55,294 nucleotides of DNA from Methanomicrobiales archaeon (lineage in GTDB: Archaea > Halobacteriota > Methanomicrobia > Methanomicrobiales > Methanospirillaceae): NCBI GenBank assembly GCA_012729535.1, contig JAAYCY010000054.1:1-55294 (forward strand), given 5' to 3'. The position numbers and the translations under genes were made by a program. This document shows positions 1 through 55,294 of this stretch, piece after piece. Each line of letters opens with the position of its first letter. Within the stretch, counting starts at the first letter, position 1. The notes below the pieces were generated by a model that was not told where the DNA came from, made no database searches, and saw nothing but the letters and a program-made list of their open reading frames with translations.

Positions 1-178
1 ACGAGTAGTAGAATAGAGTGGGAGAGGTATCTCAAGGTTTATGTATGAGACATAATTGATATTACGGAAAGTTGAAAAATTATGTCGCCGGATCTGGATC
101 TATCTCCAAAGCTGTCTTACATGAATACTAATCAATACTTATTTTGGTATCTTGTTATTTCGTGATGCGTGATTGATT

Positions 179-2290
179 ATGATGTTTTTAGACAACATTC
201 CGATGAAAAGAAAATTAATCGGTGGCTTTATTTGTATTATTGCACTTGCCCTGATAATTGCCCTCGTAGGTTTTTTCTCGATGGGGGGAATGGCCGACAA
301 AGCAGAAGCAATGTATGATGACAATCTCGTTGCACTGGACCAGTTACTTACAGCAGATAACAGTTTTCTCAATATCCGAATTAATGCGTACAAAACTGTA
401 TTTGCTAAAGATGAAAGAAAAGATAAATTTGAAGAGATTGATAATGAAATTGTTAATATAAAGGAGAAATTGGATTTATACCGGCAAAAAGCATATTCGG
501 AACAGGAAATTGCTTTGCTGAAAGAATTTGATACGAACTGGTTGGTTTTTGAGAAGACATTACGGGAAATAATTTCCGATATGGAGGCAGAACGGGAAGA
601 CGAAGCCCTTGTAGGAATATACAGTGATGATTTTGCCGTTTATCGTGATAAAGCCCAGGATGCCCTGGATAGTCTTGAAGCATACAACCAGGAACGGGCA
701 CGAATATTAAAAGATGAAATAACGGCAACGTATCAGTCTTCATCATATTTGTTCCTGATAATTGGAATTATCACTCTCATATTTGGTATTGGCCTCGCAT
801 TGCTGTTGAACCAGAGTATAACAGGACCGTTACGCCGGACTGCAAATATGATCCAGGAAATGGGGATGGGTCATCTTGGTATGAGACTGAATATGGCCCG
901 AGCCGATGAAATAGGTCAGATGTCTGAGGTTATGGATGCATTTGCAGAAAACCTTCAAAACCAGGTAATAAGAACAATGCAAAAAATAGCCGGAGGTGAA
1001 ATAGTAACCGAAGTTCCAATTATGGATGAAAAAGATGAAATCGGACCAGCTATTCTTGAAACCGCAGATACTATCCGTAACCTGATAGAAGAGACAGATG
1101 CCCTGGTGAAAGCCGCAAAGGAAGGCAGATTGTCAGTCAGGGGCAATGAAAATTCATTTAAAGGAGGATACCGGGATATTGTAAATGGTTTTAATTCAAC
1201 GCTTGATAATCTCCTGGTTCCCTTAAACGAAGCCATGTCTCTTTCAGAATATTATGCCAAGGGAGATTTTTCAGCCAGGTTTTCAGAAGATATTGTTGTG
1301 AAAGGAGATTTCATTCCATTTAAACAAGCATTGAATACGATTGGAATAGAATCAGGAAAAGCAATAGGACTTGTTCAATCTGAAATCATTTCTGTTCTGA
1401 CCAGTATGCAGGAAACATCTGCACGTGCAGATGAAATTTCAAAAGGAGCTAAACTTGTTGCAAGTAATGCTTCAGAAGTAAGTAATTTCTCTGAAAAATC
1501 TTCGCAAGGAATTGCTCAAATCCTTCATGCAATGAATGAACTGGCTATAACGGTATCCTCTGTAGCAAATGAAACAACAGGAGTTGCAAGCCTTACCCAA
1601 CAGACTAATGATCTCTCCATCGAAGGAACAAAACTCGTTGAACTGACTGACGAGGGAATGAAAAGTATTAAAACTTCGTTCGAAGAGACCAACACAGTTG
1701 TGCAGGAAATTGATGCACAGATGGGAGAGATAGGATCGATTGTTGAGGTGATCGGGGGTATTGCTGATCAAACAAATCTGCTGGCCCTCAATGCAGCAAT
1801 TGAGGCTGCCAGGGCAGGAGATGCTGGCCTTGGTTTTGCTGTGGTGGCAGACGAAGTAAAAACTCTTGCAGAAGAATCACGATTATCAACAGAGAAAATT
1901 GCAGAGTTGATTACTGTTCTTCAGAAAAAATCTAAAAATGTAACTATTTCAATGGAGCAGTCTCTTGTTGATGTAAATCAGGGAGACACTGCAGTTAAAG
2001 AAATGATGAAAATCTTTGAGCAGATCGCTGAATCCATTGATACGGCTTCGAAACAGATTAGTGATGTTGCTGCACATACTGAAGAACAGGCAGCTGCTGT
2101 AGAAGAGATTTCTGCCAGTGTTCATGAACTTGAAACTATATCAGTAAAAACAGCTCAGGAATCTATTTCGGCATCATCAGCAACAGAGGAAGTTAGTTCT
2201 TCAATTGATCAGGTTAGCGAAGCCATTACGTATGCATCCGATTCAATTGAAAAAATTTCAAATGCCATGGATAAATTCCATGTTTCATGA
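179..2290 (+). CDS. Methyl-accepting chemotaxis protein
   Basis: Membrane chemoreceptor of about 703 residues that would signal to CheA/CheW. The N-terminus has a transmembrane helix (about residues 12-34), an extracytoplasmic helical sensor of about 150 residues of the four-helix-bundle type, and a second transmembrane helix near residues 190-212. A HAMP domain follows, then a further HAMP-like stretch (about 265-400). The C-terminal 280 residues are the coiled-coil signalling domain, with a clear hairpin tip ([18 protein letters not shown]) followed by the [15 protein letters not shown] motif. The frame is open from a TTG at 173, but ATG at 179 or 182 is the more likely start; no strong ribosome site decides between them. 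No che genes lie nearby, so it is an orphan receptor. The ligand is unknown. Confidence 0.95.
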
Positions 2291-2303
2291 TATATTTCAA
2301 ATC

Positions 2304-3563
2304 TTATCTCTTTTTTTTGTAAATATTGCAAAAAAGGCACCATATCGCTGTTACGAATATGGGAAATAATATTGCCCACGATATAAAAAAAAGAACTACA
2401 AGAGTTAGTATCAGTGACATTGCACTCACACAAAAACCAAGACGGGAATCCCGGAGTAACACCATCCCTGCGGCACATCCTCCAATATAGGTGAGAATGA
2501 AAGTCGCATTTGGTAACTGGATGAGAAAAGCCAGGGATACATAACCTGTACTATAAATAAAAAATATAAGAAGGAAACAACAGGATAAAAATATCAGCCC
2601 ACCAGTCTGGGTATAATACCTGGGAGATAGTTTTGCCAGGAAAGAAGGTGCATATCCATGAATTGCGAGAGAATACCCCAACCGGGATGCTGCTCCAATG
2701 TACGATATTGAAGGTGCCAGGCATACAAATAATCCGGTTACACCGGTAAGAAATAACCCATACTGACCAAATGACATTCCGATAAGATGTAAGAGTGAAA
2801 CCTCTGAAATCCCGGGACCGTACATATGTGTTCCGACGACAACATATGCAGTCAGAAAATAAAGAGTTCCAATAATTATTGATGCGATAATTGTACCCCG
2901 AACAACATCCCGTTTTGGATCCTCAAACTCTTCTGCAATATGGGTCACCGCTTCCCATCCAATATAACTCCAGAACAAGAGGGTTGTTGCGTACCCTATG
3001 CTCAAAGTACCATGGGGAAATAGTGGAATGAAATTCGAAGGATCAACAAACCCATAACTTCCCATAAAAGCCCCGATGATAATACATACTGTTGATAAAA
3101 CAACTACTACCTGAATCTGACCGGTAATTTTCATTCCAAAATAATTGAGAAAAATTCCCAAAAAAATAATACTTATAGCAATCCAGACTTTGAAAGAATC
3201 AGGCAGGCCCAGAGCCGAGGTAATATATCCAGAACCGGTTAGAGCCAGGACAGGTACACCAATTATTGTGGAAACTAAGAAGAACCAGCCAATTAAAGAA
3301 CCTGTTCGTTCATTAAAAGCACGTGTTACAAAAAATGAAACCCCTCCGTCATTTGGATATTGTGCTGACAATAATCCCATGGTCAGGGCCATTGGAAACG
3401 CCAGCAGGATAACAAAACCCCATGATATCAGAGAAGCAGGCCCTGCAATATCTGCTGCAAGGCCGGGTAGGATGAGGATCCCACAACCAAAAACTGCACC
3501 GACATAAAGAGCAGTGATATGAGTAAGCCGAAGGGATGAACGATTAGTGGGTGAAATATTCAT
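2304..3563 (-). CDS. Amino acid permease, APC superfamily
   Basis: Polytopic membrane protein of 419 residues with about 12 predicted hydrophobic helices. The first helix carries the GxG-type unwound segment typical of the APC superfamily (VGAVFGCGILILPG), which in this family contacts the amino-acid backbone. It probably imports or exchanges amino acids or related amines; the substrate cannot be read from the sequence. It lies 38 bases downstream of a MarR regulator on the same strand, so the two probably form an operon and the permease is probably under that regulator. The stop is 13 bases from the stop of the convergent chemoreceptor gene. Confidence 0.9.
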   Translation of the reverse strand: MNISPTNRSSLRLTHITALYVGAVFGCGILILPGLAADIAGPASLISWGFVILLAFPMALTMGLLSAQYPNDGGVSFFVTRAFNERTGSLIGWFFLVSTIIGVPVLALTGSGYITSALGLPDSFKVWIAISIIFLGIFLNYFGMKITGQIQVVVVLSTVCIIIGAFMGSYGFVDPSNFIPLFPHGTLSIGYATTLLFWSYIGWEAVTHIAEEFEDPKRDVVRGTIIASIIIGTLYFLTAYVVVGTHMYGPGISEVSLLHLIGMSFGQYGLFLTGVTGLFVCLAPSISYIGAASRLGYSLAIHGYAPSFLAKLSPRYYTQTGGLIFLSCCFLLIFFIYSTGYVSLAFLIQLPNATFILTYIGGCAAGMVLLRDSRLGFCVSAMSLILTLVVLFFISWAILFPIFVTAIWCLFCNIYKKKR

Positions 3564-3601
3564 GGTACAATTACGCTATGCCTGATGCAGGTAGTGAAAA
3601 G

Positions 3602-4060
3602 TCAATGGGTTTGATATTTTTTATAGATATGAATTATCTGATCAACGGCATTTTTCAGTGTTTCCATTTCTTCATTACTTAATGCCTGAATCTGTAACGA
3701 TAATTTTTCCGCTATTATTACCCTGATGTCCCCAATTTTTACTCTTCCTGCCTCAGTTATTGCAATGTTGACAATCCGGCGATCATGTGGATCTGATAAT
3801 CGCTCTACATATCCTTCTTTTGACAGGGAATCGACAAGAACAGTCATGTATGGCTTGGATATGTACATCATTTTTCCCAGGTTTGACATAGATTCCATGG
3901 GAACCTGGCATAGCAAAAATAGTAATCTGTACTGTGCCTGCTGGATACCTGATAAAAAAGGTCTGGTATTGTGTGTAAACTGATCAATACCTATCTCAAG
4001 TAATTCGATCAATTTCTCAATTACAATGTCTCTGATTTCGTCGGGCATTGTTTTCGTCAT
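3602..4060 (-). CDS. MarR-family transcriptional regulator
   Basis: 152-residue winged-helix regulator. Residues about 35-105 form the DNA-binding region, with the wing signature LSDPHDRRIVNIAITEAGR that is typical of MarR proteins; flanking helices would make the dimer interface. It is the first gene of a probable two-gene operon with the APC permease. A TATA-like element about 20 bases before the ATG suggests a leaderless transcript, and a 12-base palindrome beside it could be the autoregulatory operator. MarR proteins usually respond to small aromatic or oxidising ligands; no ligand can be inferred here. Confidence 0.9.
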   Translation of the reverse strand: MTKTMPDEIRDIVIEKLIELLEIGIDQFTHNTRPFLSGIQQAQYRLLFLLCQVPMESMSNLGKMMYISKPYMTVLVDSLSKEGYVERLSDPHDRRIVNIAITEAGRVKIGDIRVIIAEKLSLQIQALSNEEMETLKNAVDQIIHIYKKYQTH

Positions 4061-4073
4061 AATAATGTTAAGT

Positions 4074-4099
4074 TCTGAATATAAAGGTTTTAGCTAAAA
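4074..4099 (-). promoter_or_regulatory. Promoter and candidate operator of the MarR-permease operon
   Basis: Read on the minus strand, CCTTTATATTC (4077-4087) is a good archaeal TATA box about 20 bases upstream of the MarR start, so transcription should begin at or next to the ATG. Just upstream is the perfect palindrome TTTTAGCTAAAA (4088-4099), overlapping the expected BRE/TFB contact region. A repressor bound there would block TFB, which fits autoregulation. This is inference from position only. Confidence 0.5.
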
Positions 4100-4163
4100 G
4101 AATACCTTCAGCCTGACATTAAAACAAAAATTTAATCCTTCTGCGTTATAACCGATAGGTATC

Positions 4164-4858
4164 ATGAATAATGGCATTACTAAATCAGATTCAGATGATA
4201 TTACATGAGATACAAACATTCTCTACGGAAATGATGATCAAACCAGGATAATCAGAAGCAGTGGATTTTTTTTTCAGACCTTGGGAAGACAATAATTGTC
4301 ACATCCGGCGATTCAATCAATTATTTACAACATAATAGAAGGATATCTTGACCAGTAATTATGTAGGAAATTGAAAAAATTTTGCACAATTCCGATTATA
4401 TCTACATAGACAGTCTGGTTAATAAATTCACCTGGGACATTTAAAAAAATAGTATCAATCTCTGATCCTGACGAATACTTCATTGCGATGAATGCTCCCC
4501 TGGGTTCCTGGACGGTAACAATAACCAAAGCTCAAACATCAGGTGAAACTAAAATTAAAGTTGAACTATTAAAATGCAGAAAACATTGTTGTTGATATGG
4601 GGTGTTCTTATTTCTATTCAGGATCAGGTTATGCAAATATCCCTCATTTTAACCTGGAAAAAGGCCCTGGCAACTTTGAACTAAAGATGGAAGGAAAAAA
4701 ATACAACCGAGCAATATTGTTTGATAATCGGTATATCTTTATTGACCATCTGGCAGACCCAGGCTAAACCAAGAGAATTTTCTAAAACTGTGGAGAAAAC
4801 AAAACCAGGAAAATCTTTTGGCATGAACTTTCAGGTCGGCGAATGGGTAGTAAAATAA
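4164..4858 (+). pseudogene. Decayed gene for a secreted-type protein
   Basis: Plus-strand reading gives coherent protein-like segments in shifting frames. It opens at ATG 4164 (MNNGITKSDSDDIT), meets TGA at 4206, and changes frame near 4290. A segment after a TAG near 4410 reads TVWLINSPGTFKKIV and then APLGSWTVTITKAQTSG, typical of beta-sandwich domains of archaeal surface proteins. The frame shifts again at about 4574, giving NAENIVVDMGCSYFYSGSG onward, and once more near 4765, ending KSFGMNFQVGEWVVK with a stop at 4856-4858. At least three frameshifts and two stops make it a pseudogene. No family is recognised. A 67-codon minus-strand frame here (4325-4528) is a shadow. Confidence 0.6.
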
Positions 4859-5229
4859 ATCAGAAATCTCTTTTTTTGTTTGATGCTACCAATGATTTAA
4901 TAATATATAAATTAATCCTTATAGGACACCAATTTTTTGCATAATATATGGTAAGTCAGAGCAATCTGTACTGCTCACTTATGAACACTCAAATTCTTGA
5001 GATAAGCTGGGCATCATATCACCGAGAACACTAATCTTTCCCGAGATTGGCAAAAAAAGCGGTTATTAATTGAGAAGGATAATTCCCTCCCTTCTCATCA
5101 TTTCAACATGAAATATGGGAATCAGGTGAAGCGCACCTGAAGCTTTTTGTTATTATCATACTTTAGGTCAGAAATGACATTTTTTGCCTAAATGGATTAT
5201 TTTTACCATTTTGGGGTAAAAGGAATCTG

Positions 5230-5555
5230 TTTAATGGAAATATTACGAAAAGGATTCTCATTACATTTACTGCAAAAATCATTTCGAAATCCTTATCTCC
5301 GACTGGTATAACAGATGATATATTCACACCGTGTAAAACCATTCTAAGCGTTATGCTTGTTTAAGGATTATTTTTTTCATGGGTTCATCCTTGAAGGATG
5401 CATACATTAAAAAAAATACTCCGATTAAACGAACAACGGGAAGTTTTACGGCATAAACCAGACATGTGTTTTTTCATGTTGTGATGATAAGGATTAATAT
5501 CCTTACCGCTTTGATAAACTCGGGAGACATGATGACAGAAGAGAGTTCCAGTTAG
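5230..5555 (+). pseudogene. Eroded copy of the small ORF found upstream of fdhA at 51.1 kb
   Basis: Broken frames match the small ORF at 51106-51444. Corresponding pieces are NGNITKRI (versus NGIFTKRI), NEQREV (versus VEQREV), CDDK (versus CDEK) and the ending MTEESSS (versus MTEEITG), in the same order and before an fdhA copy. Frameshifts and stops lie throughout. It shows that the duplicated unit includes DNA upstream of fdhA. Apart from this relic, 4859-6026 shows nothing convincing; a 117-codon open frame at 5568-5921 has no protein-like composition. Confidence 0.5.
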
Positions 5556-6026
5556 ACATATCAGAACATGGACAAGACACTAATATGTTTTTACTGGTCG
5601 CTACAGACTCCAATGGCAGGTGTTCATATACCCGTTGTTCAGGGAGACAGGATTATTTCAGAAACGCTTGTAAGCAGAATCCGGTGCAGACAATTGCTGA
5701 CAACAGCAAGTCGGATTATGTGCAGTTTTCTTGAATTATTGTGGATCTCCGTTTCAATGGGTACAATCCGCCAAACCGTCAGTAGTTACTCTTCTTACAC
5801 AATGACCGTACCAGCATCAAATCTCTCGGTGGTGCCCATTCTCCTCACAAAAAGGAGAGAAAAACACCATTTTTTCCGTATTTGTATAGAACCGGATGAC
5901 ACAGATGTTTTTCAAAAGTGATTTTTGAAGATCTGATGTCTGTTCGGGAGAAGATAATCGATTATATTCGATTTTTCTATTTTGCTGGTTGCATTATCTG
6001 CAAATGGTTCATTAGTGAGGATTGAA

Positions 6027-6498
6027 ATGAAGTATATTCAGACAACCTGTCCGTATTGTGGAACCGGGTATTCGTTCAACTTAGTTGTTCATGACCGCAA
6101 TACCGTTTAAGTACCAGGCAGAACGCCCTGATAAGGACTATCCATTCCTGCTGACTACCGGTAGAAGCATCTGGCAGTGGCATACCGGCACTATGACCCG
6201 GAGATCGAAAAGCCTGGAGCGGGAAGAACCTACCGGCTGGATAGAAATTAACACCGAAGACGCCAAGTCTCTTGACATAAAGAACGGAGAACTTATCAAG
6301 GCCATTACCCGTCGTGGTGAAATTAAGATCTCAGCACGTGTTACAGAAAACATAAAGAAGGGTGTTATGTTCATCCCATTCCACTATGCAGAATGTGCTG
6401 AAAATATGCTCACCATCAATGCCCTTGATCCAGTGGTAAAAATTCCGGAGTCAAAGGCCTGTGCCGTTAAAGTTGAGAAGATTACGGAGGTGAAATGA
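6027..6498 (+). pseudogene. fdhA: fdhA remnant, internally deleted formate dehydrogenase alpha subunit
   Basis: Starts like the intact fdhA at 51920 (MKYIQTTCPYCGTG) but after about 21 codons jumps to the C-terminal part of the gene; the equivalent intact DNA from about 51985 to 53575 (about 1.6 kb, some 530 codons) is missing. The junction changes frame, so the 5' piece ends at TAA 6108-6110, while a 136-codon C-terminal fragment remains open from ATG 6091 to 6498. The fourth cluster cysteine of the CxxCxxxC-type motif is also changed to tyrosine (GTGY instead of GTGC). The Mo/W-pterin active-site region is gone, so no FDH activity is possible. The C-terminal fragment would correspond to the molydopterin dinucleotide-binding domain. 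Confidence 0.9.
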
Positions 6499-6500
6499 GA

Positions 6501-7654
6501 TGGCAGCAAAGGGTGACATGATGTATGCATGGACTACTGATTCAGGAATTGCAGAAAAAAGCTGAATGCGGTGGTGCCGTTACTTCTCTGCTCAAATATG
6601 CCCTGGAAAAGAAGATGGTTGATGCTGTTCTCGCAATAAAAAAGGTCAGGATGTATATGATGCAGTTCCTACGTATATTACCGATCCAAAGGATCTAAAG
6701 GATACGGCAGGATCATTACATTGCGGGAGCCAACTCCTCTCGAAAGTCATCATGAAATATCTCAAAGGCGCTAAGGACAAGAAAATCGCCGTGACCGTGA
6801 AGGGTTGTGATGTCATGGGCCTGTACGAACTTGCAAAGCGGAATGAGATAAACCTGGATAACCTGCTTCTTATTGGTGTTAATTGTGGAGGAACTGTCTC
6901 ACCGGTAAAAGCCCGGAAAATGATCAAAGAAGCCTTCAAAGTTGATCCTGATACTGTTCACATGGAAGAGATTGACAAGGGGCAGTTCATCATTGAATAT
7001 GAAGGAGGACACAAGGGTATTTCCATTGATGAACTCGAAGATGAAGGATTTGGGCGCCGATCCAACTGCCGCAGATGCCTCTACAAGGTACCAAGACAGG
7101 CCGATATTGCCTGTGGGAACTGGGGAGTTATCGGAGAAAAAGCTGGAAAAGCTACATTTGTTGAAGTATGCAGCGACAAGGGAGCAGACCTTATTAGTAA
7201 GGCACTCAAGGATGGAGCTATTGCAACATCTCCTGCAGAACCCAAAGGAATAGATATCAGGGGTAAAGTTGAAGGAGCAATGTTAAAGCTTGGACAAAAA
7301 TGGCGGAAAAAAGACTTTACAAACCTGAAAGACAATCTTTGGAATTCTATCGGTGAGGAGACCTCACGGTGTATCAAATGTTACTCCTGTATTGAAAATT
7401 GTCCTGTATGTACGACAAAAGACATCATAGGAAATGGAAATAAATCCCTTATGGTTGACGATGGAGCAATACCGCCAAACCCAATGTTCCACATGAGGCG
7501 GTTTGCTCACATTTCAGATTCGTGTATTAATTGTGGTCAGTGTGAAGAGCTCTCTGCCATGGATATTCCACTAGCTCTCTTTTCACATGCAATACGAGCC
7601 GAATCAGACCTTGTATTTGCACCAAAACTCGGAGAATCATATTATAAGAATTAA
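6501..7654 (+). pseudogene. fdhB: fdhB remnant, frameshifted F420-dependent formate dehydrogenase beta subunit
   Basis: Closely similar along its whole length to the intact fdhB at 53985. An extra A in an A-run near 6555 breaks the frame after about 17 codons, and a lost G near 6648 (AAAAAAGGTC versus AAAAAAGGGTC in the intact copy) breaks it again; the rest is open from 6752 to 7654. The last cysteine of the second ferredoxin-like motif is serine (CGQCEELS versus CGQCEELC). Flavin/F420-binding parts and the first cluster motif ([14 protein letters not shown]) persist. The ribosome site GGAGGTGA is kept upstream of the ATG. Because both frameshifts sit in homopolymers, assembly error is possible, but the cysteine loss and the broken fdhA partner argue for real decay. 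Confidence 0.85.
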
Positions 7655-7820
7655 AATTAAAGATAAAAATCGACAGAAAAAGAGATACCGGTAATTAAAG
7701 CCGCTATTTTTTTTATTCTCATATTTTTAGAGAAAATGAGGGATATCCCTCATATGGTACATAAGAACACATGTATCAGAAAAGTCCCTGTTATCACTGT
7801 TAATTATTGTTTTCGGTGAA

Positions 7821-7842
7821 ATCACTGATATTTATCAGTGAT
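7821..7842. repeat. Inverted repeat between fdhB remnant and sensor kinase
   Basis: ATCACTGATA and TATCAGTGAT form a 10-bp perfect stem around a 2-base centre. It lies 22 bases beyond the stop of the minus-strand kinase and 170 bases beyond the fdhB remnant. It could be a shared 3' hairpin; there is no long T-run directly after it on either strand, so a terminator role is uncertain. Confidence 0.5.
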
Positions 7843-7863
7843 GTAATAACATCATCAAAAAAT

Positions 7864-10581
7864 TCAGATTGTCTTGCTTATCGGATTTCTTCTCCAATTC
7901 CCTTTGGGAATTGATATTTCAAACCTTGCTCCTTTTCCATATTCTCCAGTCTCCTGGATTGAAATGTTTGTTAGGAGGAGTATTTCTCTAATAAGAAACA
8001 TACCAAGACCGGTATTTTTTCCAAAACCTCGTTCAAAAATTATCTCTTTATCTTCATCACTGATACCAATCCCGTCATCTTCCCAGATGACATCAAGTTC
8101 ATCGTCTCGTTGGAGAGTATAGACATGAATTTCTGATACATGTTGTCCATGCATGAGTGAATTATTCAAAAGATTTGAAAAAACCTTTTTTAGCATAGTA
8201 TCAGCAAATATCGAAAAGCCTTCCACCTCTGTTTTAATAGAGTAGGATCCTTCCAGACCTGAAATTGGCATGACCGAATCAAGCATCTGCCATTTTGGTT
8301 TATTTATCCCGAGGTCTTCATATATCCGGGTAAATTCTATCTGTGACTTGATGGCAGATGTTGCACCCTCCATTTTAGAGAGAAACTCCAGCATTGCCGT
8401 ATCATTACAACCGATTTTCGCAGCATCAATATATGTCAGTATTACAGAAATTTTATTAAGGATGTCATGTCGGGTAATACTGGTGAGAAGATTAATCTGT
8501 CTGTTTGCTTGTCGCAATGCATTTTCTGCCAGTACTCGCTCGGATATATCTCTGCCAACTGATAAAATCACCTGCTTTCCGTTACAGATAATCTTGCGGG
8601 CATTAACCTCTAAAGGTACAGGTTTTTCGTTTTTTGTATTCAGGGTAGATTCAAAGAAAATTTGTCCTAATCGAATAATCTCCTGGATTTTCTTTTTAAA
8701 TATTTCCTGTTCTTCAGGCTTGACTAATTCCCATATACACCTGTTTAGAAGTTCTTCTCTTGAATACATGAGAGTCCGACAGGCAATCTCATTGACTTCA
8801 ATGATTTTTCCATCTAAGTCATAAATGAGAATACTGTCATTAACGTTATTAAAAATATTCCGAAATCTCATTTCACTCGCACGAAGAGCTTCCTCTGTCC
8901 TCTTTTGCTCACTGATATCTTCATCTACCCCACAATATCCTCTAAAAATTCCATCTTCATCAAAGATCGGAGTACCTGATGTTGAGAGAATTACCTGGGA
9001 TCCATCACGATGACGATTCAGATTAATAATATTTCTAAATTGTTTTCCTGACCGGAATATTTCAAAAGCCTTCTCTTTATAATCATCTTTAATGGAAGGA
9101 TCGAAAACCTCATAAAATTTAACGTTCCCGATTAATTCTTCAGGTTTATAACCAAGAATGTCTTCAACAGACTGATTTGAATATTGAAAAGTCCCTTCAG
9201 GATCAATTTCCCATATCCATGCTCCTGCATTTCTAGTAACTGCATCAAAACGTTCTTCGCTGCTTTTAAGAGCAATTTCAGCTTTTTTCCGATCGGTGAT
9301 ATCCTGGTTTGCACCATATGTACCTATGGTATTTCCTTGTTCATCCTTGATCAATGCAAACGTGACTGTAATATACCTGACCTCTCCATCCCTTCTAATG
9401 ATGCGGTGCTCGATTTTCGAGACAAAATTTGGATCAGTCGCCTTTTGTGCTTTTCTGACCTCTTCTGCAACCATATATGCATCCTTTGGATGAACAAATT
9501 CACGGGCATAAGTCGCAGAATCCATCTTATTTCCACCTTCCTGCTCCGCATCGGTCCCGTACATCGCATAAAACCGCTCATCAAAGGTAAAAATATCAGA
9601 AATCAGATCATATTCCCAGTTTACCAACTTGGCAAGATCCATTGCACTGGTCAGGTAATGCCTGATTTTTTTAAGATCATCAATTCTGCTAAAGGTTCTT
9701 TGGGTAAAACCACGAATGAGATCCTGGTTCCGCCTGAGTTCTTCTTCGGTTTGTCTTAGTTCAGTTAAATCCTGGATAAGCTCAAAAGCACCGATTACCT
9801 CACCTGTACTATTATAATGCCTGCAGACCTTGATGAGGGCTGAAATTTTATGACCGTTGGGATTGGGAAGTTCTGCTTCTGCAATGAGTGAGTTTCCTGC
9901 CCAGTGAACATTTGAATAATATTGTTCTATCTTTTCTATCGGCTCATCAATCATGTTGATAAGAAGGGGTCGGTGATATCCATAAAACGGAACTGCATAT
10001 TCATAATCTCCCTTTCCAAGCATGTCCCTGAAAGAAATTCCAGTCATCTCCTCAATTGCACGGTTCCATGCGATGACTTCTCCATGCTGGTTTATTGCAA
10101 AAGTAGCGTCAGGAATAAAATCAATAATATCAAAAAGATGTCTTTCACTATCAGAGAAAGAGTGTTCGGGATTTTTTTTCTTTACCGCTTCGTGGATTTT
10201 CCGGGATAAATCCCCGAAAATATCCTCAGGATCTGAACCTTTCTTGACATAGTAGTCACCACCATTATTTATCGTGTCAATAGCAACCTTTTCATGGCTA
10301 CGTCCGGTAAAGATGATAAAGGGAATATCACCATATTGTGACCGGATTTCTTTGAGAAAGGCAATACCATCCATACCAGGCATCTGGTAATCAGAAACGA
10401 TAACGTCATATAATTCGAGATTGCAATTTTCAAGGGCTTCCCGGGCTGATGACACAATCCTGACGATTAAATCTCCCTGTCGCTCCAGGAAAAGTTTTGC
10501 AAGTACCAGGAAATCCTTTTCATCGTCTACATATAAAACGGAAATACGTTCATCTGAAGAATTACTATTTTTTCCGGTCAT
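7864..10581 (-). CDS. Response-regulator / multi-PAS hybrid histidine kinase
   Basis: 905-residue cytoplasmic sensor kinase with no membrane helix. Residues about 10-130 are a receiver domain with the phospho-aspartate in VIVSDYQMPGMDG and the conserved lysine in YYVKKG. Four PAS domains follow (about 150-275, 300-435, 440-565, 570-690), several with PAC motifs such as GTYGANQDITDRKKAE. The kinase core has the phospho-acceptor histidine in TRHDILN and an HATPase with N box (NNSLMHG), DDGIGI and GLGMFLIREIL. The input receiver at the N-terminus means it is itself controlled by another kinase, possibly its neighbour at 10827. A TATA box lies about 85 bases upstream. PAS ligands and output partner are unknown. 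Confidence 0.93.
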   Translation of the reverse strand: MTGKNSNSSDERISVLYVDDEKDFLVLAKLFLERQGDLIVRIVSSAREALENCNLELYDVIVSDYQMPGMDGIAFLKEIRSQYGDIPFIIFTGRSHEKVAIDTINNGGDYYVKKGSDPEDIFGDLSRKIHEAVKKKNPEHSFSDSERHLFDIIDFIPDATFAINQHGEVIAWNRAIEEMTGISFRDMLGKGDYEYAVPFYGYHRPLLINMIDEPIEKIEQYYSNVHWAGNSLIAEAELPNPNGHKISALIKVCRHYNSTGEVIGAFELIQDLTELRQTEEELRRNQDLIRGFTQRTFSRIDDLKKIRHYLTSAMDLAKLVNWEYDLISDIFTFDERFYAMYGTDAEQEGGNKMDSATYAREFVHPKDAYMVAEEVRKAQKATDPNFVSKIEHRIIRRDGEVRYITVTFALIKDEQGNTIGTYGANQDITDRKKAEIALKSSEERFDAVTRNAGAWIWEIDPEGTFQYSNQSVEDILGYKPEELIGNVKFYEVFDPSIKDDYKEKAFEIFRSGKQFRNIINLNRHRDGSQVILSTSGTPIFDEDGIFRGYCGVDEDISEQKRTEEALRASEMRFRNIFNNVNDSILIYDLDGKIIEVNEIACRTLMYSREELLNRCIWELVKPEEQEIFKKKIQEIIRLGQIFFESTLNTKNEKPVPLEVNARKIICNGKQVILSVGRDISERVLAENALRQANRQINLLTSITRHDILNKISVILTYIDAAKIGCNDTAMLEFLSKMEGATSAIKSQIEFTRIYEDLGINKPKWQMLDSVMPISGLEGSYSIKTEVEGFSIFADTMLKKVFSNLLNNSLMHGQHVSEIHVYTLQRDDELDVIWEDDGIGISDEDKEIIFERGFGKNTGLGMFLIREILLLTNISIQETGEYGKGARFEISIPKGNWRRNPISKTI

Positions 10582-10662
10582 AGATGGTTCATCTAAACAT
10601 TATTGTGAATCTGTAATAGTATCCTTAAACAACTATATGATATAACTTCTTTCCATTCAGAC

Positions 10663-10672
10663 TATATAAATT
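10663..10672 (-). promoter_or_regulatory. TATA box for the receiver-PAS kinase
   Basis: Minus-strand AATTTATATAGT is a good archaeal TATA box. With a start site about 25 bases downstream it would give a 5' leader of roughly 55 bases for the kinase that starts at 10581. Confidence 0.45.
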
Positions 10673-10826
10673 CTTTTCGAGAATAAATAAATTTAAATAA
10701 AAATAAATATTACGAATTTTTTTAGTTGGCCATGATTTACCAATTTTTGTGGTTCGAATTATTACTTATAACTGTGGTAATTGTGCAAAAGATCTTAGTA
10801 CCTGGCTTAACATCAATCCATGGTTA

Positions 10827-13490
10827 CTAATCCTGGATAAACCGATATGCTACACGGGGTACAATAATTTCAAACCTGGCACCCCTACCAAATATTCCGG
10901 TTTCCTGAATCTTAATTCCAGTAATTCCTAAAATTTCCCTAACTAAAAAGAGACTCATCCCTTGATGTGATCCATATTCCCGGCTGAAAATAACCTCTTT
11001 ATTATCATCTGAAATCCCAATCCCGTCATCTTCTATCAGGATATGAAGATCACCCTGTATTTTTGAATTATTAATCTTTAAACAAGTAGCATTTTTTGCA
11101 TGGAGGAGAATATTCTCAATGATTGAAAAGAATACCTGCTCAAGAAGTGGATCGGCATAGATCTCAATTCCTTCAATGTCAATATCTCTTTTCATTGATG
11201 TGAGATCCAAGTGAGAAATTGCCAATATTATTACATGCTTCACATTCTGCCATCTGGGAGGATGTACACCCATGTCCTGGTAGCACCTGGCAATATCAAG
11301 TGAACGGACGATTTTTTGTACGGTTTTTTCTTCATTTTCGATTAAATTTACCACAAAATTATCATGGGAGAAATCCTTTGTCAGGGCAATAAAACCACGA
11401 AGAGCAAATATTGCATTCTGAATATCATTAAAGGTTACATAGTTTAGTAGATTGAGTTTTTTGTTGACGATATTGACAGATTCTTCTGAAAGCCGGTGCT
11501 CAGTTACATCAAGGTTTAATGTCCCCACCATCTGACCATGAGCAGTTTGAATGGCAAAAAAGAGATGATTAATAATTATCGTTTTCCCATCAGATCTTGA
11601 AATATGATAGTTTTTAATAATATTACGTGACTGGCTGCCATTTTTAATCGCTGAAAGAACATCTTCCCTGATTTTTTTACGGGTGATTTCCCGGTTACTA
11701 GTATCTGCAATTAACTCTGCCAATAAATCCCAGTGATATTTTCCTATTGCTTCATCTTTTGATATTCCAGTAATCTGTTCCTGTGCATAATTCCATTCAA
11801 TGATCTTTCCTTCTTCGTTAATGATGGATATGCCTTCCCGGGTCTGTTCAATAAATGAACGGAATTTTTCTTCATTCTCTAAAAGAATAGTTTCTGCTCG
11901 TGATCTTCGAAGAGAAACCGCAATTATGTGAGCAAATGATTCAAGCAGATCTTTAGATGGAAGAGAATTTCCCTGTTTCATACCCAGAACTGAAGTCCCG
12001 AATAACTGGTCTTCTAAAACATATGCAATGCCGATATAATTACTTATGATCAGGTTTTCCCTCTGTATTATCTTCAGTAACGAAGAGAAATAATCCTTCT
12101 CCAAAACGTTGGGATTATCAGTTATATATATAGTTGAATTGATGATTTCCTGGTATTTTGCATCGTTAAGAGGTATTACAATTTTTTCTGTAATTATTCC
12201 ATTTTCATTGAGAATATCTTTTGAGATCTCTGTGGATACCTCGATATTTTTGACGTGTAGTGAATTGTCTGATACATCGTACAGAGAAAAAATAGTAAAT
12301 TCAGCCCCTGTTAACTCAGTCAGTTTTTTTACAACAAGGTTAGAAATGGGTATATCCTTTGGGAGTTGGGCAAGTTCCAGGGTAATCTGGTTTATAATTT
12401 TTAACTGTTCATTCTGATGATAAATTTCCTGCTCTGTTTTTTTTCGGGAATTTATATCACGGATTACCCCTACCGTTCCAATCAGGTGTTGATTTCTCTC
12501 AATTATAGGAGTAATTATTATCTCAGTCCAGATTGTTTTACCACTGGATGACACCATTTCTATCTCTTCACGTATTATCTGATTATCAGGTGCAGAAGAA
12601 AGCATAATGTCATTTATTCGTTCTTTCAAATCAGCAATTTTCTGATATGATTCACCTGTCATCAAATCCTTAACTCGTGTTTTTATAAGTTCCTGCGGTG
12701 TTAATCCGACCATTGAAAAAGCAGAAGGCGAAATATAGGTTAATTGCATTTTTTCGTCTGCAGTCCATATTATATCCTGAACATTATCGGCAAATAACCG
12801 GTATTTGGCTTCACTTTCCTTAGCTCTTCGCTCATCTGAAAACCTTCGTCTTTCATTGATAAAGATACCGATAATTAAAAGAAATACTACCAGAAATCCC
12901 AATAAATAATACGTTTGATTCAGGAAATCCATCTTCTCCTTTACAACCGTACTATTAATATCAACTCCGATAATTCCGATAACAGAACCTGATTTATTCC
13001 TTATCGGGGCAAATCCTGAAAGGAATGTTCCCCATTCATCTGTTGTAAAATCCTCATCTACACTTGGGACATCAAAACCTGCCAGCAGGTAAGGCTCGAA
13101 TTCATCATAGGTATCTCCAAGACTGTAATCATCAGATGTAATTCCATCGTCACCATCAACAATAAATTCAATGATGGTGCCATTTTTCCTCATCGTATAG
13201 ATATAGGCGATATCTGGATCACTCATTTTTATGGTATACAGAAAATCCCGGATAGCCAGGTATTCAGGAGTAATACCGATTTTTGGATTCAATTCTTCCA
13301 GGGCATCACCATCAATCTGAGAAGAGGTAATATTTGCTACCGAAATGAGTTTGCTCTGGAGAGATTTTTTAATAGCAGATTCGGTTTCGAAGGAAACAAA
13401 GAAAATTGTCCCAAAGGTAACGATAACAATGAGTAGTACTAATATTATTGTAAAATAATTTGAATGAATACGACGTTTATCTGGCGTCAT
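10827..13490 (-). CDS. Cache-PAS-GAF histidine kinase with Asn at the phospho-acceptor position
   Basis: 887-residue membrane sensor. An N-terminal helix (about 12-32) and a second near 195-215 bracket a periplasm-like Cache sensor with DPDIAYIYTMRKNG and GIIGVDINSTVV motifs. Then come a PAS domain (about 228-355), a GAF-like domain (about 370-535) and another PAS (about 540-665). In the dimerisation region the usual RHDILN is replaced by FNDIQN, so the acceptor histidine aligns with asparagine. The HATPase is otherwise well preserved: N box in IIENILLHAKN, EDDGIGI, and GMSLFLVREIL. It may be a signalling pseudokinase, use a different acceptor, or work with the adjacent receiver-bearing kinase. 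Confidence 0.9.
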   Translation of the reverse strand: MTPDKRRIHSNYFTIILVLLIVIVTFGTIFFVSFETESAIKKSLQSKLISVANITSSQIDGDALEELNPKIGITPEYLAIRDFLYTIKMSDPDIAYIYTMRKNGTIIEFIVDGDDGITSDDYSLGDTYDEFEPYLLAGFDVPSVDEDFTTDEWGTFLSGFAPIRNKSGSVIGIIGVDINSTVVKEKMDFLNQTYYLLGFLVVFLLIIGIFINERRRFSDERRAKESEAKYRLFADNVQDIIWTADEKMQLTYISPSAFSMVGLTPQELIKTRVKDLMTGESYQKIADLKERINDIMLSSAPDNQIIREEIEMVSSSGKTIWTEIIITPIIERNQHLIGTVGVIRDINSRKKTEQEIYHQNEQLKIINQITLELAQLPKDIPISNLVVKKLTELTGAEFTIFSLYDVSDNSLHVKNIEVSTEISKDILNENGIITEKIVIPLNDAKYQEIINSTIYITDNPNVLEKDYFSSLLKIIQRENLIISNYIGIAYVLEDQLFGTSVLGMKQGNSLPSKDLLESFAHIIAVSLRRSRAETILLENEEKFRSFIEQTREGISIINEEGKIIEWNYAQEQITGISKDEAIGKYHWDLLAELIADTSNREITRKKIREDVLSAIKNGSQSRNIIKNYHISRSDGKTIIINHLFFAIQTAHGQMVGTLNLDVTEHRLSEESVNIVNKKLNLLNYVTFNDIQNAIFALRGFIALTKDFSHDNFVVNLIENEEKTVQKIVRSLDIARCYQDMGVHPPRWQNVKHVIILAISHLDLTSMKRDIDIEGIEIYADPLLEQVFFSIIENILLHAKNATCLKINNSKIQGDLHILIEDDGIGISDDNKEVIFSREYGSHQGMSLFLVREILGITGIKIQETGIFGRGARFEIIVPRVAYRFIQD

Positions 13491-13762
13491 TTATACATTA
13501 TCTCATATTATCTCAATATGTATCTACTCGTACCCTACAATAAAGACAGGTAAAAAAATATCACATGAAGACAGATTAATCTCTCTTATTACATTTTGAT
13601 CGTTGAACATAAAAAAAGCAATGATTTGTTTCGTTTATGTTCTAAAAACAAAGCCTCACTATTTTCAGTTATTTCTTCAGATATTATGAATTCAGTTAAG
13701 GTTATACAAAAAAACAGAAAAGACGATCCAGATTCACAGGTTTTTCGATCAAAACATTGAAC

Positions 13763-13772
13763 CTTTAATACA
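13763..13772 (+). promoter_or_regulatory. TATA box of the rubredoxin-TPP enzyme gene
   Basis: CTTTAATACA lies 16-25 bases before the ATG at 13788, giving a leaderless or very short-leader transcript. The remaining spacer 13491-13760 shows nothing else that can be supported. Confidence 0.4.
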
Positions 13773-13787
13773 AGTAATTGTCATATC

Positions 13788-15563
13788 ATGGCAATGTGGA
13801 GATGTGAGATATGCGGATATACCTATGACGAAAAAACCGGAGATATGACGTTAAATATTTCACCTGGAACATTATTCTCATCATTTCCAGATAATTGGCA
13901 TTGTCCGGTATGTAATGCAGGAAAAGAAGCTTTTAAACAACTTTCTGAAATTGAATCCCCAGCATCCAATCTGCCAACTATATCAGAAGCACTCATAGAA
14001 AACCTGGTTCATTTTGGTATTACAGAATATTTCGGACTTCCCGGAACCAGCAGCCTGGGAATAATAGATGCCATCCGAAAACACGAAAAGGCACAATTTA
14101 CTCTTTTTCGTCATGAAGAAAATGCCGCCATGGCAGCTTCTGCCTACAATAAATTAACCGGAAAGATTGCAGCCTGTGTTACTATTGCAGGACCGGGAGC
14201 TACAAATCTTGCAACCGGTTTATATGATGCAAAAGAAGACCGTGCATCGGTGATTTCAATTAACGGACAAGTTGAGATGCAATATGCCGGACCGGGCGGA
14301 TTTCAGGAGATTGACCAGGATGCATTCTTCAGACCAGTCACCGTTTTCAACAACACCATATATGATAAAAAGATGGCAGTAAAGATCCTGACCATGGCAT
14401 TGCAACACGCAGTGGTCAGAAAAGGAGTTGCCCAGATATCAGTTCCAAATGATATTCAGAAACAAGAGATTGAACCTGAATATACATCAGTGCAGGGAGT
14501 TATTCCCAATCTCAATATACGACCAGATAAAGCGACTATCAAATCGGTTGTAGATATTATCGGTTCATCGGTATCTCCGGTAATACTGGCAGGATGGGGA
14601 GCATACAATTATCCGGATTTACTGGTTTCATTCGCGGAAAGAATAGACGCTCCTATTCTCTCGACATTTCGTGCCAAGGGAATAATACCGGATGATCATC
14701 CGCTGTATGCTGGAGTTCTTGGAACAGTAGGCTCAACGGGTGCACGATCTATGATAGAGCAGGGAGATCTGCTTATCACTCTTGGAGTGGGTTTTTCCAA
14801 AATGACCAGAGTTCCGGAAAATATCCGCACAATTCAGGTAGATAATGAACCTCTACGCCTTGGAAAAGGAAGAGATTCAATTCCGGTATATGGAGATGTA
14901 GGTGAGATGTTAGCAGAATTACTTGCAATACTGTCTCCTTCATCCCATACAACCGCACAAAAGCGATCGGACGATGTGAAAAAACCCTGGAATGAGATCA
15001 GGGATAAAGAAGCTATGGACAAATCTGTCCCAATTCGTCCTCCTTACATCATGAAAATCCTATCACAAATCATTCCCTCAGATGCAATTATCTCCATTGA
15101 TGTAGGTGAAAACGGCTGGTGGTTTGGTAGAAATTTCAAGATGTCAGGTCAGAAATTTATCATGTCCGGATACCTGGCAACGATGGGATTTGGATTTCCC
15201 GGAGCTATCGCTGCAAAAATTGCCTACCCTGATAAGCCGGTCTTTTGTATCACCGGAGATGGAGGGTTTGCCATGGCAATGGGAGATTTTGTAACAGCAG
15301 TGATGAAAAAACTACCCATGGTGGTAGTTATCATGAATAATCATGAACTAGGCATGATACAGGTTGAACAAATGGTAGAAAAATACCCCAATTTTGCAAC
15401 CGCACTGCATAATCCGGATTTTGTGATGTTTGCGAAATCCTGCAATGGTGATGGAATCAGGGTAGAAAAACCAGATGCATTAGCACCAGCGATAACCTGG
15501 GCACTAAAACAGAGGTGTCCAGTTATAGTAGATATTATCACTGACCCAAAACGGTTTCATTAA
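13788..15563 (+). CDS. Thiamine-diphosphate enzyme with N-terminal rubredoxin domain
   Basis: 591 residues. Residues 1-50 are a rubredoxin fold with two iron-binding knuckles, CEICGYTYD and CPVCNAG. Residues about 60-590 are an acetolactate-synthase/pyruvate-oxidase-type enzyme. The catalytic glutamate is in FRHEENAAMAAS. The middle domain (about 240-380) is the cofactor or structural domain, and the diphosphate/metal motif is GDGGFAMAMGDF followed by IMNN. The family condenses, decarboxylates or oxidises 2-oxoacids. The fused rubredoxin suggests a one-electron donor or acceptor feeding an oxidative decarboxylation like that of pyruvate oxidase, rather than plain acetolactate synthesis. That is inference; no small ALS subunit gene is nearby. 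The gene stands alone with its own promoter. Confidence 0.9.
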   Translation: MAMWRCEICGYTYDEKTGDMTLNISPGTLFSSFPDNWHCPVCNAGKEAFKQLSEIESPASNLPTISEALIENLVHFGITEYFGLPGTSSLGIIDAIRKHEKAQFTLFRHEENAAMAASAYNKLTGKIAACVTIAGPGATNLATGLYDAKEDRASVISINGQVEMQYAGPGGFQEIDQDAFFRPVTVFNNTIYDKKMAVKILTMALQHAVVRKGVAQISVPNDIQKQEIEPEYTSVQGVIPNLNIRPDKATIKSVVDIIGSSVSPVILAGWGAYNYPDLLVSFAERIDAPILSTFRAKGIIPDDHPLYAGVLGTVGSTGARSMIEQGDLLITLGVGFSKMTRVPENIRTIQVDNEPLRLGKGRDSIPVYGDVGEMLAELLAILSPSSHTTAQKRSDDVKKPWNEIRDKEAMDKSVPIRPPYIMKILSQIIPSDAIISIDVGENGWWFGRNFKMSGQKFIMSGYLATMGFGFPGAIAAKIAYPDKPVFCITGDGGFAMAMGDFVTAVMKKLPMVVVIMNNHELGMIQVEQMVEKYPNFATALHNPDFVMFAKSCNGDGIRVEKPDALAPAITWALKQRCPVIVDIITDPKRFH

Positions 15564-15924
15564 CTAATGTTACCGATAAAGTAAATGACAATCAAACCGA
15601 CGGAGGCATAATATGTTTTCCAGAATTTTTATGAAATCTATGGCCTGGTTGACAAAAGAGACAGTTCATAAAATTTGAAAGATATCGAGGATGATAAAAA
15701 AGGAGAAGTTAAATTTTAGGGTATTTACCAAACTCTGGGACGATATAGGACCATAGTTCTTTCTCAAGCTCCTGAATAAAAAATATCCATACATATTTTA
15801 GGAGACTGGACTGGATGGATGTGGTAAATCATGTTGCGGTGACTGCTGATGAATCAAATCCAATGGGATTAGCATTGTCCTGAACATATACTTAAAAAAT
15901 TAGTGTCAGAAATTAAAAAAAAAT
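15564..15924. other. Spacer with possible micro-ORFs
   Basis: Mostly non-coding. Two very short frames have ribosome sites: 15613-15678 (21 codons, MFSRIFMKSMAWLTKETVHKI, after GGAGG with 8 bases spacing) and one near 15815 (about 22 codons, after AGGAG). Neither resembles a known protein. They could be vestiges of a lost gene; the region also reads GCGKSCCGDC in another frame, suggesting a lost cysteine-rich C-terminus. Confidence 0.2.
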
Positions 15925-16365
15925 TCAGGAAGATGCAACCAGTGGGTCTGTGACCTGACTATAGGAAAATTCAGATTGTTGTGATCGAATCAATTCCCTG
16001 ACCCGTTCGATATCTATGATTTTTCTGCCTGATGATCCAAGAATATTCCCTTTAATATCATCTAAAATGTCATCCAGTTCTTTATTCAGACGATATACTA
16101 AAACTGGTCTCCCTTTTTTTTCCATCCAATTCCGAGTAATTTTTATCCATTTTTTAGAGATAAGATCCTTAATTGCAATACTTACTTCTGGTTGCCTTAA
16201 ATCACAAATTCGTTCCATTTCACGGGCCGTAAATTCTTTACCCCTTATCGCTATTGTTAAAACACGGGAAGAATTTTTCAAAATTCCAATTTCATGAAAT
16301 AATACTGCAATTTCCTCATCCCTTTCTGAAAATTGCAGAGATATTTTTTCTCTCATATTGTGCAC
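15925..16365 (-). CDS. Winged-helix transcriptional regulator (predicted archaeal regulator)
   Basis: 146-residue basic protein. Residues about 30-100 form a winged helix with the recognition-helix region RQPEVSIAIKDLISKKWI and a wing with a KKGRP motif, followed by a helical C-terminal region (DILDDIKGNILGS). It resembles archaeal regulators annotated as predicted transcriptional regulators (COG4738-like, from memory). Transcribed divergently from the histone gene 239 bases away. The target is unknown. A start at the internal Met4 is possible. Confidence 0.75.
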   Translation of the reverse strand: MHNMREKISLQFSERDEEIAVLFHEIGILKNSSRVLTIAIRGKEFTAREMERICDLRQPEVSIAIKDLISKKWIKITRNWMEKKGRPVLVYRLNKELDDILDDIKGNILGSSGRKIIDIERVRELIRSQQSEFSYSQVTDPLVASS

Positions 16366-16563
16366 CCACCATAACCAATTGATATCTGACCTAACAAAAA
16401 GAAATACTTTACTATATGATTTTACTCAGTATCCAGAATATTTTAGAGCGTATAATTCCCTGAAATGAATGAATATTTCTAAAAATTCATGAGTATTTTT
16501 TTAGGAGAATCCAGGAATGTCTGATAAGATATAATCACAGGTAAGAGCAGATAAATTTCGAAA

Positions 16564-16571
16564 TTTATATA
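16564..16571 (+). promoter_or_regulatory. TATA box of the histone gene
   Basis: TTTATATA, preceded by a purine-rich CGAAA that could serve as BRE, lies 34-41 bases before the histone ATG. Predicted initiation is about 15 bases upstream of the start codon. Confidence 0.6.
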
Positions 16572-16604
16572 TTCTCTTCATGATATTTCTAATAAGGTTA
16601 GATT

Positions 16605-16814
16605 ATGGCAGACTTACCAATAGCAGCGGTTATCAGATTAGCTAAAAAAAATGGAGCTGAACGTGTTGGACATGACGCAGCAGAAATCCTTGTAACCAGA
16701 GCAGAAGAATTTCTCGGTGAACTGGTAAAAGAAGCAACAAAACTGGCAAACCATGCAGGCAGGAAAACCCTCAAGGAAGAGGACATAGAAATGGCTGCAG
16801 AAAAATTCGCCTAA
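16605..16814 (+). CDS. Archaeal histone
   Basis: 69-residue single histone fold, the usual length for HMf-type archaeal histones that dimerise and wrap or compact DNA. The features are LPIAAVIRLAKKNGAERVG (helix 1 and loop 1), a long central helix (about 22-49) and KTLKEEDIEMAAEKF (loop 2 and helix 3). There is no N- or C-terminal tail. A strong TATA box precedes it and a T-run follows the stop (AACTTTTTT). The lysine-rich H1-like gene lies about 480 bases downstream on the same strand, but with its own upstream elements. Confidence 0.97.
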   Translation: MADLPIAAVIRLAKKNGAERVGHDAAEILVTRAEEFLGELVKEATKLANHAGRKTLKEEDIEMAAEKFA

Positions 16815-17050
16815 CTTTTTTAAAGTATAATTTAGCTGTAATTATCTGGCGCTTTTCGATTGATCGGGAACATGCCTGATATTGATTTCGTATTACCATT
16901 GATATCCAGTGGAAAAAGGATAACACCTAAAAGATCTATTTTTTACTTGAATTCAATCATTTTTTCGAATAATATCAAAGCTTTTTTTTCAAGACATCCT
17001 TTTTCTGATATTGTGATTTTCTACTAGAATATGAGAAAAAAAGAGAAAAA

Positions 17051-17060
17051 ATATATAAAT
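17051..17060 (+). promoter_or_regulatory. Candidate TATA box upstream of the H1-like gene
   Basis: ATATATAAAT is the best TATA-like element in the 479-base spacer. If used, the 17294 gene would have a leader of about 210 bases. A weaker AATTTAATAAC near 17158 would shorten it to about 110 bases. Otherwise the spacer is AT-rich and shows nothing else. Confidence 0.35.
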
Positions 17061-17293
17061 CTTAATTTTTTCACATCTGACCCATTTATTATTCCAATTT
17101 GGTGTATTGCCACAACCCTTAAGCTCGATATCCTAGAATGACCAATTTTTTTGATACAAAATTTAATAACTATTACATCCTTATTATCAGTGTAAGTCAG
17201 GTAGTATGTGTGTTTTTTGGATCTTTCAGGATATGAAAGAAAAAACCAGTTAACCGGGTACTAGCGGACATATAGGGACATATGGGGGGTATT

Positions 17294-17935
17294 ATGGTAA
17301 TTAGACCTAAATCCAAAACATTGACTACTAAAAAAACAACTAAACCGAAAACGGTTGTAAAAAAACCAGTAGCAAAAAATTCTTCGACGATGAATAAAGA
17401 TCTTCAGACAATCATCGATCTTCATACAAAACAACTCCAGAAATTGGATAAGATGTATAGTGAAATCCAGGGAGAATTAAGGGACTTAAAAAAATTAATT
17501 CCCGGATTGCCGATCGATAAGGATGTTAAAAAATCTGTTCCTCTTGTGGCAAAAAAGGCACCGGTTAAACCGGTTGTGAAAAAACCTGTTAAAACTGTTG
17601 TTAAGTCAGTACCCGTAAAACCTTCTTTAAAGACCCAGGCAAAAACTGCTACCAAACCCACGAAACTTGCAAAACCCGTTACAGCAGTGAAAAATCAGGT
17701 AAAAAGTAACGTATCCAGCTCCTTCTCAGATTCACTAGTACTAATCCCAAAGGATATTCCTAACCGGATAAATAATCTTACCTTAAAGAAGAAAGTGACT
17801 CAGACTCAGCTAGGAAAGGAAGTAGACCTTTCCCAGAAAGTTATCCATGAGATAGCAACAAGAAAAATGAAAGACATCAATAAAGATACGCTCTCGAAAA
17901 TAGTCACAGTTCTGAAAAAATATGAGACAAAATAA
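17294..17935 (+). CDS. Lysine-rich H1-like protein with C-terminal Cro/C1-type helix-turn-helix
   Basis: 213 residues from ATG 17294, chosen because a G-run (17285-17290) sits at ribosome-site distance; an in-frame ATG at 17282 is less likely. Residues 1-35 are a basic tail rich in K, T, P and V. Residues about 38-68 form a short amphipathic coiled coil (TIIDLHTKQLQKLDKMYSEI). Residues about 75-145 are a second low-complexity tail with repeated KPVVKK, KPVKTVV and AKPV-like units, resembling eukaryotic linker histone H1 tails and bacterial H1-like proteins. Residues about 158-212 are a helix-turn-helix of the Cro/MBF1 type (TQTQLGKEVDLSQKVIHEIA). It probably binds DNA non-specifically through the tails and more specifically through the HTH. 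Its position near the histone gene fits a chromatin role. That role is inference. Confidence 0.8.
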   Translation: MVIRPKSKTLTTKKTTKPKTVVKKPVAKNSSTMNKDLQTIIDLHTKQLQKLDKMYSEIQGELRDLKKLIPGLPIDKDVKKSVPLVAKKAPVKPVVKKPVKTVVKSVPVKPSLKTQAKTATKPTKLAKPVTAVKNQVKSNVSSSFSDSLVLIPKDIPNRINNLTLKKKVTQTQLGKEVDLSQKVIHEIATRKMKDINKDTLSKIVTVLKKYETK

Positions 17936-18266
17936 TTACTGATTTTTCGATTATACTCTTATTTTTTTATTCATGTAACAATTTTTTTTCAATTGAACAT
18001 AACCAAATCCTTTGTTACTGATACCAGGTATATCTTATGAGTGGAATAAAAGGGCATTAATATCCGGTTTTTTCATGAAAATAATACCTGCTTTCCTCCT
18101 GTGACATGGAGATATTCGCCCGCCATGTAGAATAGAAACTGATTAATTCGGTTAAACTGATTCTGTCCTTGGAGAGCACATAGACTTTTGTGATCTCAAC
18201 TAGATAAAAAAGTTCCTTTAGGTGTTGTATTCTGTAAAAATTCTGCTGATTTTTTCATTTTTACTA
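17936..18266. other. Intergenic spacer
   Basis: AT-rich spacer between the H1-like gene and hisI. T-runs after the stop at 17935 (near 17965 and 17983) could serve as terminators. No protein-like frame or RNA structure is seen. Confidence 0.4.
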
Positions 18267-18656
18267 TCAATTCTTCGAATAAACATCATCCGGATTGAAT
18301 ATTCTCTCTCCGATTACTTCTCCGTCCAGTCTTCGGTAGAAACATGAACGATAACCAGTATGGCATGCTGCCTGGATCTGGTTTACAACATACACCAAGG
18401 CATCTTCATCACAATCGATCAGAATATCCTGTATTTTTTGCAGGTGGCCTGATTCCTCTCCCTTCTTCCAGATCTTCTTTCTGCTTCTACTGTAGTAATG
18501 GGCGTACCCTGTTGATAATGTAAGATTCACTGCTTCCTGATCTGCATACGCTAGCATTAGAATATCTTTTGTCTCTGAATCCTGCGCAATAACAGGGATT
18601 AATCCCTTATCATCAAAATTAATAGCAATTGGTTTTTTTATCTCTGATTTCATCAT
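18267..18656 (-). CDS. hisI: Phosphoribosyl-AMP cyclohydrolase
   Basis: 129 residues, the length of a stand-alone archaeal HisI, which opens the adenine ring of PR-AMP in the third step of histidine synthesis. Family signatures are [13 protein letters not shown] (metal site) and [14 protein letters not shown] (zinc cysteines). The neighbouring region has hisG 184 bases away in the opposite direction and hisD 6 kb further on, so the his genes are scattered rather than in one operon. The start is Met1 or Met2. Confidence 0.95.
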
Positions 18657-18839
18657 GGCACCTGCCTCTAAAAGATTATGAGAAATTGAGAAATATTCCT
18701 CAGCATCTCTGGGTAATTATGACCTGAATTGTACTCTTAGTAACAATCTAATCGGTAGGGGTTTAAATCTGTTCATTTATCTGGATAAAACTCAGGACAA
18801 AACCGTTAGAGTTTAATTCATTTCCTACATTCTATTTTT

Positions 18840-19712
18840 ATGATCAACATCGCCCTTCCGAAAGGGAGTCTTGAGGAGCAGACACTTCAACTTTTTAAAG
18901 AGGCAGATCTTGAAGTCAGGAGGACTGACCGTGATTATAATCCCCAGATTAATGATAACCGGATAGGAAAAGTCAAAATATTGCGACCCCAGGAGATACC
19001 CACCTATATTGAGATGGGATATTTCGATTTAGGAATATCCGGTCTTGACTGGATCCACGAGTCAGGAGCGAGAGTAAAGGAGATGGCAGAACTTAATTAC
19101 AGCAAAACAGGCAAAGGAAATGTAAAAATTGTCATCGCTGTCCATCAGTCTGAGCCCATTACAACAGTCCAGGAAATCCGGCCTGATAGTCGTATTACTA
19201 CTGAATATCCAAAAATCACAAAAGAATTTTTTGAGAATCTTAATATTCCCGTCCGTCTTTTTCCATCATATGGTGCGAGTGAGGCCAAAGTCCCTGATCT
19301 TATGGATGTGGTTGTAGATTTGACAGAGACCGGAACAACACTTCGAAAGAACGGTCTTAAGATCATTGGACAGATCATGGAATCTTATACCACTATTATT
19401 GCCAACATTGAGAGTTTTGAAGATCCTGTCAAACGAAAGGAGATGGAAGAGATAATTACACTTCTCATGGGTGTTATCGATGCCAGGAATAAGGTTCTCC
19501 TGACAATGAATGTTCCTGCACAGGCTCTTGAATCATTAGTTGCCACCCTGCCGGCATTGAAAAAACCAACGGTAGCACAGCTTCACGGGATTGATTATTT
19601 CAGTCTTGAAACGGTGGTATTGAAGAGCCAGGTAAATACCCTGATTCCAAATCTCAAGGCTTTTGGAGCAGAGGATATCCTTGAGATACCTATCACAAAA
19701 ATTGTGAGATGA
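18840..19712 (+). CDS. hisG: ATP phosphoribosyltransferase, long form
   Basis: 290 residues; catalyses the first, committed step of histidine synthesis (ATP plus PRPP). N-terminus MINIALPKGSLEEQT and the PRPP-loop VVDLTETGTTLRKNGL are diagnostic. Residues about 215-290 are the ACT-like C-terminal domain that makes the long form a histidine-inhibited hexamer independent of HisZ. The start codon is directly preceded by an AT-rich leader. Divergent from hisI, with which it may share a regulatory region. Confidence 0.97.
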   Translation: MINIALPKGSLEEQTLQLFKEADLEVRRTDRDYNPQINDNRIGKVKILRPQEIPTYIEMGYFDLGISGLDWIHESGARVKEMAELNYSKTGKGNVKIVIAVHQSEPITTVQEIRPDSRITTEYPKITKEFFENLNIPVRLFPSYGASEAKVPDLMDVVVDLTETGTTLRKNGLKIIGQIMESYTTIIANIESFEDPVKRKEMEEIITLLMGVIDARNKVLLTMNVPAQALESLVATLPALKKPTVAQLHGIDYFSLETVVLKSQVNTLIPNLKAFGAEDILEIPITKIVR

Positions 19713-19920
19713 TTATCAGATTTCTTTTTTTCTGGATAATTGAATGATTCAGTTCTGTTTTCTTAAGGAAAAACTCAATAAATATTTCTGAAAACACCCT
19801 AACTTGAAGATAGGGAGGAAAAAGCGACTCATTTCTGTAAGAGTGCAAAATATGCAGAACCATCAAATAACTAAGAATATTAATTAAAAATATAATTATT
19901 ACATAAATCTTATATTTTTT

Positions 19921-19956
19921 GTAAGTGTTCAGTGATCTGAAGCACTGAACACTTAC
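19921..19956. repeat. 14-bp perfect inverted repeat at the truncated DUF1254 gene
   Basis: GTAAGTGTTCAGTG (19921-19934) and its exact complement CACTGAACACTTAC (19943-19956) flank an 8-base loop. The right arm contains the stop codon of the truncated DUF1254 reading frame. A T-run precedes the left arm on the plus strand. It may be a hairpin terminator or the scar or end of a mobile sequence that cut the gene. Confidence 0.6.
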
Positions 19957-20216
19957 TTCAGATCCAGAAAAGCCTGGGAATAGAGCATATCCACGTTTGG
20001 TGAAACAACATTTTTCCAGTCTGCGTTTTTCAACTGGTTATCATGCAGAAATTCGTTGACCGGAGCATATTCACTTCTAGGTTCCACAGTATTGGTATGT
20101 TGCATCATCGTGGCATCCATCAGGACAAGTGGGAAACAATAAACATAGGCATCTTCAACAGTTGTCCAGAGATCCACGTTATTTTTCTTCATTATCAGTC
20201 TCACCATAAACTCCAC
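19953..20216 (-). pseudogene. Truncated DUF1254 protein gene, N-terminal part only
   Basis: 87 codons that match the start of DUF1254 proteins: AYVYCFPLVLMDATMMQHTN, then VNEFLHDNQLKNADWKNVV and SPNVDMLYSQAFLDL. Family members are normally about 450 residues and have a DUF1214 C-terminal half; here the frame ends at TAA inside a 14-bp inverted repeat and no continuation is found on the left. Function of intact members is unknown. A short functional product cannot be excluded but is unlikely. Confidence 0.75.
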
Positions 20217-20455
20217 TTGAAAACAAGAAAATAATGAAGATAACAGATAAAGTAATTAAAATTAAATTGTTTTTTAAACATAGTAGTGAATTACTTTACT
20301 CCATCATAAAAATTCTTGAGTCTGTAACGAGATGATCGCAATTTATGTAGGAAGAAGAATAATTAATAAATTCTATCGGTAGTATCACAGGCAAATTATT
20401 TTTAATTTTACTCATGTTACTGGACCTATGATTATTTCTCTATAAAAAAGGTAAA

Positions 20456-21157
20456 ATGTTTCTTCTTTGTCACCTTGCTGCAGGACTAATTATTGGCCTT
20501 TTCTTATCCCTGATCTTTCATAAATCAAACCTAATCATTCCTGCTGTAATAGGGGGAATTGCTCCGGATCTTATTGACAAACCCATTGGACATCTTTTGC
20601 TACAACAATCTCTTGATTATGGAAGAATTTATGCTCATGGTTTGACCTTTTTTGGTATTGTCATGATTTGTGGTATCCTGATATGGATAAAGTGCCGATC
20701 GCTGATGGGGATCTCTTTTTCACTTGGTGTTCTTTCTCATCAAATCCTTGACCGTATGTGGAACGAACCTGAAAACTGGTTATATCCGTTCAAAGGATCA
20801 TTTGTGCCTGTTCCACAGATAAATTATATTGACAATGCAATATTCCGGGAATTTTTCAATCCATATGAATGGCTCTTTGCATTATTGATAATCTTAATCT
20901 TTGCATTTTCATTTCCAACAATCCTGGAAAAAATTAAAAAAACGGTTATTCATATCCTTCGGACGGGTGGATTATTCCTCTCCATTATCTGTGGGATTTC
21001 CGGACTAATTCTGCTTTTTCCTCAAAATAAATCCATCGGGATGATACTGACCAGGCTGGATCATCAGGTGGACATATCCCTTGCAGCATTTATTATGATA
21101 ATGACTGCCTTTTTTGCCTTTTATATATTGAATTGGAATCGTTTTTCCCGGTACTAG
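20456..21157 (+). CDS. Metal-dependent-hydrolase-like membrane protein (YdjM/PF04307 type)
   Basis: 233 residues with five or six hydrophobic helices. The N-terminal half carries the family's putative metal-binding positions: the His in LCHLAAG, GGIAPDLIDKP, YAHGLTFFG, and SHQILDRMWNEPENWLYPF. These fit the YdjM/DUF457 membrane family, predicted zinc hydrolases of unknown substrate. The C-terminal 90 residues add three further helices with no recognised domain. An AAGGT ribosome-site-like element lies just before the ATG. It is convergent with nothing and ends 87 bases before the next secreted-protein gene. Confidence 0.75.
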   Translation: MFLLCHLAAGLIIGLFLSLIFHKSNLIIPAVIGGIAPDLIDKPIGHLLLQQSLDYGRIYAHGLTFFGIVMICGILIWIKCRSLMGISFSLGVLSHQILDRMWNEPENWLYPFKGSFVPVPQINYIDNAIFREFFNPYEWLFALLIILIFAFSFPTILEKIKKTVIHILRTGGLFLSIICGISGLILLFPQNKSIGMILTRLDHQVDISLAAFIMIMTAFFAFYILNWNRFSRY

Positions 21158-21214
21158 ATGCCGATTCATACAATTATTATGATAATTGTGTGATGCACAA
21201 GAGATCTTTGAAAC

Positions 21215-21224
21215 ATTTAAATAC
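21215..21224 (+). promoter_or_regulatory. TATA box of the secreted-protein gene
   Basis: ATTTAAATAC lies about 25 bases before the ATG at 21245, so the transcript would be leaderless. Confidence 0.45.
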
Positions 21225-21244
21225 ATTCACCCGAATTCTTTTTC

Positions 21245-22207
21245 ATGAATGATACGAATAGTGGAAACAAAAAACTGATCTCTGGATTTATTATACTCCT
21301 GATTATCGGAGGATCCATGGGTTTTATCTTACCCTCTACATCGGCTGTCACTTCTGAAAATAATATAATTTACGATGTACCGTTATTTGACAATTATGGG
21401 CCGGCATTTGCAACCTGGTCAGGTGGTGATAAACCACTCGGGAATGCCCTGCTGAAAGGAACCATAACTCTTGATAAAGAGCAATATAATCCGGGAGATA
21501 AAGCAAAAATCAAGTTGGATCTTGCATTTAGTGCGACTATCATCGCCTGTGAAAGGGGAGCATTAATGCATGAACTGGGATATGATACCTGGATGCTTAA
21601 AACAGAAAAATTTCTTGGATTTGATGTCGAATTAGGGGAGATAGAAGGAGAAGAGTACATGGGGATCGGAAACGGGCAGGAAATACCTCCCCTTGTTTTA
21701 AGGAACATATCCCACACGTACTATTATGATATTCCTGATTCAGCATCTTCTGGGAGTTATGATGTGTACGCATATATCGATGGCTCTGAGTATCAGACTA
21801 ATCCTGTTAAGATAACAATTTCTGGTTCCACAAGTACTATGGATTACTCATTTGATGAGGGATTGCCAGGATTTTCCGGTTTAATTCTTGCAAAGGATTT
21901 TGATGAGGAGAATGGTGAGGCAATAGGAATTTCAGATACTTTTCTCACAACTGATACAAGAATATGTGCTTTCTTAGAGTTTGATCCATTGATCTCCGAT
22001 TCAAATCTTGAATGGAACTGGTATGATCCATCCGGAAATCTTTTTATTGAAGATTTTCTTCTGGCAGAGGAGGGATGGGACTGGGCCTGTTACTATATTG
22101 ATATACAGGATTATGAGAAACCTTTACTTCCCGGAGAATGGAAAATAGATTTAATTTATAATGGAGAAGTATTGGATACTAAAACATTTACGCTAAATAC
22201 CGGTTAA
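21245..22207 (+). CDS. Secreted or membrane-anchored protein, two beta domains
   Basis: 320 residues. Residues 12-34 form a signal peptide or anchor (ISGFIILLIIGGSMGFILP). Residues about 70-195 look like an Ig-like beta-sandwich that opens with the common archaeal surface phrase LDKEQYNPGDKAKIKLDL and ends in YQTNPVKITISG. Residues about 200-320 form a second domain with LEWNWYDPSG and PLLPGEWKIDLIYNG, a pattern seen in prokaryotic secreted domains that pack against a partner. No catalytic motif is seen. The gene has its own promoter. Function unknown; an extracellular binding or envelope role is likely. Confidence 0.75.
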   Translation: MNDTNSGNKKLISGFIILLIIGGSMGFILPSTSAVTSENNIIYDVPLFDNYGPAFATWSGGDKPLGNALLKGTITLDKEQYNPGDKAKIKLDLAFSATIIACERGALMHELGYDTWMLKTEKFLGFDVELGEIEGEEYMGIGNGQEIPPLVLRNISHTYYYDIPDSASSGSYDVYAYIDGSEYQTNPVKITISGSTSTMDYSFDEGLPGFSGLILAKDFDEENGEAIGISDTFLTTDTRICAFLEFDPLISDSNLEWNWYDPSGNLFIEDFLLAEEGWDWACYYIDIQDYEKPLLPGEWKIDLIYNGEVLDTKTFTLNTG

Positions 22208-22360
22208 ACCATTATTTTTTTTCTTAATATTTTGATGTTACCAATTTATTCTGTCTTTATTCGAGAGATTTGTGAAGAATTTATCACCTCGATAGTAAAC
22301 TCACTATCCCATATGTAATATTTCAGATGTTGGGACTGTTCAATATTATTGATTGGGTTT

Positions 22361-23475
22361 TTATTTTCTTCCCAGATGATCTGTTTTTATCATTGCATCA
22401 ACTACCATCTCCGGTGTAACATCAAACGGTTCACTTTCCATGAAATTCTCCGGACTACATGCAACTTTTGCAACTCTCATGATATCATTCGTTGTCAGTT
22501 CCTGGTTGCTGATACCGCTTAATGAAACCGGAAGTCCGACACTCTTGCAGAATTTTATTGCCTCATTTATCTCCTTTTCTGGTCTGTTTTCAAGAACCAG
22601 TTGAACAATGGCACCAAAAGCGACCAGTTCTCCATGGTACATGTGATGACATTGTGGGAGGATGGTTAGCATTATATATCGAATGGGCACAAGCAAGACC
22701 ATTACTCTCAAATCCTACACCGCTCAGGTAAATATTTGCTTCAATAATATTCTCAAGTTCTTTTGACCATTCCTTCTTTTCCGCAGATTCTTTCGCTTTC
22801 AGGCCATCCCGGATAAGGATTTCATAACACAATTGTGCCAGAGCAAGAGAAGTATTGGTTGGTTTTCCGCCGGCAAAATTATCATGTCCGGATTCAGCAT
22901 TTGCCCTGGCTTTAAAAAAATGTTGATAAGGCATCGCCCATCCCGGCTACCAGAAACCTAACCGGAGCATTCATAATAATATCTGTATCGACCAGCACAA
23001 TATCTGGATTTTTTGAAAGAATGAGATTTCCGTCAAAAATATGTTCTTCGGTATAGGTAACTGCTATGGCACTGGTCGGAGCATCGGTTGATGCAATGGT
23101 AGGGACAGAAATTACCGGACAGTTCTCATAGAAAGCTACTCCTTTCGCAGTATCAAGTGCTTTTCCTCCACCAATTCCCACCACAACCTGGCAGGAATGG
23201 GTGTGGTAGATGGTCCGGAGCCGTTCGATTTCTTTCTTTGTGCATTCTCCGCTGAATCTCTCGAAAATCAGGATCTCAGAATTTTTGAAGCTTTCTTCAA
23301 TGAAGTTTTTTAGATGAGTATGAGCAAAACAGGTCAGCACAAAAAGAACTGGTCCATCAAAATGTGAGAGGTGAAACTGAATGTTTGATAACTCTCCTTG
23401 TCCCTGGATATATTTTGATGGTGACGCTAATACTTTTGGAATCATTATCATGCTCATTGTACATTTAGATGGCAA
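22361..23475 (-). pseudogene. Frameshifted glycerol dehydrogenase-like (GldA family) gene
   Basis: The iron-containing alcohol dehydrogenase/GldA fold is spread over three frames. The first runs from 23475 with SPSKYIQGQGEL, the NAD-binding VVGIGGGKALDTAKGVA and VPTIASTDAPTSA, ending at about 22915 in an A7 run. The second contains KARANAESGHDNFAGG and GLACAHSIYN, ending near 22670. The third contains CHHMYHGELVAFGAIVQL and runs to 22361. The metal histidines survive. The 22670 break is not in a homopolymer and looks like a loss of two bases, so a sequencing artefact is less likely there. Intact members reduce dihydroxyacetone-type substrates; archaeal glycerol-1-phosphate dehydrogenase is a related enzyme but this sequence is closer to GldA. 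Confidence 0.8.
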
Positions 23476-23566
23476 AATTTTTTGTATAATGGAATTGTTT
23501 GTCTCCCTTGATTAGAAAACTGCGATGTTTTCATATTATAAAGGGAATCCAGATATTTCAGGGTAA

Positions 23567-24391
23567 TTATCCAAGGTTTTCCCTGAGATCTTTTTGAACC
23601 TGTCGTGCTGAAAACCATTCTACAATCATCCCGATAGCATGGTACAGGGGATTTACCGGAATATCAATGAAATAGTTAATTCCATCCTCAAACCATCCGT
23701 TATCTTTCCAGTAATGATAATCAAATGGAGAAATATCCTTTAGTTGCCTGAATGATCCCCGTTGTCCGTGAAATATTATAACATCTTTAAGCGAGGGACT
23801 TTTTCGTCTTTCCTGCCGGAATGCTGATATGAATTTTTTTGCTGATTTTTTTATTACTTTCTGGTTTTCATCTTTTCGGTAGTCTGGTAGAGGGTCTGGA
23901 GTCACAAGACCCATTTTACCTGCAATATCAAATCCCCATAAGCCTGCAACCATTTCCAGGTATTTCAAAACATCTTTATGACCAAGGATGGCGGTTGTTG
24001 TAAGAATAAAAGCCTTTTTATCAAAAAATTGTGGTCTATGAAAGTTATATGAAAACCGATCTATAAACACTTTCATCTGTCCGGTAACGTTCAGGGCATA
24101 AACCGGAGAGGCAAAAATTATTGCATCTGCTTGTTGCATTTTTTGTTCAATTAGATGTGATTCATCCAGGTTAGGGCATGATTTTTCTCCCCTGGTAAAG
24201 CAGAGACCACATCCCTTACATGAAAGAAGGTTTACATCCATCAGCCAGAGATATTCAAATTCTACGGGGATTTCCTGCTCAATACAGTGTCGGAGTTCCT
24301 CACATGCCCGGTATGTAGTTCCTTTGTGGGGACTTCCCATGATAACGAGAATATTTAATATATTAAACACCTGTTTTTTCTGATCTTTCAT
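23567..24391 (-). CDS. Iron-sulfur flavoprotein (NADPH-dependent FMN reductase family)
   Basis: 274 residues. The flavodoxin-like N-terminus has the FMN phosphate loop MGSPHKGTTYRACEEL and a compact cluster motif CKGCGLCFTRGEKSC, which in the Isf family of methanogens binds a 4Fe-4S cluster. IIFASPVYALNVTGQMKVFIDRF is the conserved flavin-side motif. Residues about 190-274 are a basic extension of unknown role. Such proteins pass electrons from ferredoxin to oxygen or other acceptors and are often linked to oxidative stress. It overlaps the upstream methyltransferase gene by four bases (ATGA), so the two are translationally coupled. Confidence 0.9.
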   Translation of the reverse strand: MKDQKKQVFNILNILVIMGSPHKGTTYRACEELRHCIEQEIPVEFEYLWLMDVNLLSCKGCGLCFTRGEKSCPNLDESHLIEQKMQQADAIIFASPVYALNVTGQMKVFIDRFSYNFHRPQFFDKKAFILTTTAILGHKDVLKYLEMVAGLWGFDIAGKMGLVTPDPLPDYRKDENQKVIKKSAKKFISAFRQERRKSPSLKDVIIFHGQRGSFRQLKDISPFDYHYWKDNGWFEDGINYFIDIPVNPLYHAIGMIVEWFSARQVQKDLRENLG

Positions 24392-25026
24392 TGTTTTTCA
24401 TATAGTATAATATAATTGAACCTGCTTCCAAAATGTCCTATTTCAATCAGTTCAACATTATTTGCATATTCCCTTACAATGTTTACTCTCTGGAAATGGG
24501 GGTCCCGAATCGTCTCTTCAATAAGGATCCTCCCACCGGATTTTAATGCACCAACTATCTCCTTCATAGCCTTTTCCCGGTTAGGAATTTCCCCGAGAAC
24601 GGTAATCATTACTATCCGGTCATATGAGTCAGGAATCAGTTTTCCTTCACCTATACCTCCCCGAAGATACCTGATGTTCCTGATATTCTTTTTTTCAGCT
24701 CGTCTTCTGACTTCATCAAGCATCTTTTCCTGGATATCCATGGCGGTTACCATTCCTTCCGGGGCAATACGTTCTGCAAGAGGGATGGAAAGCCGCCCTG
24801 GCCCACAGCCAGCATCAAGAACCATCATACCCGGACTTATCTGGAGATGTTCAATGGTTTTCCGGGTTCTGGAACTAATTCCTCTGGAAGAGGGGGGATC
24901 CAGCATCCATTTCATCCAAACAGGACAGGGCAGGGAGTATCGTCGTGAACTATATCGCCATATCACTAAAATGATGATAAAAACGAAAATAATGAAAATA
25001 CCAGTAATGAAAAGAAAATTCATCAA
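24388..25026 (-). CDS. Membrane-anchored class I SAM-dependent methyltransferase
   Basis: 212 residues. A single N-terminal membrane helix (about 3-23) is followed by a Rossmann methyltransferase domain. The SAM motif is VLDAGCGPGRLSIPLA, the acidic loop is AMDIQEK, and motif IV is DRIVMITVLGEIPN. The layout resembles UbiE/COQ5-type methyltransferases. It is the first gene of a two-gene operon with the iron-sulfur flavoprotein, so the pair may modify or reduce a membrane-associated small molecule. The substrate cannot be deduced. Confidence 0.85.
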   Translation of the reverse strand: MMNFLFITGIFIIFVFIIILVIWRYSSRRYSLPCPVWMKWMLDPPSSRGISSRTRKTIEHLQISPGMMVLDAGCGPGRLSIPLAERIAPEGMVTAMDIQEKMLDEVRRRAEKKNIRNIRYLRGGIGEGKLIPDSYDRIVMITVLGEIPNREKAMKEIVGALKSGGRILIEETIRDPHFQRVNIVREYANNVELIEIGHFGSRFNYIILYEKQ

Positions 25027-25221
25027 CGAATTTATCTGTAGTTATAAGTAATAATACCTGACTGATTTGGAAAAAACTGAAATGATTTTCTTTTCGAATC
25101 TTAAAAAAATATGCTCATCATGAGTATCTCCTGATAATGGTTCTCCATGATACTCGATGAAAAACTATATCTTTTCATTCTTCTGATAAATCAATTAATT
25201 TATGTTAAGAGGTGAATCTGG

Positions 25222-25620
25222 ATGACAAAAATTGATCCTGTCGTTCATTTCGAAATGCCATATGAAAATAACGACCGTGTTATTTCCTTTTATCACCGGG
25301 TTTTTGGTTGGCAAATGCATCAATATGGAAGGGACATGGGAGAGTATATTCTCGCAACAACAACAGAACTTGACGAAAATTACATGCCTTTAAAGCCAGG
25401 GTCAATTGGTGGAGGATTTTATCAAAAGTCTCCTGAAATGCCCATGTGTCCTTCTATTGTCATTGCTGTAGAGGATATTCGTGATGCAATGGAAAAAGTA
25501 ACAACTGAAGGAGGGGGGATTCTCGGGGAACCTGTAGAAATACCGGGGATTGGATTATATATTGCGATAACTGATACGGAGGGTAATCGGGTTGGAATAC
25601 TTCAGCCTTTTAAGATGTAG
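25222..25620 (+). CDS. VOC (glyoxalase/bleomycin-resistance) superfamily protein
   Basis: 132 residues with one pair of beta-alpha-beta-beta-beta modules. It begins DPVVHFEMPYENNDRVISFY, with HRVFGWQMHQYG in the first module, and ends IAITDTEGNRVGILQPF, as in VOC proteins of the glyoxalase-like COG3324 type. Metal-ligand candidates are His in VHFEMP and Glu/Asp near the C-terminus, but a full ligand set is not obvious. GAGGTGA (25209-25215) is a good ribosome site. Enzymatic role unknown. Confidence 0.85.
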   Translation: MTKIDPVVHFEMPYENNDRVISFYHRVFGWQMHQYGRDMGEYILATTTELDENYMPLKPGSIGGGFYQKSPEMPMCPSIVIAVEDIRDAMEKVTTEGGGILGEPVEIPGIGLYIAITDTEGNRVGILQPFKM

Positions 25621-25749
25621 CTTAAGTGATTGCTGAATATTTTCATTTTTATGCAACTATAAAAAATTGAGGTTATTGTACCCTATTAATGGGTAGATAA
25701 ATCAAGTAAAAATGTTATTAATGGCCGGGATCCTGAATACGCTATGTTG

Positions 25750-27003
25750 TTACTCTATGAATGACCGTCGAATCCGGACAGATTCGGCATGAGCAGTAAG
25801 ACCTTCAGCATCGGCTATTGTTTCTATAACATCACCGATCTCATCAAGACCCTTCCGGGAGATAATCTGCACAGTTGACGTTTTATAGAAATGACTTACA
25901 TTCAGTCCTGAGTAAGTGGTAGCATACCCGGCAGTCGGGAGGACATGATTTGTTCCGGATGCATAATCTCCGGCAGCAACCGGTGCATATGGCCCTACAA
26001 AGATTGATCCGGCATTTTTGACAGCACTCAGGACCGGAAGCGAATCCTCTACCATGATAGACAGGTGTTCAGGGGCAACCTTGTTCATTTCTGAAACAGC
26101 GACATCCATATCCGGAGTCAGTATGTAACCGGAATTATCAAGAGCCTGTAATATTATCTCTTTCCTGGGCATCTGGTCCATTAGTCTGGCAATTTCCATC
26201 TCAACTTTTTTAACCAGATCTTTCTCAGTGGTGATGAGGATACATGCAGCATCAGGATCATGCTCAGATTGGGCAAGCATGTCTATGGCTATGAATGTCG
26301 GGTTGGCAGATTTATCCGCGAGTATTCCTATTTCACTCGGTCCAGCAGGAAAATCAATCTCCGCCTCTTCCCGAAGAAGCATTTTTGCTGCGGTTACATA
26401 TGCATTACCGGGTCCGACTATCTTTCTGACCGGTTTTATGGTTTCAGTCCCGATAGCCATGGCTGCAATAGCCTGTGCTCCACCCATCCGGTAAATCTCT
26501 TCTACTCCGACGATATCAAGTGCTACCAGAGTTAAGGGAAGAATCGGGGGCGGTGAACAGGCACATACTTCAGGAACACCCGCAACTTTTGCCGGTATTG
26601 CATTCATAAGGGCGGTTGAAGGATAAGCCGCCCGTCTTCCGGGAATATAAAATCCAGCCCGATCAAGCGGGGTAGTCTTGACACCGAGGGTGATTCCAGG
26701 TTCTACCTCTTCAAGCCAGAGATCATGCTCCTTCTGTCTTTCATGAAACCGGGTGATCCGGACTTCGGCCTCGATGATGCTTTCCACGAGTTTATCATCG
26801 ACCATATCATAAGCTGCCTCAATTTCTTCCGAAGATACCCGGATAGATTCTAAATCCGGTTCGTATTTTTGTGCCATCCGGAGCAGGGCTTTATCTCCTT
26901 CGTTTCGTATGATGCTTATTATATCAGCAGCTGACTTTTTTGCTTCATCAAGATTTGAACGCCGCTGATTCATCCATTTTTGAACATCCAAAGACTGTAG
27001 CAT
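25750..27003 (-). CDS. hisD: Histidinol dehydrogenase
   Basis: 417 residues, full length. Performs the two NAD-dependent oxidations that end histidine synthesis. Signatures are GRRAAYPSTALMNAIPA, VGPGNAYVTAAKMLL, DFPAGPSEIGILAD, the zinc and catalytic region AQSEHDPDAACI, HLSIMVEDS and AAGDYASGTNHVLPT. The gene is monocistronic; hisG and hisI lie 6-8 kb away. No frameshift or missing catalytic residue is seen. Confidence 0.97.
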   Translation of the reverse strand: MLQSLDVQKWMNQRRSNLDEAKKSAADIISIIRNEGDKALLRMAQKYEPDLESIRVSSEEIEAAYDMVDDKLVESIIEAEVRITRFHERQKEHDLWLEEVEPGITLGVKTTPLDRAGFYIPGRRAAYPSTALMNAIPAKVAGVPEVCACSPPPILPLTLVALDIVGVEEIYRMGGAQAIAAMAIGTETIKPVRKIVGPGNAYVTAAKMLLREEAEIDFPAGPSEIGILADKSANPTFIAIDMLAQSEHDPDAACILITTEKDLVKKVEMEIARLMDQMPRKEIILQALDNSGYILTPDMDVAVSEMNKVAPEHLSIMVEDSLPVLSAVKNAGSIFVGPYAPVAAGDYASGTNHVLPTAGYATTYSGLNVSHFYKTSTVQIISRKGLDEIGDVIETIADAEGLTAHAESVRIRRSFIE

Positions 27004-27211
27004 TATATACCTGTTTCACATGGCAATTGATAAGGATACGTAAAGTAATCCTCACTACAGGCAATCAATACAAATAACCTGCATACAAAAACCAGTAAAG
27101 CACTGATTTCAGGTTCCTTAATTTCGGGAAAAGATATAAAAATTTTCATTGAGAAGTAATGGATATTATTGAAAATAAAAAAAGATGAAAAATCAGCAGG
27201 ATTTGTAACAC

Positions 27212-27505
27212 TTACACTATTGCAACCGGACTATCCATTCTTCTCTGGAACCCCTTAACACTTCCCGGAGAGACCAGCCATGTAGTACTGTTTGAATAAC
27301 TGTACCGCTCAATCAGAAAGTCTGGACAGATTTCTGCGAGGATTGCCATATTTGTTCCAACTTCTTTTGATGAGAGTCCAAGGTCTTTTGCAATGTATTT
27401 GGATTTAAGGAAGCATCTTCCGGTATGGACCTGTTCCTTGAGATAGTTTATAAGGGTAATCTGGTTTTCGTTGTACTTGGTGCTGAATCTGCTTTTTGGA
27501 TACAT
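27212..27505 (-). CDS. DUF7123-type winged-helix protein
   Basis: 97 residues from the ATG at 27503-27505; longer upstream reading runs into the structured leader and is not protein-like. The core CFLKSKYIAKDLGLSSKEVGTNMAIL followed by YSYSNSTTWLVSPGS matches a small archaeal winged-helix family, here identified as DUF7123 from memory. The SKEVG..M segment is the recognition helix. It probably binds DNA; targets are unknown. A long GC-rich upstream region with stable hairpins suggests regulation at the RNA level or a separate RNA gene. Confidence 0.75.
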   Translation of the reverse strand: MYPKSRFSTKYNENQITLINYLKEQVHTGRCFLKSKYIAKDLGLSSKEVGTNMAILAEICPDFLIERYSYSNSTTWLVSPGSVKGFQRRMDSPVAIV

Positions 27506-27539
27506 GTTAACCTCTGTTTTTTTGAAAAGTATAATCAAC

Positions 27540-27830
27540 CGGCATGTAGGAGGAGTCCCCCTGGCATCCTGCCAGGGGAGGGGTTGAATGTTCTTTTCGG
27601 GTGATTTTTCTCTCGGAGGGTTACGGCGATACCTGAATTTTTCTTTCCCGGTTCCCAGGGATTTTGAGCATGAGTGTATAGCAATGTAGGAGGACATGCT
27701 GAACGCATATTCAATTCCAGGTACCCGGAAAGACTAAGACACAAAGATTCAGGCCGCACCTGAATCAGGAGGATGTGCCCGTGCTTTAGGTCTCCCCGTG
27801 ACATACAAGTGTTGTATGAAACAGTGTATA
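27540..27830 (-). ncRNA. Candidate structured RNA or long structured leader
   Basis: About 290 bases that are GC-richer than their surroundings. They contain two strong hairpins: CCCCTGGCA/TGCCAGGGG with a 3-base loop (27558-27578) and GATTCAGG/CCTGAATC with a 5-base loop (27746-27766). A TATA-like CTTATACA (minus strand, about 27822-27829) would start a transcript near 27800. CCTCCT occurs three times on the minus strand, twice within the repeated phrase TCCTCCTACAT, so on the RNA it would be anti-Shine-Dalgarno-like. It matches no RNA class known to me. An overlapping 89-codon frame has no protein-like character. Confidence 0.35.
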
Positions 27831-28042
27831 AGGGCTGTAGATAAAACCGGTGAATAGCAGTCTGAAATCATTTTCTATAGATATTTTCGTATATATTCTC
27901 TATTCTTTGAAAATCCAGGTGTAAATCACTGAATACGTTTTACCCGGCGAGTTGAAACAGACTGCAAAAGACATACTGGCTCTCATAAACCTTCTGCTCT
28001 CTCGATGAAAAAAAAGTCCATATTAATTGTTTCAACTGTTGC

Positions 28043-28060
28043 AACTGGTTGCAACCAGTT
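28043..28060. repeat. 18-bp perfect palindrome
   Basis: AACTGGTTGCAACCAGTT is self-complementary throughout, and GTTGCAAC occurs again 11 bases upstream, giving a cluster of half-sites. It sits in the gene-poor stretch 27831-28239, where no convincing gene was found (a 77-codon minus-strand frame is unsupported). It could be a regulator binding site or the relic of one. Confidence 0.5.
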
Positions 28061-28239
28061 TTAATTGCAAATTTTAGTGACTTCCCAGTGGAAATGCAGA
28101 TGTAGTCTTCTGCATCTAACCATTTCCTGGCAGACACGTAATAGCGGATAATTATCATCTTTGGCGCATTCACAAACGATGGTGTTTGACAGAAGGGATG
28201 TCCCTTGATATCAAAAATGGATAAAAAGAGAGTTGTTCC

Positions 28240-28868
28240 TCTTTAGACAGCCAGTCGTAAAAGAAAGCAGCACAAACAGCACCTAGAACAAAGCCAATCA
28301 CATAAATCGGGAAAAACCCCAGAGATTTGATCCAGTCAGAAGCAGATCTCCCAGGTACAGACCAAAAGTTCTTGCCGGATTAAGGGATGCACCGGAAATA
28401 TTTCATAAGGAAGTAATAATTCCGGCAAATCCAGGTGTCGCGTTCCGGTCAACAGCTGCTCCCATAATAGCTGTCATCGGAAGAAATTTTCCGATAAACT
28501 CAACGCCGATAGCCTGCAGGTAGGATATTCCCGGAAATGGAGTTGTTGCCTCAAGACCTCCGGTGGTCACTGCATCCATACCGACAGAAGCAGCAAAGAG
28601 AAGATTTCCTAACGAAGCAGCGTCAATCCGGGCAAATACCAATGAAACCATATCTCCTGTGGGGAACCGTTTCGTAGCCCAGAGGGCAATACTTACCGCC
28701 GGATTGATGTGCGCTCCTGAAATCCTTCCAAGATCATAAATAACCGTTGCGATGGTAATACCAAATGCAAGACCGATGGCAATCCAGTCTCTAAGACCTC
28801 CAAGAACACCGATACCGATAGTAAAAGGAGTTGCGGTTTTCTCTCCGGAGGCGATCATAAAGGTAAAA
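28240..28868 (-). pseudogene. Decayed aquaporin/glycerol-facilitator copy
   Basis: Close match to the intact MIP gene at 44295-45038. The N-terminal start and first helix are missing. GGG at the conserved TLGNISG has become a TGA stop, about 27 bases between two ATTCC-type direct repeats are deleted, a frameshift lies near the C-terminus, and the original TAA stop is changed to CAA. Both NPA boxes can still be read. The 5' edge is fused to the middle of a DUF2193 copy at a short shared GCTGCTCC sequence. Confidence 0.85.
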
Positions 28869-29355
28869 CTGCTGCTCCATGCTTTGGGTATAGCTGGACA
28901 TAATTATGGTAGCGTTTAGTCAGGAAATCAATGATAATCAGGGCATTAAACCCGTCAAGTTCAAGAATATACTCGGTTGGTGCACCACTCACTCTGGTTG
29001 CAGAGACAGAAGTTGTTCCGGAGATTTGAATTTGGTGACGGATGAAAGCAGACTCTTCTCAATCACATCGGTGACTGCTTCGATAATTCCCATGACCATG
29101 TCATCCTTGCACTTGTTATCGGTAGACTGGGCAATATGATGGGCAACATCTCCGACACAATAAGCCGGAATCGTAACAATATTAGCATAATGGACCTTGT
29201 CTTTAATTACTGCTTCAACAAATGGAAGCATATCCATTTTATATTCTCCCATGTATTTACGGAAATCAAATGAGGACTGACCGACACTGTCCATGAGATC
29301 TGCATGTGCCTTGACCGGGTAATCATAAATGGCACTGAGCATGTCTATCTCTTTT
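28869..29355 (-). pseudogene. DUF2193 fragment, middle part only
   Basis: Corresponds to about residues 210-385 of the intact DUF2193 protein (MLSAIYDYPVKAHADLMDSV versus MLSDIYDHPVKAQADLMDSV). The left half of the gene and the C-terminal cysteine-rich end are missing, and a frameshift near 28990 separates LSLQPE from TEYILELDGFNAL. It is fused directly to the aquaporin remnant, having lost the DUF2180 gene that lies between them in the intact locus. Confidence 0.88.
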
Positions 29356-29464
29356 TATCTGGTATTGTGTATCATAGGGTTATTATCTGCCGGGATTCTA
29401 GTAGAATCGATGGATTGGTTTTTTGAAAATGAATACTAAAAAAAGGTTGGTGGTTCTAATATCT

Positions 29465-29860
29465 ATACCCAGATAGATACCGAATCGTTGCACAAGGAAG
29501 AATTTTCAACTCTTAATAAGTCCATTCTGATAGATGCCTTAAAAGCGAATGAGCTCATGAAAAATTACCGGAGGGGTTGAATTTAGGTAGCTATGACGCT
29601 AATATGAAAATTCTGGCATCCTATATAAAGGCGATTCAAAAAGATGAGTCAAATCCAAAAGCATGGTATAATATGGCAAATGCCCTGAAAAGATTAGAGC
29701 GATACACCGAAGCACTTGATGCAATAAATATGGCAATTCAGTTAGATTCTGATTATGCTCATGCATGAAGTAAAAAGGGGGTATTCTGAAATCTTTAGGT
29801 AAGCTTCAGGAATCTAATGAGGCATTTGCAAAGCCAGCGAATCTGAAGAATAGTAATTGA
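29465..29860 (+). pseudogene. Decayed TPR-repeat protein gene
   Basis: Readable pieces are DALKANELMKNYRRG, then a shifted frame LNLGSYDANMKILASYIKA with a good TPR unit (AWYNMANALKRLERYTEAL). A TGA replaces the Trp expected in the next repeat (HA-stop-SKKG), then another frameshift, and ILKSLGKLQESNEAF to a stop at 29858-29860. TPR proteins are protein-protein interaction scaffolds and abundant in methanogens. Function is lost here. Confidence 0.75.
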
Positions 29861-30021
29861 ATATCCGGAAGAATACTCCAAATCATTCTTATATATAATA
29901 ATTTTTCACGCTCTTTTTACTCGGAAGATATCAGATTGTTCGTAACTGAAAAGCTCATAGTGCCCAAAGAGATATTTAATGTATCAAAACTCCGCATCTA
30001 TTGAGACAGGTGAAATGCCTA

Positions 30022-30711
30022 ATGAAACGTCCCTTTTTAACCGACATATTTCTGATTGTTTGTCTGTTTCTGGTCATAATTACGACGGCAGATAATGATA
30101 CTGCAGCAAAAGATTTCATCGGAACCTGGACTGATGCCAATTATACTTTTACCATCGTCCAGGAAGGTTCTGACATTATATTGACCGGAATTCCGGTAGA
30201 TGAGGAATCGTATTTTCCCCTGAAACTTATCGGGACGGTATCAGACAACAAAACCCGTCTGATTACCTATAAGAATATGACTGGAACGATGGAAATTGAG
30301 ATGTCTGAAGATCAGATGAACCTCTCAGGATTCCAGACCTTTGATTCGGTCAATCCATCAGAAACCCCATTTATCGTTGACTACAATTCCACCCGGAACG
30401 GGACAGAGGTGCACAGTGATACGGTCTGGTCCGGAGAATGAATAGTGGACAATATGCTTATGACTCTCTATCAGACCGGCAAAGAGATATCCGGATTTTT
30501 TAATGTTATCAATGAGCCGGAATCGAAAGTATATGTGAAAGGTTCTGTCTCTGATGACGGGAGAAATATCTCACTGAGCTGGACATTCGCTGAATATGTG
30601 AACTTTACCCTGTCAGATGACGGTATTGATCTTATCGACGAAGCATGCATGAATGGAGAGGGAAAAGAGGGTTATCTCTGTTTGAATCTTCAGAAAATGG
30701 TAAAGGAATGA
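30022..30711 (+). pseudogene. Secreted beta-repeat protein gene interrupted by one TGA
   Basis: 229 codons from ATG 30022 (AGGTGA ribosome site 8 bases upstream) broken only by TGA at 30439-30441. Both sides continue in the same frame. The N-terminus is a signal peptide (FLTDIFLIVCLFLVIITTA). Two related units of about 100 residues follow: FIGTWTDANYTFTIVQEG and, after TVWSGE-stop-IVDNM, LYQTGKEISGFFN with LSDDGIDLID. Comparison of the two units places a Trp at the stop, so TGG changed to TGA. A related fragment lies at 33241-33645. Function unknown; likely an extracellular protein. Confidence 0.65.
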
Positions 30712-30869
30712 GATCTGAGAGATATCCGGAGTATAGAGAGGTTTACAGATACCGGTGTAATTCAGGTCTTTACTATCCTCTTTGAGATCTCTCAGATATT
30801 ACCATTCTGATTTAGCAGAGAACGCTACATTAATAAGTAAATCCATTTTTATAAGATACCAGAGAAAAA

Positions 30870-32921
30870 TTAGTTAATATTCCATTGGTCCAGCCAGTCA
30901 AGAATTGTATTATGCCACCTAAGACTATTCGAGGGTCTCAGCACCCAATGGTTTTCATCCGGGAAATACAGGAATTTGCTTGGAATCCCTCTTTTCTGGA
31001 GAGCGGTGAACGTTGCCATTCCTTGTGATTCTGCTATCCTGAAATCTTTCCCCCCATGAATCACAAGAGTTGGCGTTTTCCAGTTGCCGACATAATCAAT
31101 CGGATTAAATCTCTGGTAACTCTCCGGATTATCCCAGGGTGTACCATTATACTCCCATTCACCAAACCAGAGTTCATCAGTATCATAGTACCCAAACCGC
31201 TCATCCAGGTTTCCGTCATGGCAGACAAGGCATAAAAACCGGTCAGGCCACTTGCCGTTTATCAGGTTTACCATATACCCGCCAAACGATCCACCAAGAG
31301 AAGATACCCGTATCTCATCCATCCAGGGATTCATCAAAATAGCAGCCTCAAGTCCCTTTTTGAGATCTTCAAGGGGTTTTCCTCCCCAGTCATCCTGTAT
31401 TGAATCGGTAAATGTCTGTCCGTAACCGGTGGAGCCATGAAAGTCGATCATTACGACTCCATACCCTCTTCCTGCATAGGTTTGTGGATTCCATCGATAA
31501 TGGAATGTGTTCGGGAATGAATCCTCCGGCCCCCCATGGATGAACAGGGCTACCGGATATTTCTTTTCAGGGTCAAAATCTACCGGTTTGATGATATATC
31601 CATGGACGGTTTCATTATTCCATCCCTGAAATGAGAATGGCTCAAAGGAACCCATCCGGACCTGTTTAAGATGCTCTTTGTTCACTTCTGTAAGACTTTT
31701 CTTTGTAAGCCTTTCTCTGTCTATTACAAATATATCAGAGGGAGCATCGAGTGTTGACAGAGTGAACATCACCGATTCTCCATGAGAATCAATGTGCTCT
31801 ACATTTCCGACAGGAACTATTGTCCTTACTGATTCATCTACCGAATCTATTGCAAAGAGAGATCGATTCCCCTTGTTCATGGCAACCGCATAAAGATACA
31901 TCCCATCAGATGACCAGGTCAGAATTGCAGGAGAGCGGTCCCATTCAGGAACAATTTCTCTCTCTTCTCCGTCAGGCCAGGATTTGAGCATGATATGGAA
32001 ACGGTCAGATTCATATCCCGGTCGTTTTTGGGCAAGATATGCCAGAGTCTTTCCATCCGGAGAAAAGACCGGCTGATTATCCCATGCCGGATTGGATGAG
32101 GTCAGATTTTCCGGAGGTGTACTTCCATCAGCCGGGGAGAGGAAAAGATCATGATTTGTACTCCAGGCCTCTTCTCTTCCATTATCTGCAGCTGAGAAGA
32201 CAATTCCGTTGCTATCCGGAGTAAAGGTGAACTCCTCTGCTCCACCAAAGGGTTTTGATGGACAGTCTGCATCCATTAGATTCATGATATCAACCGGTGT
32301 TCCTCCGGCAACCGACATCACAAATATATGGTTCCGTTTTCCATCAGCCCAGGTATCTCAGTGCCGAATAGGTAATGAATCATATATTCTACCGGATGAT
32401 TTTTCCCGGGCAATTGTTTCATCCCGCTGCACTGTTTCAGATATGGTTGTTCCCGGGAAGACTTCCATTGAAAACGCAAGTTTCGTTCCATCGGGGGACA
32501 ATTTCAGGTTTGAAATTCCGAGTGATTCATTGGTTACCTGAACGGATTTTTCAGTTGCGATATTTATCTTCCAGACCTGTGAACTCTCAGGCAGGGCTTT
32601 TACGTAATAGAGCGTGGCACTATCCGGTGACCAGCAGGGTGATGAGTCTGATCCTGGCTGAAATGTTACCTGGTGAAGAGACTGACCATCTGCCCGCATT
32701 AACCATAGGTTAGTCTCACCTTTATCTGACGTCAGATTAGGTATTCGGAGGGGAAATGCTATCCATCTTCCATCCGGAGATGTGGATATTCCTTCTATCC
32801 GGTGAAGGGCGACAAGATCCTGTGCAGAAAACGGCTCTGAATACTCTTGTGCTTGTATTGGAGATACTCCCGTGATCAAGAGAGAGAATAGGAAAAAACA
32901 GATTAATGTGATTATTTTCAT
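30870..32921 (-). pseudogene. S9 (prolyl-oligopeptidase family) secreted peptidase with one in-frame TGA
   Basis: 683 codons. A signal peptide (LICFFLFSLLITGVSPIQA) is followed by a WD-like beta-propeller (about 40-420) and an alpha/beta-hydrolase domain. The catalytic serine is in GGSFGGYM, the aspartate in IHGGKDFRIAE and the histidine in DENHWVL. The only lesion is TGA at 32358-32360, exactly at the first Trp of the family motif RHWDTW (here RH-stop-DTW). Everything before and after is in frame and well preserved, which implies a recent nonsense change, a sequencing error, or readthrough. The downstream 483-codon part alone would lack a secretion signal and half of the propeller. Confidence 0.75.
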
Positions 32922-33240
32922 GTATGGGGTAATTGCTGTTTTACTGGTAAAAAGATAATCTACAGAATAAATTAACTGAACGTTGATTCTCCACAGATGC
33001 AGTAAAATGGAACATCCACGTCCAACCTGGAGTAACTAATTGATTTAATGTCCAAGAGATGAGTGAGAATGTTGTTTACATCAATGAGGCATTAATCGTA
33101 TCATAACTCTTAATATTGAATAATCCATCAAATTTAGTTTGTTTAATAGGTAATCAAATTGGTTTTGATAAGGTTAGTAACCGGATAGAAATCTTGTCAT
33201 ATCAACAAACCAATGGAATCCTCATGCTGATATAAGTCCT
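32922..33240. other. Intergenic spacer
   Basis: AT-rich spacer with no protein-like frame, repeat or RNA seen on either strand. Confidence 0.5.
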
Positions 33241-33645
33241 TTATATAATTGCAGCAGGCACATGGGATGCCCGAAGAGGAGTGATTTCAGAATAAAGAGA
33301 ATAATTACTCCGACTGGGTTTAAAACAAACAGGTCCAAGAAGATTCAGGCTCTTTGTTATCGTAGCATTGATAGATGAACCATCTTCGGACAAAACAAAA
33401 AAAAATTCGCCTTTTTCAATCCATGTTCCGGAATCGGTCATCACATCCGGTGACACTGTACCATTCAGAATTCCTTCTTCATCATTGATATTAGGAAGTG
33501 ACATATTTACCCCGGACATAATGGTTCCATTCTGGATAAGATTGTATGATTTTTTTCGTGGAGGCATAATATCCTGTCCATGGATTTGCCTCATCAACAA
33601 TGAGTATCGCGATGTGAGGTTATTCGCTATCCTCTTTATTCACAG
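33241..33645 (-). pseudogene. Fragment related to the secreted beta-repeat protein at 30 kb
   Basis: The readable frame YNLIQNGTIMSG, GILNGTVSPDVMTDSG and FFFVLSEDGSSINATI matches the repeat pattern of the gene at 30022. Upstream, the other frame reads DEANPWTGYYASTKK and joins it only through a frameshift in an A7 run near 33560. There is no signal peptide, so the 5' part is lost. The 119-codon open frame beginning MLMRQIHG is a by-product of the shift. Confidence 0.55.
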
Positions 33646-33742
33646 AATGGAAATCTTCTGGTTAGTGAATAAGAATACACAACCTTTCACTCTGAAAAAA
33701 GCGTTTTGGTATGTTCTGCAATTCCTTTGCACGATGCCGTTC

Positions 33743-34705
33743 TCACTGTTCTCTCAATACAGCATATCTGCAGAGATCCATAAGAGGCTTTTTCATCCTT
33801 TCTGACGGCAGATCCTGGACAATTTTTACAGCCATATCACCATATGTTTCTGCTTCCTGCTGGGACTTAATCAACGCCCCGGACGTTCCTACATTTGTGA
33901 GCAGACTCTGGATATCAGTATTCTCTCTATTTCCCTGAATCCAGTCCTCCAATTCCGGTGAGATTCCACCGGTATCATGATACCAAATGAGAGGAAGGGT
34001 TACAAGTCCGGATCTGAGATCACATCCTGGCGACCTGCAAAGTAATACATGGTTAGTATAATCAAGAATATCATCCTTAATCTGGAAAGCCAATCCAAGT
34101 AATTCACCAATCCGGGAATGTTGAAATGATAAATCCTCATCAACTCTCTGAAGTATAGCCCCTGAAAATGCACAAATTTTAAAAAGTGATGCGGTTTTTG
34201 CCTTAATCCAGTTGAAATACTTCTCCCGTGAAAATGAAATATTACGCTCATTCAGGTGAACATTTAATTCTGCCTCTGTAATCTGTTCTAATACCCGGAC
34301 AGTTGAATCAATTATCACAAGGTTTTTAGTTTCTGATATAATCGAGAGAGAAATTGATAAAATCACATCAGCGGTAAGGACTGCCGCTGGAGTTGGTATC
34401 ATTGTGTGTAATGCAGGATTCCCCCTTCTTTCCTGATGTTCATCAACGATATCGTCATGCACAAGAGTTGCAAAGTGAAGTAGTTCAAAAGCTGCAGCAA
34501 CCGGAATCAGTAGTTCTTTTGATGCTCCGGCATTCAGACCAGAAAGAAGAACCAAAAGCCCCCGGACGCGTTTACCCCGGATAATGGAAGGAGCAATAAT
34601 ATCATAGACCTGTCCGGGTAAAACCGATATCCGGTTAAGCATACACTGGTTAACCTCTTCCATGAGATGTACAAGTTCTGGCGGGAGATCTATAATCTGT
34701 GTCAT
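33743..34705 (-). CDS. Polyprenyl diphosphate synthase (IspA/IdsA family)
   Basis: 320 residues. Chain-elongating prenyltransferase with both aspartate-rich motifs, LVHDDIVDEHQERRGNPALH and FQIKDDILDYT, and the K-T motif in IKAKTASLFKICA. The first motif has the short DDxxD form. It would make a linear isoprenoid diphosphate from IPP and an allylic primer; chain length cannot be read with certainty. It is the last gene of a coupled operon with a radical-SAM/SPASM protein and UbiA, and shares four bases (ATGA) with the former. Thus it probably supplies the prenyl donor for UbiA rather than bulk membrane lipids. Confidence 0.92.
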   Translation of the reverse strand: MTQIIDLPPELVHLMEEVNQCMLNRISVLPGQVYDIIAPSIIRGKRVRGLLVLLSGLNAGASKELLIPVAAAFELLHFATLVHDDIVDEHQERRGNPALHTMIPTPAAVLTADVILSISLSIISETKNLVIIDSTVRVLEQITEAELNVHLNERNISFSREKYFNWIKAKTASLFKICAFSGAILQRVDEDLSFQHSRIGELLGLAFQIKDDILDYTNHVLLCRSPGCDLRSGLVTLPLIWYHDTGGISPELEDWIQGNRENTDIQSLLTNVGTSGALIKSQQEAETYGDMAVKIVQDLPSERMKKPLMDLCRYAVLREQ

Positions 34706-35928
34706 TTACATTCATCCCGAAGATAACAGGCGGGATCTTCTGCAAAAACGTCTCCATGAATTGCATATGCCCGTCCCCTGCAACCCCCACAGACTTTTTT
34801 ATATCTACATTCTCCGCATGAACCAGAAAGGTTATCCCGGTTCTGCAAAGCCTGAATAAGAGGGGAATTATGATATATCGAATCAAATGATTCATTCCGG
34901 ACATTTCCACATGAAACCGGGATAAATGGACAAGCGAGAACATCTCCCTGTGGTTTTATGTACACAAATCCTCTTCCTGCACAGCAACCGTGAAAAAGAT
35001 GTTCTGCCCAGGATAAAAGAATCCCTTTTCTGATCCCAGCACTATGCAGTAAATCTGCCCAGTACTGTGGGCCTCCAACAGGTTCCATAATAAGAGATGA
35101 ATCAAACTGACAATTCTTAATTTTTGTAATCAATCGTTTATTTCCTTCTTTACTCAATGCAGAGGGTGCAATTTTTTCTCCCCTTCCTACCGGAATAAGT
35201 TGATAGAGGATAAGGATTGCAGCCCCGAGTTCCTCTGAAGCTGTAATAAGATCGTTTACCTGTTCTTCATTATATTTTGCAATCGTGACATTGATATGCA
35301 GAACTATTCCAGCATCATTAATGGCCTTCATTCCGGAATAAGCTCGCTCAAGGCTTCCTTTTTTACCCCTGATCTGATCATGGATTTTTTCATCTGTTGA
35401 ATCTAGACTTATCGCAGCGATTGAGAGTCCGGCATCAGCAAGTTTTTTTGCAATCTGAGGAGTTATCAAGGTGCCGTTGGATGCAAGTGTTGTTGAAAAT
35501 CCAAGTTTTTTGGCATACTCAAGTATTTCATAAAGGTCAGGCCTGAGTAAAGGTTCTCCTCCGGTAAATGCTACCATCCTGAAACCAGAAATTCGTGCAA
35601 GTTCATCAAGTAGTCTGAATATTTCCAAGGTAGTCAGTTCATCTTCCTTTGTTGTTCTGTCACTAGCATGACAATGGATACAAGAAAGGTTGCAGGATTC
35701 GGTCAATTCAATGACCGGGTGCATCGGAAAACCGATGCATCCCATTCCTTTTGATCCTGAAGCTCCAGGTATGCAGGAAAAACCATGTTTTATTATCCAT
35801 TCCGAAGCTTTTGTCCATCTGGTGAGTGCTGCTACCAGGAGAAGTGAGCCGGTCTGCCTGGCAAGCAGTGAGGGTGGATTATACCATGGTTTCACTTCTT
35901 TTTTTCCTTTTTGCATGATATTCACCAT
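34702..35928 (-). CDS. Radical SAM protein with SPASM-type C-terminal cluster domain
   Basis: 408 residues from the ATG at 35926-35928, which overlaps the upstream UbiA stop (ATGGTGA) and is preferred over the longer frame from 35994. The SAM cluster motif is ESCNLSCIHCHAS, the SAM-binding GGEPLLRPDL is conserved, and the C-terminus has a cysteine-rich auxiliary-cluster region: CCAGRGFVYIKPQGDVLACPF, then CGECRYKKVCGGCRGRA and DPAC. This fits the AhbD/NirJ/PqqE branch that modifies tetrapyrroles, peptides or other cofactors. Residues 1-75 are an extra N-terminal region with a hydrophobic stretch. Its coupling to UbiA and a prenyl synthase suggests action on a prenylated or to-be-prenylated aromatic compound. 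That is inference. Confidence 0.9.
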   Translation of the reverse strand: MVNIMQKGKKEVKPWYNPPSLLARQTGSLLLVAALTRWTKASEWIIKHGFSCIPGASGSKGMGCIGFPMHPVIELTESCNLSCIHCHASDRTTKEDELTTLEIFRLLDELARISGFRMVAFTGGEPLLRPDLYEILEYAKKLGFSTTLASNGTLITPQIAKKLADAGLSIAAISLDSTDEKIHDQIRGKKGSLERAYSGMKAINDAGIVLHINVTIAKYNEEQVNDLITASEELGAAILILYQLIPVGRGEKIAPSALSKEGNKRLITKIKNCQFDSSLIMEPVGGPQYWADLLHSAGIRKGILLSWAEHLFHGCCAGRGFVYIKPQGDVLACPFIPVSCGNVRNESFDSIYHNSPLIQALQNRDNLSGSCGECRYKKVCGGCRGRAYAIHGDVFAEDPACYLRDECK

Positions 35929-36854
35929 AAAAACCCAATAATCCAGGTTAAGGTTATGGAGAGGTTCAGGAGTATTGTTCCGCCACACATCCACTCTCTC
36001 CGGTCAAAATCCTTCCACCAGTTCCGGACTGCCATACTACAAAGAACAAAACCAAGGAAAAAAACCGGGACCATGATAACGATACTACCAAATTTCCATT
36101 CAGCAAGGATTAGAGCACTAATGATTGCCGTCAATATAAAAATAAGATAAACTTTTATTCCGGTATCCATACCAGTTCTTACAAGGAGGTTTCGTTTTCC
36201 CCATTTTTCATCTGCCTCGTAATCTGCAAATTCGTTGATGAGTATAACTGCGACAATAGAACAGATGATAGGAACCGAAATGAAGGTAAGGGTATAGGAA
36301 ATGGTCTGTGTCTGAAGATAATAAGCGGCAGCAATCGGAAGCCATCCATAACAAAATGCAATCCAGAGTTCTCCAAGACCCCGGCTGACCCATCTGACCG
36401 GTTTTGCAGAATAGAGAAATCCTCCTATCATTCCTAGAATTCCTAAAGGGAGGGTAAATGGTCCGGTTTCAAGGCCGAGCCAGATGTAAAGTCCAATACA
36501 TCCTGCACTGATGAGTGCTGTCAGTGATGCCAGCCAAACCATGGAAGGTCTGATAAAACCCTGCTGAATTACCTGTGCCCCACCTGAAAACCGGCTTTTA
36601 CATTCTGATATGACTTCAGAATCTTCATCCTGATCATAATATTCTCCAGCCAGATATGTAGCAAGCATGATGAAGAAGGTTCCTAGAATTCCAAAGAGAA
36701 GAACATCTAATCTGATGAAATATCCATCATACATGGCAAGCACAGTTCCCAGGATAAAGGGGAATATACCAACCGTGTGAAAGGGAAGCCTTGAAAGAAG
36801 AATGAACTTTTGAATGAAAAAAAAGAAATCTGATTTTAAAAAATTGCAGGTCAT
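35922..36854 (-). CDS. UbiA-family prenyltransferase
   Basis: 310 residues, eight or nine membrane helices. The two Mg-binding Asp motifs of UbiA enzymes are visible: AGEYYDQDEDSE in the first loop and NEFADYEADEKWGKRNLLV in the second. The latter is close to MenA/heme-O-synthase-type members. It attaches a prenyl chain to an aromatic or sugar acceptor at the membrane. First gene of the operon, with a TATA box and a 20-bp palindrome upstream. Methanogens use UbiA enzymes for archaetidyl-lipid synthesis and, in Methanosarcina, methanophenazine; here the partner genes point to a specialised product. Confidence 0.9.
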   Translation of the reverse strand: MTCNFLKSDFFFFIQKFILLSRLPFHTVGIFPFILGTVLAMYDGYFIRLDVLLFGILGTFFIMLATYLAGEYYDQDEDSEVISECKSRFSGGAQVIQQGFIRPSMVWLASLTALISAGCIGLYIWLGLETGPFTLPLGILGMIGGFLYSAKPVRWVSRGLGELWIAFCYGWLPIAAAYYLQTQTISYTLTFISVPIICSIVAVILINEFADYEADEKWGKRNLLVRTGMDTGIKVYLIFILTAIISALILAEWKFGSIVIMVPVFFLGFVLCSMAVRNWWKDFDRREWMCGGTILLNLSITLTWIIGFLW

Positions 36855-36887
36855 TCAAATACCGACGAGATGAAAGTACTATTTCCT

Positions 36888-36939
36888 TCAATATATAATA
36901 ATTGGGCTCTTCGTCGTTTCACTGGATGGCCATCCAGTG
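36888..36939 (-). promoter_or_regulatory. Promoter and palindromic operator candidate of the UbiA operon
   Basis: Minus-strand ATTATTATATATTG (about 36887-36900) is a good TATA element about 35-45 bases before the UbiA ATG. Directly upstream lies the perfect 20-bp palindrome CACTGGATGGCCATCCAGTG (36920-36939), positioned like an activator or repressor site near -60 to -70. The rest of 36940-37351 shows nothing recognisable. Confidence 0.5.
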
Positions 36940-37351
36940 AGTGCGATATGAGGCTATAATCTGGATTGCCTCTAGATGATTCTTTGGAAAATGAATGCAG
37001 TTGATCAAAATCAGTTGTATTTTTGTGGATAATTAAATATTAGGGATAATCCGGAATCTGATAGAGGATTTATGAATTATTCATTACTATCCTAATTTCT
37101 TTATGTCAGGTTCTGATAAGAAAACCGGTATATTTAGGTTCATAAAGTATTGAGACCAATGACAATGACTTTACCCGCGTCCCATTTTAAGAGTTTGGAG
37201 ACCATAAAACCTTTCAATGGAATATAAAAAATCTTTAAGGCCTTTTGTCAGCTGATAGGTAACGATTGCTCAAGAATTTTATGAATTGAAAATATGAGTT
37301 TTACATGGAAATCATATGTATTAACAAAGCAAGTTCTAAAGAATAAGACAT

Positions 37352-37531
37352 ATGAAACAATTCAAAATTATTATCGAACAACATCCTGATGGATTCATTG
37401 CATATCCTGTTGGAATGAAGGGAATCGTAATCGGACCGAGTGATACCTATCAGGAAGCGTTAGAGGACATAAAATCAGCGATAGTATTTCATCTTGAGAC
37501 ATTTGGGAAGAAAGTTTTTTCAGGATTATGA
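37352..37531 (+). pseudogene. HicB-like antitoxin-type ORF, truncated by frameshift
   Basis: 59 codons reading MKQFKIIIEQHPDGFIAYPV and GPSDTYQEALEDIKSAIVFH, the pattern of HicB/DUF1902-type partial RNase-H-fold antitoxins (degraded catalytic site, TYxEAxxNIxxAI). A T6 run at about 37515 shifts the frame; removing one T would continue VFQDYDLIKAKTDEVM. No HicA toxin gene is adjacent; the next downstream relic is a DUF1016 fragment. Confidence 0.55.
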
Positions 37532-37707
37532 TCTCATAAAAGCGAAAACCGATGAGGTTATGTCAGAAATCTCATCTATAAATCAGAGATTCCCCTCCCC
37601 CGGTTTGATCTCGATACATGTTGGCCAGTTTTCCTGGAAACAGCAATGAGGAAATGGCGTATTAAAAATAATACTGCCTCACTATTACAAGAATCTCTTC
37701 CGGTTGA

Positions 37708-37842
37708 ATGAGTTATTCCAAGGATCTTTTAACGGAATTTCCGGATATGAAAGGATTTTCGGTCAAAAACTTAAAGTATATACAGGCATTTATGGCTGCT
37801 TATCCTGACCTTACATCTGTGCAAGAGGTACTTGCACAATGA
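37708..37842 (+). pseudogene. DUF1016 (YhcG-type nuclease) N-terminal fragment
   Basis: 44 codons: MSYSKDLLTEFPDMKGFS then VKNLKYIQAFMAAYPDL and SVQEVLAQ, matching the winged-helix N-terminal domain of DUF1016/PDDEXK proteins, which are about 350 residues and linked to restriction systems. It ends at TGA where family members usually continue with a Pro-Trp (AQLPW), and no nuclease domain follows. Confidence 0.6.
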
Positions 37843-37916
37843 AAAACCAAGTTCCAAAATTATCAATAAGACCTATCATCCACAATCAAAAATTATCCCG
37901 AAACTGGAGATAGATC

Positions 37917-38201
37917 CTATGCATATATTATTTCACTCATAATATTCGGTTTATACCTGGGTTTTATAGAATTCATCATTACCAGGTCAACTTTTCTTTC
38001 GAATAATTCTTCAAGAAAAAATTTACAATCCATAAAATTTTCAAATGTTTTTTCGCCTCTTCGAAAAGAAACCAGAATATCCACATCACTATCCGGCTCT
38101 TCTTCTCCTCGGGCAAATGAACCAAATACCCCTATACTTTCAACACCGAATCGCTTCTTCAGGATTACCTCATGTTCCCGGAGAATCGCGATTACGTCCA
38201 T
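37917..38201 (-). CDS. MNT-type nucleotidyltransferase
   Basis: 94 residues with the pol-beta-like active site GVFGSFARGEEEPDSDVDILV (GS-x10-DxD) and a later aspartate in KVDLVMMN. Such small proteins act as antitoxins that modify a HEPN (DUF86) partner toxin. No HEPN gene is next to it here, so it is either orphaned or acts on a distant partner. Two further copies of this family in the region (40915-40980 and 42460-42789) are broken. Confidence 0.9.
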   Translation of the reverse strand: MDVIAILREHEVILKKRFGVESIGVFGSFARGEEEPDSDVDILVSFRRGEKTFENFMDCKFFLEELFERKVDLVMMNSIKPRYKPNIMSEIIYA

Positions 38202-38329
38202 AAAATTATATGATCATATGCATGACTCTTACTCTAAAGTTTCTGGTTGATACATCCGGATCTCATGTCCTAAAACCGTGAGGGCTGGTATTGTCAATTA
38301 TTGGAAAAGGATATGTTTAATCACATAAC

Positions 38330-38773
38330 TCACATCTTCACTGATTCAGGATAGTACATTCTCATCACCATATCAAGAGCCTCTTCAGGTGTACCTTCCC
38401 ATTTGCCACTTGAAAAGATTGCAGGCTCATATTTCTCATTACGGTACGTATAGATTGCGAGTGTTCATCCTGCCAATTGAAAATATCGGAGGCGACATAA
38501 CTGAGATGGAGTATTTCTCTGCTTTTCAATAAATTCTTCACGGGTGATCCCAAAGTATGACAAACTCTCTTCATCCGGTTCAGGAGGCTCATCATATGCA
38601 TCAATGTAACAAAAATGCCCTTTAAATCTCACATCGATACGAATAAGGCCTTTGATTTCCCCATACTTCTCCTGTGCATATGCAAGTAATCGTTGTTTCA
38701 CTTCAGTCTGTATTTTTGGAGGAATTTTCTCCCCTCCGGATTGAGGACAAAATATCCAGACCTTTTTTGGCAT
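38330..38773 (-). pseudogene. Uncharacterised 147-residue protein with one in-frame TGA
   Basis: Frame from 38773 reads KKVWIFCPQSGGEKIPPKI, FKGHFCYIDAYDEPPEP and QLCRLRYFQLAG, then TGA at 38465-38467, then in the same frame TLAIYTYRNEKYEPAIF and GKWEGTPEEALDMVMRMYY to a stop at 38330. The Trp expected before TLAIYTY makes this a TGG-to-TGA change. I recall similar uncharacterised proteins of about 150 residues in bacteria and archaea but no function. A small gene 36 bases upstream (38810-39064) is probably its partner. Confidence 0.6.
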
Positions 38774-38809
38774 GCTCTCATAATATAATAGATTATTCAG
38801 GAATAATGG

Positions 38810-39064
38810 TTATTCATGAAAAGCCTCGTCATATAATAACTGAAGTTTGTCCACAAGGCTTCTCATTACACGGTATCGTTCAGATTGCTTATCTACATAA
38901 TCATGGTATGAATCATTTTCAAGAATAGAATAATAAACCTCATAGAGTGTCTCAATGTCCCATTGATAGAGACATAATGGTCTTTTCCCTTTATATTTTG
39001 CTATCCTTTCATCCAAACCAAAACATTCTAAGAGTTCATAAGCGTTACAAACAAGCTCATCCAC
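38810..39064 (-). CDS. Small acidic helical protein, unknown
   Basis: 84 residues, mostly alpha-helical and acidic (MDELVCNAYELLECFGLDER, LYEVYYSILENDSYHDYV). No recognised domain. It lies 36 bases upstream of the 38330-38773 gene on the same strand, so they likely form a two-gene unit. Upstream, 39065-39403 contains no supported gene; a short plus-strand frame there is not convincing. Confidence 0.55.
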   Translation of the reverse strand: MDELVCNAYELLECFGLDERIAKYKGKRPLCLYQWDIETLYEVYYSILENDSYHDYVDKQSERYRVMRSLVDKLQLLYDEAFHE

Positions 39065-39403
39065 TTATGCTTTTGTAAGATTAAGATAAAATTTCTTATC
39101 ACCTGATCCGGGTTTAATCATATTCTACCTCTATTCATATTTGTCAGGTATTATCTCCGGAAAATTTCAGTTCATGTAACACTTGCAGCAGTTGCATCTG
39201 TTACAGGGGCAAAAATTGCTTATTCACGGTTTATTTCTCCTGTTATTATCAATCATATTTAATTCTGAAATTGTTCCGGCAATTCAGACTTGGAAAATTC
39301 CATTATGTTATTTAGAAAAACCAGTCAAAATGATTTTACAAGAAATATCATCTCAATATCGAGGATATTCCTCCTGATGAATCACAAAAAAAGAAAAATA
39401 CCA

Positions 39404-40231
39404 TTACTCTCTGTTTTGGCTGATTATGTACGCAACGGTGTACTTTGCATCTCCCACGATACCACTATCGCGTTTGAATACATGTGACTGGGGTATATCA
39501 ACATTATTCAGGGTACTATTAAAACGACTGTTATATATATCGAATTCATATGTTCCTATACGATCAGAACTGGACGTATCCCTCTCCCATACCTCCATTT
39601 TTACATGAGTTGGAACCGTGATATATTGGGGAGACGGCCATTTGGTCTCCCCTGACTTGAGATTATGTTCTTCCCACACATTTTCATCATTGATTTTGAT
39701 AAAAATCTCGTCGCGACTTTCCTGTGCATCATTGCACTTCACAGACTGGATGGTAAGATAATAGGTATGGGGAAGGGTACCATTGCCACTGCCTGTATCT
39801 CTTCCAACTTCGTATGAAATCTGGTAATGGGTTGTGTGTGGTGATGATAGGATATCAGGAAGGTCCCTTGTGAAAACTCCAACCTCTGGAGGTATGGTGA
39901 ATCTGCCAATAAGATCATCCAATAAAGAATTCGTTGACTTTTGATATGGTGAATCATCTTCATATAACAGGAATAATACCTGCTGATTTTCAGGATTTTC
40001 AATAATCTCATTAATTACCCAGCTATCACCATCTTTCATGTCATGACCACCTTTCCCGCCCCAGTCTTTTTCAATACCTGGCCCCCTTATCTCTATCCGA
40101 ATATCATCCGTCGTCTCAGATGTAGTCTCATAGCACATAAGTGATTTTAATTTAATATTTACGGCATCGGCTGTAAAAAGGCTAAAAATAATGACTAATA
40201 TAAAAAGTATTATAAACTTTTTCATCTTCAT
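39404..40231 (-). CDS. Secreted protein with two tandem related beta domains
   Basis: 275 residues with a clear signal peptide (KKFIILFILVIIFSLFTADA). Two copies of one domain are visible: residues about 24-135 (IKLKSLMCYETTSETTDDIRIEI) and about 150-270 (YLTIQSVKCNDAQESRDEIFIKI). Each starts with K/Q-S-x-x-C, an acidic DDIRI or DEIFI strand and a later W(V/E)-rich strand. The pattern suggests a C2-like or Ig-like calcium-binding fold with internal duplication. No enzymatic motif. Monocistronic, extracellular; function unknown. Confidence 0.7.
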   Translation of the reverse strand: MKMKKFIILFILVIIFSLFTADAVNIKLKSLMCYETTSETTDDIRIEIRGPGIEKDWGGKGGHDMKDGDSWVINEIIENPENQQVLFLLYEDDSPYQKSTNSLLDDLIGRFTIPPEVGVFTRDLPDILSSPHTTHYQISYEVGRDTGSGNGTLPHTYYLTIQSVKCNDAQESRDEIFIKINDENVWEEHNLKSGETKWPSPQYITVPTHVKMEVWERDTSSSDRIGTYEFDIYNSRFNSTLNNVDIPQSHVFKRDSGIVGDAKYTVAYIISQNRE

Positions 40232-40324
40232 CGATCATCACAATGTTGCAATACATTGTCATGATACTTATAGGTAATGGATACTCTTCTTACCGTACCC
40301 GATCAACTGCAGGAATTGTTCTCC

Positions 40325-40579
40325 CTATATCGGTTGCTCCCCTTGCAGATCTGATTCCATATGCAGGAACGAAAGATACGGGGCTGAGGTGACAGGAGCA
40401 ATAATTCCTGTATAACCAAAGCAATAACATGCGACAGAAAAGAACAGAAGTGGGGTCCGCCATCTTGCAATTACCTGCCAAATACGACAGGAATAAATCG
40501 TGATTATTACACTGATAAAACCTGAAAAGAAAGGTGCCAAGATGATTGGATTACCGGTAAGCATCACGTTTCCTCCCAA
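40325..40579 (-). CDS. Small membrane protein, possibly a fragment
   Basis: 84 codons with two hydrophobic segments (IILAPFFSGFISVIITIY and LLFFSVACYCFGYTGIIAPV). An overlapping frame (SFVPAYGIRSARG) continues protein-like after its end, so a frameshift near 40380 may have shortened a larger gene. No family recognised. Confidence 0.3.
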   Translation of the reverse strand: MGGNVMLTGNPIILAPFFSGFISVIITIYSCRIWQVIARWRTPLLFFSVACYCFGYTGIIAPVTSAPYLSFLHMESDLQGEQPI

Positions 40580-40660
40580 TTTCAGATAAGTTCTATAAAG
40601 ATAATAGAAGGGTAATCCCTCAATAATATCTTGCTCATCAGCGATTTTTAATCACTCATG

Positions 40661-40763
40661 CCATTGATGCCGCCCGCTTCTTAAATCTGTGTGCAGATTG
40701 TAAATCTGGCTTCATTTGGTGTTAAAATGGAAGATGTCGCCGTTTCGAATCCGACTGGGCCCA
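40661..40763 (+). tRNA. Degenerate tRNA-Tyr(GTA)-like sequence
   Basis: The anticodon arm GCAGATTGTAAATCTGG (anticodon GTA, 40700-40702) is followed by a long variable-arm hairpin (CTTCATTT paired with AAATGGAAG), a T-loop TTTCGAATC and a 3' acceptor strand ending TGGGCCCA. The T-stem has two mismatches and no 5' acceptor strand complementary to TGGGCCC is found. A long variable arm is typical of bacterial and plastid tRNA-Tyr, not of archaeal tRNA-Tyr. It is therefore probably a foreign or broken tRNA, not the cell's tRNA-Tyr gene. Confidence 0.35.
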
Positions 40764-40914
40764 TAAATGCTGATATCAGGTCTTCAGAGCATAATATCGC
40801 TTTTTTCGAGCATTATTTTTGTTTGAATCTTCAAAAGCAGGTACAGGCGTGAACTCATGTTTACCAAGTTCAGGATCACAGATGAAGGTTTAAGAGATAC
40901 TTCTATTCTTCAAC

Positions 40915-40980
40915 CTAATCCTGATTATTTTTGTTCGCGACCTCCTGAATATCATCCATAAAAACTAGTATCTGATTCAT
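40915..40980 (-). pseudogene. 5' fragment of a nucleotidyltransferase gene
   Basis: 21 codons (MNQILVFMDDIQEVANKNNQD) closely match the start of the broken gene at 42460-42789 (MNQIPVTMDDIQEIAK). The DNA just upstream of both starts is also alike (TGAGAAT and TGTATG segments). It is a partial duplicate with no active-site region left. Confidence 0.6.
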
Positions 40981-41108
40981 ATTGCACCTTTTCTATTTTC
41001 ATTGAGATTGATCCCATTATGACTATAATCATCATCAAGAATCTCTAATTGTTGGATGAGACAATGTATGTGATCAAAGCACAGTGCATTCCGAATCGGC
41101 TATCATTA

Positions 41109-41513
41109 TCATTGGAACTGGTTTTTCATACTTTCAATAAATTCAGCGGGCGTCATTACTAAGATATCATCCGGAAAATGTCTGGTATTTCCTGTAATAA
41201 GTGGAACCTTGCTATGAAATACCAGTTCATAAAAAGGCCGATCAGAAGAGTCAGGAAGGTTTTTCAAAACCGGAGGGGGGACAATCCATAATCCTTCATG
41301 TTTAAAGAATGAGAGTAGAGCATTCACATCATCCGGAGAAAAACCAAACCTGGGCCTTTTCAGAACCTCATCGTATTCATGAAAAACCCTGCTATCCAGT
41401 ATGATTCGGACTTTTCTGGCAATTATCATCCGGACTATTGTTGCAGGATTTCCATGGGGGTTTAAAAGACCTGAAACCAGAACATTTGTATCGATGACAA
41501 TGATATCATTCAT
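41109..41513 (-). CDS. PIN-domain toxin (COG1569-type)
   Basis: 134 residues. PIN-fold ribonuclease with acidic residues in VIDTNVLVSGLL, a glutamate in FHEYDEVLKRPRF and the final aspartate region PDSSDRPFYELVFHSKVPLITGN. It matches the PIN family of putative toxins that cleave RNA. Its start overlaps the end of the upstream antitoxin gene by eight bases, the normal order for such pairs. Reading frames of both are intact, unlike most neighbours. Confidence 0.9.
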   Translation of the reverse strand: MNDIIVIDTNVLVSGLLNPHGNPATIVRMIIARKVRIILDSRVFHEYDEVLKRPRFGFSPDDVNALLSFFKHEGLWIVPPPVLKNLPDSSDRPFYELVFHSKVPLITGNTRHFPDDILVMTPAEFIESMKNQFQ

Positions 41514-41790
41514 GAATCATCTCATTTCTGACTTCATGAATTTCTTTATTAATATCAGATAATTTCAGTTTTTCTAAACCCGATTTTTTACTTTTCTCCC
41601 ACATATGCTCAATTGCAAGTTCAGCTCTCAATCTCCGGATAAGGTCAAGTACTTCTTCAGGTTCTCCGTTAATTGAGATTGAAATGACTTTTGGTTTTCC
41701 ATTCACTGTAATGATGGTATCTTTATCTTCGCCCTCTTTCCATAACAATGCAGGATTTGATCTGAGTTCTGCTGAAGAAATATATCTCAT
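41506..41790 (-). CDS. Antitoxin of the PIN toxin pair
   Basis: 94 residues. The N-terminus MRYISSAELRSNPALLWKEG followed by TIITVNGKPKVISISI is Phd/YefM-like in layout (DNA-binding strand-helix with a variable C-terminus). The C-terminal part (about 45-94) is charged and helical and would wrap the PIN toxin. It precedes and overlaps the toxin gene. Such proteins usually repress their own promoter. Confidence 0.8.
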   Translation of the reverse strand: MRYISSAELRSNPALLWKEGEDKDTIITVNGKPKVISISINGEPEEVLDLIRRLRAELAIEHMWEKSKKSGLEKLKLSDINKEIHEVRNEMIHE

Positions 41791-41948
41791 AATATATCAG
41801 ATAATTGATCACATAATATATCTTCTTTATCCTCTCTTTTGTAATAATTACCGGAGTTTGGGAGTTAATATCATCACGAATCCTATCCATCTTTCTCCAA
41901 ATATAATTTATCGAAAACATTGGCGTCTATTTGGTAATCCGGACGCCC

Positions 41949-42247
41949 GTAGCACTTGTAGCACTTGTAGCAGATCCTATGTAGAGACCCCGGATATTTT
42001 TTTGGAATGATGATTACTCTCTGCCCGGATTAGAATTTTTTTTACTCTACATTCTTCTGTATTGGTATATAATAAAAAAGATATGGCTTAAATCCCGTCT
42101 CTATATGTCTTTCTTTTGGTCTGAATATTATAATTTGCTTGTATTAGAAATTACGTTTTTTCATTAACCGGAATGCCATAGATGATTCAAAAAAAATATC
42201 CCGGGTGTGTACATTAGAACTGCTACAAGTGCTACAACTGCTACAAC
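41949..42247. repeat. Inverted iteron clusters
   Basis: Left cluster 41949-41973 has GTAGCACTT twice followed by GTAGCAG. Right cluster 42220-42247 has CTGCTACAAGTGCTACAACT followed by GCTACAAC, the same unit in the opposite orientation. They bracket about 245 bases of very AT-rich DNA with no gene. A shorter TAGAGAC/GTCTCTA pair lies inside. The layout suggests a small mobile element or a protein-bound site such as a replication or partition locus. The remainder of 41791-42459 holds nothing else. Confidence 0.5.
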
Positions 42248-42459
42248 GCATTAAAATCGCACATCCGGCATAATTTGCAATTTTTTCCGGATTGGGTGTC
42301 ATACTATAATTTTATTTGGGGATATGGTCCGGAAAATGTCCTGATGTCATTAATTTGATACACTCCGAATGTAATGTTCCTTAAACTGACTCACTCCATT
42401 CAATAATTTGTGTTGCAATAAGGTCTACATGAGTAAGACGGATTAATAATGCACTTTCA

Positions 42460-42789
42460 TTATTTACACTCATAAAGAACCTTACCCTCTGATAGTGCCC
42501 AGTAAAGAACTGTTCCAGTTACTGGATCTCTGGTTTTTTCAGTAGGATAAACCAGAATGTCGATACCAACGCCTGGTGCTATCCTCCCGGCGGCTTTTCG
42601 GAGCCGGACCATCTCCATTCCCTGATGACTCACGGTATCTTCAATAACCATGATGTCAACATCTGAATCAGACGTCTCTTCTCCCCGGGCATATGAACCA
42701 AAGAGGATTGTTTTTCGAGGATTTACAGCCTTAACAAGTCATTTGGCTATTTCCTGAATATCATCCATAGTAACTGGAATTTGATTCAT
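42460..42789 (-). pseudogene. Nucleotidyltransferase gene with an in-frame TGA
   Basis: 109 codons: MNQIPVTMDDIQEIAK, TGA at 42739-42741, then LVKAVNPRKTILFGSYARGE with the GS-x10-DxD active site (DSDVDIMV) and a conserved C-terminus. Family context favours arginine at the stop (CGA to TGA). A start after the stop would lose only the first helix, so residual function is conceivable. A 5' duplicate is at 40915-40980. Confidence 0.7.
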
Positions 42790-43563
42790 ATCTCACCTCT
42801 TCTATTTCCATTGATTTGATATCGCTTTACATACAATCATCATTGAGAATATTTCTGTTTGTTGAAAGAGATGATGTATGGCTATTCGTCATTTTCAGTC
42901 GATAAATAACTCCTTCCTCTTTTGAATCACCTTTTTCGTCGACTTACAAAGGAAGTAATCTCAATTTATTTTAATTACCGTTACCCGGGAGTCTAAATCA
43001 TCATCAAATCGTTTCAAAGGCTCTTTAATTGTATTTTAACGGTATATTTGGCTCCTATTAAGTGATCCGGGCGGCTTTAACCGTTGTAATAACTAAAAAG
43101 GGTATTAAAACCCTTTATTCTGGATAATTGAAGCGATATTTCCAGATTAGGTGTAATAGTATGATTTTATTGGACGATTAGGTCCGGAAAAATTCTTTCA
43201 TGAAGGCCTGTATTGCTTGATCTTTACAAAGATGATACTTTATGTGGGTGAGATCCGGAAGTCAATAGCGGCCTTTGACTGAATTCGTTTCCTTTTGATT
43301 TGGACTAATTCAAGCAGAAAATGGCCTTATTGTAAAATATGAGATCTATCTTATCTGATATTGATAATTCACGGTTTAAATCTAAAAATACCTTAAATAT
43401 GTATGATAAAAATAAGTATCCTTTAAAGGAACTCTGTTCTCTACTGTTAGTATCTAAATATTCCATGAACATTGATATCATTTTTCTCTTATACTGGTAA
43501 AATTATCCAGGGTAAAAAAAAATTTTACTATTGCTCTCATTAGGACTGATTCCAAATGTCCAT
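42790..43563. other. Gene-free stretch
   Basis: About 770 bases of AT-rich DNA with no supported gene. The segment next to 42790 resembles DNA upstream of the duplicate fragment at 40980. No repeat array or RNA was recognised. Confidence 0.4.
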
Positions 43564-43773
43564 TCATTCTTTGTTTTCGAAGACGATGCCCACCTGATTC
43601 AGTAAGCTCTGAATTTTCGTAATTATCTTATCAGTGACTTTGCGAAGGGGCGGGTGTTTGGTTCTGGATTCTGGAAGTCTTTCGGTTCGTAAACCATTAC
43701 GAACTTCGTATAACTGCCGGAGATACTTCTTTTCTTTATTTTGGATACATGGGTCTCTCTGATTACTCGTGAA
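43564..43773 (-). pseudogene. Basic ORF fragment without start codon
   Basis: A 69-codon open stretch ends at TGA 43564-43566 and reads NKEKKYLRQLYEVRNGL, then PLRKVTDKIITKIQSLLNQ. The composition is protein-like and basic, like the end of a transposase or DNA-binding protein, but I do not recognise a family. No ATG lies in frame, so the 5' part is lost. Confidence 0.35.
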
Positions 43774-43968
43774 TTAGAACCTTAACAACCCAAGAATTGA
43801 ACCACCTCAACCTGTTCTTTCCTTTTTCATACTGGGAATCGTTCTATATTGGGAAAAGGCTGGCCGGAAGGAATACTGCAAAAATTATATTTTTTCTGTC
43901 CGGAGTCATTTCGTAACGTTTTCGTGGTTTCATACCAGACATCCCTTCGTATGGGAATGTGAGATGAA

Positions 43969-43980
43969 TTATATTTAAAG
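43969..43980 (+). promoter_or_regulatory. TATA box of the small ORF at 43993
   Basis: TTATATTTAAAG lies about 13-24 bases before the ATG, which predicts a leaderless transcript on the plus strand. Confidence 0.4.
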
Positions 43981-43992
43981 TGGGTTATAGCA

Positions 43993-44196
43993 ATGGCAGG
44001 AGTATCATTTCCGGTTTCTTCAGTTGACGATGTATTTACCGGGTTGCCGAAAGGTCCGGAAAGCAATATTTCTGTAGGTGGTCTTGTTGTCTGTAATACC
44101 GGAGATCTATTCAGAAGATTTGTCAAACCCACCGATTTTCCAATTATATCAGCAGAAGAACTTGCAATCCTGATACTGGATCACACCGGAATATAA
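43993..44196 (+). CDS. Small protein, unknown
   Basis: 67 residues (MAGVSFPVSSVDDVFTGLPK ... PTDFPIISAEELAILILDHTGI). Preferred over the overlapping 101-codon minus-strand frame because it has a TATA box at leaderless distance and a more protein-like composition. The TAA stop lies inside the left arm of a 13-bp inverted repeat. No homologous family is recognised. Confidence 0.4.
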   Translation: MAGVSFPVSSVDDVFTGLPKGPESNISVGGLVVCNTGDLFRRFVKPTDFPIISAEELAILILDHTGI

Positions 44197-44265
44197 TTGC
44201 ATTACTTATATATTTATATAATTATCTATCTCAAATATCCTTTTTTCCCCCTGTAATGCAATTAT
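44193..44265. repeat. 13-bp inverted repeat between small ORF and aquaporin
   Basis: ATAATTGCATTAC (44193-44205) and GTAATGCAATTAT (44253-44265) are exact complements separated by 47 AT-rich bases that contain TTTTTTCCCCC. It sits between convergent genes and could be a bidirectional terminator, or the ends of a short inserted element. Confidence 0.5.
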
Positions 44266-44294
44266 CCAGCCCATCCAAAAAAAGTTAAAAAAAA

Positions 44295-45038
44295 TTATTC
44301 CTCTTTAGACACCCAGTCATAAAAGAGAGCAGCACAAACAGCACCAAGAACTGGTCCAATTACATAAATTGGGAAAAAACCCCAGAGATTTGAACCGCCA
44401 AGAAGCAGATCTCCCAGGAACGGACCAAAGGTTCTTGCCGGATTAAGGGATGCACCGGAGATATTCCCTAAAGTAGTAATAATTCCAGCAACCGTAAGAC
44501 CTATCACAATTCCGGCAAATCCGGGTGTTGCATTCCGGTCAACTGCTGCTCCCATGATAGCGGTCATCAGGAGAAATGTTCCAATGAACTCAACTATTAT
44601 AGCCTGCAGGTAGGATATTCCCGGAAAAGGTGCTGTTGCTCCAAGACCTCCGATGGTCACTGCATCCATACCGACAGAAGCAGCAAAGAGAAGACTTCCA
44701 AGCGATGCACCGACAATCTGGGCAAATACGTATGAAACCATATCTCCGGTTGGAAACCGTTTCGTTGCCCATAGAGCAATACTGACCGCCGGATTAATGT
44801 GTGCTCCTGAAACCCTTCCAAGTCCGTAGATAACCGCTGCGATGGTAATACCAAATGCAAGGCCGATGGCAATCCAGTCTCCAAGGCCCCCAAGAGCACC
44901 GATACCGATATTAAAAGGAGTTGCGGTCTTCGTTCCGGAGGCTATCATAAGGGTAATAACCGCTGCTCCGGCACCAAAATAGACCAGAAACAACGTTCCG
45001 ATACATTCAGCAACTGCCCGTTTTACAAGAGTTACCAT
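44295..45038 (-). CDS. Aquaporin / glycerol-facilitator family channel (MIP)
   Basis: 247 residues, six membrane helices and the two NPA half-helices, SGAHINPAVSIAL and SGASLNPARTFGPF. N-terminus RAVAECIGTLFLVYFGAGAAV is typical. The residue after the second NPA is Arg of the selectivity filter. MIP proteins carry water, glycerol or other small neutral solutes; selectivity cannot be assigned. It is the last gene of a DUF2193-DUF2180-MIP operon, and an eroded copy of the same gene pair lies at 28.2-29.4 kb, so linkage to DUF2193 predates the duplication. Confidence 0.95.
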   Translation of the reverse strand: MVTLVKRAVAECIGTLFLVYFGAGAAVITLMIASGTKTATPFNIGIGALGGLGDWIAIGLAFGITIAAVIYGLGRVSGAHINPAVSIALWATKRFPTGDMVSYVFAQIVGASLGSLLFAASVGMDAVTIGGLGATAPFPGISYLQAIIVEFIGTFLLMTAIMGAAVDRNATPGFAGIVIGLTVAGIITTLGNISGASLNPARTFGPFLGDLLLGGSNLWGFFPIYVIGPVLGAVCAALFYDWVSKEE

Positions 45039-45042
45039 TGAT

Positions 45043-45249
45043 TCACCTTTTCAGAGCCGTCCTGCACTCTTCACACAGAATCCGGGGAATTTTTACCTGT
45101 GTCTTTGTAGCCGGGAAGGGATATCCTCCCTCCCAGACCTGGGTATCTTCACGAATAGCATGTTCCATACAAAGACCCATTCCACAAACGATGCAGATTC
45201 CTACAGCCTCTGTGTCTTTCCCAGCTTTTGCACAGACATAACATTTCAT
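45043..45249 (-). CDS. DUF2180 zinc-ribbon-like protein
   Basis: 68 residues from the ATG at 45247-45249 (GAGGTAG ribosome site; the longer frame to 45291 would overlap the upstream gene). Four paired cysteine motifs are visible: MKCYVCAKAG, GICIVCGMGLC, a histidine in CMEHAI and CEECRTAL at the end. It should bind one or two metal ions, probably zinc. This matches the archaeal DUF2180 family of unknown function. It lies between DUF2193 and MIP with 4-10 base gaps, so all three are co-transcribed and perhaps act together. Confidence 0.88.
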   Translation of the reverse strand: MKCYVCAKAGKDTEAVGICIVCGMGLCMEHAIREDTQVWEGGYPFPATKTQVKIPRILCEECRTALKR

Positions 45250-45259
45250 ACCGGCTACC

Positions 45260-46759
45260 TCATACTGCTTCACGATACTGACAGTATTCATGTCTGAAAT
45301 CTACACAGGAGGCCGATGCGCAGCCTTTACATATCCGGGCCGGAGCTGCCGCAACATCTTTTTTCAGAGCAATGATGTTTGTCATGAGTGTTGCCGTGAT
45401 TGGTTCACTGGTCAGCAGGCAGGGATAATCGGATAGTCTCATCAGAGCAGACATCCGGACGGTTATGGCACAGGCAGGATATGCATACCACTGGGGATTA
45501 TTGATTATTTCATGGGTGAGTACCGGGGATAGATCTACGGGCAGCCCGGATACGGTGACTTTCATCTCTTTTCCGCTTCCGTTCCGAAGTTTTCGAGCCC
45601 GGTCCATGATGTTCCATCCACGAAAGATCATATCCATAAAGTCACAGTTATGAAGTTCAGCTGCCGCTCCACGCTTTGGATAGAGCTGAACATAATTGTG
45701 GTACCTCTTTGTCAGGAGATCAATAATCATCAGGGCATTAAACCCGTCAAGTTCAAGAATATACTCGGTTGCTGCAGCACTTGCTCCGGTTGCAAGAGAC
45801 AGCAGTTGTTCCGGAGTCTTGAATTTGGTAACAGATGCAAGCAGACTCTTTTCGATAACATCGGTGACTGCCTCGATAATTCCCATGACCATGTCATCCT
45901 TGCACATGTTATAGGTAGACTGGGCGATGTGATGGGCAACATCTCCGACACAATAAGCCGGAATGGTCACAATGTTTGCATAATGGACCTTGTCCTTGAT
46001 TGCTGCTTCAACAACAGGAAGCATAGCAGTTTTATATTCTTCCATATATTTGCGGACATCAAATGAGGACTGGCCGACACTGTCCATGAGATCTGCCTGT
46101 GCCTTGACCGGATGATCATAAATGTCACTGAGCATCTCTATCTCTTTTTTTACAGCGGTTGTTAGAGTTTCTCCACCTTCGATGGCATGGGCAAATACAT
46201 CACCGACACCATAACTGGTATTCATTCCCCATGATTTTGCGGCAAGAATGGCCTTTTTATGATCATCCGGAATGTTTGTCTTTCGTAAAATCTGGTTAAC
46301 GACGTTGCTTGTACTTCCGGGAACAAGAGCAAAGTCCACTACACAGGTAGGCCCGTAAAATCCCCCATACCGCCGGGTAGATTCTAGACCAATAATGCTT
46401 TCACTCTTTTTTATCTGAGTGATAAATTCTTTGACACTCTTTTTAAACGAAGGATCTTTTTCGTATAAAATTTCAAGAATTACCGGAGTCTGGTAATGCT
46501 CGACAAAAGGATCATCTTCAGGCCGGATAGTTTTTGCAAGTTTTGACAGAATAGTATAATGCGCCTTTACTGATTCCTTATGTAAGTCGATGACTGACTG
46601 ACTTTGTTTTCCAATTGCTTTCATTTCCGAAACTGCATCAAGGTACACTTTTGCATCGGTAAGTTTGAATGAAGTTCCGCGTTTCTTCTTAATCGTTTCA
46701 ACATCAGCTTTCTGGGCAGCCATTGCTTCCCGAATCATCTTCTCATACAGGTCTTTCAT
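45260..46759 (-). CDS. DUF2193 methanogen protein
   Basis: 499 residues from ATG 46757-46759, supported by the ribosome site AGGTGAG (46766-46772). Soluble and largely helical. Recognisable stretches are RRYGGFYGPTCVVDFALVPGS, YGVGDVFAHAIEGGETL, VGQSSFDVRKYMEEY, and the strongly conserved IPAYCVGDVAHHIAQSTYNM with a possible His-His metal site. A C-terminal cysteine-rich tail, CKGCASASCVDFRHEYCQY, could bind a cluster or zinc. Members occur in methanogens and have no established function. It heads an operon with DUF2180 and MIP. It may produce, sense or consume the solute moved by the channel; that is inference. Confidence 0.88.
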   Translation of the reverse strand: MKDLYEKMIREAMAAQKADVETIKKKRGTSFKLTDAKVYLDAVSEMKAIGKQSQSVIDLHKESVKAHYTILSKLAKTIRPEDDPFVEHYQTPVILEILYEKDPSFKKSVKEFITQIKKSESIIGLESTRRYGGFYGPTCVVDFALVPGSTSNVVNQILRKTNIPDDHKKAILAAKSWGMNTSYGVGDVFAHAIEGGETLTTAVKKEIEMLSDIYDHPVKAQADLMDSVGQSSFDVRKYMEEYKTAMLPVVEAAIKDKVHYANIVTIPAYCVGDVAHHIAQSTYNMCKDDMVMGIIEAVTDVIEKSLLASVTKFKTPEQLLSLATGASAAATEYILELDGFNALMIIDLLTKRYHNYVQLYPKRGAAAELHNCDFMDMIFRGWNIMDRARKLRNGSGKEMKVTVSGLPVDLSPVLTHEIINNPQWYAYPACAITVRMSALMRLSDYPCLLTSEPITATLMTNIIALKKDVAAAPARICKGCASASCVDFRHEYCQYREAV

Positions 46760-46965
46760 ACTCTTCTCACCTATGTCTCCAACAGACACTGAAAATAATC
46801 CTGTATCTTACAGGAATATTCACATCTGGCCTTTGATTTCGTCGGCCTGGATGATGATGATCTTCTAAATTACCATGAAACCTGTCTTCATGATCACCAG
46901 CAGACCAGACCTTACATAGGAGAGATTGTGCTGGTTCTATTTAAGTATGTAAGAAATAAAAAAGG

Positions 46966-47664
46966 TTAATCTCTACGTTCTACAATCCAGGATCCCTCAT
47001 CCTCCCTGACAAGAAGAACCGGACTTCCCTGTATTCTTACCGGTTGAGGAAATTTTCTGAATAGTATTTTTCCACTTTGAACCGGTTTTCCATCGACTGA
47101 TATAATATCGGGTATGCCTGCTGCCTTTATATCAGAAATTTCTGCCTCACCATACAGGTTTCTGATAGTTCCGACATGGATATACCTGCCATCTGACCCG
47201 CTTGCAGCAAGTCCGACTGCAGCAAGGGCTCCGATTATACCACCTTTTGTTCCATCAAGTCCGACAAGCCGGATATTGGAATATTCCGCTATGGATAATG
47301 CCTGTTCCTGTGTTAAAACCATGGATTTTGCATCTTTTCCAAATAGGACTACTGCAGGATTTATCTGGCTTACATGTGCCAAACAAACGCCGGGATCACT
47401 CCCTTTAGCGGCATCTTTTTTAACAATAAAGGTTACTTCATCAAATAAATTCTCCCGGGCATCTTCCGGAACATCATGTATTGAAATTGCCGCTGCACTG
47501 TTATGAGATGTGTATGGTATATCCGGATGAACATACAGCTGATGTCGGGTTATTGCGTGGATATTATATTTTTTTCCTAATTGCTCAATAATCTGTCTGG
47601 CAAGTCGTCCGGTTCCCGGGCTGTCCGGCATATCGGTGTCATCGATGGAAATGTATATTGTCAT
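46966..47664 (-). CDS. TiaS-like IDDTD-motif protein
   Basis: 232 residues. The N-terminus has SIDDTDMPDSPGTGRLARQI, like the start of TiaS (agmatinyl-cytidine synthetase for tRNA-Ile2), followed by a glycine-rich VGLDGTKGGIIGALAAVGL motif. The zinc-ribbon and OB parts of full TiaS are missing, so it is a related stand-alone domain protein, known mainly in methanogens, with unknown substrate. The frame ends with VLLVREDEGSWIVERRD. It is downstream of the 117-residue gene by about 50 bases and possibly co-transcribed with it. Confidence 0.65.
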   Translation of the reverse strand: MTIYISIDDTDMPDSPGTGRLARQIIEQLGKKYNIHAITRHQLYVHPDIPYTSHNSAAAISIHDVPEDARENLFDEVTFIVKKDAAKGSDPGVCLAHVSQINPAVVLFGKDAKSMVLTQEQALSIAEYSNIRLVGLDGTKGGIIGALAAVGLAASGSDGRYIHVGTIRNLYGEAEISDIKAAGIPDIISVDGKPVQSGKILFRKFPQPVRIQGSPVLLVREDEGSWIVERRD

Positions 47665-47716
47665 GGTGTTTCCTGCTCAAAAAAGTGACGGAATGTAGAA
47701 AAATTCTTTCATTATC

Positions 47717-48070
47717 CTATTCCTGCTGTTTTGTTATTCTTATTATCTCATCAAAAACAGTCTTTCCAAGGATTCCTGAACTTTCCTCCGGATGAAGGGT
47801 CTGCATTACCTCAACAATTTTACTTGTTCCTTTGTTGGTCGTTAAGATACCAACCCGTTCTGCCCTTGTCACCAGTTCCTGTTCTTCCATCATGGCAAAG
47901 TATGGGAGGATATAATAATGGGGAACTTCGAGATATTCAGCAAGCCTTCTGGTTGTTGGAAACCGGATATGTATTCTGTCTTTAGAAAATGTGATATTTA
48001 CTGCATTATCTTCGAATAGAAAAATTTTTACTGCAGATTCAAAAAGGCCTTCTATTGAAAGCGATACCAT
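47717..48070 (-). CDS. Conserved archaeal protein with HTH-like region
   Basis: 117 residues. RRLAEYLEVPHYYILPYFAM looks like a helix-turn-helix, followed by an acidic-basic helical tail (KIVEVMQTL, SSGILGKTVFDEIIRIT). It may bind DNA or act as a small adaptor. It lies in a row of small minus-strand methanogen genes (46966, 47717, 48118). No name is recognised. Confidence 0.6.
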   Translation of the reverse strand: MVSLSIEGLFESAVKIFLFEDNAVNITFSKDRIHIRFPTTRRLAEYLEVPHYYILPYFAMMEEQELVTRAERVGILTTNKGTSKIVEVMQTLHPEESSGILGKTVFDEIIRITKQQE

Positions 48071-48117
48071 AGAAATAGCGTTAGTTTTCAGAACAGATAA
48101 GGATACATGAAAAAGAA

Positions 48118-48321
48118 TTAGTGTTTTTTCTTCTGGTCGTCAGGTACCGGTGAAAGCCAGACGATTTCTGCCCCGACTTCCGCTGCAATCATCTCAAGTT
48201 CGGTTTTTCTGAAATGAGTTGCTACGATCTGGATTTGGCCTCCGGTCACTGCGACGATTCGATATTTGGGTTGTTTTACACCAGCCCCTACTTTTTGTCT
48301 TTCACGAACAAAGATTTTCAT
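48118..48321 (-). CDS. Small conserved methanogen protein
   Basis: 67 residues from ATG 48319-48321: MKIFVRERQKVGAGVKQPKY, then VVAVTGGQIQIVATHFRKTE, which looks like an alpha-beta fold with a glycine turn. The longer frame to 48396 runs into the shared promoter region and is not preferred. Divergent from the molybdenum-storage-like kinase with 108 bases between them, with palindromic sites in the gap, so the two may be co-regulated. Function unknown. Confidence 0.65.
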   Translation of the reverse strand: MKIFVRERQKVGAGVKQPKYRIVAVTGGQIQIVATHFRKTELEMIAAEVGAEIVWLSPVPDDQKKKH

Positions 48322-48337
48322 GCTTACCACCTCACAA

Positions 48338-48414
48338 CCAGTTGGTATAAGATCCATTTGGTATACCAATTGGTTTTCAACAACATATCTATACACTTTT
48401 CACGTATATATAAG
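48338..48414. promoter_or_regulatory. Divergent promoter with palindromic operator sites
   Basis: TTGGTATACCAA (48358-48369) is a perfect 12-bp palindrome. A half-site CCAGTTGGTAT (48338-48348) precedes it and CCAATTGG overlaps its right end. On the plus strand GTATATATAAG (48404-48414) is a good TATA box 16-26 bases before the kinase ATG. The site arrangement suggests regulation, possibly by a molybdate- or metal-responsive factor; that link is only inferred from the neighbours. Confidence 0.55.
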
Positions 48415-48429
48415 TTATTCTGGTGACCC

Positions 48430-49245
48430 ATGCACGAGAGACGTGAGATAGCAAACAAACTGCAGGGAGAAACCCTGGTGAGAAAGGGGTTATTTGACCG
48501 GTATAACGGACGTCCCCTGATGCGTATTGTTCCTGAACTCAATGTTATTAAAATTGGGGGGCATGGAATCATAGATTACGGTCGTGATGTAGTCCTGCCT
48601 CTGGTTGAAGAAATAGGTGCCCTGTCAAAAAATAATAAGATATTACTTATCACCGGAGGTGGTGTCAGAGTCAGGCATATCATGGATATCGGGCTTGATC
48701 TCGGAATGCCCACCGGTGTTCTTGCAGAGTTAACCAGCAAAATCTCTGAACAAAATGCGATTATGATGGCAACCCTGCTTGCTCCTTTTAAAGGAAAACG
48801 TATTCACACTAGTGATCTCCTTGAGATACCTACCCTCCTGGGGATGGGCGCTCTCCCGGTTACCCATGGGACTCCTCCCTACAGTCTGTATGAGCATCCA
48901 TCAGAACGGAGCAATGGAGGCATTCCGCCACACCGGACAGATACCGGAGCCTTTTTAGCCGCCGAAGTGCTCGGTGCACGAAGCTGTATTCTTGCGAAAA
49001 ATGTAGACGGACTCTATGATAAGCACCCATTCAAATATCCTGACGCAAAACTGATTCCGGATATCTCCGCAAGTGAACTTATTGCAATGAACATGGAGGA
49101 TCTGGTAATTGAGCGAAAACTCATCGAGCTGATGCTTGAATGCCGGAATGTAAAACAGATTCAGATTGTAAACGGTCATAAGCCCGGAATGATAACCCGT
49201 GCAATAAACGGAGAAAAGATAGGGACGATTATCCGGGCAGAATAA
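48430..49245 (+). CDS. Amino-acid-kinase-family protein, molybdenum-storage-like (MosA/MosB type)
   Basis: 271 residues of the UMP-kinase-like fold: IKIGGHGIIDYG (nucleotide glycine loop), ITGGGVRVRH, THGTPPYSLYEHP and the DTGAFLAAEVLGA segment. The overall layout resembles the molybdenum/tungsten storage protein subunits rather than UMP or glutamate kinase. Such proteins bind ATP and build polyoxometalate clusters. Its position 2.7 kb before the Mo/W enzyme FdhA fits a metal-supply role. That is inference; a different amino acid kinase is possible. Confidence 0.75.
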   Translation: MHERREIANKLQGETLVRKGLFDRYNGRPLMRIVPELNVIKIGGHGIIDYGRDVVLPLVEEIGALSKNNKILLITGGGVRVRHIMDIGLDLGMPTGVLAELTSKISEQNAIMMATLLAPFKGKRIHTSDLLEIPTLLGMGALPVTHGTPPYSLYEHPSERSNGGIPPHRTDTGAFLAAEVLGARSCILAKNVDGLYDKHPFKYPDAKLIPDISASELIAMNMEDLVIERKLIELMLECRNVKQIQIVNGHKPGMITRAINGEKIGTIIRAE

Positions 49246-49749
49246 TAAAAGCCTTCTTTCTCACCTCAATCTGGACAAAAAACATTTTTCTCGATTGGAA
49301 TGCCTGTTTCAGTTATAAGGAAATGTTAATTTTTGGAATATATTGATGTTAATCTCCTAAATGCAGTTGGAATTTAAATTATTAAAGTTTTGAGAGGATA
49401 ATTCTCCTTTATTTTTTTCATCGGTGTGATGCTTATTCTTTACAGGTAATACCATGTCTTGACACAGCAATCAGAGGTTTTTTTTAATTAGGTGTAACCA
49501 GACCATACAGAATCGGGCTATCCTTTGTTTGTAAGATGTGAAAGAAACATCCCACTCTTTTGTGATGTAGATATTCTTGACGTTACTCTCTTCACTGAGA
49601 TGAAACCATTTGTTCCTGAATTTGACTCATATCATGATTCAAAAGCAGGGTAACTGGAAAAAACAAAAAAACTCCTGGTACAATCGTAGATGTAAGGTTT
49701 CACTCCTGATTCTGAATATCCCTATATGGGTAGGAACCAAATATCTGGT
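49246..49749. other. Intergenic spacer
   Basis: About 500 AT-rich bases between the kinase and the SemiSWEET gene. T-rich tracts after the kinase stop may end its transcript. No gene, repeat or RNA is supported. Confidence 0.4.
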
Positions 49750-50031
49750 ATGGATATGCTGCTCTATACCGGATACATCGGGGGGATATGTACAACTATT
49801 GCATTTCTTCCCCAGGTTTTCAAGACATGGAAAAGCAGGTCGGCACATGACCTCTCCTGGGGACTTTTATTCCTGCTTCTTGTCGGTGTCTTTCTCTGGA
49901 TGATTTACGGAATTGTCAGTGCCGACATTCCGGTCATGCTTGCAAATGGAGTAACAAGTGTTTTCATCGTCTCAATCGTAGGGATGAAATGGTGGTTTGA
50001 TCACTGGTTGGCTGGGAAAGCAGGGAAATAA
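49750..50031 (+). CDS. SemiSWEET-type transporter
   Basis: 93 residues from ATG 49750, a start that fits the family length; an upstream ATG at 49726 is also in frame. Three membrane helices with the PQ motif (TTIAFLPQVFKTWKSRSAHDL) and LSWGLLFLLLVGVFLWMIYG. It would dimerise to make a small passive sugar or solute transporter. Not obviously linked to its neighbours. Confidence 0.9.
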   Translation: MDMLLYTGYIGGICTTIAFLPQVFKTWKSRSAHDLSWGLLFLLLVGVFLWMIYGIVSADIPVMLANGVTSVFIVSIVGMKWWFDHWLAGKAGK

Positions 50032-50040
50032 TTTCTGTTG

Positions 50041-50330
50041 CTACGTTTTCAAATGTTCTTTTCGGTATATCAGTATCCACGCAAGAATGAGTCCTGCGCA
50101 AAATCCTATCGCAAGATCAAATGGGACTGCAAGTACTGCAATGAGGCCGGTAACTAAATAATCATCTGTTATTAGTCCGTGTTTTGCAAGTTCGATTGGC
50201 AACCACAATAAGAAGTATCCCGAACATTCCAATTGGAAGGGCACCTGAAATTTCAGGGTCTGAACAGAGAATTCCGATCAGAAAGAGAAGTATTCCCCCA
50301 AGTATCAATGAAAGTCCTCCTGTTCCCACT
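50041..50330 (-). pseudogene. Broken small membrane protein gene
   Basis: Two minus-strand pieces in different frames read GLSLILGGILLFLIGILCSD then GMFGILLIVVAN, and further on KHGLITDDYLVTGLIAVLAVPFD, GFCAGLILAWILIYRKEHL. They look like a single multi-helix protein with a frameshift near 50185. No family recognised. Confidence 0.35.
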
Positions 50331-50561
50331 ATCACCTCCTTCAGCCCCTCCACCGGAGTGAACACAGGCTCTGTATCGGTGAAGATGGTAAAAGGTTCTA
50401 CGATCCTGACAGGGGCCGTTACATCCATCGGATCGAACAAGATCATATGTACACTCCCGACAAAAGGGGCAGGAAGTGGGGTATGGAGCCTGAAAGTGAC
50501 AAATTCAGATACTACAGCAGTCACGAAAACGAATACGTTCGCGGTCCGTGATCCTGAATGA
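50320..50561 (+). pseudogene. IPT/TIG domain fragment
   Basis: Open frame reading PTITSFSPSTGVNTGSVSV, GAVTSIGSNKIICTL and GVWSLKVTNSDTTAVTKTN matches the end of an archaeal IPT/TIG Ig-like domain from a surface protein. The 5' part is missing, and upstream codons are not TIG-like. It ends at TGA 50559-50561, overlapping the next start. Confidence 0.5.
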
Positions 50562-50846
50562 TTACCTTTCAAATTCCAAAGTCGAGCAGGTATGAAAAAT
50601 TTTTTACCTTTCTTTTCTCTATTTTTATCATTATACTCCTGATATATCCAGTTCCTTGTCTTGCAGACTGGCTCTCGTCACAAGTCCCGGATAATCAGAT
50701 CTTTTCCATTGATACCCTCATTGATGCAATGGAACGGTTACGGAGGAGAGTGAATTAAAATGGATATTGGACGACCAGAACCTGGAGTTTAATTCTCCTA
50801 ATAATCCGGAGGTTTCAAGAATTTGATTTTCGATTTTCTGATTGAA
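50558..50846 (+). pseudogene. Truncated secreted-protein gene
   Basis: Begins with a signal-peptide-like segment (FFTFLFSIFIIILLIYPVPCLA) followed by DNQIFSIDTLIDAMERL. The frame ends at TAA 50756-50758, but a shifted frame continues GESELKWILDDQNLEF to a stop near 50846, so a frameshift near 50745 is likely. No family recognised. 50847-51105 shows nothing else. Confidence 0.35.
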
Positions 50847-51105
50847 CAGGTACGTATTATGTTGTTGGCTTGAACAGATTGGTTTTTCGTATGTGGGTAG
50901 TTGATCCTGATTCATTGGTCTCTCTCCATAATCATCGAACGGTAATTATGCATGAACAAATGGTATCCAGTCTGTAGTGATACCGGAATTTCTACACAGC
51001 GCAGTAGAGATAAACAAAAACTCTATTATTAACATATAGAATAAACCTTCCTGCAATTATTTAAGTAATAGGAACTATCAACAGAGTTAATTAAATTCTT
51101 TTAAT

Positions 51106-51444
51106 ATGTCATTTTTTTTTGGAATAAGAATTGCTCTGACCTGAAAAGTAAATTCGAAACATATATTTGATCTTGATATAACAAATGGTATATTCACAAA
51201 AAGAATTCCTGAACAGTCGGTTATTTCATATGAATATCTCTCTTATTGCTTTGGATGTCCCCATCTTCAGACAGAGGATATGCAGGTAAAGATTCATGAT
51301 TTATGAGTGGAACAACGGGAAGTTCCATGAGATATTTTAAATGTACCAACGCTTGAATCGTTTTGTGATGAAAAGGTGTTCATTACCTTTCCGCTTGAAA
51401 TAATAACTCGGGAGATCTTGATGACAGAAGAGATAACCGGATAG
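51106..51444 (+). pseudogene. Small ORF upstream of fdhA with three in-frame TGA codons
   Basis: 112 codons open except for TGA at 51142, 51304 and 51328. With Trp at the stops the protein reads coherently: RIALT-stop-KVNSKHIFDLD, SYEYLSYCFGCPHLQTEDM, then HDL-stop-VEQREVP-stop-DIL and ITFPLEIITREILMTEEITG. There is no TGG in the frame. An eroded copy precedes the fdhA relic at 5230-5555, so the ORF belongs to the duplicated unit. Family not recognised; it has one CFGC pair. It is either a pseudogene or a UGA-containing gene. The 155-codon frame at 51505-51972 that overlaps fdhA is not a gene. Confidence 0.5.
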
Positions 51445-51919
51445 ATAAAAACCAGTATTGGACAAGAGTCTGGGCTGTTTCTTTCCGGATAAAACAAACA
51501 TACAATGGTACGCAAATTATCATATCCATTCCGGAGAAAAGCAGGAGCCACCTTCCGAATTTGTATTTTACTTTTCTTTGGCAGAAAATTATCCTTTCAA
51601 AAACTGAGAAGAACACTGTATTCTTCTGTTATGGGTTTATTGTCATACCATGGACTCGTTTGTTTCTCTTCCTGTATACTGAGCATACCAGCATTCAACC
51701 TCTCGAATGAGAGATCACCCATTCCAAGTGTGGGGAATGGAACGCTTATTTTTCCAGAAATATCTCATTTTGATATTTTCGTAAATTATTATCTAATTAC
51801 ACGGACAAATAAGCAGAATTTTCAAAGAGAGAAGAAAATAGAATCGGATAGAGCAGGCTTCTTTTTTCTACCAAGTGCTGGATCCATGAATCGCTTAAAG
51901 TTCGTAAGTGAGGGAAGAT
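51445..51919. other. Leader region of fdhAB
   Basis: About 475 bases before fdhA. AGAAGAACAC and other short matches suggest weak similarity to the region before the fdhA relic, but no conserved structure is clear. GTGAGGG (51908-51914) serves as ribosome site for fdhA. No separate gene is supported. Confidence 0.3.
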
Positions 51920-53983
51920 ATGAAGTATGTACAGACAACCTGCCCGTATTGCGGGACCGGATGTTCGTTTAATTTAGTTGTTGTTGAGGGAAAAGTTGAG
52001 GGAGTTGCTCCATACCAGCGATCTCCGGTTAACGAGGGGAAACTATGCCCGAAAGGAACCTATGCCTATGAATTTATAAACAGCCCTGACCGGTTGAAAA
52101 AACCCCTGATAAAAAAAGACGGGAAATTTGTTGAGGCTTCCTGGGATGATGCATTAAAGCTCATCGCTGATAAATTCAAGTCATATAGGCCAGATGAATG
52201 TGCCTGTCTTGCATCAGCACGAACCTCAAATGAGGATAACTATGCGATGATGAAGTTTGCCCGTGGAGTGCTGAAGACCAGGCACATCGATCATTGTGCC
52301 CGTCTTTGTCATGCATCCACTGTTGCGGGGCTAGCAAACATCTTCGGTTCAGGAGCGATGACAAACTCCATTGGTGACATAGCAGAGTCAAAATGTGTTT
52401 TTATCATCGGTTCCAACACCTTTGAAAACCACCCACTGATTGGCCGCCGTGTTATGGAAGCGAAGGCGAAGGGAGCAAAGGTGATCTATGCAGATCCACG
52501 ACTCACCCCAACCGGGAAGCAAGCTGACCTCTTCCTCCAGTTCTATTCAGGGACTGATGTCTGTCTCATGAACGGGATGATGCAGATCATCATCAAAAAC
52601 GGATGGGAAAACAAGGAATTCATAGAGAAGCGATGTAACGGGTATGAAGAGCTCAAAAAAGAGGTCATGAAAGATGATTACAGCCTTGAAAATGTCGCCA
52701 AGGTGACCGGTGTCCCTGCAGATAAAATTAAAACCGCTGCAGAATGGTTTGCAAAATCAGGAACTTCAGCAATCCTCTATTCGATGGGTATTACTCAGCA
52801 CACCGTCGGTGTTGATAATGTCAAATCAACAGGTAATCTGCAGATGCTGACTGGAAACCTGGGCAGGCCGGGAACTGGAGTGAATGCCCTTCGTGGACAG
52901 AATAACGTGCAGGGAGCCTGTGATATGGGAGCTCTGCCCGTTGTGTTCACGGCATATCAGAAGGTTATCGATGAAGCAGCTCATAAGAAATTCACCGATG
53001 CCTGGAAATTCCCTGACGGCATCGCCGAAGGAAAGAATGGGTACGAAGTAACGGTCATGATGGATGTTCTTACCGAGAAACCGGGAGAACTGAAATGCCT
53101 GTATATCATGGGTGAAAATCCGATGATATCTGATCCAGACCTGACTCACGTTAAACATGCACTCAAGACACTTGAGTTCCTCGTCGTCCAGGATATCTTT
53201 ATGAACGAGACAGCTGAGCTGGCCGATGTGGTCCTTCCGGCTGCTTGTTATGCAGAAAAGGACGGGACACAAACAAGCACGGAGCGACGTGTTCAGATGT
53301 GGAGAAAGGCCCAGAATCCACCCGGAGAAGCCAAGGGAGACTGGGAGATAATTGCATCGCTCGCTGCAAAAATGGGCTATGGAGCTCAGTTCCCCTGGAA
53401 GACTTCAGAGGAGGTCTTCAACGAGATGGCATCGTTAACGCCGTCATACGGAGGAATGACCTATGAACGGCTAAGTAAACCAGAAGCCCTTCACTGGCCA
53501 TGCCCGGCAAAGGACCACCCGGGAACACCGATCCTCCATGGAGAAAAGTTTGGTATGCCTGACGGAAAGGGTCTTATGACTGCGATTCCGTTCAAATACC
53601 AAGCTGAACGCCCGGATAAAGACTACCCGTTCCTGCTGACTACCGGGCGGAGCATCTGGCAGTGGCATACCGGTACGATGACCCGGAGATCCGCAAGTCT
53701 TGAGAGAGAAGAGCCAACAGGCTGGATCGAGATGAATCCTGAGGATGCAAAAGCCCTTGACGTGAAGAACGGAGAGAAGGTCAAAGCAGTCAGCCGACGG
53801 GGAGAGATCGAGATTACTGCCCGTGTCACTGATACCATCAAGAAAGGTGTCATGTTCATCCCGTTCCATTATGCCGAATGTGCAGCAAACGTCCTGACGA
53901 TCAATGCTCTTGATCCGGTGGCAAAGATCCCGGAGTCAAAGGCCAGTGCTGTGAAGATTCAGAAGATTGTGGAGGTGAAATAA
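51920..53983 (+). CDS. fdhA: Formate dehydrogenase alpha subunit, cysteine type
   Basis: 687 residues from ATG 51920 (ribosome site GAGG at 51910-51913; an in-frame GTG at 51908 is less likely). Oxidises formate to CO2 at a Mo or W bis-pterin centre. The N-terminal cluster motif is TTCPYCGTGCSF with a fourth cysteine in EGKLCPKGTYAYE. The active-site cysteine, in place of selenocysteine, is in HCARLCHASTVAGL. ADVVLPAACYAEKDGT and the C-terminal dinucleotide-binding domain (TGRSIWQWHTGTMTRRS, FIPFHYAECAAN) are complete. It passes electrons through FdhB to F420. It forms an operon with fdhB two bases downstream and is the intact partner of the relic at 6027-6498. Confidence 0.98.
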   Translation: MKYVQTTCPYCGTGCSFNLVVVEGKVEGVAPYQRSPVNEGKLCPKGTYAYEFINSPDRLKKPLIKKDGKFVEASWDDALKLIADKFKSYRPDECACLASARTSNEDNYAMMKFARGVLKTRHIDHCARLCHASTVAGLANIFGSGAMTNSIGDIAESKCVFIIGSNTFENHPLIGRRVMEAKAKGAKVIYADPRLTPTGKQADLFLQFYSGTDVCLMNGMMQIIIKNGWENKEFIEKRCNGYEELKKEVMKDDYSLENVAKVTGVPADKIKTAAEWFAKSGTSAILYSMGITQHTVGVDNVKSTGNLQMLTGNLGRPGTGVNALRGQNNVQGACDMGALPVVFTAYQKVIDEAAHKKFTDAWKFPDGIAEGKNGYEVTVMMDVLTEKPGELKCLYIMGENPMISDPDLTHVKHALKTLEFLVVQDIFMNETAELADVVLPAACYAEKDGTQTSTERRVQMWRKAQNPPGEAKGDWEIIASLAAKMGYGAQFPWKTSEEVFNEMASLTPSYGGMTYERLSKPEALHWPCPAKDHPGTPILHGEKFGMPDGKGLMTAIPFKYQAERPDKDYPFLLTTGRSIWQWHTGTMTRRSASLEREEPTGWIEMNPEDAKALDVKNGEKVKAVSRRGEIEITARVTDTIKKGVMFIPFHYAECAANVLTINALDPVAKIPESKASAVKIQKIVEVK

Positions 53984-53984
53984 G

Positions 53985-55133
53985 ATGGCAGCAAAAGGCG
54001 ATATGATGTATGCCTGGACTACAGACAGTGAGATCGCAAAAAAGGCTGAATGCGGAGGTGCTGTCACAGCACTGCTCAAGTATGCCCTGGAAAACAAGAT
54101 GGTAGATTCAGTTCTGGCCATAAAAAAGGGTCAGGATGTCTATGATGCGGTTCCAACCATCATCACTGATCCGAAAGACCTCAAGGATACTGCAGGATCC
54201 CTTCATTGTGGAAGTGTACTCCTCTCGAAGGTTCTCAAAAAATACCTCAAGGGTGCAAAGGATAAGAAGATTGCAGTCACCGTGAAGGGCTGTGATCTGA
54301 TGGGAATTCTGGAACTTGCAAAGAGGAATGATATCAACCGGGACAATCTCCTTCTTATCGGGGTGAACTGTGGTGGTACGGTCTCACCGGTAAAAGCAAG
54401 AAAGATGATCAAGGAAGTGTTCCAGGTCAACCCTGATACCGTACACAAGGAAGAGATTGACAAGGGCCAGTTCATCATCGAATACGAGGGAGGTCACAAG
54501 GGAATCAAGATTGATGAGCTGGAAGATGAAGGCTATGGAAGAAGGACAAACTGTCGCCGGTGCCTCTATAAAGTACCGCGGCAGGCTGATCTTGCCTGTG
54601 GGAACTGGGGAGTCATCGGAGAGAAAGCGGGAAAAGCCACCTTTGTTGAGATCTGCAGTGACAAAGGTGCAGATCTCATCACCAAGGCAGCCAAAAGCAA
54701 TGCTATCGGGACTCAGGCTGCGGATCCAAAAGGGATCGAGATCCGTGGTAAGGTAGAAGGTGCCATGCTGAAACTTGGTGAGAAGTGGAGAAAGAAAGAC
54801 TTCACCAGCTTGAAGGACAATCTTTGGAGCGCCATCGAGAAAGAGACATCACGGTGTATCAAGTGTTATTCATGCATCGAAAACTGTCCGGTATGCGTTT
54901 CTACTGGAGAAAACGGGAAGAAATCTCTCATGGTGGATGCGGGTGCAATTCCCCCAAGCCCGATGTTCCATATGAGGAGATTTGCACACATATCCGATTC
55001 CTGTATCAATTGTGGGCAATGTGAAGAACTCTGTGCAATGGATATTCCACTGGCACTCTTTTCACACGCGATAAGATCCGAAGCAGATGTTGTATTTGAA
55101 CCAAAACTGGGCAAATCAACATATTCTAACTAA
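53985..55133 (+). CDS. fdhB: Formate dehydrogenase beta subunit, F420-reducing
   Basis: 382 residues. FrhB/FdhB-family flavoprotein that reduces coenzyme F420 with electrons from FdhA. The N-terminal half binds FAD and F420 ([40 protein letters not shown]). [18 protein letters not shown] with CGNWG gives one cluster region, and two ferredoxin motifs, [14 protein letters not shown] and [16 protein letters not shown], lie at the C-terminus. The start is two bases after the fdhA stop with a GGAGGTGA ribosome site. A T-rich tract with TTTTTTT follows the stop. Compared with the relic at 6501-7654, all cysteines are present. Confidence 0.98.
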
Positions 55134-55189
55134 TTTTTTTTAAAAACGTTTTGGTTTTGATTTTTATCCGACACTCGGCGGGTAATTTT

Positions 55190-55294
55190 TCAGGAATAAT
55201 ATTTTAAAACCTCCGGCCCGAGCAATTGTGCAATTCCACGAATTTCATCATTGATATTCATCAACTTAGTCACTCTGGTTTTATCGACAACCAG
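55190..55294 (-). CDS. C-terminal end of a gene running in from the right edge
   Basis: The last 34 codons of a minus-strand gene are visible: TRVTKLMNINDEIRGIAQLL then GPEVLKYYS and TGA at 55190-55192. The frame is open to the window edge. The helical composition is protein-like; the family cannot be named from this fragment. It converges on fdhB. Confidence 0.5.
   Translation of the reverse strand: MVVDKTRVTKLMNINDEIRGIAQLLGPEVLKYYS

Follow-up and report, generated by a model that had tools for sequence, protein, structure and literature searches.

A UbiA-radical-SAM/SPASM gene pair, joined by a polyprenyl synthase gene in a Methanomicrobiales archaeon, as a candidate for late steps of a prenylquinone-type pathway

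The window analyzed in this work, viz. a stretch of 55,294 nucleotides from a Methanomicrobiales archaeon, contains on its minus strand (33743-36854) genes for a UbiA prenyltransferase, a radical-SAM/SPASM protein and a polyprenyl diphosphate synthase, which follow each other head to tail in this order, and the question raised by this locus is what product such a set of enzymes might serve. The initial annotation had proposed a prenylated aromatic compound or redox lipid, made by three translationally coupled genes. All three genes are present at exactly these coordinates, with Pfam scores well above the cut-offs. The UbiA gene (35922-36854, 310 aa) is the first gene of the operon, and it is followed by the radical-SAM/SPASM gene (34702-35928, 408 aa from the first ATG) and the gene for a long-chain type trans-polyprenyl diphosphate synthase (33743-34705, 320 aa). 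The four-base ATGA overlap between the last two genes is real (34702-34705). However, the seven-base overlap claimed for the UbiA and radical-SAM genes exists only if translation starts at the first ATG (35928), and it disappears with a second ATG at 35916, which gives a product of 404 aa and leaves a gap of five bases after UbiA. Because a GGTGA ribosome-binding site (35922-35926, minus strand, within the 3' end of UbiA) is located five bases before the second ATG, the latter is the likelier true start. A gap of this size is still consistent with translational coupling, and the proposal of a coupled operon is upheld.

The synthase matches Pfam polyprenyl_synt with 149.7 bits (cut-off 27), and its best NCBIfam and PDB matches are hepta-, hexa- and octaprenyl synthases. 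Two Asp-rich motifs are present, viz. DDIVD (34442-34456, minus strand) and DDILD (34061-34075, minus strand), the first of which is preceded by A and T at positions -5 and -4. In this enzyme family, small residues at these positions before the first DDxxD suggest a long chain, and the sequence thus suggests that the operon synthase makes a long-chain product. This gene is a second copy, as the usual polyprenyl synthase of the window genome is encoded elsewhere (C49); two such synthases are found in 5 of 6 genomes carrying the radical-SAM gene, and only one in 5 of 6 non-carriers.

The UbiA protein scores 83.6 bits against Pfam UbiA (cut-off 34.2) and has the two Asp-rich motifs and the predicted all-helical membrane fold of this superfamily. 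Its best NCBIfam models are of MenA types, at 60-90 bits, all under their cut-offs (best 90 of 277; TIGR00751 57.7 of 102), and it does not belong to the MenA equivalog. In the first Asp-rich motif, GEYYDQDED (36621-36647, minus strand), the E, D and D are invariant in 14 relatives, with NEYFDY...D found at this position in the relatives from ANME-1; in the second, NEFADYEAD (36210-36236, minus strand), the E, D and D are likewise invariant, and the motif is followed by GKRNLLVR as in MenA. The AF2 model (pLDDT 91) matched UbiA-fold structures including UBIAD1. UbiA-fold enzymes also make archaeal lipids, and in the fold search DGGGP synthase structures came first by E-value, from which one may consider that the operon modifies membrane lipids or polyprenyl phosphates with no quinone involved. 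However, the best TM-score was obtained for UBIAD1, the ANME-1 UbiA is linked to MqnD (see below), and the lipid-type UbiA of the window genome is a separate gene (C14), which clusters in the tree with the lipid UbiAs of relatives and apart from the operon UbiA clade. The operon UbiA is thus not the DGGGP synthase, and its identity with an archaeal-lipid enzyme, named in the initial annotation as fatal to its reading, is ruled out; a lipid modification of some other kind is in our view improbable. The window genome also contains a broken third UbiA gene (C69; L202, approximately 6540-6860), whose match to the family is limited to the N-terminal half and which contains a stop.

For the radical-SAM protein, the Pfam scores are 111.9 bits for Radical_SAM (cut-off 29.5) and 34.9 bits for SPASM (cut-off 21.5), so that the SPASM-type region noted at the outset is genuine. 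The cluster motif CX3CX2C (CNLSCIHC, residues 79-86; 35671-35694, minus strand) has invariant Cys residues, and the seven Cys of the SPASM region (residues 315, 333, 371, 374, 380, 383 and 401; 34726-34986, minus strand), which is expected to hold two auxiliary clusters, are invariant or almost so among relatives. Cys64, N-terminal to the core, is also invariant. In addition, the N-terminal region, with the pattern PPSLLxRQ...W...W...C...H, is specific to the family and conserved across the relatives in its clade; Q25, W38 and W44 in this region are invariant in 16 relatives including those from ANME-1. Within and after the PPSLLxRQ motif (residues 19-49; 35782-35874, minus strand), the AF2 model (pLDDT 85.7, nearest fold PqqE/SuiB) places family-specific helices at residues 19-36 and 41-49, which are partly hydrophobic and could possibly contact the membrane.

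The initial annotation had asked whether this protein is AhbD, NirJ or PqqE. It falls below all of the respective cut-offs, viz. 288.8 bits against AhbD (TIGR04545, cut-off 500), 181, 268 and 192 bits against NirJ, NirJ2 and AhbC (515, 500 and 650) and 139 bits against PqqE (TIGR02109, cut-off 381), and in the tree it forms part of a 12-row clade (99/98 support) that stands apart from AhbD. The top matches to AhbD and NirJ2 nevertheless speak for a product of the heme O/A kind, in which a porphyrin would be altered at a side chain by the radical-SAM enzyme and prenylated by UbiA, and the fact that the closest characterized radical-SAM families act on tetrapyrroles counts against a prenylquinone. 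However, AhbDs from other genomes score 519-584 bits, over the cut-off, with one at 464; the heme O synthase (CtaB) model is absent from the UbiA matches at E <= 1e-3; and the ANME-1 homologues adjoin MqnD. A prenylated tetrapyrrole is on these grounds very unlikely. The window genome has separate AhbC/AhbD-like genes (C54).

If the three genes serve a common pathway, one can ask which of them are retained together in other organisms. Within the order, the radical-SAM gene is found in 5 of 232 genomes (E <= 1e-90), and in the genus of the window genome in only 1 of 12 (E <= 1e-90). The full trio occurs in G017 (60, 52 and 42% identity to the window operon), in G178 and, outside the order, in G232, whereas G043 has the UbiA-radical-SAM pair with no adjoining synthase. 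In G048 (L023:8333-10515) UbiA and the radical-SAM gene are both frameshifted with the synthase intact, due to either decay or assembly errors. A scan of named genomes revealed the pair in Syntrophaceae, Smithella, other Deltaproteobacteria, Anaerolineales, Actinomycetota, Aminicenantes, Aigarchaeota and Acidilobaceae, and in all 17 named loci examined (L054-L070) UbiA is directly upstream of the radical-SAM gene. A synthase gene adjoins the pair only in the window, G017, G048, G178, G232 and one Anaerolineales locus (L057). Hence, of the expectation that the trio is conserved elsewhere, the part concerning the UbiA-radical-SAM pair, which is widely kept, holds true, but the synthase is an add-on to this conserved core in five archaea and one Anaerolineales. 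Because the gene order is kept among proteins of approximately 30-60% identity from many phyla, it is more than a chance arrangement. Pairwise distances of UbiA and the radical-SAM protein are correlated in 23 loci (r = 0.94) and also in 14 spread-out loci (0.89), values reached in neither case by any of 10,000 permutations, and the two trees contain the same groups (the window with G017; G043 with G232; the Syntrophaceae groups; the Actinomycetota group with one delta group). This agreement of trees and distances indicates inheritance of the pair as a unit, and it fits with its movement and retention as such across domains. The Syntrophaceae neighbors of the pair, which from sequence recognition we take to be TrpS, ScpA/B, RluB and HU, gave no functional clue. 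An ORF of 555 aa in L135 and long antisense ORFs in L022 were set aside, since these appear to be random open frames or extended ones.

The strongest functional clue for the pair is its linkage in ANME-1 to MqnD, the enzyme by which naphthoate is formed in the futalosine route to menaquinone. The genomes concerned belong to a family (f10) that came from a phylum-wide search and that is identified as ANME-1 by the ANME1-350 probe, the 16S target of which is perfect in 22 of the 32 genomes tested from this family and in none of 3 tested outside it. ANME-1 has two related radical-SAM genes, viz. type N, with the N-terminal region of the family, and type B. The UbiA orthologues are 69-81% identical to that of G315, and 10 of 15 high-scoring UbiA genes are directly upstream of a family radical-SAM gene on the same strand, either of type N (G428, G315, G235, G416 and G470, with a partial type N gene in G463) or of type B (G482, G466, G412, G346 and G432). 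The order MqnD-UbiA-type B is seen in four genomes (G432, G482, G466 and G346), and in other ANME-1 genomes type B follows MqnD with no UbiA between them. The clusters also contain MqnA/D homologues, MqnC above and MqnE just below the cut-off, and one of them has genes which, by sequence recognition, are presumably AroC- and AroD-like. That the radical-SAM gene beside MqnD is simply AhbD was considered and rejected, as a tree that includes AhbDs places type B as the sister of the window clade, apart from AhbD, with good but not full support (91/93). The presence of futalosine genes in ANME-1 has been described earlier (PMC9012536, PMC5244752), and this group is predicted to use a quinone (PMC9012536). 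The neighbors of the type N gene (LarB- and ThiL-like) provided no functional clue. In ANME-1 menaquinone clusters (L190:5830-6864, L191:14013-15047), type B is followed by a further radical-SAM/SPASM gene (type C), which is AhbD/NirJ2-like.

The gene content, the motifs, the predicted folds, the co-inheritance of UbiA and the radical-SAM gene, the MqnD link in ANME-1 and the extra synthase all favor the interpretation that the operon supplies late steps of a prenylquinone-type pathway, which we regard as probable, and the product type proposed initially is to this extent supported. The synthase would make a long all-trans prenyl diphosphate, which UbiA would join to an aromatic acid, probably a hydroxynaphthoate-like one; both activities are those to be expected of the protein families. 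The radical-SAM/SPASM enzyme may then alter the ring of this membrane-bound prenylated product by radical chemistry, a placement after UbiA that is suggested by the gene order, the partly hydrophobic N-terminal helix and the post-MqnD position in ANME-1. This change could be the removal of a carboxylate or a rearrangement, by analogy with the distant relative AhbD, which acts on carboxylates, and our favored guess is a decarboxylation in place of the UbiD/UbiX-like MqnL/MqnM step. The order of steps, the radical-SAM reaction and the redox role of the product are all putative. The late futalosine steps MqnP, MqnL and MqnM are themselves predictions (PMC4746308).

If the operon provides only late steps, then the aromatic head group must be accounted for. 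No match to MqnA/D was found in the window genome or its trio-bearing relatives, in contrast to the ANME-1 genomes, and MqnA/D was absent from 15 of 17 other carriers, the positives being G554 and, weakly, G555. MenD was above the cut-off in none of the 23 carrier genomes, including that of the window (180 bits for the match in G554); some of these genomes are incomplete, and the absence of MqnA/D and MenD is nonetheless consistent among carriers. As the cytochrome b Ni_hydr_CYTB was also not found in the window genome, neither a head-group source nor a redox partner is visible in it, which speaks against the prenylquinone-type interpretation. One explanation of this pattern is salvage, in which the operon would prenylate naphthoate or naphthoquinone from neighbors to a menaquinone-like lipid, with the radical-SAM enzyme finishing the ring. 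Many relatives inhabit anaerobic communities, and quinones are described as growth factors for gut bacteria (PMC5738691). However, the operon contains no transporter, and a radical-SAM step would be needless for plain dihydroxynaphthoate salvage; hence we consider this explanation unlikely. A second explanation, which we view as possible but doubtful, is that in some Methanomicrobiales and Syntrophaceae the pair belongs to a third anaerobic prenylquinone-type route, the head group of which would come from neither the Men nor the futalosine pathway. A menaquinone cycle has been inferred for Smithella-type syntrophs (PMC5606693), so that the pair is a candidate for a missing quinone-type pathway in them. 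If a third route exists, it would explain the quinone assumed in these syntrophs, and hydrogenotrophic methanogens would gain a membrane electron carrier not attributed to them so far.

It could also be asked if this methanogen, which would be one lacking cytochromes, makes methanophenazine or a compound closely related to it. A parallel logic is seen in Methanosarcinales-type genomes (L199:11376-13456 and L085:5202-6848), where a gene resembling that of geranylfarnesyl-PP synthase (GFPS; best match NF040627, 357 of 600 bits) is directly followed by a radical-SAM/SPASM gene of 397 aa. However, the radical-SAM protein of these genomes is only 29% identical to that of the window and far outside its clade, and the window synthase, with 91 bits against GFPS_Meth (cut-off 600), is of another type. 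In the Methanosarcinales-type genomes the only matches were AhbD-like ones that began at residue 68-71, and the window radical-SAM family was not found. A tie to methanophenazine is thus unsupported, and this identity of the product is extremely unlikely. The product may still be new, as the initial annotation suggested, but not by way of methanophenazine. The L199/L085 pair has the heme genes on one side and, downstream of it, the operon for the A-type ATP synthase, and despite the low identity its radical-SAM protein has an N-terminal W-x-PP motif resembling that of the window protein; it is a candidate for a methanophenazine step that is still to be assigned.

The window also contains a repeated segment (28212-29356 and 44276-46149, 83-89% DNA identity): a 509-aa gene and an aquaporin-like gene, intact at 44295-46789, have truncated and decayed copies across the operon from them, so that the operon region lies between two copies of the segment. 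A formate-dehydrogenase-like gene pair, intact at 51908-55133, has a partial second copy, with 77-82% DNA identity between the stretches 6007-7639 and 51900-55118. Upstream of the operon (37917-41790) are small genes which, by sequence recognition, we take to be MNT-type nucleotidyltransferase-like and VapBC-like toxin-antitoxin genes, resembling those on a mobile island.

No paper on UbiA together with radical SAM and SPASM, or together with methanophenazine, was found in our literature search. The two-gene signature, which did not appear in the papers searched, would tie quinone-type chemistry to ANME-1, Smithella-type syntrophs and a few methanogens, in all of which the membrane electron carriers are unsettled, and it points to an undescribed oxygen-free way of making quinone-like membrane molecules. 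In comparison with known systems, the family UbiA shares with MenA and UBIAD1 the fold, the second Asp motif followed by GK.NL.VR and the GG.V...G segment, but it differs from MenA in having GEYxD for NDxxD in most non-ANME members, in scoring far under the MenA cut-offs and in lacking a Men pathway. The radical-SAM protein shares with AhbD and NirJ2 the core, a SPASM domain with CX2CX5CX2C and 33-39% identity, but it differs from them in the extra N-terminal PP-L..Q-W-W region, the invariant Cys before the core, its separate clade and its linkage to UbiA. PqqE and SuiB are the nearest solved folds, but at approximately 20% identity, and unlike in these systems no peptide substrate gene is seen adjoining the pair. 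The Methanosarcinales-type pair is similar in that a polyprenyl synthase gene adjoins a radical-SAM/SPASM gene, but its radical-SAM gene is non-orthologous, its synthase is of another type and UbiA does not adjoin it. Lastly, as in the late futalosine steps, a UbiA-family prenyltransferase comes after MqnD, and in ANME-1 the family UbiA follows MqnD directly; however, the pair departs from the described futalosine scheme in that a radical-SAM/SPASM enzyme comes after UbiA and that it is present in the window genome without MqnA/D.
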